From Mycobacteriales bacterium (GTDB taxonomy: Bacteria > Actinomycetota > Actinomycetes > DATLTS01): a stretch of 32,488 nucleotides of DNA. Shown piece by piece: positions 1 through 32,488 of this stretch (position 1 is the stretch's first letter; every line of letters starts with the position of its first letter). The notes below the pieces were generated by a model. The model did not search any database. It saw nothing but the letters and a program-made list of their open reading frames with translations, and was not told the DNA's origin. The position numbers and the translations under genes are program-made. Location: positions 1 to 32,488 of the forward strand of contig DATLTS010000033.1 of NCBI GenBank assembly GCA_035533475.1, read 5' to 3'.

Positions 1-137
1 CCCCTGTTACTCTGCATCTACGAGGTGCCTCTCTGCGAGGGTTGTTGGACTCTTCGACAAGCCCATTTTCCCTTGCAGGGCAGGCACTTTCGGCTTCTCA
101 ACCCCCGTGTCGCGCGACTTCCCGTGAAAGATCGAGG
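1..137. other. unassigned left edge
   Basis: No gene can be supported here. The stretch is less GC-rich than the rest of the window and holds only very short frames; one on the minus strand (ATG at 66, stop near 9) would give a peptide of about 19 residues without a convincing ribosome binding site. It could be the edge of an element or gene lying outside the window, but nothing in the sequence proves that. Confidence 0.3.
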
Positions 138-914
138 CTAGGCGGCGCCCAGGGTCGAGTGCATCTCCCAGACCAGCAGCTCGGCCGGTTCGATGGCCCG
201 GACCCGGTGGCCGCCGGTGGCGGTGAATCGCACCGCGTCGCCCGCGGTCAGCGACCCCACGTTCTCCAGCTCAACGGCCCCGCGCGCCACGAACAGATGG
301 ACGAATGGCGCGTCGGGAAGCCCCAGCGCGTCACCGACGTTCATCCGCGCGGCATGCAGCGTGGCGTCCTTGTTGCCGATCCGGATCGCCGAGTCCGCGG
401 CATGACGCGCCATGCCGGACGCAACCGGTACCAACCCCCGGCGCAGCAGCGCGTCGTCGATCTCCAGCTGCTCGTACCCCGGGGTGACGCCGCTGCGATC
501 CGGCACCACCCACATCTGAACGAAATGCACGGGCTCGCTGTGGGGTGGCCCGCCGGCCAACAGCCAGGAGTCGTTCTTCTCCGAATGCAGGATCCCACGG
601 CCGGCGCTCATGCGCTGCGCGAGTCCCGGGTAGATGACGCCGGCGTGGCCGGTGGAGTCCTGGTGGACGAGTGAACCCTGGAGCACCCAGGTGACGATCT
701 CCATGTCCCGATGCGGGTGGGTCTCGAAACCGGTGCCAGGGGTCACGATGTCGTCGTTGTTCACCAGCAGCAGCCCGTGATGGGTATTGGCCGGGTCGTA
801 GTGCCGGGAGAACGAGAACGAGTGCTTCGAGTCCAGCCAGGCCAGCTGCGTCTGGAACCGCTCGTCGTGGCGGCGGACGTCCACCGCGGGGGGACCCGGC
901 ATCGGCTCGGTCAT
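138..914 (-). CDS. pirin family protein (cupin)
   Basis: A 258-residue bicupin of the pirin/YhhW type. Pirins bind a metal (usually Fe) in the N-terminal cupin; bacterial members act as quercetinase-like dioxygenases or as redox-responsive regulators. The ligand set is visible: H66 and H68 in THPHRDMEIVTWVLQG, then H110 and E112 in RGILHSEKN, which matches the His-x-His and His-x-Glu pattern of the family. Length is close to YhhW-type pirins. The ATG at 914 is chosen because AGAGGAG lies just upstream; the frame stays open further upstream but reads as low-complexity Arg/Pro sequence. It lies 29 bases after a small gene on the same strand, so the two are probably co-transcribed. The substrate cannot be read from sequence. 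Confidence 0.93.
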   Translation of the reverse strand: MTEPMPGPPAVDVRRHDERFQTQLAWLDSKHSFSFSRHYDPANTHHGLLLVNNDDIVTPGTGFETHPHRDMEIVTWVLQGSLVHQDSTGHAGVIYPGLAQRMSAGRGILHSEKNDSWLLAGGPPHSEPVHFVQMWVVPDRSGVTPGYEQLEIDDALLRRGLVPVASGMARHAADSAIRIGNKDATLHAARMNVGDALGLPDAPFVHLFVARGAVELENVGSLTAGDAVRFTATGGHRVRAIEPAELLVWEMHSTLGAA

Positions 915-943
915 CGACACTCCTCTGCGGGAATCGGCTGGGG

Positions 944-1144
944 TCAGTCCCGGTCCGGCCCGCGGCTCGGCTGGCGTCGCCCCGGTCCTTCCCGACGGCG
1001 CCCCCAGGCCGTCACCATCGGCGACGTGGCGAGGTCGAGTCTGCCACTGGCGACGTTGGAAAGATGCCGGTCCATGTCCTCGGCGGTCGCCCATCCCCGG
1101 GCCAGCAGCGCATCGCGGATCTGCTGAATGGTGGAGGCCTCCAA
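944..1144 (-). CDS. small protein, possible methyltransferase C-terminal tail
   Basis: A 66-residue frame opening with TTG. The start is supported by a strong GGAGGA six bases upstream, and no ATG or GTG precedes it in frame. The first 50 residues (IQQIRDALLARG, then DMDRHL, then SPMVTAWGRR) look like a folded helical segment; the last 16 are Arg/Pro/Gly-rich. From memory, the pattern ending in a hydrophobic stretch plus AWGRR resembles the C-terminal tail of many class I SAM-dependent methyltransferases, so this may be a free-standing remnant of one. Alternatively it is a genuine small gene in a two-gene operon with the pirin gene 29 bases downstream. Confidence 0.6.
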   Translation of the reverse strand: MEASTIQQIRDALLARGWATAEDMDRHLSNVASGRLDLATSPMVTAWGRRREGPGRRQPSRGPDRD

Positions 1145-1299
1145 CGCGTTCCTCCGTCGGTGGTCATCCGCCCCATCATGGCGCCCCGCGCCGTCGCCGG
1201 CGACGGGCAGATCCGACCCGCGAGCTGCGGGACGGTCGGCGCTGTTAGCCTCGCCGCGAGAGCGACCCCCGTCCGTGTGCGGTTCGGCTGGAGGCGGTC

Positions 1300-2040
1300 A
1301 TGTCCACGCCCGGCTCGGGCCGGCGCCGACCGGTGCTCCTCGCCGCCGGGCTGGCGCTCGTGCTCGCCGCCACCGGCATCGGGGTGGGGTTGGCGCTGGC
1401 CTCCGGCCGGTCGCCCGGCCGGCCCGGCGGCCGACCCGCACCGTCGCCCACCAGCGTGGTGACACCGGCCACGCCGAGCAGTTCGCCCGCCAGTGCCGGG
1501 CTGTTCGCGCAGACCGCCTTCAACGGCTGCACCCCTTCGGTGGGTAGCCAGCTCCTCGCGCGCAGCGTGCTGACCCAGGCCGTCTGCCGGGGCCCGGACG
1601 TCGCGGCCAAGGTGGGGGCGCAGGAGGTGTACTACGCCCGGTTCCGGTCCTACGCCGACCTGAACAGCTGGTTCACGCGGCAGGTGCTCGCCCGGAACCG
1701 GATCAGGGCCGGTCGCGGGTACTGCCCGACCGGGGACCTGGTCACCGCCGCGGTCAACAGCTACTGCGAGGGCACGTTCACCGACAGCAGCGGGGCGCTC
1801 GCCAACGAAACGATCATCGTCGCCGCGAGCACCGAGAACAGCTCCTTCGGGGGCAGCGGAGACCCGGTCACCTTTTGCCGGCGGCTCCTCGCCGGCGACT
1901 TCAGCAGCTACACCCTGCTGATCTGGACCGCGCCGTCAGACACGGCGGCCGGTGTCGCGCTCGCCTGCCAGGCCAGCCTCGCGGGGACCAGCGGGTTGGA
2001 GCAGCATCTGCTCAACGGGGACCTCGACCTACATCCCTGA
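1300..2040 (+). CDS. membrane-anchored secreted protein, unknown function
   Basis: A 246-residue protein that I do not recognise by family. Residues 11-34 form one hydrophobic helix after a basic N-terminus (GRRR), typical of a signal anchor. A Pro/Ser/Thr linker to about residue 66 follows, then an extracytoplasmic domain. That domain holds six cysteines (in NGCTPS, VCRGP, GYCPT, SYCEG, TFCRR, ALACQ), an even number compatible with three disulfides outside the membrane. The ATG is preceded by GGAGG at good spacing. It is read in the same direction as the DUF4012 gene 76 bases downstream and may share its envelope role. The small methyltransferase-tail/pirin operon is divergent, leaving a 155-base spacer that must hold both promoters. 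Confidence 0.85.
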   Translation: MSTPGSGRRRPVLLAAGLALVLAATGIGVGLALASGRSPGRPGGRPAPSPTSVVTPATPSSSPASAGLFAQTAFNGCTPSVGSQLLARSVLTQAVCRGPDVAAKVGAQEVYYARFRSYADLNSWFTRQVLARNRIRAGRGYCPTGDLVTAAVNSYCEGTFTDSSGALANETIIVAASTENSSFGGSGDPVTFCRRLLAGDFSSYTLLIWTAPSDTAAGVALACQASLAGTSGLEQHLLNGDLDLHP

Positions 2041-2116
2041 GCAACCGAACGGATCGAAACCGGCCCACGATCGCGCTGTGCCAGGATGGCCGGAGACCGC
2101 CGACAGGGGGAGGTCC

Positions 2117-4096
2117 GTGACCTTCGCTGCTTCGCGCCGCCTCCGGCGACGCGATCCGGAAAGGCACGCCCTCCGGTGGCGGAACCGGCCCGGCCGGCTG
2201 ATCGCGGCGGGTGGCCTCCTGCTTGTCGTGGCCTTCTGCGGCTGGCTGCTCATCTCGCTGTTCCTCACCGACCGGAACACCCGCTCCGCGGCGCTGGACA
2301 TCCGCTCCGACCTGAACAGCTACCACGCCGCGCTGCTCAACGGGAACACGAAGCTAGCCGATCAGTGGCTCTCTCGGGCGGAGGGGAAGCTCGCGTCGGC
2401 CGACCACGGCGCGGCCGGACGTTCGCTGCGCATCGCGGCGCATCTGCCGGTGCTGTCCGGCGCCGTGTCCGACCTGCACAGCCTGCTCGGCTCGGCCGAC
2501 CTCGTCGTGCGATCCGCCCAGCAGGTGATTGCGCTCTACGGCCAGCTGACCGGGACGAAGGGGCTGTTCCACAACTCCCAGTTCGACCTGCCGGCGATCG
2601 GTCGGGCCAGCCAGCAGGCCCGAGAGATCGGCGCCGAGCTGGCCACCGCCCGGCAGCTCCTGACCCGGGTACACGGCGGGTTGTTCGAGGGAGGGGTGAC
2701 CAGCGCCCGCGCGCGCGCCCTCGAGCAGATCGACAGTGTGGACGGGGAGATCCGCAGCCTGGTCGACCTGTTCTCCGCGCTACCCGACTTCGCCGGCGCG
2801 CACGGGCCGCGAACCTACCTGGTGGTCATCCTCAACCCGGCGGAGGAACGGTTCGTCGGCGGGGCGCCCCTGGGGATCGCGGCGCTGCGGTTCACCCGCG
2901 GGCGCCTGGACATCGTCAACGCCGGGCACACGTCCGATCTGACCGGCGCCAACACCGCCACGAGCTGGCGGCCGGTACCCGGCGATCCCTGGTTGCCCAA
3001 GCTCGACGGCAAGGTCGTGACGAGCATCGTAAATGCCGATGTGGACCCCGACTTCCGAATCTCGGGCGAGGAGTTGTCCCGGGCCTACGAGGCGCAGTTC
3101 GGCACCACGGTCGACGGCGTGATCGCCCTCGACCCGCAGGCTCTCGCCGACCTTCTGGTGGCGGTCGGGCCGATCCACGCGGTGGGCTACGGGACGCTGA
3201 CCAGCCGGAACCTCGTGCCGGTGCTCATCGGGGCCAGCTACCGCAAATTCGATCCGGCGCTGCGGCACCGGCTCGACAACCTCGTCATGTCCACGATGGT
3301 CTCCGAGCTCGCGCGTGGCGGACACCTGCTGAGCAAGTTCCGCGCCCTGGCCGTGGCCGCGCCCGGACGACATCTCCAGCTCTATTTCCGGGACCCGGCA
3401 CTGGAGACGCTCGTTCTCGACCATCACATGGGCGGCAAGCTCCCGGTCACCACCGGGGATTTCGCGGCCGTCTACTCGCAGAACGACAACGGCAGCAAAA
3501 CCGACTTCTACCAGTTCCGCACCGTGAGCACGGTCGTCAACCTCCTCCCCGACGGCAGTGCGCAGATCACCCGGCTCGTCGCGCTGACCAACCTCGCCCC
3601 CCGCTATCCGGGTCGAGGCCGCGACCCGGGCGGCGGCTACCTCACCGGCTGGAACACCGATTTCATCGCCAACTACCTGCCCCGCCGGGCCGAGACGATC
3701 GGCCTGTCGGTCAACGGGGTCGCGCACCAGCCGCTCGAGCTGCTCGATGACGGCTACATCGCCACCGAGCAGTGGGTTCGAGTGCTCCCGGGCCAGACCT
3801 CCCTCCTCATGCTGACCTACCGGCTCCCGGACGCCTTGACCCGGACCGGCCCGGCCAGCTGGGTGTACTCGCTCGAGCTTCCGGTGCAACCCACCGTGCA
3901 TCCGACCCACCTGATCGTGCGGGTCACGGCACCGGCGAACCTGCTGCTGGAGCCGGCGCCCGGGTGGTCCGTCGCCGGCAACGAGGCGACGCTGGAGCAG
4001 GCGCAGCTCAGCGACGTCCAGCTCGCGCTGCCGATCGCCGCCCGGCCCCTGAGCCTGCCCACGAACAGCGGACCGCAGCCGGCCGGGCGACTCTGA
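2117..4096 (+). CDS. DUF4012 domain membrane protein
   Basis: A 659-residue protein. GTG 2117 is chosen because GGGGGAGG sits three bases upstream; longer in-frame starts would read through the end of the preceding gene. A basic N-terminus is followed by one membrane helix at about residues 28-50, then a long extracytoplasmic region. The DUF4012 core starts near residue 232 (TYLVVILNPAEERFVGG) and continues with a Gly/Asp-rich segment to about residue 460. The rest is probably a beta-rich C-terminal domain. DUF4012 proteins are common in actinomycetes and often sit near cell-surface polysaccharide genes, but their biochemistry is unknown. A glycan locus begins 6.5 kb away here. Related proteins have been compared with LytR-CpsA-Psr proteins; I see no direct evidence for that activity. 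Confidence 0.88.
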   Translation: MTFAASRRLRRRDPERHALRWRNRPGRLIAAGGLLLVVAFCGWLLISLFLTDRNTRSAALDIRSDLNSYHAALLNGNTKLADQWLSRAEGKLASADHGAAGRSLRIAAHLPVLSGAVSDLHSLLGSADLVVRSAQQVIALYGQLTGTKGLFHNSQFDLPAIGRASQQAREIGAELATARQLLTRVHGGLFEGGVTSARARALEQIDSVDGEIRSLVDLFSALPDFAGAHGPRTYLVVILNPAEERFVGGAPLGIAALRFTRGRLDIVNAGHTSDLTGANTATSWRPVPGDPWLPKLDGKVVTSIVNADVDPDFRISGEELSRAYEAQFGTTVDGVIALDPQALADLLVAVGPIHAVGYGTLTSRNLVPVLIGASYRKFDPALRHRLDNLVMSTMVSELARGGHLLSKFRALAVAAPGRHLQLYFRDPALETLVLDHHMGGKLPVTTGDFAAVYSQNDNGSKTDFYQFRTVSTVVNLLPDGSAQITRLVALTNLAPRYPGRGRDPGGGYLTGWNTDFIANYLPRRAETIGLSVNGVAHQPLELLDDGYIATEQWVRVLPGQTSLLMLTYRLPDALTRTGPASWVYSLELPVQPTVHPTHLIVRVTAPANLLLEPAPGWSVAGNEATLEQAQLSDVQLALPIAARPLSLPTNSGPQPAGRL

Positions 4097-4212
4097 CCGC
4101 CGCCGGCGCGGGGCCGGCCGGATGTGCCCAGCCGGCCAGCGCGCTTCGATGCACCACCCGGCACGGGCCCGGTCGGCCGGGGCTGCGATGCTTCCGCGGG
4201 GAGGGAGCGTCC

Positions 4213-4725
4213 GTGGGAGAGCAGATCAGCCCGGGTCAGCGTTTCCTTGACGGCGACGTCTGGGCGAACGCACCGCGTGACTCGCCACACATCTGGAACA
4301 CGTTGGGGTACCGCCGCACGATGTGGGAACCCGGGACTACGACGATCGAATGGCAAGCCGCCGAGGACTACTGCTTCCCCACCGCGGACGGCCCAGTGGT
4401 CCAGGGTGGGCTGGTGACCGCACTGCTCGACGCGGCCATGGGCGGCGCCTGCTGGACCGTGCTCGACCGCGACCAGGTGTTCCTGACCGCGGACCTGCGG
4501 GTGGAGTTCCTACGGATGTCACGACCCGGATCGCTCCGGGCCACCGGCAGCGTCGTGCGGCGCACCCAGCGCGTCGTGTTCTGCTCGGCCGAGCTCCTCG
4601 ACAGCTCCGATCACCTGCTCGCCACGAGCCGCTGCACCCAGATCGTGCTGCCCGGCGCCGGCCCGGCCGGGCGGTCCGGGCCGGCCGACCGGACCGGTGC
4701 CCCACCGGATGACGCTCGGGGCTGA
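4213..4725 (+). CDS. PaaI-type hotdog-fold thioesterase
   Basis: A 170-residue hotdog-fold protein, probably hydrolysing an acyl- or aryl-CoA thioester. The diagnostic segment is residues 63-78, VQGGLVTALLDAAMGG: the Gly-Gly turn and the Asp at the start of the central helix fit the PaaI/YbgC-like pattern. Two beta-rich blocks follow (VFLTADLRVEFLR and SLRATGSVVRRTQRVVFCSAELLD). GTG 4213 follows GGAGGGAGCGTCC, a good ribosome binding site; upstream in-frame sequence is low-complexity. The last 20 or so residues are a Gly/Pro-rich tail. It sits 33 bases before an acyl-CoA ligase, a usual pairing for controlling acyl-CoA pools. The substrate is not predictable. Confidence 0.88.
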   Translation: MGEQISPGQRFLDGDVWANAPRDSPHIWNTLGYRRTMWEPGTTTIEWQAAEDYCFPTADGPVVQGGLVTALLDAAMGGACWTVLDRDQVFLTADLRVEFLRMSRPGSLRATGSVVRRTQRVVFCSAELLDSSDHLLATSRCTQIVLPGAGPAGRSGPADRTGAPPDDARG

Positions 4726-4758
4726 GCAGCCCACCGATCACCGACCCCGAGGTGACCC

Positions 4759-6354
4759 ATGCAGGACACCCTGGCCGAGCTGGCCGAGGAAACCTTCGAC
4801 CGGCTCGGTGACCACGAGGCACTGTGGTTCGAAGGGCGCGCGCACCGCTCCGGTGAGCTGTTCGCGCGGGCCCGCCGGGCGGCGGCCGGGCTGGTGCGGT
4901 GCGGCATCCGCCCGGGCGATCGGGTGGTCATCCTCATGGCCAACTGCCCCGAGGTCGGCATCACCTACGGGGCGGTGTGGGCGGCGGGGGCGGTCGTCAC
5001 GCCAGTCGTGTTCCTGATCACGCCGACCGAGCTGCAACACATCCTCGTCGACTCCGAAGCCGTCGCCGTCGTCACCACCACAGAGCTGCTGACCACGGTC
5101 GTGACTGCGGTCGAACACAGCCCGACCGTGCGCTGGGTGATCGTCGCGGGGCCCACCCCGGAACCGGCCCCGGAACCAGCGTCGGAACCGGCGTCGGCCC
5201 GGGTCCCGGCCGGGTACGACGTCGTCGCGTTCGGCGAGCTCGAGGCGGAGGCGGAGGGCGCGATCGTCGACCGGGTCGGCAGCGATCTGGCGACGCTGAT
5301 GTACACCGGCGGCACGACCGGGCGCTCGAAGGGGGTCATGCTCACCCACCAGAACCTGCTCTTCTGCGCCCGCAGCGCCCACGAAGCCTCGTACGTGCCC
5401 GGCGTCACCCGCGGGCTGCTGCCGCTGCCGCTCTCGCACGCCTACGGGATGATCGTGTACGTCGTCGGTCTGCACGCCGTCGAACCCGGCTTCAACGTGC
5501 TCCAACGCTGGTTCGACCCCGTCGAGTGGATCCGGCTCTGCGCCGAACATCGCATCCAACGCTCCAGCCTGGTGCCGGCCATGCTCCAGATGCTGCTCGC
5601 CCAACCGCTCGAGGAGGCGGATCTCGGCGCGCTGCGTTACGTCGGCAGCGGCGCCGCGCCACTCGCCCGCGAGACCATCCTCGAGTTCGAGCGACGGGTC
5701 CCCAGCTGCCAGGTGCTCGAGGGGTACGGCTGCACCGAGAGCGCAGCCGTGATCTCGGTGACCCGACCTGGTCAGCGCCGGATCGGCAGCGTAGGAACAC
5801 CGATTCCCGGCTACGACATTCGTATCCTCAACGACGGCCTCCTCGACCTCCCGATCGAGCAGGACGGCGAGATCTGCGTCCGGTCGCCGGGGGTCATGGC
5901 CGGCTACTGGCGCGCGGACGATGCGAACGCTGCGACGCTGGTCGACGGCTGGTTGCACACCGGGGATATCGGCCACCTCGACGCGGACGGCTACCTCTAC
6001 GTCGTCGACCGGAAGAAAGACCTGATCATCCGGGGCGGCTTCAATGTCTACCCGCGCGACGTCGAGGACGTGCTGCTCGCCCATCCGGCGGTGGCGATGG
6101 CCGGCGTCGTCGGCCGGCCGGACCCCCGACTCGGCGAGGAGGTCGTCGCCTTCGTCGCGCTGCGTCCCGGTGCCGAGGCGACGCCCGAACAGCTGCTCGG
6201 CTTTGCCCGGGATCGGCTGGCGTCCACGAAATACCCCCGGGAAATCCACCTGCTCGACGCGGTCCCGCTGACCAGCGTCGGCAAGCTCGACCGCAAGGCG
6301 CTGCGCGGTCGGCTCACCGACGGTTCAGGACGGCCAGGCGGCGGAGACGAGTAG
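4759..6354 (+). CDS. AMP-forming acyl-CoA ligase (FadD-like)
   Basis: A 531-residue ANL-superfamily adenylate-forming enzyme that activates a carboxylic acid with ATP and joins it to CoA. The phosphate-binding loop is YTGGTTGRSKGVMLTH (about residues 181-196). The adenine-binding motif is GYGCTESAAV (about 321-330). The hinge and C-terminal core run through DGWLHTGDIG and VDRKKDLIIRGGFNVYP (about 396-431), and the catalytic lysine lies in SVGKLDRK near residue 510. Length is normal. A Pro/Glu/Ala-repeat linker at about 134-152 is unusual but lies outside the motifs. The ATG follows GAGGTGA. Its 3' end overlaps the opposing SDR gene by 30 bases. The chain type (fatty, aromatic or steroid-derived) cannot be told; the racemase-family and dehydrogenase genes downstream suggest branched or cyclic acyl-CoAs. 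Confidence 0.95.
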   Translation: MQDTLAELAEETFDRLGDHEALWFEGRAHRSGELFARARRAAAGLVRCGIRPGDRVVILMANCPEVGITYGAVWAAGAVVTPVVFLITPTELQHILVDSEAVAVVTTTELLTTVVTAVEHSPTVRWVIVAGPTPEPAPEPASEPASARVPAGYDVVAFGELEAEAEGAIVDRVGSDLATLMYTGGTTGRSKGVMLTHQNLLFCARSAHEASYVPGVTRGLLPLPLSHAYGMIVYVVGLHAVEPGFNVLQRWFDPVEWIRLCAEHRIQRSSLVPAMLQMLLAQPLEEADLGALRYVGSGAAPLARETILEFERRVPSCQVLEGYGCTESAAVISVTRPGQRRIGSVGTPIPGYDIRILNDGLLDLPIEQDGEICVRSPGVMAGYWRADDANAATLVDGWLHTGDIGHLDADGYLYVVDRKKDLIIRGGFNVYPRDVEDVLLAHPAVAMAGVVGRPDPRLGEEVVAFVALRPGAEATPEQLLGFARDRLASTKYPREIHLLDAVPLTSVGKLDRKALRGRLTDGSGRPGGGDE

Positions 6355-7086
6355 TCCCCCGTCGATCACCACGCACTCGCCGGTGATCCACGACGCCTCC
6401 GCGGAGAGCAGGAAGGCGACCAGCCCGGCCACATCCTCCGGCGTGCCGAGTCGCTTCGTCGGGTAGGCCGCCGCCGCCTGTTCCTCCCGACCCTCGTACA
6501 GGGCGCGGGCGAACTGGGTCTTCACCACCGCGGGCGCGACCGCGTTCACCCGGACGTCCGGCCCGAGCTCCTGGGCAAGTTGGCGGGTCTGGTGAATCAG
6601 GGCGGCCTTGGTCATGTTGTAGACGCCGAGAAAAGGGCCGCTGCGCAGGCCACCGATCGAGGCGACGTTGACGATCGACCCACCGTGGTCGCGCAGTCCG
6701 GCGTTCCACACCTGCTGGGTCCACGCCAACGGGGCGAGCACGTTCACCTCGAAGGTCTTCCGCACGACACCGGGGTCGACCTCGGTCAACAGGCCGAAGT
6801 GCGGATTGACCGCGGCGTTGTTGACCAGCAGGTCGATCCGGCCGAACCGGTCGAGCACCGTGGCCACGGTGGCCGCCTGATGCTCCGGGTCGTCGGCTCC
6901 TCCCCGCACGCCCAGCACGACTTCCTCGCCACCGAGGTCGTGGACCGCGCGATCGAGCTCTTCGGCCTTCCGAGCCGTCACGGCGACCCGGGCGCCCCGG
7001 CTCACGAGCTCCCGGGCGACGGCCAGGCCGATGCCGCGCGTGGCACCGGTGACGATGGCAACCTGGCCGCTGAAGTCGCTGCTCAC
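6325..7086 (-). CDS. SDR family oxidoreductase
   Basis: A 253-residue classical short-chain dehydrogenase/reductase. The Rossmann glycine motif TGATRGIG is at residues 13-20, NNA at 89-91, the catalytic Ser at 143 (VASIGG) and the YNMTK pair Y156/K160. The C-terminus (ASWITGECVVIDGG) is the usual SDR ending. The segment VTARK after the second strand suggests NADP(H) preference, as inference. GTG 7086 is selected because a perfect AGGAGG lies five bases upstream; an ATG ten codons earlier lacks this. It is convergent with the acyl-CoA ligase and overlaps its end by 30 bases. It is divergent from rbpA, with a 100-base spacer carrying an inverted repeat. The likely role is hydroxyacyl or ketoacyl redox in the acyl-CoA cluster. 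Confidence 0.94.
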   Translation of the reverse strand: MSSDFSGQVAIVTGATRGIGLAVARELVSRGARVAVTARKAEELDRAVHDLGGEEVVLGVRGGADDPEHQAATVATVLDRFGRIDLLVNNAAVNPHFGLLTEVDPGVVRKTFEVNVLAPLAWTQQVWNAGLRDHGGSIVNVASIGGLRSGPFLGVYNMTKAALIHQTRQLAQELGPDVRVNAVAPAVVKTQFARALYEGREEQAAAAYPTKRLGTPEDVAGLVAFLLSAEASWITGECVVIDGGLLVSAAWPS

Positions 7087-7106
7087 GTAATCCTCCTGAC
7101 TCGGGG

Positions 7107-7129
7107 GCGTCATCACGACCCTGTGACGC
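7107..7129. promoter_or_regulatory. inverted repeat, candidate operator
   Basis: A perfect 6-base inverted repeat, GCGTCA and TGACGC separated by 11 bases, in the divergent spacer between the SDR gene and rbpA. On the minus strand a TAGCGT element (7131 to 7126) that fits the actinomycete -10 pattern TAnnnT overlaps the right arm, so a bound repressor could block the SDR promoter. No regulator gene lies next to it. The operator role is inference. Confidence 0.4.
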
Positions 7130-7186
7130 TAAGCTGGGCGGGCGCCCGGGCGTCGCGGGCATTCTGGCGGAACGAGAGTAGGCCGC

Positions 7187-7528
7187 ATGTCTAGGTCCGG
7201 TGTTTTCCGCGGCAGCCGGGTCGGTGCCGGGCGAAGCGGGGAGCCGGATCGAGGAGCGCTCGAACCGCGCTACGAGGTGACCTACTGGTGTTCCTCCGGG
7301 CACCAGTCCCAACCGCACTTCGCGTCTACCGTCGCCGCCCCCGACGTGTGGCCGTGCGACACCTGCGGGAACCCGGCCGGACCGACGGCCGAGGCGCCGC
7401 CCGCCGCGCCACCGCGAACGGTGGTGCCGAAGACACCGCTCGAGTACCTGCTCATGCGCCGCACCGAGGCCGAGGGAGACCAGCTGCTCGACGAGGCCCT
7501 CCAGGCGCTGCGCTCGCGCCGCCGCTGA
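7187..7528 (+). CDS. rbpA: RbpA-type RNA polymerase-binding protein
   Basis: A 113-residue protein matching RbpA, the actinobacterial protein that binds RNA polymerase and group 1/2 sigma factors and stabilises the open promoter complex. The family layout is intact. The N-terminal tail reads FRGSRVGAG. The zinc core has C35, H39, C57 and C60, the same Cys/His spacing I recall for the Streptomyces protein. A basic Pro-rich linker follows, then a sigma-interacting helix region (PLEYLLMRRTEAEGDQLLDE) with the Arg pair R91/R92, and a terminal RSRRR. The Ala/Pro-rich stretch at 67-78 and the PLEYLLM segment in place of the usual HWDML are diverged, so it could be a second copy rather than the housekeeping one. 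The ribosome binding site is modest (GAGAG). It lies eight bases before the CoA-transferase gene. Confidence 0.88.
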   Translation: MSRSGVFRGSRVGAGRSGEPDRGALEPRYEVTYWCSSGHQSQPHFASTVAAPDVWPCDTCGNPAGPTAEAPPAAPPRTVVPKTPLEYLLMRRTEAEGDQLLDEALQALRSRRR

Positions 7529-7536
7529 CCGCAACG

Positions 7537-8667
7537 GTGCCACCGGGGGGGGCGGGGCCGCCGGGGGGGCCAGGGCCACCGGGACCGCTTGCCGGGATCC
7601 GCGTCCTCGAATTCGCCGGGCTCGGGCCGGCGCCGCTCGCCTGCACGTTGCTCGCCGACCTTGGCGCCGAGGTTCTCCGGATCGTCCGGGCCGGAGAACC
7701 GCCCGGTGGTGCGGACGGGCTGGCGCACGGCCGGCCGGCGCTGTCGGTCGACCTCAAGGATGCGGACGCGGTGCGCGATCTGCTCGGGATCCTCGACCGG
7801 GTGGACGTCCTCGTCGAGGGGTATCGACCGGGCACCCTCGAGCGGCTCGGGCTCGGGCCGGACGTCTGCCTGGCCCGCAACCCCCGGCTCGTCTACGCCC
7901 GGATGACCGGATGGGGTCAGTCCGGACCGCTGGCCGCCCGGGCCGGACACGACATCAACTACCTGTCGCTGACCGGGGCGCTGCACGCGATCGGCGGCCC
8001 GGACAAGCCGGTGCCGCCGCTCAATCTGATCGCCGACTTCGGTGGCGGCAGCATGTTCCTCGTCGTCGGGGTGCTCGCCGCGCTGCTGCACCGTGGGGTC
8101 GGCGGCGCCGGGCAGGTAGTCGACGCGGCCATGGTGGACGGCGCGTCCTACCTCATGACCATGCTCTGGCGGATGTTCGCGCTCGGGGCCTGGTCCGACC
8201 ACCGGGCGGCCAACCTGCTCGATGGCGGGGCGCCGTTCTACGACAGCTACGAGTGCGCGGACGGCAAGTTCGTGGCGGTCGGGGCGCTCGAGTCACAGTT
8301 CTTCCGCGTGCTCGTCGAGCGCCTCGGGATGGAAGCCGTTCCGGCCCAGCTCGACCGGGCGTCCTGGCCGGCTCTGCGCAACGCGCTGGCGGCCGCGTTC
8401 CGGGCACGGCCCCGGGACGAGTGGGCCGCCATGTTCGCCGACCTCGACGCCTGCGTGACCCCCGTCCTCAGCCTGGACGAGGCGCCTCACCATCCGCATC
8501 TCGCCGCGCGCGGCACCCTGACCATGGTCGACGGGCAGGTGCTGCCGGCGCCCGCACCGCGCTTCTCGGCCAGCCCGACCGGGCGCCCGGAACCGTCGGC
8601 GGTTCCGAGCGCCGCCGACCTGCTCCGCTCCTGGGGCGTCGAGGGCTCCGCCGCCGACCCGGCATGA
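7537..8667 (+). CDS. CaiB/BaiF CoA-transferase or alpha-methylacyl-CoA racemase
   Basis: A 376-residue class III CoA-transferase family protein. The N-terminal block GIRVLEFAGLGPAPLACTLLADLGAEV (from about residue 20) is typical. The candidate racemase residues are H138 (RAGHDINY), D167 (IADFGGG) and E252 (GALESQFF), whose spacing is close to the His/Asp/Glu set of the mycobacterial alpha-methylacyl-CoA racemase. Together with the short length this favours racemase over transferase. A racemase would set the stereochemistry of 2-methyl branched acyl-CoAs before beta-oxidation. GTG 7537 is the only reasonable start but lacks a ribosome binding site. The gene begins eight bases after rbpA, so translational coupling is plausible. 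Residues 2-17 are a Pro/Gly run encoded by long G tracts, probably unstructured. Confidence 0.88.
   Translation: MPPGGAGPPGGPGPPGPLAGIRVLEFAGLGPAPLACTLLADLGAEVLRIVRAGEPPGGADGLAHGRPALSVDLKDADAVRDLLGILDRVDVLVEGYRPGTLERLGLGPDVCLARNPRLVYARMTGWGQSGPLAARAGHDINYLSLTGALHAIGGPDKPVPPLNLIADFGGGSMFLVVGVLAALLHRGVGGAGQVVDAAMVDGASYLMTMLWRMFALGAWSDHRAANLLDGGAPFYDSYECADGKFVAVGALESQFFRVLVERLGMEAVPAQLDRASWPALRNALAAAFRARPRDEWAAMFADLDACVTPVLSLDEAPHHPHLAARGTLTMVDGQVLPAPAPRFSASPTGRPEPSAVPSAADLLRSWGVEGSAADPA
7545..7583 (+). repeat. poly-G tracts at the 5' end of the CoA-transferase gene
   Basis: Runs of 8, 4, 7, 3 and 3 G residues within 39 bases, directly after the GTG start. They encode a Pro/Gly-rich leader. Such tracts can form G-quadruplexes in DNA or RNA and are prone to slipped-strand length change, either of which could alter expression of the enzyme. 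The runs are visible; any regulatory role is inference. Confidence 0.5.
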
Positions 8668-8767
8668 CGGCCCGGGCGGGGGCCCCACTCGCCGCCGGTA
8701 CCGGCTTTGGCACAGTGGTCCCCGCCGGGTACCGGCACGGATGAACGTCACGAGGAGGAACTGGCAC

Positions 8768-9688
8768 GTGAGCGGTATCTGCGAAGGACGCGTCGTGGTC
8801 GTCACGGGCGCCGGCAACGGCATCGGCCGGGCGCATGCCCTGGCCTTCGCCGCGGAGGGCGCCAAGGTCGTGGTCAACGACATCGGCGGGAGCCGGGACG
8901 GCTCCGGAAGCTCCGCCGGACCGGCCCAGACCGTCGTCGACGAGATCGTCGCCGCCGGCGGCGAGGCCGCGGCCAACACCGACGACATCTCCAGCTGGGA
9001 CGGCGCCGAGCGCCTCGTGCGCCAGGCGGTCGACACCTTCGGTCAGCTCGACGTCCTGGTCAACAACGCCGGGATCCTGCGCGACCGGATGCTCGCCAAC
9101 ATGACCGAGGCGGAGTGGGATGCGGTGATCCAGGTTCACCTCAAGGGGACCTTCGCTCCGGCCCGGCACGCGGCGGCCTACTGGCGGGACCGGTCCAAGG
9201 CCGGTGAGCAGGTCGACGGCCGGATCATCAACACGTCGTCACCGTCCGGACTGTTCGGCAACGTCGGGCAGACCAACTACGGCGCGGCGAAGGCCGGCAT
9301 CGCCGCCTTCACCATCATCGCGGCGCAGGAACTCGGGCGCTACGGCGTGACCGTGAACGCGATCGCGCCGACCGCCCTGACCCGGATGACCGAAGACCTC
9401 CCCTTCGTGCAGGGGATGGCCGACAAGGCGAAGGAGGCCGAGTTCCAGCCGCTCGCCCCGGAGAACATCTCGCCGCTGGCCGTCTGGCTGGGCAGCCCCC
9501 TCTCGCGCGAGGTCACCGGGCGGGTGTTCTACGTCGTCGGTGGCTACATCTCGGTGTCGGAGGGCTGGGTCAACGGTCCGTCGGTCGATCACCAGGCCCG
9601 CTGGGAGCCCGGCGAGCTCACCGAGGTGATCCCCGACCTGGTTCGCAGCGCCGCCCCGAACTCGTCGATGCTCGGCACCCGCGGCTGA
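8768..9688 (+). CDS. SDR, probable 3-hydroxyacyl-CoA dehydrogenase
   Basis: A 306-residue classical SDR with TGAGNGIG at residues 13-20, VVVNDIGG (34-41, an Asp after the second strand favouring NAD), NNAG at 99-102, the serine in NTSSPSG (about 155-161) and Y171/K175 in YGAAK. The long VVVNDIGG loop followed by a Gly/Ser insertion and the extended C-terminus resemble the dehydrogenase unit of peroxisomal multifunctional enzyme type 2 and mycobacterial steroid and fatty-acid SDRs. I therefore infer oxidation of 3-hydroxyacyl-CoA in beta-oxidation. GTG 8768 is chosen because GAGGAGGA lies upstream at normal spacing; an ATG nine codons earlier sits before that site. It follows the racemase-family gene by 100 bases, same strand, consistent with branched-chain acyl catabolism. 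Confidence 0.92.
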   Translation: MSGICEGRVVVVTGAGNGIGRAHALAFAAEGAKVVVNDIGGSRDGSGSSAGPAQTVVDEIVAAGGEAAANTDDISSWDGAERLVRQAVDTFGQLDVLVNNAGILRDRMLANMTEAEWDAVIQVHLKGTFAPARHAAAYWRDRSKAGEQVDGRIINTSSPSGLFGNVGQTNYGAAKAGIAAFTIIAAQELGRYGVTVNAIAPTALTRMTEDLPFVQGMADKAKEAEFQPLAPENISPLAVWLGSPLSREVTGRVFYVVGGYISVSEGWVNGPSVDHQARWEPGELTEVIPDLVRSAAPNSSMLGTRG

Positions 9689-9694
9689 ACCCGC

Positions 9695-10009
9695 TCAGCC
9701 CCGACGCCTGCTGACGGCGAAGGCAACCGCGCCCGCCACCGCCACGAGGACCGCGACCAAGGCGAGCCGATCCGCCCGCCAGACCCGAGACGGCTCCGGT
9801 ACCGGCAGGTAGCCGCCGGGCACCGGGCGGTGCCCGTTCGCCGACGGGTTCCGACCCCCGTTGACCACCGCTTTCACACGGGTGGCCCCGCGCGCCGCCG
9901 CTCGCCGCGGGCTCACCCGGTCGGCGATCGCGTCGATCGTCACGGCGAGCTCGGCGCGGGTGGCCTCGATCTCCCGTTGGATCGCGGCCGGGTCCTGGGC
10001 TTCAGCCAC
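9695..10009 (-). CDS. DUF3618 domain membrane protein
   Basis: A 104-residue protein. The N-terminal block (PAAIQREIEATRAELAVTID, then AIADRVSPRR) is the DUF3618 signature, a short helical segment seen in many actinomycete membrane proteins. One hydrophobic helix near the C-terminus (LALVAVLVAVAGAVAFAV) precedes SRRRG, so the protein should be tail-anchored with the N-terminal domain in the cytoplasm. GTG 10009 has GGAGGAGGAG just upstream and is preferred to an ATG 11 codons earlier. The function is unknown; members are often near phage-shock-like or DUF1490/YtxH-type envelope genes. It is convergent with the preceding SDR (six-base gap) and divergent from the peroxiredoxin gene. Confidence 0.85.
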   Translation of the reverse strand: MAEAQDPAAIQREIEATRAELAVTIDAIADRVSPRRAAARGATRVKAVVNGGRNPSANGHRPVPGGYLPVPEPSRVWRADRLALVAVLVAVAGAVAFAVSRRRG

Positions 10010-10091
10010 TGCTCCTCCTCCGCGGGTCGGCCCGGACGACATTATCGATGGGCGACGAGGTTAGTCTTTCCGCTCGACGTCAGGAGCACAC

Positions 10092-10580
10092 ATGCCCCCC
10101 TCGGCCGGCCCGGCCGGAGCCCGGCCCGCGGTCGGCGACCGAGCCGGCGACTTCGTACTCCCCGACGCCGAGGGTCGGCCGACCGGCCTGTCGTCCTTCC
10201 GCGGCCGCAAGCTCATCCTCTACTTCTACCCGGCAGCGGCAACGCCGGGGTGCACGCGCGAGGCCACCGACTTCCGCGACCGGCTACCCGAGTTCACGGC
10301 GGCCGGATATGCGGTGGTCGGGATCTCGCCGGATCCGCCGGAGGCACTGCGCCGGTTCCGGGACAGTGCGGCGCTGACCTTCCCGCTACTCTCCGACCCC
10401 GACCACACGGTCGCCGCCGCCTACGGCGCATGGGGCGAGAAGCTCAACTACGGCCGGCGGACCGTCGGGCTGATCCGCTCGACCGTGGTGCTCGACGCCG
10501 AGGGCGTGGTCGAGGCGGGCTACCACAACGTCAAGGCCACCGGGCACGTCGACCGGTTGCGCCGCGACCTGCTCGGCTGA
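10092..10580 (+). CDS. peroxiredoxin, Bcp/PrxQ type, single cysteine
   Basis: A 162-residue thiol peroxidase that reduces H2O2 and organic hydroperoxides. The peroxidatic cysteine is C54 in TPGCTREATDF. In the usual Bcp motif a resolving cysteine lies five residues later; here that position is Thr, and no other Cys exists in the protein. It should therefore work as a 1-Cys enzyme, resolved by an external thiol (mycothiol would be the actinomycete candidate, as inference). The remaining family features are present: RGRKLILYFYP before the motif, VVGISPDPPEAL, LLSDPDHTVAAAYGAWGEK and the conserved Arg in GLIRSTVVLD. The ATG follows AGGAGCACAC. It is convergent with the membrane glycosyltransferase-like gene (seven-base gap). 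Confidence 0.93.
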   Translation: MPPSAGPAGARPAVGDRAGDFVLPDAEGRPTGLSSFRGRKLILYFYPAAATPGCTREATDFRDRLPEFTAAGYAVVGISPDPPEALRRFRDSAALTFPLLSDPDHTVAAAYGAWGEKLNYGRRTVGLIRSTVVLDAEGVVEAGYHNVKATGHVDRLRRDLLG

Positions 10581-10587
10581 GGGTCGA

Positions 10588-12144
10588 TCAGACCTCGGCC
10601 GGCTCGGCGGCCTCCGCCTGCGCCGGACCGCCGACCGCAAGCCCGGACCGTAGATCCCGCCGGTGGCTGGAGGCGATCGCCTTCACCGCGAAGGCGGCGG
10701 CCACCGAGATCAGCGGCACGACCGGCAGGACATAGCGATAGTCGAACTCCGCGGTCAGCGCCGGCATGGCGAGCAACGCGGCGGCGGACAGCCCGAGCAC
10801 GGTGGCGCACGTCCAGCTCGTCCGGTCCCGCCAGCCCACCGCGATGCCCAACCCCGCAATGACGAAGAGCACGCCGAGCAGTGGGCCGGGGAGCGCGATC
10901 CAGCGCTGGTAGCGGATCAGGAACGCCGCGAGGGCGTGGTTGACCCGGGTGACCGGTGGGGTCCCGTGCGCGTACCAGGTGGTGTCGGCGAACGCGGTGT
11001 CCGGCGGCACGTACACGCGGTCCATCGGGATCTCGGTCGGCGAGTAGCTGAACGAGTACTGCTCGGTGGTGATGGCGTTCGGAAAGGTCGTCCGGTGCAC
11101 CCGGAAGGCCCGCCACACGTCCGACCAGGAGGTTCGCAGATAGGTCAGCGGGTGCTGCTCGATGGCGTGTTCCGCGAAGCTCAGGGCGAGCGCGTTCTTG
11201 CCGTTGCTGAACGTCGCTCCGGGCAGCCGGTACAGCGGTGAGCCGGAGTGCCAGATGTACCACTCGGGCGACGGCCGCTGGGCTACCGGGGTCGCGTTGC
11301 AGAGGATCCGGTCAACGGCCGGCAGGTGCAGCGTCGGGCAGGTCGCGAAGGTTTGGACCCGGGAATAGAGGAAGATCCCGTCGCTGGAGAGCGTTCGGAA
11401 GCTGCCGTTGCTCGCATCGAACCAACCGGCGTAGGCGGTCAGCGGCAACACTAGGGCGGCGCCCGCGACGGCAAACCGACGCCACCCGATCCGCCGGGCG
11501 AGCAGGAACACCATGACCAGCCCGACCACGGGCAGCGTCGCCGTCCGGACCAGAAGCGCGGCGGCGAGCAGCAGACCGACGAGCGCGGCCGCCCAGAACG
11601 GCGGCCGTCGCCACCACAGGGCCAGGACGAGCGCAGCGACCCCCACCAGCATGGCGAGCAGGTCACTGACGGCGAGGTGCTCGAGTTCGATCTGGTAGGC
11701 GTCGAACAGGACCGGGAGGACCGCGAGCGTGGCCCCCCATCCGGGGAGCCCGTGCCGGCGCATCAGCGCGTAGAGCAGGGCGGCGACGGCTAGTCCCATG
11801 GCGTGCTGAAGCCCGGCGACGACTGCCAGATCGTGCGGTAGGGGCTGGAGCAGACGCAGGAACGCGGGATACCCGTCCGGTCGGATCCGGTACGGGCGGA
11901 GCCGGTGTGCCACCGCCATGTACTCGAAGGAGTCCCCGTTGAACCACAGCACCGGTCGATAGGCGAACATCGCAATGCCCCGGACGACCGCCGCCAACCC
12001 GAAAGCGACGAGAAACACGAGGTGGCCGCGGGGGCCGGGCAGAGCGCCGCGGAGCCTGCGGTAAGCCGCCGGCAGCCGCCGCCGAACCCGGCCAGAACGC
12101 CACCCAGACAGGTCCGGTCCTCCCTGCGCGGAGCCGGCTCGCAC
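10588..12144 (-). CDS. polytopic glycosyltransferase-like membrane protein (paralogue A)
   Basis: Up to 518 residues with about ten to eleven membrane helices. It resembles GT-C type glycosyltransferases, which move sugars from polyprenyl-phosphate carriers outside the membrane. After the first helix comes an acidic loop (WFNGDSFEYM, D71), the position of the catalytic Asp in GT-C enzymes. Motifs shared with paralogues B (14110-15651) and C (15560-17089) are GYPAFL, LQHAMGL, EWYIWHSGSP and, near the C-terminus, FDYRYVLPVVPL. GTG 12144 is the furthest start and has only a distant GGGGTGAG, so the true N-terminus may lie slightly inside. It is divergent from the GT2 gene. Acceptor and donor are unknown. 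Confidence is high for a membrane protein of this paralogous set, lower for enzymatic function. Confidence 0.82.
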   Translation of the reverse strand: MRAGSAQGGPDLSGWRSGRVRRRLPAAYRRLRGALPGPRGHLVFLVAFGLAAVVRGIAMFAYRPVLWFNGDSFEYMAVAHRLRPYRIRPDGYPAFLRLLQPLPHDLAVVAGLQHAMGLAVAALLYALMRRHGLPGWGATLAVLPVLFDAYQIELEHLAVSDLLAMLVGVAALVLALWWRRPPFWAAALVGLLLAAALLVRTATLPVVGLVMVFLLARRIGWRRFAVAGAALVLPLTAYAGWFDASNGSFRTLSSDGIFLYSRVQTFATCPTLHLPAVDRILCNATPVAQRPSPEWYIWHSGSPLYRLPGATFSNGKNALALSFAEHAIEQHPLTYLRTSWSDVWRAFRVHRTTFPNAITTEQYSFSYSPTEIPMDRVYVPPDTAFADTTWYAHGTPPVTRVNHALAAFLIRYQRWIALPGPLLGVLFVIAGLGIAVGWRDRTSWTCATVLGLSAAALLAMPALTAEFDYRYVLPVVPLISVAAAFAVKAIASSHRRDLRSGLAVGGPAQAEAAEPAEV

Positions 12145-12259
12145 ACCGCGCCGCGCTCACCCCTGCGAGGCCGACAGTTGGCCCTCAGGGTAACAGTGGC
12201 CGGCCTGGCCCCCGGGACGTTGGGCATATCCTCGGCAGAGACCCGTCGGAGGAGGAGGA

Positions 12260-13483
12260 ATGGCCCGCCTGTGGACGCCCGCGGACCCGCAGGTGCTCTC
12301 GCTCCACTCCGACCCCCCGCTCGGCGAGACCATCGAGCTCAGCGTCGTGATCCCCTGCCTCGACGAGGCCGAGACGATCGCGACGGTCATCGGCAAGGCA
12401 CGCGAGTCACTCCGGGCGCTCGACGTCGTCGGTGAGGTCATCGTCGCCGACAACGGCAGCACCGACGGCTCGACGGAGATCGCCGAAGCCGCCGGTGCGA
12501 GGGTGGTGCGGGTGCCGGTCCGTGGCTACGGCGCCGCCCTTCGCGCCGGTATCAGGGCCGCGCACGGTCGGTACGTGATCATGGCCGATGCCGACGACAG
12601 CTACGACCTGACCGCCCTCGAACCGTTCCTCGCCCGGCTCCGGGCCGGCGACGAGCTCGTCATGGGCAACCGGTTCCAGGGCGGAATCTCCGACGGCGCG
12701 ATGCCGGCGCTGCACCGCTATCTGGGAAATCCAGCCCTGTCGTTCCTCGGCCGCCTGTTCTACCGGAGCCGGATCCGGGACTTCCACTGCGGGATGCGGG
12801 GGTTCCGCCGGGAGTCGATCCAGCGGCTCGACCTGCGCACCACCGGGATGGAGTTCGCCAGCGAAATGATCGTCAAAGCGACGCTGCACGACCTCAAGAT
12901 CTCGGAAGTGCCGACGACGCTCCGCCCGGACGGGCGCTCGCGACCGCCGCACCTGCGCAGTTGGCGGGACGGCTGGCGCCACCTGACGTTCCTGCTGCTG
13001 TGCAGCCCGAGGTGGCTGTTCCTCTACCCCGGGCTGATCCTCATGCTGGCCGGCACCGGGGTGATGATCTGGCTTCTCCCCGCCACCCGCTATCTGGGTC
13101 ACGTCGGCCTCGACATCCAGACGCTGCTCTACGCCGGCATCATGATCGGCATCGGCTACCAGGCCGTGCTCTTCGCGGTCCTGGGCAAGGTCTTCGCGAT
13201 CACCGAGGGGCTGCTGCCGGCCGACGCCCGGATGACCTGGCTCCTGGCCCGGGTCCGGCTGGAGACCGGACTCCTGGTCGGAGCGGGGCTGGTGCTGGCC
13301 GGCCTCGTCGGGGCCGTCGTCGGTTTCACCAACTGGGATGCGCTGTCGTTCGGGCCGCTCGACCCGTCGAAATCTTTGCGGCTGGCGATCCCCTCGGCCA
13401 CCGCGCTCACCCTGGGGGTCGAGACCATCCTGGCCAGCTTCTTCCTCAGCCTGCTCGGCGTCCGACGCGGCTCGGCGGACTAG
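12260..13483 (+). CDS. GT2 polyprenyl-phosphate sugar transferase (DPM1/GtrB-like)
   Basis: A 407-residue family 2 glycosyltransferase. The GT-A domain (about residues 26-240) begins SVVIPCLDEAETI, has ADNGSTDGS (63-71), RGYGAALRAG and the metal-binding D-A-D-D at 110-113 (MADADDSYD), followed by GNRFQGG. The C-terminal half has four predicted helices (about 255-275, 290-315, 335-358 and 380-402), as in GtrB/dolichol-phosphate-mannose synthase-like enzymes. The expected reaction is transfer of a hexose from NDP-sugar to polyprenyl phosphate on the cytoplasmic face, making the donor used by GT-C proteins such as the three paralogues here. The ATG follows GGAGGAGGAGGA, the strongest ribosome binding site in the window. 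A methyltransferase and paralogue B follow on the same strand. Confidence 0.93.
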   Translation: MARLWTPADPQVLSLHSDPPLGETIELSVVIPCLDEAETIATVIGKARESLRALDVVGEVIVADNGSTDGSTEIAEAAGARVVRVPVRGYGAALRAGIRAAHGRYVIMADADDSYDLTALEPFLARLRAGDELVMGNRFQGGISDGAMPALHRYLGNPALSFLGRLFYRSRIRDFHCGMRGFRRESIQRLDLRTTGMEFASEMIVKATLHDLKISEVPTTLRPDGRSRPPHLRSWRDGWRHLTFLLLCSPRWLFLYPGLILMLAGTGVMIWLLPATRYLGHVGLDIQTLLYAGIMIGIGYQAVLFAVLGKVFAITEGLLPADARMTWLLARVRLETGLLVGAGLVLAGLVGAVVGFTNWDALSFGPLDPSKSLRLAIPSATALTLGVETILASFFLSLLGVRRGSAD

Positions 13484-13535
13484 CGTCACCGGCCGCCGCC
13501 GTCGCTCCCGACCCGAACCCGGACAGGACCAGCAA

Positions 13536-14084
13536 ATGAAACCCGTGGACCATTACCTGCAACGCCAGCGGATCGCGAAGGCGCTGCCCTGGATCCAGCC
13601 CGGGGCGCACGTGCTCGACGTCGGGTGCTCGGACGGAGCGCTGTTCGGGGAGGGTCGCCTGGCATCGGGGGTCGGGGTCGATCTCCTCGACAGTCCCATC
13701 CGGTTGAGCCCGCCGTTCGAACGGCGGACCGGCGAATTCCCGTCGATCATCGGACCGGACGAGCGCTTCGACGCGATCTGCATGCTCGCCGTGGTCGAGC
13801 ACCTCGATGACGACACCCTTCGCGAGTGGGCGGCCAGCGTGCCCGGGATGCTCACCCCGGGAGGCCGACTGATCCTGACCACCCCTTCCCCGCTGGTGGA
13901 TCACATCCTGCACGTCGGGATCGCCCTGCACCTGCTGGACGGGATGGAGCTGCATCAGCACCACGGATTCGACCCGGCGACGGTCCCCACTTTCTTCGGC
14001 ACCACCGGGCTGCGGCTGCTCTGCCATCGCCGCTTCCAGCTCGGCCTGAACCACCTGTTCGTGTTCGAGTCGGTGCGACGATGA
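13536..14084 (+). CDS. class I SAM-dependent methyltransferase
   Basis: A 182-residue protein with the Rossmann-like SAM-binding motif I at VLDVGCSDG (residues 26-34), the acidic end of strand 2 at GVGVDL (D49), and post-motif segments FDAICMLAVVEHLDD and LTPGGRLILTTPSP, the standard Methyltransf_11/12 layout. It is shorter than average because the N-terminal cap is minimal. The ATG is preceded only by a weak CAGGACC; upstream in-frame sequence overlaps the GT2 gene and is basic low-complexity, so this start is preferred. The stop lies 25 bases before paralogue B. In this locus it probably methylates a sugar or lipid-linked glycan, or a polyprenyl intermediate; that is inference from position only. 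Confidence 0.88.
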   Translation: MKPVDHYLQRQRIAKALPWIQPGAHVLDVGCSDGALFGEGRLASGVGVDLLDSPIRLSPPFERRTGEFPSIIGPDERFDAICMLAVVEHLDDDTLREWAASVPGMLTPGGRLILTTPSPLVDHILHVGIALHLLDGMELHQHHGFDPATVPTFFGTTGLRLLCHRRFQLGLNHLFVFESVRR

Positions 14085-14109
14085 CCCGGCGGCCGACGCA
14101 GGAGCGCAA

Positions 14110-15651
14110 ATGCCGGACATGACCGCCGCGGACCCCGCGACGATCGAATCCCCGTCGCCCCAGGCGGCAGTCGGGGCCGCCCCGCCGCGGCGGTCCGCCG
14201 GGTCGGCGCTGCGCGGCGTCGCGCGACGGAACGCGCTGTTCCTCGGGCTCCTCGCCGGCGGCCTCGTGCTTCGGGTGATCGTCGAGCTGGCCTACCTTCC
14301 GGCGCTGCTCTTCCCGGATTCCTACGTCTACCTCGACAGTTCGGCGCATCCGCTCCAGCTGTCGAACTTCCGGCCGGGCGGGTACCCAGCACTGCTGGCG
14401 GTGCTGCATGCGACCACGCACAACCTGGCCGCCGTCTCCTGGGTTCAGCACGGGCTCGGGCTCGCGACCGCCGCCATGGTCTACGCGCTGCTCGTGCGGC
14501 TCAGGGTTCCGCGCTGGGCGGCCGCGCTGGCCACCCTGCCGGTTCTGGTCGACCCGCTCTGGCTCTCCCTCGAGCAGTTCGTCATGGCCGACATCGCCTT
14601 CATCTTCGTGCTCACCGCGGCGCTGACCGTGATCGCATGGCGAGCACCGACACCGGCCCGCTGTGTCGTGGCCGGGCTCCTGCTGGCCTTCGCCGTCGTC
14701 ATCCGGCTCGACGGGTTGCTGCTGTTCGTGCCGGTACTCGTTTACCTGCTGCTGCAACGCAGGCGGTGGTCGGTCCGGCTGGTCAGCGCGCTCACACTGA
14801 TCGCGGCGTTCACGCTCCCGATCGTCGGCTACGCGTCGCTCTACGACACCCAGCACGGGTCGTTCAACCTGAGCGACTACAACGGCCTCTGGCTCTACGG
14901 CCGGGTGGCCCGGTTCGCGGACTGCCGAACCGCCGCGATCCCGGTCGATGAACGCTACCTGTGCCCGACCCAGCCACCGGGTCAGCGGCCGGTGAGCGAC
15001 TGGTACATCTGGAACCCGAAGTCCCCGGCGGAAGTCCTTCCGATCGTCGTGAGCCACGCGATCCTCACCGACTTCGCCGAGCGGATCATCCGCCACCAGC
15101 CGGGGGCCTTCGTCGGGGCGGTCCTCAGCGACTTCTGGCGCGACTTCTCCCCCACCCGCTCCACCCGGGCGACCGATCCGCCGACCGACGGCGTGTTCAA
15201 CTTCGGGCCCGGTCTGCCGAAGCTGACGACGGAGTCACGGCTGCCGGTGCCACCGGCCGCCTTCATCCGGCCCTACGGCGGCGGTCCGATGCGGGTGAAC
15301 CCGGGGCTCGCCGGTTTCCTGCACGGCTACCGGCGCGACATCGAAACGCCGGGGAGCCTGGTCGGCGTGCTGCTGCTCGCCGGGATGCTCGCCGGCATGG
15401 GCGTGGGCCGGGCCCGGCGTCCGGAGCTGCGCGGGCCGAGCTTGCTCTTCGCGTTCAGCGCGCTCGCCCTGCTCGGTGTCGCGGTTGCCGGTTCGCAGTT
15501 CTCCTGGCGCTACACATTGCCGGCGCTCGCGCTGGCGCCGGCGGCAGGTGCACTCGCCGTCACCTGCTGGCGCGGCCGCGCGAGTTCACCGCCGGCGGCT
15601 CGGTTGGAGACCGGGGCACGGGAGAGTCGATCGGCTCCGCCGGCGAGCTGA
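14110..15651 (+). CDS. polytopic glycosyltransferase-like membrane protein (paralogue B)
   Basis: A 513-residue multi-spanning protein paralogous to A and C. The acidic first loop is LLFPDSYVYLD (D70), after helix 1 (about residues 41-63). Other shared blocks are GGYPALL, VQHGLGLATAAMVYALL, SDWYIWNPKSP and FSWRYTLPALAL. The GT-C family reading is as for A. The region between the helix bundles, about residues 255-400, is a large outside-facing loop with CPTQPPGQRP and a tryptophan/proline-rich patch. The ATG follows AGGAGCGCAA. It ends inside the opposite-strand gene C: the two coding regions overlap tail to tail by 92 bases. The gene is co-directional with GT2 and the methyltransferase and probably in one transcript with them. 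Confidence 0.87.
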   Translation: MPDMTAADPATIESPSPQAAVGAAPPRRSAGSALRGVARRNALFLGLLAGGLVLRVIVELAYLPALLFPDSYVYLDSSAHPLQLSNFRPGGYPALLAVLHATTHNLAAVSWVQHGLGLATAAMVYALLVRLRVPRWAAALATLPVLVDPLWLSLEQFVMADIAFIFVLTAALTVIAWRAPTPARCVVAGLLLAFAVVIRLDGLLLFVPVLVYLLLQRRRWSVRLVSALTLIAAFTLPIVGYASLYDTQHGSFNLSDYNGLWLYGRVARFADCRTAAIPVDERYLCPTQPPGQRPVSDWYIWNPKSPAEVLPIVVSHAILTDFAERIIRHQPGAFVGAVLSDFWRDFSPTRSTRATDPPTDGVFNFGPGLPKLTTESRLPVPPAAFIRPYGGGPMRVNPGLAGFLHGYRRDIETPGSLVGVLLLAGMLAGMGVGRARRPELRGPSLLFAFSALALLGVAVAGSQFSWRYTLPALALAPAAGALAVTCWRGRASSPPAARLETGARESRSAPPAS

Positions 15652-17089
15652 GCCTTCGGCGCGCGACGAGCGCCATCACGCCGAGCACGCCCGCGATCGG
15701 GGCCAGGGGCAGGGCGGGGATGGTGTAGCGCCAACTGAACTCGGCCGTAGCCATCGCGACCCCCAGCACCGAGATGGACGACACGCTGAACAGCAGCGCG
15801 GGACCCGACGGCCACACCCGCCGTCGCCGGCCCGCCGCGATCCCACCGGCCAGACCGAGCAGGATCAACCCCCCGACGACGGGACCGGGTGTCTCGATGA
15901 CCCGCTGGTAGCCGTGGAGGAATCTGGTCAGCGGGAGGCTGCCGGTCCGGGGGCCGCCGCCGAACTGCGCGAGAAAACGACTCGTCGACGGGGCCGGCGG
16001 GGTCTCCATGCTGAGCACCGGGTAGCCGACCGGGAAGGCGAGTGCGGCGTCGGTCGGGGAGTCGGTCGGCCGCGCCGCCCGGGTCAGCGCGAAGCTGTGC
16101 CAGAAGTCGGCGAGAACCGCGTGGACGTAGTCCAGCGGCTGGTGTTCGAGGATCCGCAGGTCGAAGGCTCGAACGACGGCGTCGGAATCGGCGCTCGGGT
16201 AGTGCAGGTAGATCCGAGCCGGTGACTTCTTGTTCCACACGTACCAGTCGGTGATCTCGCGATGGCCCAGCGGCTGGGTCGGGCAGAGGAACCGCAGGCC
16301 GCCCGGGATCGGGACCCTCGAGCAGTCGGCGAAGCGGGCGATCCGCCCGTAAAGGATCAGACCGTCGTACTGGCTGAGACCGAAACTCCCGTTGGCCGCC
16401 TGGAACCACAGGGCGTAGCCGAGCAGCGGAACGGCGAATGCCGCCAGCGCCGCCCCCGCGGCGGCGAAGCGACGGCGGCGTGCCGTCTGACGGGCGAAGG
16501 CGTACAGCACGATCGGCGCGATGATGACCAGCCCGTCGAGTCGGGCCAGCACCGCCGCGGCCAACAGCAGGCCGCTCACCGCACATCTGGCCGGGGATGG
16601 TCGCGGGTGCCAGACCAGCACGACGAGCGCCAGGAGCAGCAGGGCGGTGTACAGGGTGTCCGACAGCACCCACTGCTCGAGGTTGAGCTCGAACGCGTCG
16701 AACAGGGCGGGCACGGCGGCCAGTGCGGCGGCCCAGACCGGAGCCCCGAGCCGGAGAAGCACGCCGTACACCAGGCCCGCGATCAACAGGCCGAGCAGGT
16801 GCTGGACCACGGGGACCGCGAACAGCGAGCGGGCCGCCCCGTCGACCACCCACAGGAACAGCGGATACCCGATCGGCCGGGCGACCGGGGGGGCCAGGTG
16901 CTGAACGGTGTGCAGGTAGTCGACCGAGTCGGGGAAGATCAGCGCAGGTCGGTAGGCGAACTGCACCAAGGTACGAATCGCGAGTCCGCCCAGGAGCAAA
17001 GCAGCGAACAGCCGGTGCTCGCGGGCGAGCCGGGCGAGCTTGCGAGCCGGGCGGCGCAGCACCGGATGACCAGGTGCGTCCGCGACCAC
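15560..17089 (-). CDS. polytopic glycosyltransferase-like membrane protein (paralogue C)
   Basis: A 509-residue multi-spanning protein, closest by eye to paralogue B. The acidic loop is LIFPDSVDYLH (D54) after helix 1 (about residues 27-46). Shared motifs are IGYPLFLWV, VQHLLGLLIAGLVYGVLL, TDWYVWNKKSP, CPTQPLGHRE and FSWRYTIPALPL. GTG 17089 has GGAGGGAAGG directly upstream. The last 30 residues are a charged Ser/Pro-rich cytoplasmic tail, encoded by DNA that is also the 3' end of gene B. Probable role: transfer of a lipid-linked sugar outside the membrane. Having three related copies in one locus suggests successive or alternative transfers onto one glycan, which is inference. Confidence 0.87.
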   Translation of the reverse strand: MVADAPGHPVLRRPARKLARLAREHRLFAALLLGGLAIRTLVQFAYRPALIFPDSVDYLHTVQHLAPPVARPIGYPLFLWVVDGAARSLFAVPVVQHLLGLLIAGLVYGVLLRLGAPVWAAALAAVPALFDAFELNLEQWVLSDTLYTALLLLALVVLVWHPRPSPARCAVSGLLLAAAVLARLDGLVIIAPIVLYAFARQTARRRRFAAAGAALAAFAVPLLGYALWFQAANGSFGLSQYDGLILYGRIARFADCSRVPIPGGLRFLCPTQPLGHREITDWYVWNKKSPARIYLHYPSADSDAVVRAFDLRILEHQPLDYVHAVLADFWHSFALTRAARPTDSPTDAALAFPVGYPVLSMETPPAPSTSRFLAQFGGGPRTGSLPLTRFLHGYQRVIETPGPVVGGLILLGLAGGIAAGRRRRVWPSGPALLFSVSSISVLGVAMATAEFSWRYTIPALPLAPIAGVLGVMALVARRRLSSPAEPIDSPVPRSPTEPPAVNSRGRASR

Positions 17090-17199
17090 CCTTCCCTCCG
17101 TTCGGTGCGCCGGGCTCCGGACATCCTCCCATGTGCGCCTGGACCGCTGTACGCGCTGCGCCGCACGGTCATATGCTCGCCGTGCTGCGGGAGGGTCGC

Positions 17200-17997
17200 A
17201 TGATCACGAACAAGATCAGCGGTAACGCCGTGCAGAGCGTGCTCTGCCAGCTGACCCCGGGACAGACCGTCTACGCCGAGCCCGGGAAGTTTCTCTGGAA
17301 GACCCAGAACGTTTCGCTGGAGACGCGACTCAGCGCCCCAGCCGGGAACCAGGCGGGGGCTCCGGCGGCCAAGGCAGGGCTGCTCGGCAAGGCCCTCGAC
17401 GTGGGCAAGCGGGTGCTGGCCGGCGAGCGCCTGGCATTCGAGTACTTCACCACGATGGGAGGCAACGGCCTGGTCAGTTTCGCCGGGGTCATCCCGGGTG
17501 AGATGCGGATCCTCGAGCTCGAGCCCGGCACCGGCTGGATGACCGAGCACGGGGCCTTCGTCGCAGCCGAGTCGACGGTGGGCTTCGACATCGCTTTCAC
17601 CGGCCTGCGCGCCGGGTTGCGCGGCGGCGAGGGTTTCGTCCTCGAACACTTCACCGGGCCCGGCACCGTGGTCATCGCGGCGGCCGGGAACTTCATCGAT
17701 CTCAACCCCGCGAAATACGGCGGAACGATCCAGGTACACACCGGCTGCATCGTGGGTTTCCAAGACACCCTCTCCTACAGCGTCGAGCGGATCGGCGGCC
17801 TCGGGACCCAGACCGCCATGAACGCGGTGTTCGGCGACGGCGCCACCGTCGCCACGCTGACCGGCGACGGCCAGGTCCTGATCCAGTCGTTCACGATCCA
17901 GGCCCTGGCCCGAACCCTGGAAGGCCACATGCGCGGCCAGGGCGAGGAGCGCAAGTCCGGACTCGGCAATCTCGGCGGGCTCGGGGACCTGCTCTAG
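17200..17997 (+). CDS. AIM24 / TIGR00266 family protein
   Basis: A 265-residue protein of the AIM24 (formerly DUF124) family, a beta-rich fold with no established enzymatic role; the yeast namesake is linked to mitochondrial inner-membrane organisation. Family features are the start (KISGNAVQSVLCQLTPGQTV), the AEPGKFLW segment, FEYFTTMGGNGLVSFAG, MTEHGAFVAAESTVGFD and the terminal QSFTIQALAR. The C-terminal 20 residues are a Gly/Leu-rich tail. The ATG follows GGGAGGGTCGC; the frame upstream is open but lies in the promoter spacer. The next gene (18053) begins 55 bases on, same strand, and is likely co-transcribed. Gene C is divergent with a 110-base spacer. Confidence 0.9.
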   Translation: MITNKISGNAVQSVLCQLTPGQTVYAEPGKFLWKTQNVSLETRLSAPAGNQAGAPAAKAGLLGKALDVGKRVLAGERLAFEYFTTMGGNGLVSFAGVIPGEMRILELEPGTGWMTEHGAFVAAESTVGFDIAFTGLRAGLRGGEGFVLEHFTGPGTVVIAAAGNFIDLNPAKYGGTIQVHTGCIVGFQDTLSYSVERIGGLGTQTAMNAVFGDGATVATLTGDGQVLIQSFTIQALARTLEGHMRGQGEERKSGLGNLGGLGDLL

Positions 17998-18052
17998 GCA
18001 CACCGGAAGCGGCGGCCCTTCGGACCGTCGCCGGGCAGATGGAGAAAAGCAG

Positions 18053-18382
18053 ATGGGCTTTCTGGACAAGGTCAAGGCACAGGCCGAACAAGCGGTGACG
18101 AAGGCCCAGCAGGGGGTGGCCCAGGGTCAGGCCAAGCTCGACACGATGCAGGCCCGCAAGCAGCTCGACAAGCTGCTCCGCGACCTCGGGGCCGCCGTCT
18201 ACGCCGAGCAACGGCAGGGCGGTCCGGGCACGGCGGTGGCCACCGCCGTGAGCGCGATCGACCAGCATGCCGCAACACAGGGGCCGATCGACCTCAGCGA
18301 TGGCCCGGCTGCGCCACAGCCGGGCGTTCAGCCGGGCGTTCAGCCGGGCGTTCAGCCGGGCGACTTCACCATCGACGGCTGA
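18053..18382 (+). CDS. small helical protein with repeat-encoded tail
   Basis: A 109-residue protein of unknown function. Residues 1-60 are strongly amphipathic helix with coiled-coil-like character (KVKAQAEQAVTKAQQG, then ARKQLDKLLRDLGAAVYAEQ). Residues 85-103 are a Pro/Gly/Val/Gln tail made by a 12-base tandem repeat. It has no membrane segment or signal. The ribosome binding site ATGGAGAAAAGC precedes the ATG. Similar short helical proteins are common in actinomycetes, but I cannot name the family. Linkage to the AIM24-type gene 55 bases upstream suggests a joint role. Confidence 0.82.
   Translation: MGFLDKVKAQAEQAVTKAQQGVAQGQAKLDTMQARKQLDKLLRDLGAAVYAEQRQGGPGTAVATAVSAIDQHAATQGPIDLSDGPAAPQPGVQPGVQPGVQPGDFTIDG
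18317..18362 (+). repeat. 12-base tandem repeat inside the small helical gene
   Basis: The unit CAGCCGGGCGTT occurs three times exactly, followed by ten bases of a fourth copy. It encodes a Q-P-G-V repeat in the C-terminal tail. Copy number can change without breaking the frame because the unit is a multiple of three. Confidence 0.9.
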
Positions 18383-18432
18383 CCCGAGCGGGCCGCGAAA
18401 CTTATCGGCTCGGCGGCACCCGGCGCCCCCGG

Positions 18433-18438
18433 TACCGT
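18433..18438 (+). promoter_or_regulatory. candidate -10 element for a leaderless ABC exporter transcript
   Basis: TACCGT fits the actinomycete TAnnnT -10 pattern and ends six bases before the ATG at 18445, which has no Shine-Dalgarno sequence. This spacing would put the transcription start on or next to the A of the start codon. I see no clear -35 element. Confidence 0.35.
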
Positions 18439-18444
18439 CGGTGC

Positions 18445-20214
18445 ATGGACCGGACGTCGCGGTGGGGGCCGCCGGCCCGGTTCAGATCACTGTGGCGGCT
18501 GCGCGGCTTCGTCCGCCCGTACGCGGCGCAGATGGCGACCATGCTCGCCTGCGCCCTGCTCGGCGTGGGCGCCGGCATCGTCATTCCGCTCGTCATCGAA
18601 GCGGTCGTCAACGGGCCGATCCGGCACGGCCACCGCGCGGAGCTGTTTCCGCTGTTCGGCGCGGCCCTCGGCCTTGGACTCGCCGAAGCCGGACTGATCT
18701 TTCTGCGCAGGCTGGTGATGACCACGGCCGTCCTGCGCGTCGAACAGGAGATCCGGGACGGCCTCTACGCCCACCTCCAGCGGCTTCCGGTGGCCTTCCA
18801 CGACCGCTGGCAGACCGGCCAGCTGCTGTCCCGGGCGACCACGGACCTCGGAACGATCCGCCGCTTCCTGGGCTTCGGGGTGATCTTCCTCATCGTCAAC
18901 ACCGTTCAGTACCTCGTCGTGATCGCCCTGCTGGTCGGGCTCTACCTCCCGTTGGGGCTGCTCGTCGCGGTCACCAGCCTGCCGGTGATCTGGCTGGGGC
19001 GGAGCTTCGGGATCGGCTACTCCAGCGTGTCCAGGCGGGTCCAGGACCAGCAGGGCGACGTCGCCACCCTGGTCGAGGAGGCCGCCTCCGGCGTCCGGGT
19101 GGTCAAGGCCTTCGGCCGGGGTCCGCTGCTCCAGGATCGCTTCGCCGTGTCCACCGGACAGCTTCGCGGATCGTCCTTGGACAGCGTGCGGCTCCGAGGT
19201 CGGTTCTGGGCGCTGCTCCAGCTCGTGCCCAACCTGACGATGGCGATGGTCGTCCTGCTCGGGGGCCTGGCGGTGGCCCACAACCAAATGTCCCTCGGCG
19301 CGCTGGTCGCATTCACCGCGCTGTTCGTGCTGCTGCAATGGCCGGTCATCGACCTCGGCTGGATCCTCGCGATGGGCCAGGAGGCGGCCACCGCGGCCGA
19401 CCGGATCTACGAGGTGCTCGACACCACGGGCGCGGTCAGCGATCCGCCGCACCCGATCGCCCTGCTGCACCCGCGGGGACAGCTCGCCTTCGAAGGGGTC
19501 GCGTTCCACTATCCGGGCTCGGACGAGCCGGTTCTGCGCGCGGTGAACCTGGAGCTGGAGCCCGGAGAAACGGTCGCGGTCGTCGGGGTGACCGGGTCCG
19601 GTAAGAGCACCCTGACGGCTTTGCCGATCCGGCTCTACGACGTCACCGCCGGGCGGATCACCCTCGACGGACACGACGTCCGCGACCTGGGTCTGTCGAC
19701 GCTGCGCCGGGCGGTCGCGACCGCGTTCGAGGAGCCGATCCTGTTCTCGATGAGCGTCCGGGAAAACCTCGTGCTCGGTCGGCCGGACGCGACCGACGCG
19801 GAAATCGAAGCCGGGCTGGAGCTGGCCCAGGCCGACTTCGCCTTCGACCTGCCCTGGGGTCTGGAGACCCGGATCGGCGAGCAGGGCCTGTCGCTCTCCG
19901 GCGGCCAGCGGCAACGTCTCGCACTGGCCCGGGCGGTCATCAGCCGACCAACGGTGCTCGTCCTCGACGACCCGCTCTCCGCGCTCGACGTGCACACCGA
20001 GTCGCTGGTCGAGGCGGCGCTGGGCCGGGTACTTCGGGACACGACGGGACTCCTCGTCGTCCACCGGCCGTCGACCGTCGCGCTCGCGGATCGGGTCGCG
20101 CTGCTCCAGGACGGCGTCATCACCGCGACCGGCAGTCACAGCGAGCTCATGCAAATCCCCGCCTATGCGGCGATCCTCTCGGTCGACCCCGACGCGTGGC
20201 GGACCGCATCATGA
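18445..20214 (+). CDS. ABC exporter half-transporter, degenerate ATPase site
   Basis: A 589-residue type IV ABC exporter half: six membrane helices (about residues 25-320) then a nucleotide-binding domain. Walker A is GVTGSGKST (about 381-389) and the signature LSLSGGQRQR (about 483). Walker B is VLVLDDPLSALD, with Asp in place of the catalytic Glu. The Q-loop reads AFEEPILF, with Glu where Gln is usual; the switch His remains in VVHRPST. This is the non-catalytic half expected in a heterodimeric exporter such as TM287/288 or BmrCD. The next gene, overlapping by four bases (ATGA), encodes the canonical partner. No ribosome binding site precedes the ATG, so a leaderless transcript is possible. 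Likely substrates are lipids or hydrophobic compounds; none can be named. Confidence 0.93.
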   Translation: MDRTSRWGPPARFRSLWRLRGFVRPYAAQMATMLACALLGVGAGIVIPLVIEAVVNGPIRHGHRAELFPLFGAALGLGLAEAGLIFLRRLVMTTAVLRVEQEIRDGLYAHLQRLPVAFHDRWQTGQLLSRATTDLGTIRRFLGFGVIFLIVNTVQYLVVIALLVGLYLPLGLLVAVTSLPVIWLGRSFGIGYSSVSRRVQDQQGDVATLVEEAASGVRVVKAFGRGPLLQDRFAVSTGQLRGSSLDSVRLRGRFWALLQLVPNLTMAMVVLLGGLAVAHNQMSLGALVAFTALFVLLQWPVIDLGWILAMGQEAATAADRIYEVLDTTGAVSDPPHPIALLHPRGQLAFEGVAFHYPGSDEPVLRAVNLELEPGETVAVVGVTGSGKSTLTALPIRLYDVTAGRITLDGHDVRDLGLSTLRRAVATAFEEPILFSMSVRENLVLGRPDATDAEIEAGLELAQADFAFDLPWGLETRIGEQGLSLSGGQRQRLALARAVISRPTVLVLDDPLSALDVHTESLVEAALGRVLRDTTGLLVVHRPSTVALADRVALLQDGVITATGSHSELMQIPAYAAILSVDPDAWRTAS

Positions 20215-22037
20215 CGACGATCGAGCAATGGCGGGGGGTCGCCGCCGAAGGCGTCGACGATCTGCCGGGCCGGGTTTCGGTGCTGCTGCGGCGGCGCACC
20301 CGTCGCCTGCTCGGCTCACTGCTGCGCCCGCACCGGCGCGCAGTGGGGCTGATGGGCGTCACAATTCTCGTCGGCAATCTGGCTGCGATGGCCGGCCCGT
20401 ACCTCGTCGGGCTGGCCATCGACCGGGGCATCCCGGACGTCCGGCACGGCGACGACACGACCCTCGTCGTCATCGTTGCCCTGATCGTCGCGAGCGCGGG
20501 CCTTCAGGCCGTGCTCTACCGAACGTTTCTGGTGGGTGCCGGTCGGATCGGGCAGGACCTGCTCTTCGATCTGCGCCAACGCGTCTTTGCGCATTTCCAG
20601 CGCCTCAGCCTCGCCTTCCACGAGCGCTACACCTCGGGGCGGATGATCTCCCGGCTCACCTCGGACCTGGATTCCATCAACGATCTGCTCGACGCCGGGC
20701 TCGACACCCTGGTCACCGCGGCCCTGTCCATCGTCAGCGTCGGCATCATCCTGCTGGTTCTCGACCTGCCGCTCGGGCTGGTGGCATTGGGTGCCTTCCT
20801 CCCGCTGCTCGCGCTCAGCCGGTGGTACCAGCGACGGTCGACCGTCGCCTACCGCCGCACCCGGGAGGCGATCGCCCTCGTCATCGTGCACTTCACCGAA
20901 TCGCTGCGCGGGATCCGCGCCGTGCACGCCTTCCGGCGCGAGCCCCGCAACGACGAGATCTTCGAGCGGCTCAACGACGGATACCGGACGGCGATGAGCC
21001 GCTCGTTCCGGCTGCTCACCTTCTACTGGCCGGGCATCCGGTTGATCGGCAATGTCACCACCGCGGCGATCCTGCTCTACGGCGGCTTCCGGGTGATCGG
21101 CGGCTCGACGAAGGTCGGTGTGCTGGCCTCGTTCCTGCTTTATCTGCGCCGTTTCTTCGAGCCGATGGCCGACGTCAGCCAGTTCTACGATTCATTCCAG
21201 GGAGCGGCCGCCGGGCTGGAAAAGCTGGCCGGCGTACTCGACGAGGAACCCAGCGTCGCGATGCCCAGGCGATCCACCGCCGCCCCGGCCGACGGCTGGC
21301 TCGGTCGGGTGGAGTTCCGCGACGTGCACTTCGCCTACCGCGCCGGCCCGGAGGTCCTGAGCGGGTTCGACCTCGACGTTCCGGCCGGGCAGACGGTAGC
21401 GCTGCTCGGCCGGACCGGGGCCGGTAAGAGCACGGTCGCCCGACTGCTCGCCCGGCTCTACGACCCGACTCGGGGCGAGGTCCGGGTGGACGGCGTGCCG
21501 CTGACCGCCCTGTGCGAAGCCGACCTGCGCCGGGGGGTGGCAATGGTCACCCAGGAGAGCTTCCTGTTCTCCGGGTCGGCGGCGGACAACATCGGGTTCG
21601 GCCGGGCGGACGCCACGCGCGCCGAGATCGAGGCAGCAGCCCGGGCGATCGGCGCCCACGACTTCCTCAGCGCCCTGCCGCTGGGATTAGACAGCGACGT
21701 CGGGAAGAACGGCTCCAACCTGTCCGCCGGGCAAAGACAGCTGATTGCGCTGGCCCGGGCCTTCCTCGCCGACCCCGCGGTGCTGATCCTCGACGAGGCG
21801 AGCTCGTCCCTCGACGCCCCCACCGAGCGGGCGGTCCAGCACGCGTTGCGGACGCTCCTCGCCGGGCGGACCGCAGTGATCATCGCCCACCGGCTCTCGA
21901 CAGTTGACATCGCCGACCGGGTCCTCGTCCTCGAGCGGGGCAGCGTGGTCGAGGACGGCCGGCCGGAAGCCCTGCTGGCCGTTCAGGACGGCGAGTATGC
22001 CGCCCTGCATCGGGCCTGGCGGGACAGCTTGATCTAA
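20211..22037 (+). CDS. ABC exporter half-transporter, canonical ATPase site
   Basis: A 608-residue partner of the preceding half-transporter. The membrane domain spans about residues 45-340 with six helices. The nucleotide-binding domain has Walker A GRTGAGKST (about 400-408), a normal Q-loop (MVTQESFLF), signature SNLSAGQRQL (LSAGQ), Walker B VLILDEASSSLD with the catalytic Glu, and a standard H-loop IIAHRLST. In a heterodimer the consensus site is formed by this protein's Walker motifs and the LSGGQ of its partner; the other site is degenerate on both sides. ATG 20211 overlaps the previous stop as ATGA and is preferred to a GTG five codons earlier. The two products should be made in equal amounts and form one transporter. 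Confidence 0.94.
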   Translation: MTTIEQWRGVAAEGVDDLPGRVSVLLRRRTRRLLGSLLRPHRRAVGLMGVTILVGNLAAMAGPYLVGLAIDRGIPDVRHGDDTTLVVIVALIVASAGLQAVLYRTFLVGAGRIGQDLLFDLRQRVFAHFQRLSLAFHERYTSGRMISRLTSDLDSINDLLDAGLDTLVTAALSIVSVGIILLVLDLPLGLVALGAFLPLLALSRWYQRRSTVAYRRTREAIALVIVHFTESLRGIRAVHAFRREPRNDEIFERLNDGYRTAMSRSFRLLTFYWPGIRLIGNVTTAAILLYGGFRVIGGSTKVGVLASFLLYLRRFFEPMADVSQFYDSFQGAAAGLEKLAGVLDEEPSVAMPRRSTAAPADGWLGRVEFRDVHFAYRAGPEVLSGFDLDVPAGQTVALLGRTGAGKSTVARLLARLYDPTRGEVRVDGVPLTALCEADLRRGVAMVTQESFLFSGSAADNIGFGRADATRAEIEAAARAIGAHDFLSALPLGLDSDVGKNGSNLSAGQRQLIALARAFLADPAVLILDEASSSLDAPTERAVQHALRTLLAGRTAVIIAHRLSTVDIADRVLVLERGSVVEDGRPEALLAVQDGEYAALHRAWRDSLI

Positions 22038-22090
22038 GGCCCGAGGCGGGTGGGTGGCGATCGGGTCGCACAGGCCCGGACAATCAGGCA

Positions 22091-22804
22091 ATGGACGCCG
22101 AGTCGAAGCTTCCCCGCCAGCTCCCAGGCCACGATCATCCGGATCCGGCCTGGCGGCGCCCGGCGCCGCGCGGGGACTCCCGGCTGCCGGTCATGGTGGC
22201 CGTCGTCGCCGCGATCGTTCTCCAGGCGGTGCTACCGAACCAGCTCGGTATTCGACCGCGATGGTTGATCCCGGCGCTGGAGTCCGCGCTGTTCCTCGGG
22301 CTCACTGTCGCCAACCCGACCCGGGTCAACCGGGACCACCCGGTGCTGCGGCTGACAAGCCTGGTGTTCACCGCGCTGATGACCCTGGCCAACGCCGTGT
22401 CCGCGAGCCTGCTGATCCACAACATCCTGACCGGTCACCACGGCAGCGACAACGCTACTTCGCTGCTCGGTACCGGGGCGGCGATCTACCTGACGAACAT
22501 CGTGGCCTTCGCGCTTTGGTACTGGGAATTCGATCGGGGCGGCCCGGTAGCGCGTGCCACCGCCCGGCACCGGCATCCGGACTTCCTCTTCCCACAAATG
22601 GCCAACCCCGAGATCGCCGATCCCGACTGGCGGCCCAACTTCGTCGACTACTTCTACGTGAGCTTCACCAACGCCACGGCGTTCAGCCCCACCGACACCA
22701 TGCCGCTGTCCCGGTGGGCGAAGATGCTCATGCTCCTGCAGTCGGCCATCTCGGTGGCCGCCGTCGCGCTCGTCATCGCCCGCGCGGTCAACGTCCTCAA
22801 ATGA
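22091..22804 (+). CDS. DUF1345-like membrane protein
   Basis: A 237-residue integral membrane protein with five to six hydrophobic helices after a polar N-terminus of about 30 residues (near 32-48, 55-72, 85-107, 125-143, 180-198 and 210-234). The ALWYWEFDRGGP motif and the C-terminal block YFYVSFTNATAFSPTD, followed by MPLSRWAKMLM, resemble the DUF1345 pattern in which a short membrane segment with Thr/Ser-rich loop precedes the last helix. Function is unknown. The ATG has only a weak CAGG upstream. It follows the ABC pair by 53 bases on the same strand and overlaps the end of the opposing SRPBCC gene by eight bases. Confidence 0.8.
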   Translation: MDAESKLPRQLPGHDHPDPAWRRPAPRGDSRLPVMVAVVAAIVLQAVLPNQLGIRPRWLIPALESALFLGLTVANPTRVNRDHPVLRLTSLVFTALMTLANAVSASLLIHNILTGHHGSDNATSLLGTGAAIYLTNIVAFALWYWEFDRGGPVARATARHRHPDFLFPQMANPEIADPDWRPNFVDYFYVSFTNATAFSPTDTMPLSRWAKMLMLLQSAISVAAVALVIARAVNVLK

Positions 22805-23213
22805 CCCGGCGCTCGCCGGCGAGCACCGATTGCAGGCCGCCCAGAACCGGCAGCCACACGTCCTCGAGCTCCTCGACGGAAGCGGCCGCACCCGAGTCCG
22901 GCTCGTCGACGTCGAGCCGGACGACGCAGCCGTCCGCGGCCGGGCGGAGCAACCAGCTGATATAGGTCGAGCCGAGGTAGCCGCCGTGGTCGATCGAGTA
23001 GCACAGCGCCCGGGGGGGTTGCGCCAGCAGCACCTCTCCAGCCAATCCGATCGGCGCGGGACCGGAGAGCTCGAGCGCGGCCCCCGGCTGCCAGGTCGAC
23101 CGCGCGGACAGGCCGTGCAGATAGCGGCGGGTCAGCTCCGGGCAGGTAAGCGCACCCCACACCTGCTCAGCCGGGGCGCCGGTCAGGAAGCGGAAGGTGT
23201 GGGTGGACAGCAC
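22797..23213 (-). CDS. SRPBCC (START/AHSA1-like) protein
   Basis: A 138-residue protein of the helix-grip SRPBCC superfamily, which binds hydrophobic ligands. It begins with THTFRFLTGAPAEQVWGALT, the usual opening with a Trp that starts the first helix, then ELTRRYLHGL, WQPGAALEL and VLLAQPPRALCYSI, and ends with a long C-terminal helix (VEELEDVWLPVLGGLQSVLAG). That is the AHSA1/polyketide-cyclase-like order. GTG 23213 is selected because GGGGGGAG lies five bases upstream; the longer frame adds unstructured Arg/Pro sequence. AHSA1-like proteins of this size are often paired with ArsR regulators, but none is present here. The ligand is unknown. Confidence 0.85.
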   Translation of the reverse strand: MLSTHTFRFLTGAPAEQVWGALTCPELTRRYLHGLSARSTWQPGAALELSGPAPIGLAGEVLLAQPPRALCYSIDHGGYLGSTYISWLLRPAADGCVVRLDVDEPDSGAAASVEELEDVWLPVLGGLQSVLAGERRVI

Positions 23214-23413
23214 GCGGACTCCCCCCGGGGCTCGGTGGGCCTTCGCCGACCGATCGACCGTGCCCCGCGGTTCGGCCACGGTCAAGCGGATCCGCCCAAC
23301 CCGAGCCGTCCGGTGGACCCGCAAATCGGGCGAATCCACCGCAGCCGGGCCCCCGCGGCCCGGAGGCGCCCCCGGGCTGGAACACTCGGGAACCGCCACA
23401 CGAGGAGTCGCCG

Positions 23414-23965
23414 ATGGCCACGCCCGACGAAGCACAGCGCGCCGAGCTTTCGGCTCGCCGTGACGCCCTGCGCGAGCGCCACCTTCGGCCGGTGTCGGAG
23501 CGGCCCGCCACGAACGGGCGGGGGATCCACCATGCCGCGCTGATCTGCCGGGACCCCGAAAGCACCATCGGGTTCTACCAGGGCCTGCTCGGCTTCCCGC
23601 TCGTCGAACTCGTCGAGAACCGGGACTACCCCGGCTCCTCGCACTTATTCTTCGACCTCGGGAACCGGACGCTCCTCGGCTTCTTCGACTTCCCGGGCCT
23701 TGGCCTGGCGCCAGCGGCGGAAGCGATCGGTGGCGTCCAGCACATCGCCATCTCGGTTCCTCCGGACCGGTTCGCGCGGCTCCGCGAGATCCTCGACCAG
23801 GCCGGGATCGAGTACCACGGCCCGGACCGCGGCATCGAAGAGTCGATGTACCTGCGCGATCCCGACGGCATCCAGATCGAGCTCTTGCGGGACGATCTGA
23901 TGTTCTTCGCCGGGCGGACCCTGGACGCGCCCGAGCCCGCGCCGGTCAGCCGGAACCCTCGGTAG
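23414..23965 (+). CDS. VOC superfamily (glyoxalase/dioxygenase-like) protein
   Basis: A 183-residue vicinal-oxygen-chelate fold protein with two beta-alpha-beta-beta-beta modules: IHHAALICRDPESTIGFY (about residues 38-55) and GGVQHIAISVPPDRF (about 107-121). Candidate metal ligands are the His of IHHAAL, the His of VQHIAI and the Glu in GIQIELL near residue 155. The segment YLRDPDGIQIEL is the standard closing block of the fold. An N-terminal 33-residue helix is extra. The ATG follows GAGGAG. The next gene begins seven bases after the stop. VOC enzymes include extradiol dioxygenases, glyoxalases and epimerases; I cannot choose among them. Confidence 0.9.
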   Translation: MATPDEAQRAELSARRDALRERHLRPVSERPATNGRGIHHAALICRDPESTIGFYQGLLGFPLVELVENRDYPGSSHLFFDLGNRTLLGFFDFPGLGLAPAAEAIGGVQHIAISVPPDRFARLREILDQAGIEYHGPDRGIEESMYLRDPDGIQIELLRDDLMFFAGRTLDAPEPAPVSRNPR

Positions 23966-23972
23966 GCCCCCG

Positions 23973-25094
23973 ATGGGTCGGGTCGTCGTCTTCGGAGCCA
24001 CCGGCTACACCGGAAACCTGGCCGCCCGCGCCTGCGCGGAACGCGGGCTGCGACCGGTGCTCGCCGGCCGGAACGAGGCCGGTCTCCAAGCTGCCGCCGC
24101 CGAGCTCGGCGGCCTGGAGATAGCGGTCGCCGACGCCGGGCGGCCGGACACCGTGCGCGCGCTCGTCCAGGCCGGCGACGTGCTGGTGACGACGGTCGGG
24201 CCATACCTCCGGTACGGGGAGCCGGCGCTGCGCGCCGCGGCCGCCGCTGGAGCACACTACCTAGATCTGACCGGCGAGACCGGCTTCATCCGGCGCGTCT
24301 TCGACGAGTACGGGACGGTGGCGGAGCGAGCCGGCGTCACGATGCTTCCCGCGTTCGGTCACGACTGGGTCCCGGGCAACCTCGCCGGAGCGCTCGCGCT
24401 CCGCGACGCCGGTGACACCGCCCGGCGACTCGAGATCGGCTATTTCGACTACCTGCCCGGCAAGGCATACACCGGCCTGCCGCCGAAGATGGCTAGCAGC
24501 GGCACCAAGGCAACGATGGCCAGCGACGCCAACAGCACGTCGTACGCCTTCCGCGGGGGCCGGCTCGTCCCGGAGCGGATGGCCCGCACGGTGCGCCGTT
24601 TCGTCGTGGACGGGCGAGGGATGCAAGCTGTCTCCGTCGGCGGCACGGAGCAGTTCGCCCTTCCCCGGCTCTTCCCGGCCCTGACCGAGGTCGAGGTGTA
24701 CCTGGGCTGGTTCGGGCAGGCGAGCCGGCTCGCCCAGGCGGCGTCCGCCGGTCAGCAGCTCGCCGAGCGGCTCCCCGGGGTCGCCGCGCTACGCGCCCGG
24801 TTGTTCGAGCGGGCCCTTGCGGTCACCGGTCAAGGACCCGCGCCCGGCGCCTTCGAACACGCCGAGTGCCGAACGGTCGCGGTCTGCCGGGACGGTGCGG
24901 GCCGGGAGCTGTCCCGGGTCGACCTGCGCGGACCAGCCGATGCGTACGCAGCCAGCGCCGACCTGTTGGCCTGGGGGGCCGAGCAGCTGGCCGCAGGGCG
25001 CATGCTGCGGGCCGGGGCGTGCGGCCCGGTCGACGCGTTCGGGCTCGACGCGCTGGAGTCTGGTGCCGCCCGGCTCGGCTACCACCCGCTCTGA
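23973..25094 (+). CDS. saccharopine dehydrogenase-like NAD(P)-binding protein
   Basis: A 373-residue protein beginning with a Rossmann nucleotide-binding motif, VVVFGATGYTGNLAARAC (GATGYTG at residues 8-14), then LAGRNEAGLQAAA. Next come TTVGPYLRYGEPAL and YLDLTGETGFI, the typical order in the saccharopine dehydrogenase NADP-binding family that includes mycobacterial trans-acting enoyl reductase-like proteins. No lysine-pathway neighbours are present, so lysine metabolism is unlikely. A lipid or acyl reductase role would suit the window. The ATG lies seven bases after the VOC gene's stop without a clear ribosome binding site, so translation is probably coupled to it. The two genes form an operon. 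Confidence 0.88.
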   Translation: MGRVVVFGATGYTGNLAARACAERGLRPVLAGRNEAGLQAAAAELGGLEIAVADAGRPDTVRALVQAGDVLVTTVGPYLRYGEPALRAAAAAGAHYLDLTGETGFIRRVFDEYGTVAERAGVTMLPAFGHDWVPGNLAGALALRDAGDTARRLEIGYFDYLPGKAYTGLPPKMASSGTKATMASDANSTSYAFRGGRLVPERMARTVRRFVVDGRGMQAVSVGGTEQFALPRLFPALTEVEVYLGWFGQASRLAQAASAGQQLAERLPGVAALRARLFERALAVTGQGPAPGAFEHAECRTVAVCRDGAGRELSRVDLRGPADAYAASADLLAWGAEQLAAGRMLRAGACGPVDAFGLDALESGAARLGYHPL

Positions 25095-25133
25095 CCGCCG
25101 CTGACCGCGGTTCACAGCCAGTGCACGCGGCTG

Positions 25134-25328
25134 TCATGGCATCGGCATCGGAGTTGGCAGTGCAAATTCCATCAAGGCTTCACTGAGACGGAGCGCCCGA
25201 TTGTGTGTCGGTGTCGCGGCAGGTGACTCATCGTCGAACTCGTGCGACGACTCCTCGACCGCGGCAACCGCGGAGTAGCCGACCTCACGCAGCTGAACGG
25301 CAATCGCGGTCGAGCAATGGTGGTCGAG
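25134..25328 (-). pseudogene. PIN-like toxin fragment
   Basis: The 341 bases between the saccharopine-like gene and the surface protein hold no intact gene. On the minus strand a frame without a start codon reads LDHHCSTAIAVQLREVGYSA (from 25328 down), then VAAVEE, and ends at a TGA at 25134-25136. This looks like the N-terminus of a PIN-like protein of the DUF5615 kind (Asp, hydrophobic strand, IA-x-x-LR-x-x-G). Sequence after about 25 residues is Ser/Glu/Asp-rich and no longer matches. The call is by memory of the pattern; it could be chance, but the amino-acid composition is unlike the neighbouring shadow frames. Confidence 0.4.
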
Positions 25329-25435
25329 CGCCGGGCCAGGGGGCGGCGGAAGGGCGGGAAGCGCTCATGCCTCACACCCCTGGCATGTCCGCCAACGGCC
25401 GAGCAGTTGCCATCGGCCCCAACCCTCACCGCCCG

Positions 25436-27103
25436 CTATGCGTCCGGCGTCCGGCCGATGCCACGCCGCCGCCGGAGGCCGTAGCCGCCGGCTATCAGCA
25501 GGACGAACGCGGTCAGCGGCACGGCGGTCGACAGCCCCGTCATCGCTAGCGCTCCGCGGCTCGCGGCCGGCGCGGTGCCGGGGGCCCCCTTGGCCGTCAT
25601 CGTCGGCGTGGTCGTGCCGGTGGTTCCGGTGATGGGGAGCGGCGTGAAGGTCTTGGTCTGGCTGGCATAGACCACCTCGCCGGTCACGGAGCCGTTCTTG
25701 GCGGGCAGCCGCGCGTTGTCGGCGTACGCGATTCCCGCCAGGTGCGTGCGCGGGTTGACCGCCAGCTCGAAGAAGTCGAGCAGGCTACGGTCGCTGCTGC
25801 CGGGGCCGACGCCGCACAGGATGCCCTGCAGACAGATGCCGCCCCGGTGGTTGGGCAGCGCCGAGAGCGCCTGGCTGGTGATGGTGGGGTGGGCCGTGTC
25901 GGCGGCGCGGACCTGCGCGAAGTGCGGGGTGTAGACACTCTTGTCGCTGCTCGGCACGCCGTTCGGCGACTCGTACCACGCGAGGTCGATGACCCCCGGG
26001 GATACCGCGGCGCCGGTGTTGTAGACCGTCGACCCGGGCCCGCTGATAGGCAGGTCGTCGAGCTTGATCGGTGCGCTCCAGTGCGCGCCCTTGTCCGTCG
26101 AGTAGGCGTAGTAGGTGTGGAACTTGTCCGTGCCGACGTTGCCCCTGTTGTCGTTGAACACGACGTAGACGTTGCCGGCCGGGTCGAGGAACCCCCACGG
26201 GAACAGGGTGCCGGTCTGTTCCTCCTTGCTCGGGTCGGTGGGATCCGGCTTGGCCACCACGGCGTACTTGTTGGTCCAGGTCTTGCCCGCATCGGCCGAG
26301 TGGGCGACGACCAGACCGTGTACCGGCCCGAACGGCGGCACCCCGACGGTGGGGTTGGCGTTGCTCTGGAGGTCGGAGATGGAGTAGACGACGTAGAGGT
26401 CCTTGCCGTCGGGGTCGACGAGGATGGGGCCGCTGAAGGTGTTGACGCCCTGGTCAACAAGCGACGCGGAGCTACCAGCGGTAGGACCGATCGCCGCTCC
26501 GGGCGCGGTCACCTGATCGGGGCTATTGACCAAGATCTGGTCGGCCGGAGACGTCGTCCAGGTCTTGCCGGCGTCCTTGCTGACGGCGATGAACTCCGCC
26601 TCAGCCACGAAGTCGTGGTAGACGAGGTAGGTGGTCTTGCCGTCGGGGGAGTGACCAAGCCACTGCCGGTCCTGCTCGGTTCCAGCCGAGCGTCCGGCGT
26701 CGAAGGTCTTGCCGTAGTCGTGCGAGATCTTGACGTTCGAGTCGGTGACTTCGAGATCGGCCGACAACAGGGTGCCGTCGGGGAGGAAATCGAGCGCGGA
26801 GTCGCCACCTCCGTTGGGTGAGGTGGTCGTGTTGGTGGTGAAGGAGTTGCCGTCGTTGGCCGAGAGCCAGTAGCTCACGCCGCCTCCGCCGGGCGTCGAG
26901 ATGGCGACGTGCCGGCCGTCCGGCGCGAGCGCGAGCGACGGTTCGCCGTAGTTCGGGGTCGCGCCCAGTCCCTGGGTGGTGAACCCGAAGGGTCCGTAGG
27001 GTCCGGTGTAGTCCGTCGCCGGTCCCGCCGCTGCCGGCACGAACGCCGTACCGACCCCGACGACGAGCAGAGCACCGGCCATCAGCACGCGGGCCCTACG
27101 CAT
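25436..27103 (-). CDS. sortase-anchored Asp-box (sialidase-like) surface protein
   Basis: A 555-residue exported protein. A signal peptide covers about residues 1-26 (RRAR, hydrophobic core, then PAAAGPAT). The body carries at least five Asp-box motifs (SANDGNSFT, SHDYGKTFD, SKDAGKTWT, SADAGKTWT, STDKGAHWS), the mark of six-bladed propellers as in sialidases and other BNR proteins. A Thr/Pro/Ala stretch leads to LAMTG (residues 519-523), a hydrophobic helix and a RRRRG tail: a sorting signal of the LAxTG type used by class E sortases. I see no proof of the sialidase Arg triad, so catalysis is open. The ATG follows GAGGAGGCGCC. No sortase gene is in the window. GC and codon use look like the core genes. 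Confidence 0.9.
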   Translation of the reverse strand: MRRARVLMAGALLVVGVGTAFVPAAAGPATDYTGPYGPFGFTTQGLGATPNYGEPSLALAPDGRHVAISTPGGGGVSYWLSANDGNSFTTNTTTSPNGGGDSALDFLPDGTLLSADLEVTDSNVKISHDYGKTFDAGRSAGTEQDRQWLGHSPDGKTTYLVYHDFVAEAEFIAVSKDAGKTWTTSPADQILVNSPDQVTAPGAAIGPTAGSSASLVDQGVNTFSGPILVDPDGKDLYVVYSISDLQSNANPTVGVPPFGPVHGLVVAHSADAGKTWTNKYAVVAKPDPTDPSKEEQTGTLFPWGFLDPAGNVYVVFNDNRGNVGTDKFHTYYAYSTDKGAHWSAPIKLDDLPISGPGSTVYNTGAAVSPGVIDLAWYESPNGVPSSDKSVYTPHFAQVRAADTAHPTITSQALSALPNHRGGICLQGILCGVGPGSSDRSLLDFFELAVNPRTHLAGIAYADNARLPAKNGSVTGEVVYASQTKTFTPLPITGTTGTTTPTMTAKGAPGTAPAASRGALAMTGLSTAVPLTAFVLLIAGGYGLRRRRGIGRTPDA

Positions 27104-27314
27104 GGCGCCTCCTCTCGGATCCGTACCGCGTGGTTCGACGCCATCGTCGCGACTCCTGCCGAGAATCAGCCCCGGTACGCGGACTCCTACGCCGGGACCC
27201 GTTCGGCCGGGGTGTCATCCTGTGGGGGCGATACCCCGCCTGCGACCGAGTTCCCAGCGAGGCAGCGGCTGGGTCCCCCTCGGGGGCCGAAACCGCGCGC
27301 GCGGAGGCTGCCGG

Positions 27315-27522
27315 GGCGAGGTCCTTGCCGCTCTGTGCGCGCTCGAAGCGCGAACCGGTTCGGGGGTGTTCACGCTCCGTGACGTGTTCGCCGAGATGCG
27401 TGCAGCCGGAACCAGCTATGCGGAGGCAACCGTGCCCAGCGCATGAAGGGCGAGCCTGAACGCCCGCCGTATGTGCAACCGGAGATGGGCCGGACGGAGG
27501 GGTTCTGCCGTCGGCGGCGTAG
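27315..27522 (+). pseudogene. broken winged-helix-like gene (DUF7669-type)
   Basis: Two reading frames together give a recognisable small domain. Frame one (27315-27440) reads GEVLAALCALEARTGSGVFT, LRDVFAEMRAAGTSYAEAT, then stops at 27444-27446. The next frame (from about 27434) continues QRMKGEPERPPYVQPEMGRT. Intact proteins that I recall have an extra piece like RTHVT between these halves, so about ten bases have been lost here with a frameshift. Such domains are annotated DUF7669 and resemble winged helices. The upstream 27104-27314 also reads protein-like in short blocks across two frames (ENQPRYADSYAG, VILWGRYPACDR) but cannot be assembled into a gene. Confidence 0.5.
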
Positions 27523-27552
27523 CTCGGGTCGAGCGGACGTGGGAGATGAGGA

Positions 27553-27740
27553 TCAAAAGGTCCAACGAGTGGCGCCGCCCGGTTCCTTGCTCATCACCGC
27601 GTATGCCTTTTCGGGGGTGAACTCGTAGACGTACCAGGGCGGCGGGCCGGCACTTGGGGCGCTGTCCTCGTGAGTGAAGCCGCCGTCGGCCACCGAAGGC
27701 GCCCACCCGCCGCCGGCGAACACCTTCGCGAGGCGCCGAC
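27553..27740 (-). pseudogene. C-terminal fragment of a PPOX-type flavoenzyme
   Basis: On the minus strand a frame with no usable start codon reads VFAGGGWAPSVADGGFTHED, then SAPSAGPPPWYVYEFTPEKA and KEPGGATRWTF before a TGA at 27553-27555. The SAPSAGPPPW block and the TRWTF ending match the C-terminus of pyridoxamine 5'-phosphate oxidase family proteins (FMN- or F420-binding split barrels). Homology fades upstream of about 27740, where the sequence becomes Pro/Arg-rich, so the N-terminal two thirds are missing. The interval 27741-27918 holds nothing else I can support. Confidence 0.6.
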
Positions 27741-27918
27741 CCGGACCTGAAATCCTGGTCTGCCGTGGAGTGCTCGTGACTGACGCTGGTGGTCTCGGGT
27801 CCTTCGCCAGCAGGCGATCGTTTCGTGGACTCGTGGGCGAATGTCGGCAGTCGCGCTTGCCCAGTGCCAGTTGGCAGCCGGGCGGAACACCCCCTCGCCG
27901 CGGATCCTCATCCGCCGT

Positions 27919-28302
27919 TCAGACCTGGATCACCGTCACGTCGGGCATCGCCTGGTAATCGCGATCCTGGGTGACGACGGGCAGTCCGCCGGCCACGGCC
28001 GTGGCAGCGATGAGAGCGTCCAACACGGGTACCCGGCGCCGTCGGCCGCGCAGATCGGCGACGAGACGTGCGAACACGCGAGCGACCTCGACGTCCACCG
28101 GGAGTGGATCCCACGTGGACTCGACGGCGGACAACGTGGCCAGCCGTGTCGCGCGTTCCTTCTTACCCGCTTGCAGGACGCCGAGAGTCAGCTCGGCCAC
28201 GGTGATCACCGAAACCTCGGTCTCGTCGACGCCGGCGAGTTCGCCCAAGGGCCGACCCTTCTCCGTGGCCACGAAGAAGGACGTATCGAGCAGCGCTTTC
28301 AC
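27919..28302 (-). CDS. vapC: VapC-type PIN-domain toxin
   Basis: A 127-residue PIN-domain ribonuclease, the toxin of a type II VapBC pair. The acidic metal-binding residues are in place: D6 (LLDTSFF), E37 (VAELTLG), D95 (PVLDALIAAT) and D113 (TQDRDY). Length is normal. The GTG start at 28302 overlaps the vapB stop as GTGA, so translation is coupled, which keeps toxin below antitoxin. VapC toxins cut tRNA or rRNA; the target here is unknown. It is intact, unlike the remnants to its left. Confidence 0.93.
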   Translation of the reverse strand: MKALLDTSFFVATEKGRPLGELAGVDETEVSVITVAELTLGVLQAGKKERATRLATLSAVESTWDPLPVDVEVARVFARLVADLRGRRRRVPVLDALIAATAVAGGLPVVTQDRDYQAMPDVTVIQV

Positions 28303-28544
28303 AGATCGTCCGTGGTGTCGGGCAGTGATTCGCGCACATCGCGCAGCAGCCCACGATCGGCTGCGCTGCGCTGGACCACCGCGAGCGCGGCTGCCAGGGG
28401 GACAGATCGACGGCGTCGCAGGGGGATGAGTTCCGCCACCGGCCGACGGTCAACCGTCACGGTCATTCGCTCACCTTGCTCGACGCGGCGCAGGACTTCA
28501 CTGACCCTATTGCGCAACTCTCGGACAGATACGGACACGGTCAT
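28299..28544 (-). CDS. vapB: Phd/YefM-family antitoxin of VapBC
   Basis: An 81-residue antitoxin. The N-terminal block VSVSVRELRNRVSEVLRRVE, followed by GERMTVTVDRRPVAELIP, is the DNA-binding Phd/YefM fold; the C-terminal 30 residues, ending in ESLPDTTDDL, would wrap the toxin. The ATG at 28544 is chosen over an upstream start 28 codons earlier, because the Phd domain begins there and a promoter-like element lies just before it. No Shine-Dalgarno is visible, so a leaderless transcript is possible. It overlaps vapC by four bases. Autoregulation through its promoter would be expected for this family. Confidence 0.9.
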   Translation of the reverse strand: MTVSVSVRELRNRVSEVLRRVEQGERMTVTVDRRPVAELIPLRRRRSVPLAAALAVVQRSAADRGLLRDVRESLPDTTDDL

Positions 28545-28552
28545 AGCCCAAG

Positions 28553-28582
28553 AGCGTAGCACATGTAGACACGCCGTGGTAA
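28553..28582 (-). promoter_or_regulatory. candidate vapBC promoter and operator
   Basis: Reading the minus strand, TTACCA (28582-28577) and TACGCT (28558-28553) are 18 bases apart, a reasonable -35/-10 pair with TAnnnT. The -10 ends eight bases before the vapB ATG, suggesting a leaderless or nearly leaderless transcript. A palindromic ACATGT (28561-28566) lies between them, flanked by repeated GTAG, and may be part of the VapB site. Confidence 0.35.
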
Positions 28583-28710
28583 GTGGAGACGAGGTGACTC
28601 GCACCCTTGCCAGCTCGCCCCCCGGCAACCGGGTGTCCCGCCCGGTCGAGGCCGGGGAGTTGATCGCGCCGTCACCGTTCTTCGACCGGGACGGGTGTAA
28701 TCGCCCGAGG

Positions 28711-29232
28711 TCAGCCCGGGCCGGTACCGGAGCTCACCGCGACCAGGTCGACGACGAAGATCAAGGTCTCGTTGGGGCCGACCGCGGGCGGGCTTCCCGC
28801 GGCTCCGTAGCCCAGGGCCGGAGGGATCACGATCTCCCTTCGGCCGCCGATCCGCATCCCGACGATGCCCTGCCCGAAGCCGGGCACCACCTGGGTCAAC
28901 GCGAATGTCGTCGGCTGCCCGGGCGTGTCCGTCCACGAGGCATCGAAAACCTTGCCCCCGGCGAAGTTCACGCCTTCGTACTGGATGGTGACCGTTTCGC
29001 TGGTACTGGTCACGAGGGTGCCGTGACCGACGACGATGTCGCTCGTCTCCAGCCGCGAGGGGGGCGCCCCGGTCGGCACCACGATCTTCGGCTCCGTCCC
29101 GAGTGCGGTACTCACCGAACCACCGATCCCGCCGGAGGACTGCGTCGCGGCGGGATGAGTCGATGCACCGCAACCGGCGAGGAGTCCGATCACGGACAGG
29201 CTGGCCAGGATCGTCACTGGGGAACTCCGCAT
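28711..29232 (-). CDS. FKBP-type peptidyl-prolyl isomerase lipoprotein
   Basis: A 173-residue exported lipoprotein. The signal peptide ends in the lipobox LLAGC (C21). A Ser/Thr/Gly linker follows, then an FKBP domain from about residue 62: TVTIQYEGVNFAGGKVFDAS, FALTQVVPGFGQGIVGM, GGRREIVIPPALGYGAAG and TLIFVVDLVAV. These contain the Tyr, Phe-Asp and Val/Ile-Pro residues that line the active pocket. It should speed proline isomerisation of proteins outside the membrane. ATG 29232 is preferred; a GTG one codon upstream is equally possible. A TAGGGT element ends six bases before the ATG. It is divergent from the phosphoesterase lipoprotein with only 37 bases between the two ATGs. The interval 28583-28710 downstream holds no gene. 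Confidence 0.92.
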   Translation of the reverse strand: MRSSPVTILASLSVIGLLAGCGASTHPAATQSSGGIGGSVSTALGTEPKIVVPTGAPPSRLETSDIVVGHGTLVTSTSETVTIQYEGVNFAGGKVFDASWTDTPGQPTTFALTQVVPGFGQGIVGMRIGGRREIVIPPALGYGAAGSPPAVGPNETLIFVVDLVAVSSGTGPG

Positions 29233-29269
29233 CACGCCACCCTACCGACGTACGGCATGCTTGCCAGAC

Positions 29270-30199
29270 ATGCACAGGGAACATGGCCGGTTCGGCCGCC
29301 CGGCGACGGTGAGCCTGCTGCTCGTAGCGCTGCTCGCCGCCGGGTGCAGCAGCGGAGCCCCGCCAGGCCCCGCACCCGCCGTCGAGGCTTCGGCCGCGGC
29401 CCGCGCTGCCACGATCTGCGGCCAACGTCCAGATCCACCCGCCCACTACCGCCACGTGGTGTGGATCTGGATGGAGAATCAGACCTACCGCACGGTGATC
29501 GGCTCGTCGGCCGCTCCCTACGAGAACGCGCTCGCGCGCGGCTGCGGTCTGGCCACCAACTATCACGGCGTCGGCCACCCGTCACTGCCCAACTACCTGG
29601 GCGCGACCGGGGGATCGACCTTCGGGGTGAACGCCGACGTCGACCCCGCTTCGCAACCGATCACCGGTACCTCGTTGTTCGCCCAGGTCAGCGCGGCGCA
29701 CCTGTCCTGGCGCAGCGAAGATGAGTCGATGCCGGCCAACTGCACCCGGCAAAGCAGCGGGCTGTACGCGGTCAAACACAATCCAGCGGTGTACTACTCC
29801 TCGCTCCGCGCCCAGTGCCATGCCGACGACGTGCCCTACACCGGGTTCGGGCCGACCCTGCCGTCGTTCACCTTCGTCGCCCCTAACCTCTGCAACGACA
29901 CCCACGACTGCCCGGTCTCGACCGGGGATACCTGGCTGGCGCGCAACCTCGGGGCGTTGCTCGCGAGCCGCGCGTATACGGCCGGCCAGACGGTCATCTT
30001 CATCACCTGGGACGAGGGTGAGAATTCGGCAAACCACATCCCGACGATCGTCGTTTCGCCGTCGACACCGCGCGGGGTCTCCGTCTCAACGCGGTTCGAC
30101 CACTACAGCCTGCTCGCCACCGCGGAGCAGTTGCTCGGCCTTCCCAGGCTCGGCGCCGCCGCCAGCGCGCCCAGCATGGTCGCCAGCTTCGGTCTCTGA
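29270..30199 (+). CDS. phosphoesterase/acid phosphatase-family lipoprotein
   Basis: A 309-residue exported lipoprotein with lipobox LLAAGC (C26). The mature part starts with YRHVVWIWMENQTY, where the ENQ segment is the conserved opening of the phosphoesterase family that includes AcpA-type acid phosphatases and phospholipase C-like enzymes. Further conserved blocks are GVGHPSLPNYLGATGG, FVAPNLCNDTHDC, VIFITWDEGEN and RFDHYSLLATAEQLLGLP. The metal-binding Asp/Glu/His residues in these blocks are present. It probably hydrolyses phosphomonoesters at the cell surface. The ATG at 29270 is preferred to a TTG three codons upstream; ribosome binding is weak. The divergent neighbour is another lipoprotein. 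Confidence 0.9.
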   Translation: MHREHGRFGRPATVSLLLVALLAAGCSSGAPPGPAPAVEASAAARAATICGQRPDPPAHYRHVVWIWMENQTYRTVIGSSAAPYENALARGCGLATNYHGVGHPSLPNYLGATGGSTFGVNADVDPASQPITGTSLFAQVSAAHLSWRSEDESMPANCTRQSSGLYAVKHNPAVYYSSLRAQCHADDVPYTGFGPTLPSFTFVAPNLCNDTHDCPVSTGDTWLARNLGALLASRAYTAGQTVIFITWDEGENSANHIPTIVVSPSTPRGVSVSTRFDHYSLLATAEQLLGLPRLGAAASAPSMVASFGL

Positions 30200-30209
30200 A
30201 CCGCGCGGA

Positions 30210-30381
30210 AGGGTGCACCCAGCAGCCAGTCGCCGCGCTGCGCCGCATAGTCCACGACCACGAGGGTTGGGCTGACGGGTCGCAACCCGCCGAGGCGGGA
30301 CTGCTGCATGTCTGGGAGGAAGCCGGCGTCCCAATCGTCGCTGACCAGGCGGCAGAGCTCGACCGCGAGCCGGCTCTCGTG
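30210..30381 (-). pseudogene. P-loop ATPase (STAND/NB-ARC-like) fragment
   Basis: Between the phosphoesterase stop and the fic promoter, the minus strand reads ESRLAVELCRLVSDDWDAGF (from 30378 down), then LPDMQQSRLGGLRPVSPTL, VVVDYAAQRGDWLLGAPF. The first part resembles the helix after a Walker A lysine (K-S/T-R-L-A-x-E-L-C) and VVVDYA a Walker B strand, as in NTPases of the STAND/NB-ARC kind. The Walker A glycines are missing: upstream the frame meets a stop at 30394-30396 within 15 bases. Downstream the match ends near 30210, next to the phosphoesterase gene's stop. Both ends have therefore been cut off. A larger parent, such as a defence-type NTPase, is inferred. Confidence 0.5.
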
Positions 30382-30421
30382 TCGGGTCGCGGGTTACTTG
30401 AACGTAGGGGTGCGGGTTGGA

Positions 30422-30448
30422 GTTCAGGTTATTCCGGAAAACCTGAAC
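30422..30448. promoter_or_regulatory. perfect inverted repeat upstream of fic, candidate operator
   Basis: Arms GTTCAGGTT (30422-30430) and AACCTGAAC (30440-30448) flank the 9-base spacer ATTCCGGAA, itself containing the palindrome TTCCGGAA. A further exact half-site lies at 30492-30500, and a weaker 7/9 match at 30394-30402. Such an arrangement is typical of a dimeric repressor site. The Fic protein's C-terminal helical region or an unlinked regulator could bind it; this is inference. A TAGGGT -10-like element (30468-30473) lies between the inverted repeat and the extra half-site. Confidence 0.6.
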
Positions 30449-30491
30449 GTGCGACGGCGCCTACAGCTAGGGTTGAACTACAAAGCTGTGA

Positions 30492-30500
30492 GTTCAGGTT
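30492..30500 (+). repeat. third copy of the GTTCAGGTT half-site
   Basis: An exact nine-base copy of the left arm, 70 bases downstream of it in the same orientation and 47 bases before the fic start codon. The shared context extends to GAGTTCAGGTT (30420-30430 and 30490-30500). Confidence 0.7.
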
Positions 30501-30546
30501 TCGGGCCTACGACCTGAGCCTGACGGCAAACGGCGGAGGCCGAGTA

Positions 30547-31719
30547 TTGGACTTTGCAGCCATCGGACGGTCCCCGATCGGGCGCCTCACCTCCATCACC
30601 GGTATTGATCCAAAGACGGACACCCGCTGGGACTACTGGGCCTTCGTTCCGACCCCTCTCCCAGACGCACCCGCGCTGGCGCTGGCCACCCTGGATCTGG
30701 CGACGAAAGCGGCCATGGAGGTGGCGCGCCTGGATCAGGCGGTATCGCAGCTCCCCCGGCCGGAGATCCTGGTCCGGCCGATCGTACGGCGCGAGGCGAA
30801 GAGCACCTCCGCGCTCGAAGGCACCTTCGCGAGCTTCGACGAGGTGCTGGAGTCGGACTTCCTTGAGGACCGGCAGTTGTCCTCGGAGCAGCGGGAGATC
30901 CGGAACTACGTCCTGGCGACGGACGAGGCGGTGCGGCTTCTGCCCACGCTGCCGATCAGCCGTCAGCTGGCCGGGAGGCTTCAGAAGGTCATCGTCAAGG
31001 GCACCCCGGACGACTCCTGGGACACCGGTGACATTCGGCAGCGCCAGGTGGCGATCGGGCCGAAGAACCGTCCGATCGCCGAGGCGCGCTTCGTGCCGAG
31101 TCCCCCCGGCGACCAACTCACCGAGGGCGTGAGTGACTGGGAAAAATGGCTGAACGCCGACAACCACGTCCCGATCGTGGCGAAGATGGCACTCGCGCAC
31201 TACCAGTTCGAGACCCTGCACCCCTTCGCGGACGGCAACGGACGGCTCGGTCGGCTGATCGCGATCCTGCAGCTCATCCAGGAGGGCATCCTGCGCTGGC
31301 CGGTGCTGAACCTTGCGCCGTGGCTGGACGAGAACCGCGACGCCTACCAGGACGGTTTGCTGCGGGTCACCGAAACCGGCGACTACGACCCATGGGTGTG
31401 CTTTTTCGCCGAGGCGGTGCGTAAGCAGGCGCACGACGGCGTCGAGAAGATCGCTCGGCTGCTGCGTCTCCGTGATGACATGGTCTCCGAGCTGCGGGCC
31501 GGCAGTGTCAGAGGTTCAGCGCTGCACATCGCTGAGAACCTGATCGGGTATCCGGTCATCGACGTCCCGACCGCCCGGGACATGATTGGCAAGACGTTCG
31601 AAGCCGCGAACCAGGCCGTCGCGCGTTTAGTGGATGTCGGCATTCTCCGGGAGATCACCGGGCGCCCGCAGAATCGACTGTTCGTCTGTCAGCGCGCGTA
31701 CCTCACGATCCAGGAGTGA
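30547..31719 (+). CDS. class II Fic-domain protein (AMPylator type)
   Basis: A 390-residue Fic protein that probably transfers AMP to a target hydroxyl. The catalytic loop HPFADGNGRLGR (residues 225-236) matches HPFx(D/N)GNGRxxR in full. The inhibitory helix motif (S/T)xxxE(G/N) is TSALEG (87-92), N-terminal to the Fic core, which places it in class II (self-inhibited). The N-terminal block (SPIGRLTSITGI, then WAFVPTPLP) and a C-terminal winged-helix-like part (IDVPTARDMIGKTFEAANQA, then VARLVDVGILREITG) are usual in this family. TTG 30547 is chosen because GGAGG lies seven bases before it and the protein family begins there; the frame is open 168 bases further up through the repeat-bearing region. 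It is preceded by an inverted repeat that may control it and followed by two hairpins. The target is unknown. Confidence 0.9.
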   Translation: MDFAAIGRSPIGRLTSITGIDPKTDTRWDYWAFVPTPLPDAPALALATLDLATKAAMEVARLDQAVSQLPRPEILVRPIVRREAKSTSALEGTFASFDEVLESDFLEDRQLSSEQREIRNYVLATDEAVRLLPTLPISRQLAGRLQKVIVKGTPDDSWDTGDIRQRQVAIGPKNRPIAEARFVPSPPGDQLTEGVSDWEKWLNADNHVPIVAKMALAHYQFETLHPFADGNGRLGRLIAILQLIQEGILRWPVLNLAPWLDENRDAYQDGLLRVTETGDYDPWVCFFAEAVRKQAHDGVEKIARLLRLRDDMVSELRAGSVRGSALHIAENLIGYPVIDVPTARDMIGKTFEAANQAVARLVDVGILREITGRPQNRLFVCQRAYLTIQE

Positions 31720-31730
31720 CGCCCGCGAGC

Positions 31731-31747
31731 GGTCACCTTCGGTGACC
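31731..31747 (+). terminator. hairpin after fic
   Basis: GGTCACC and GGTGACC form a perfect 7-base stem with the 3-base loop TTC, 11 bases after the fic stop. There is no T-run, so if it terminates transcription it does so in the U-less manner common in actinomycetes. Confidence 0.45.
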
Positions 31748-31783
31748 AGCCGAGGCAAGGGGCCGTTGATGAAGGTCATGGAC

Positions 31784-31800
31784 CGGTCGACTATCGACCG
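31784..31800. repeat. second hairpin downstream of fic
   Basis: CGGTCGA and TCGACCG form a perfect 7-base stem with loop CTA, 36 bases beyond the first hairpin. It may act as a tandem terminator or protein site. The remaining bases to 32004 hold no gene that I can support. Confidence 0.4.
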
Positions 31801-32004
31801 CCTCGCTTCAAGTCGCACATCGCACCGAGTTTCTTACCCTGCGGTCGTACACAAGCGCCGCTCTGCGTCATCCTGTCCGGCCCGCCGCTGCACCGATCGG
31901 TAATGCCGGTTCTGCTGCGCCTAAGGACGGTTGAGTCAACGCAGTCGAACCGGCGCTATTCACCGTCAGTCAAGGCCGCTCCGGGTGCTCTCCTACGGGG
32001 CAAG

Positions 32005-32488
32005 ATGTCGGGCATGACACCGGACGCGATCCTGACCACTGAGCGGCTAAGCCTCCGGACGTGGCGGTCAGGCGACCTCGATGAACTAGCCCAAGTGTTC
32101 GCGGACCCCCAGGTGTGGTGGTTCCCGCTACAGCGCGGCTACACCCGCGACGAGACCGAGTCGTTCCAGTGGCGACAGTTGGCGGAGTGGCAAAGACAGG
32201 GATGGGGACTTTGGGCCGTCGAGTACAAGGGCAACCTCATCGGGTACACCGGCTTTGCGCTACCGACTTTCCTGCCTGAGGTCATGCCTGTTCCGGAAAT
32301 CGGCTGGCGGCTGCACCCGTCGTACTGGGGTCGCGGTATCGCGACCGAAGCCGCGAACGCGGCCCTAGTACAAGGCTTCACGGTTCTCGGGTTCAACGGG
32401 GTGGTCAGCGTCTGCGAGCCCGATAACACGGCGTCCGCGCGCGTCATGGAACGCATCGGGATGACGCTCGACCGCGACACCATGCACC
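32005..32488 (+). CDS. GNAT acetyltransferase (RimJ/RimL-like), 3' end cut by window
   Basis: The frame opens at ATG 32005 (or ATG 32014) and runs off the right edge after 161 codons. It reads as a RimJ/RimL-type N-acetyltransferase: TTERLSLRTWRSGDLDELAQ at the N-terminus, then a strand with LWAVEYKGNLIGYTGF, PEIGWRLHPSYWGRGIATEA (the acetyl-CoA-binding R/Q-x-x-G-x-G/A loop as GRGIATEA) and CEPDNTASARVMERIGM near the edge. Such enzymes acetylate protein N-termini or small amines. GGGG lies upstream of the start. It is the only gene cut by the right boundary. Its substrate cannot be predicted. Confidence 0.9.
   Translation, partial: MSGMTPDAILTTERLSLRTWRSGDLDELAQVFADPQVWWFPLQRGYTRDETESFQWRQLAEWQRQGWGLWAVEYKGNLIGYTGFALPTFLPEVMPVPEIGWRLHPSYWGRGIATEAANAALVQGFTVLGFNGVVSVCEPDNTASARVMERIGMTLDRDTMH

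What the first reader, a model, noticed from the sequence alone, without database searches (positions are those of the whole stretch)
30394..30546. Perfect inverted repeat plus extra half-sites in front of a Fic gene
Nine-base arms with a 9-base spacer that itself carries TTCCGGAA, a third exact half-site 70 bases downstream of the first in the same orientation, and a weaker copy upstream. This clustering fits cooperative binding by a dimeric regulator around a TAGGGT-type promoter, yet no regulator gene is adjacent. The Fic protein has a C-terminal winged-helix-like part, so self-regulation is a testable idea.
Basis: partly seen in the sequence, partly recalled or inferred. Interest (0 to 1): 0.62.

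Follow-up and report, generated by a model that had tools for sequence, protein, structure and literature searches.

The report
Self-operator array of a Fic gene
The repeats in front of this AMP-transferring (Fic) enzyme gene are very probably binding sites for the enzyme's own DNA-binding tail, because most of its relatives carry similarly spaced repeats whose letters change along with the protein, so this toxin-like enzyme seems to switch off its own gene.

Summary
The repeat is real: GTTCAGGTT 30422-30430, AACCTGAAC 30440-30448 and a third exact copy at 30492-30500, unique in the genome. It is part of a larger array. Among 53 Fic homologs, 26 promoters carry repeated half-sites (p<=0.05), including all 12 closest, against 6 of 75 control promoters. 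The half-sites alternate in orientation with a fixed 41-bp direct period (inverted copy at 21/20 bp, two helical turns), a period found only in Fic promoters (p=7e-8; controls p=0.92). The half-site differs by clade (CCTGAAC, CTTGAAA, CTATAAA, CGTTAAA, GTGATAC and others) and follows the Fic protein, not the host family. The closest orthologs share no neighbouring gene. The protein is a class II, SoFic-type Fic with a confidently predicted C-terminal winged helix. Best explanation: the Fic dimer represses its own promoter by binding the array. The only precedent found is CccR of Yersinia pseudotuberculosis, whose operator has another geometry. Binding is untested. New variant of a known kind.

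The parts
30397..30402 (+).
   Evidence: sequence
30422..30430 (-). Half-site, first arm GTTCAGGTT (core TTCAGG 30423-30428)
   Evidence: conserved in L025 and L034 with the same 70-bp spacing
30440..30448 (+). Half-site, second arm AACCTGAAC (core CCTGAA 30442-30447), 13 bp from the first core (family value 14)
30472..30477 (+).
   Evidence: register-fixed trio scan
30492..30500 (-). Half-site, third exact copy GTTCAGGTT (core TTCAGG 30493-30498)
30513..30518 (+). Half-site CCTGAG (GACCTGAGCC), 14 bp after the previous core, overlapping the predicted -10
   Evidence: aligned with CTTGAA/CTGGAA at the same place in L034, L025 and L026
30508..30513 (+). Predicted -10 element TACGAC, by position homologous to TAAACT in orthologs L025, L034 and L026
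   Evidence: inference; not mapped
30535..30539 (+). Shine-Dalgarno-like GGAGG, 7 nt before the TTG start
   Evidence: sequence
30547..31719 (+). fic gene, 390 aa: Fic_N + Fic (HPFADGNGRLGR, inhibitory TSALEG) + C-terminal winged helix (helices 324-331, 340-347, recognition helix 351-364)
   Evidence: Pfam; PADLOC SoFic; AlphaFold2 pLDDT 92.8; Foldseek; orthologs start at the same residue

Best explanation
The array is the operator of a self-repressing Fic gene. Each half-site is read by the C-terminal winged helix of one Fic subunit. Two inverted half-sites 21 bp apart (core start to core start) take one dimer; the next half-site, 20 bp further on and over the -10 element, lies on the same DNA face, so dimers can line up cooperatively and block RNA polymerase. 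The window holds two such groups 70 bp apart. Shown: the array, its geometry, its conservation, its divergence along with the protein; predicted with confidence: the winged-helix fold. Inferred: that Fic itself binds, that binding represses, and that dimers cooperate.
For: Repeated half-sites in the fic promoter: 26 of 53 homologs at p<=0.05, all 12 closest at the test floor p=0.005, Fisher combined p about 1e-24; control promoters 6 of 75. Fixed geometry: all 12 best spacing pairs fall on one line (direct period 41 bp), also without the window's own clade; 31 of 52 loci individually significant against 3 of 51 downstream controls; Wilcoxon p=7e-8 against p=0.92 for control promoters. The half-site differs by clade and tracks the Fic protein: mean motif similarity 0.56 for close Fic in different host families against 0.39 for distant Fic in the same host family. 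Half-site similarity correlates with recognition-helix similarity after controlling for the Fic core (partial Mantel rho 0.23, p=0.01). No shared neighbouring gene among the closest orthologs, and their promoter DNA aligns no better with the window's than shuffled DNA although the half-sites are kept. Operator unique in the genome. C-terminal winged helix in a confident model and full-length match to SoFic structures. Precedent: CccR represses its own promoter through its C-terminal HTH and inverted repeats (PMC9755527).
Against: No binding or expression data. The window's own trio geometry is not significant alone (p=0.15); its upstream half-site is out of phase (20 instead of 15) and one gap is 24. 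The Fic core also correlates with the motif when the helix is held constant (rho 0.32), so common descent explains part of the match. The clearest residue-base pairing (residue 352 Q/E with G, P with T) changed only about twice on the tree. About 40% of loci, mostly distant ones, are not significant. CccR's operator has a different spacing (N26).
Confidence: 0.8

Rival explanations
1. A separate regulator encoded elsewhere in the genome binds the array and controls fic as part of a regulon.
For: No binding data exclude it; many defence genes are run by separate HTH repressors (general knowledge).
Against: The two-arm operator is unique in the genome, so no regulon is visible. The half-site varies among Fic genes within one host family yet is shared between families that carry close Fic proteins. 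No neighbour gene is conserved.
Confidence: 0.1
2. The array serves mainly as an activity switch for the enzyme: binding DNA drives dimerisation and changes AMPylation or deAMPylation, and transcription control is secondary.
For: CbFic2, also a class II Fic with a C-terminal winged helix, dimerises on DNA and changes activity, with 20-bp DNA sufficing (PMC10628234). The 21/20-bp half-site spacing is of that size.
Against: The sites sit on the promoter and often over the -10 in homologs, which points to transcription. Not exclusive of repression.
Confidence: 0.07
3. Chance, or a remnant of a mobile element or duplication, with no function.
For: One perfect 9-nt inverted repeat is expected by chance in 32 kb; the 70-bp spacing could reflect a duplication.
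Against: Same half-site and spacing in orthologs whose other promoter DNA does not align with the window's; family-wide 41-bp period.
Confidence: 0.02

Closest known systems
CccR of Yersinia pseudotuberculosis (PMC9755527)
   Same: Fic protein with C-terminal HTH that represses its own promoter by binding inverted repeats as a dimer
   Different: Its operator is one AGATAATCAT-N26-ATGATAATCT pair; here half-sites alternate with a 41-bp period, usually three or more. CccR is a secreted T6SS effector; nothing here suggests secretion, and its likeness to SoFic is low (29% over 45%, per that paper).
SoFic (Shewanella oneidensis, PDB 3EQX/3ZCN) and the E. coli Sofic anti-phage system (PMC12249575)
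   Same: Same domain order and full-length fold (TM 0.80-0.87); PADLOC SoFic model at 1e-85; class II inhibitory motif
   Different: NCBIfam SoFic equivalog cut-off not reached (154.5 of 550 bits). I found no operator described for Sofic; the E. coli system is reported with a small downstream antitoxin AS1.
CbFic2 of Coxiella burnetii (PMC10628234)
   Same: Class II Fic with C-terminal winged HTH; DNA binding induces dimerisation
   Different: Its cognate DNA is unknown (random DNA was used); weaker structural match (TM about 0.6).

Membership tests
Class II Fic AMP-transferase | Fic motif HPFx[D/E]GN[G/K]R | tested here: met
   HPFADGNGRLGR, residues 225-236; H225, P226, D229-R233 invariant in 36 homologs
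Class II Fic AMP-transferase | N-terminal inhibitory motif (S/T)xxxE(G/N) | tested here: met
   TSALEG with E91, G92 invariant
Class II Fic AMP-transferase | AMP-transfer activity | not testable with these tools
SoFic (PADLOC / NCBIfam) | Full-length profile match | tested here: met
   PADLOC SoFic 1.1e-85 over residues 29-385
SoFic (PADLOC / NCBIfam) | NCBIfam equivalog cut-off (550 bits) | tested here: not met
   154.5 bits: a relative of SoFic, not the SoFic equivalog
SoFic (PADLOC / NCBIfam) | Protects against phage | not testable with these tools
Self-regulating Fic-HTH (CccR-like mechanism) | C-terminal winged HTH | tested here: met
   AlphaFold2 model: helices 324-331, 340-347, 351-364 and short strands 368-369, 379-380; SoFic structures align over the full length
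Self-regulating Fic-HTH (CccR-like mechanism) | Inverted half-sites in its own promoter, conserved in orthologs | tested here: met
Self-regulating Fic-HTH (CccR-like mechanism) | Two 10-bp half-sites with a 26-bp spacer, as in CccR | tested here: not met
   Family spacing is 15 and 14 bp between 6-bp cores
Self-regulating Fic-HTH (CccR-like mechanism) | Protein binds its promoter and represses | not testable with these tools

The most novel reading that the evidence does not exclude
The operator array acts as a built-in antitoxin: promoter-bound Fic dimers are held in a non-toxic state, so the gene's own promoter controls both the amount and the activity of a phage-defence enzyme, and anything that strips the dimers off the DNA releases both. 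Across the family the winged helix and its half-site have diverged into many mutually distinct self-operator pairs.
Probability: 0.15. Interest if true: 0.85.

Novelty: new variant of a known kind. Interest (0 to 1): 0.62.

Why it matters
Class II Fic proteins with a winged-helix tail are widespread and include a phage-defence system, but what DNA the tail reads is known for one protein only, as far as the searched papers show. This comparison proposes the natural binding site for dozens of them, with a fixed 41-bp architecture and clade-specific letters. That makes the role of DNA in controlling these enzymes directly testable and offers a set of distinct protein-operator pairs.

Tried and rejected
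The exact two-arm pattern in genome contigs gave 13 scattered hits against roughly 4 expected by chance for 18 fixed bases; I did not examine their neighbours. No relative in viral contigs; only distant ones in phages. A first pass read minus-strand loci in the wrong orientation and wrongly found no array in L026, L034 and others; corrected. The convergent pattern CCTGAAC-N-GTTCAGG has no hit in the own genome because the convergent pair in the window is degenerate. A one-residue recognition code (352 Q/E with G, P with T) looked perfect but rests on about two changes on the tree, so I do not count it as independent evidence. The second Fic of the genome (L015, 27%) has no array by the half-site test (p=0.58; its trio score has p=0.04). 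The PADLOC, Pfam and NCBIfam names were not taken as proof of defence function.

Full report
Observation. The gene behind them encodes a 390-residue Fic protein. TTG 30547 with GGAGG 7 nt before it is the likely start, because orthologs begin at the same residue. Three exact copies of a non-tandem 9-mer within 80 bp occur nowhere else in the window. The zero-mismatch two-arm motif occurs once in the genome.

Protein. Pfam finds Fic_N and Fic; PADLOC finds SoFic at 1e-85; the NCBIfam SoFic equivalog cut-off is not reached. The Fic motif and the class II inhibitory motif are intact and their key residues invariant in 36 homologs. The AlphaFold2 model (pLDDT 92.8) has a C-terminal winged helix whose recognition helix is residues 351-364. 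It matches SoFic and a Mycobacterium marinum Fic structure over the full length.

Comparison. Searches of relatives, the same class, one family of that class, a second family, the phylum and one other class, plus six plasmid loci, gave 53 Fic loci. A blind test for repeated 9-mers in the 160 nt before each start was significant in 26 of 53 and in all 12 closest homologs, against 6 of 75 promoters of other genes in the same loci. The half-sites differ: AAACCTGAAC four times in L025, TAGCTTGAAC-type about seven times in L035, AACCTTGAAA four times in L039, TCCTATAAAT three times in L019, CAGATTTAAA-type five times in L027, GTTATAGC-type four times in L037, CGTTAAA-type in L028 and L049, ACAATGTCA twice in L045 and L047, GTGATA-type pairs in L021 and L024. 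The L045, L047, L021 and L024 repeats were read by eye and are not all significant alone.

Geometry. A scan of all spacing pairs for one half-site, an inverted one and a direct one found that every one of the 12 best cells lies on one line: a direct period of 41 bp with the inverted copy in between, at 21/20 bp in the register of the 6-bp core. The peak remains without the window's clade and is absent downstream of the genes and in control promoters. In the window the second group fits exactly: GTTGAA 30472-30477, 15 bp, TTCAGG 30493-30498, 14 bp, CCTGAG 30513-30518. The first group is looser: CTTGAA 30397-30402, 20 bp, TTCAGG 30423-30428, 13 bp, CCTGAA 30442-30447. The 70-bp distance between TTCAGG copies is the same in L025 and L034. 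The window's own trio is not significant alone (p=0.15); its support comes from copy number and from the family.

Promoter. In many homologs a TANNNT hexamer lies just before GTG or ATG, which suggests leaderless starts, and the last half-site overlaps it. The matching position in the window is TACGAC 30508-30513, inferred by alignment.

Who binds. No adjacent gene is conserved among the closest orthologs. The motif follows the Fic protein across host families and diverges within one host family. Half-site similarity correlates with recognition-helix similarity beyond the Fic core (rho 0.23, p=0.01), although the core also correlates (0.32), so descent is part of it, and the cleanest residue-base pairing rests on about two events. 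With the CccR precedent (PMC9755527: HTH-dependent self-repression through inverted repeats), Fic self-repression is the best explanation. CbFic2 (PMC10628234) shows that DNA can dimerise such an enzyme and change its activity, which leaves open a second role for the array.

Limits. No binding, expression or transcription-start data exist here. Gene starts were chosen by rule. Shuffle p-values have a floor of 0.005 or 0.003. The papers searched are open-access only, so an earlier report of this array could have been missed.

Noticed in passing
27919-28302 (-), 28299-28550 (-): PIN-domain toxin with an overlapping Phd/YefM-type antitoxin gene, about 2 kb upstream of fic.
   Followed up: no
18303-18354: 12-bp tandem repeat (unit about GGGCGTTCAGCC), the only other exact 9-mer triple in the window.
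   Followed up: no
L025, L034, L026, L027, L030, L040, L045, about position -15 to +3 of each fic gene: Many homologous fic genes seem to have leaderless transcripts: a -10-like TANNNT just before GTG or ATG, with a half-site over it.
   Followed up: partly
L065 and L066 (Microvirga and Phyllobacterium plasmids), upstream of fic: Distant alphaproteobacterial Fic-winged-helix genes also show 41-bp-period repeats with GATAA-type half-sites (p=0.003 each), so the arrangement may extend beyond actinobacteria.
   Followed up: partly
L028 and L049, upstream of fic: Two Fic proteins from different classes have the same recognition-helix stretch VAYPTANNA and similar CGTTAAA-type half-sites although they are only moderately similar overall.
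   Followed up: partly
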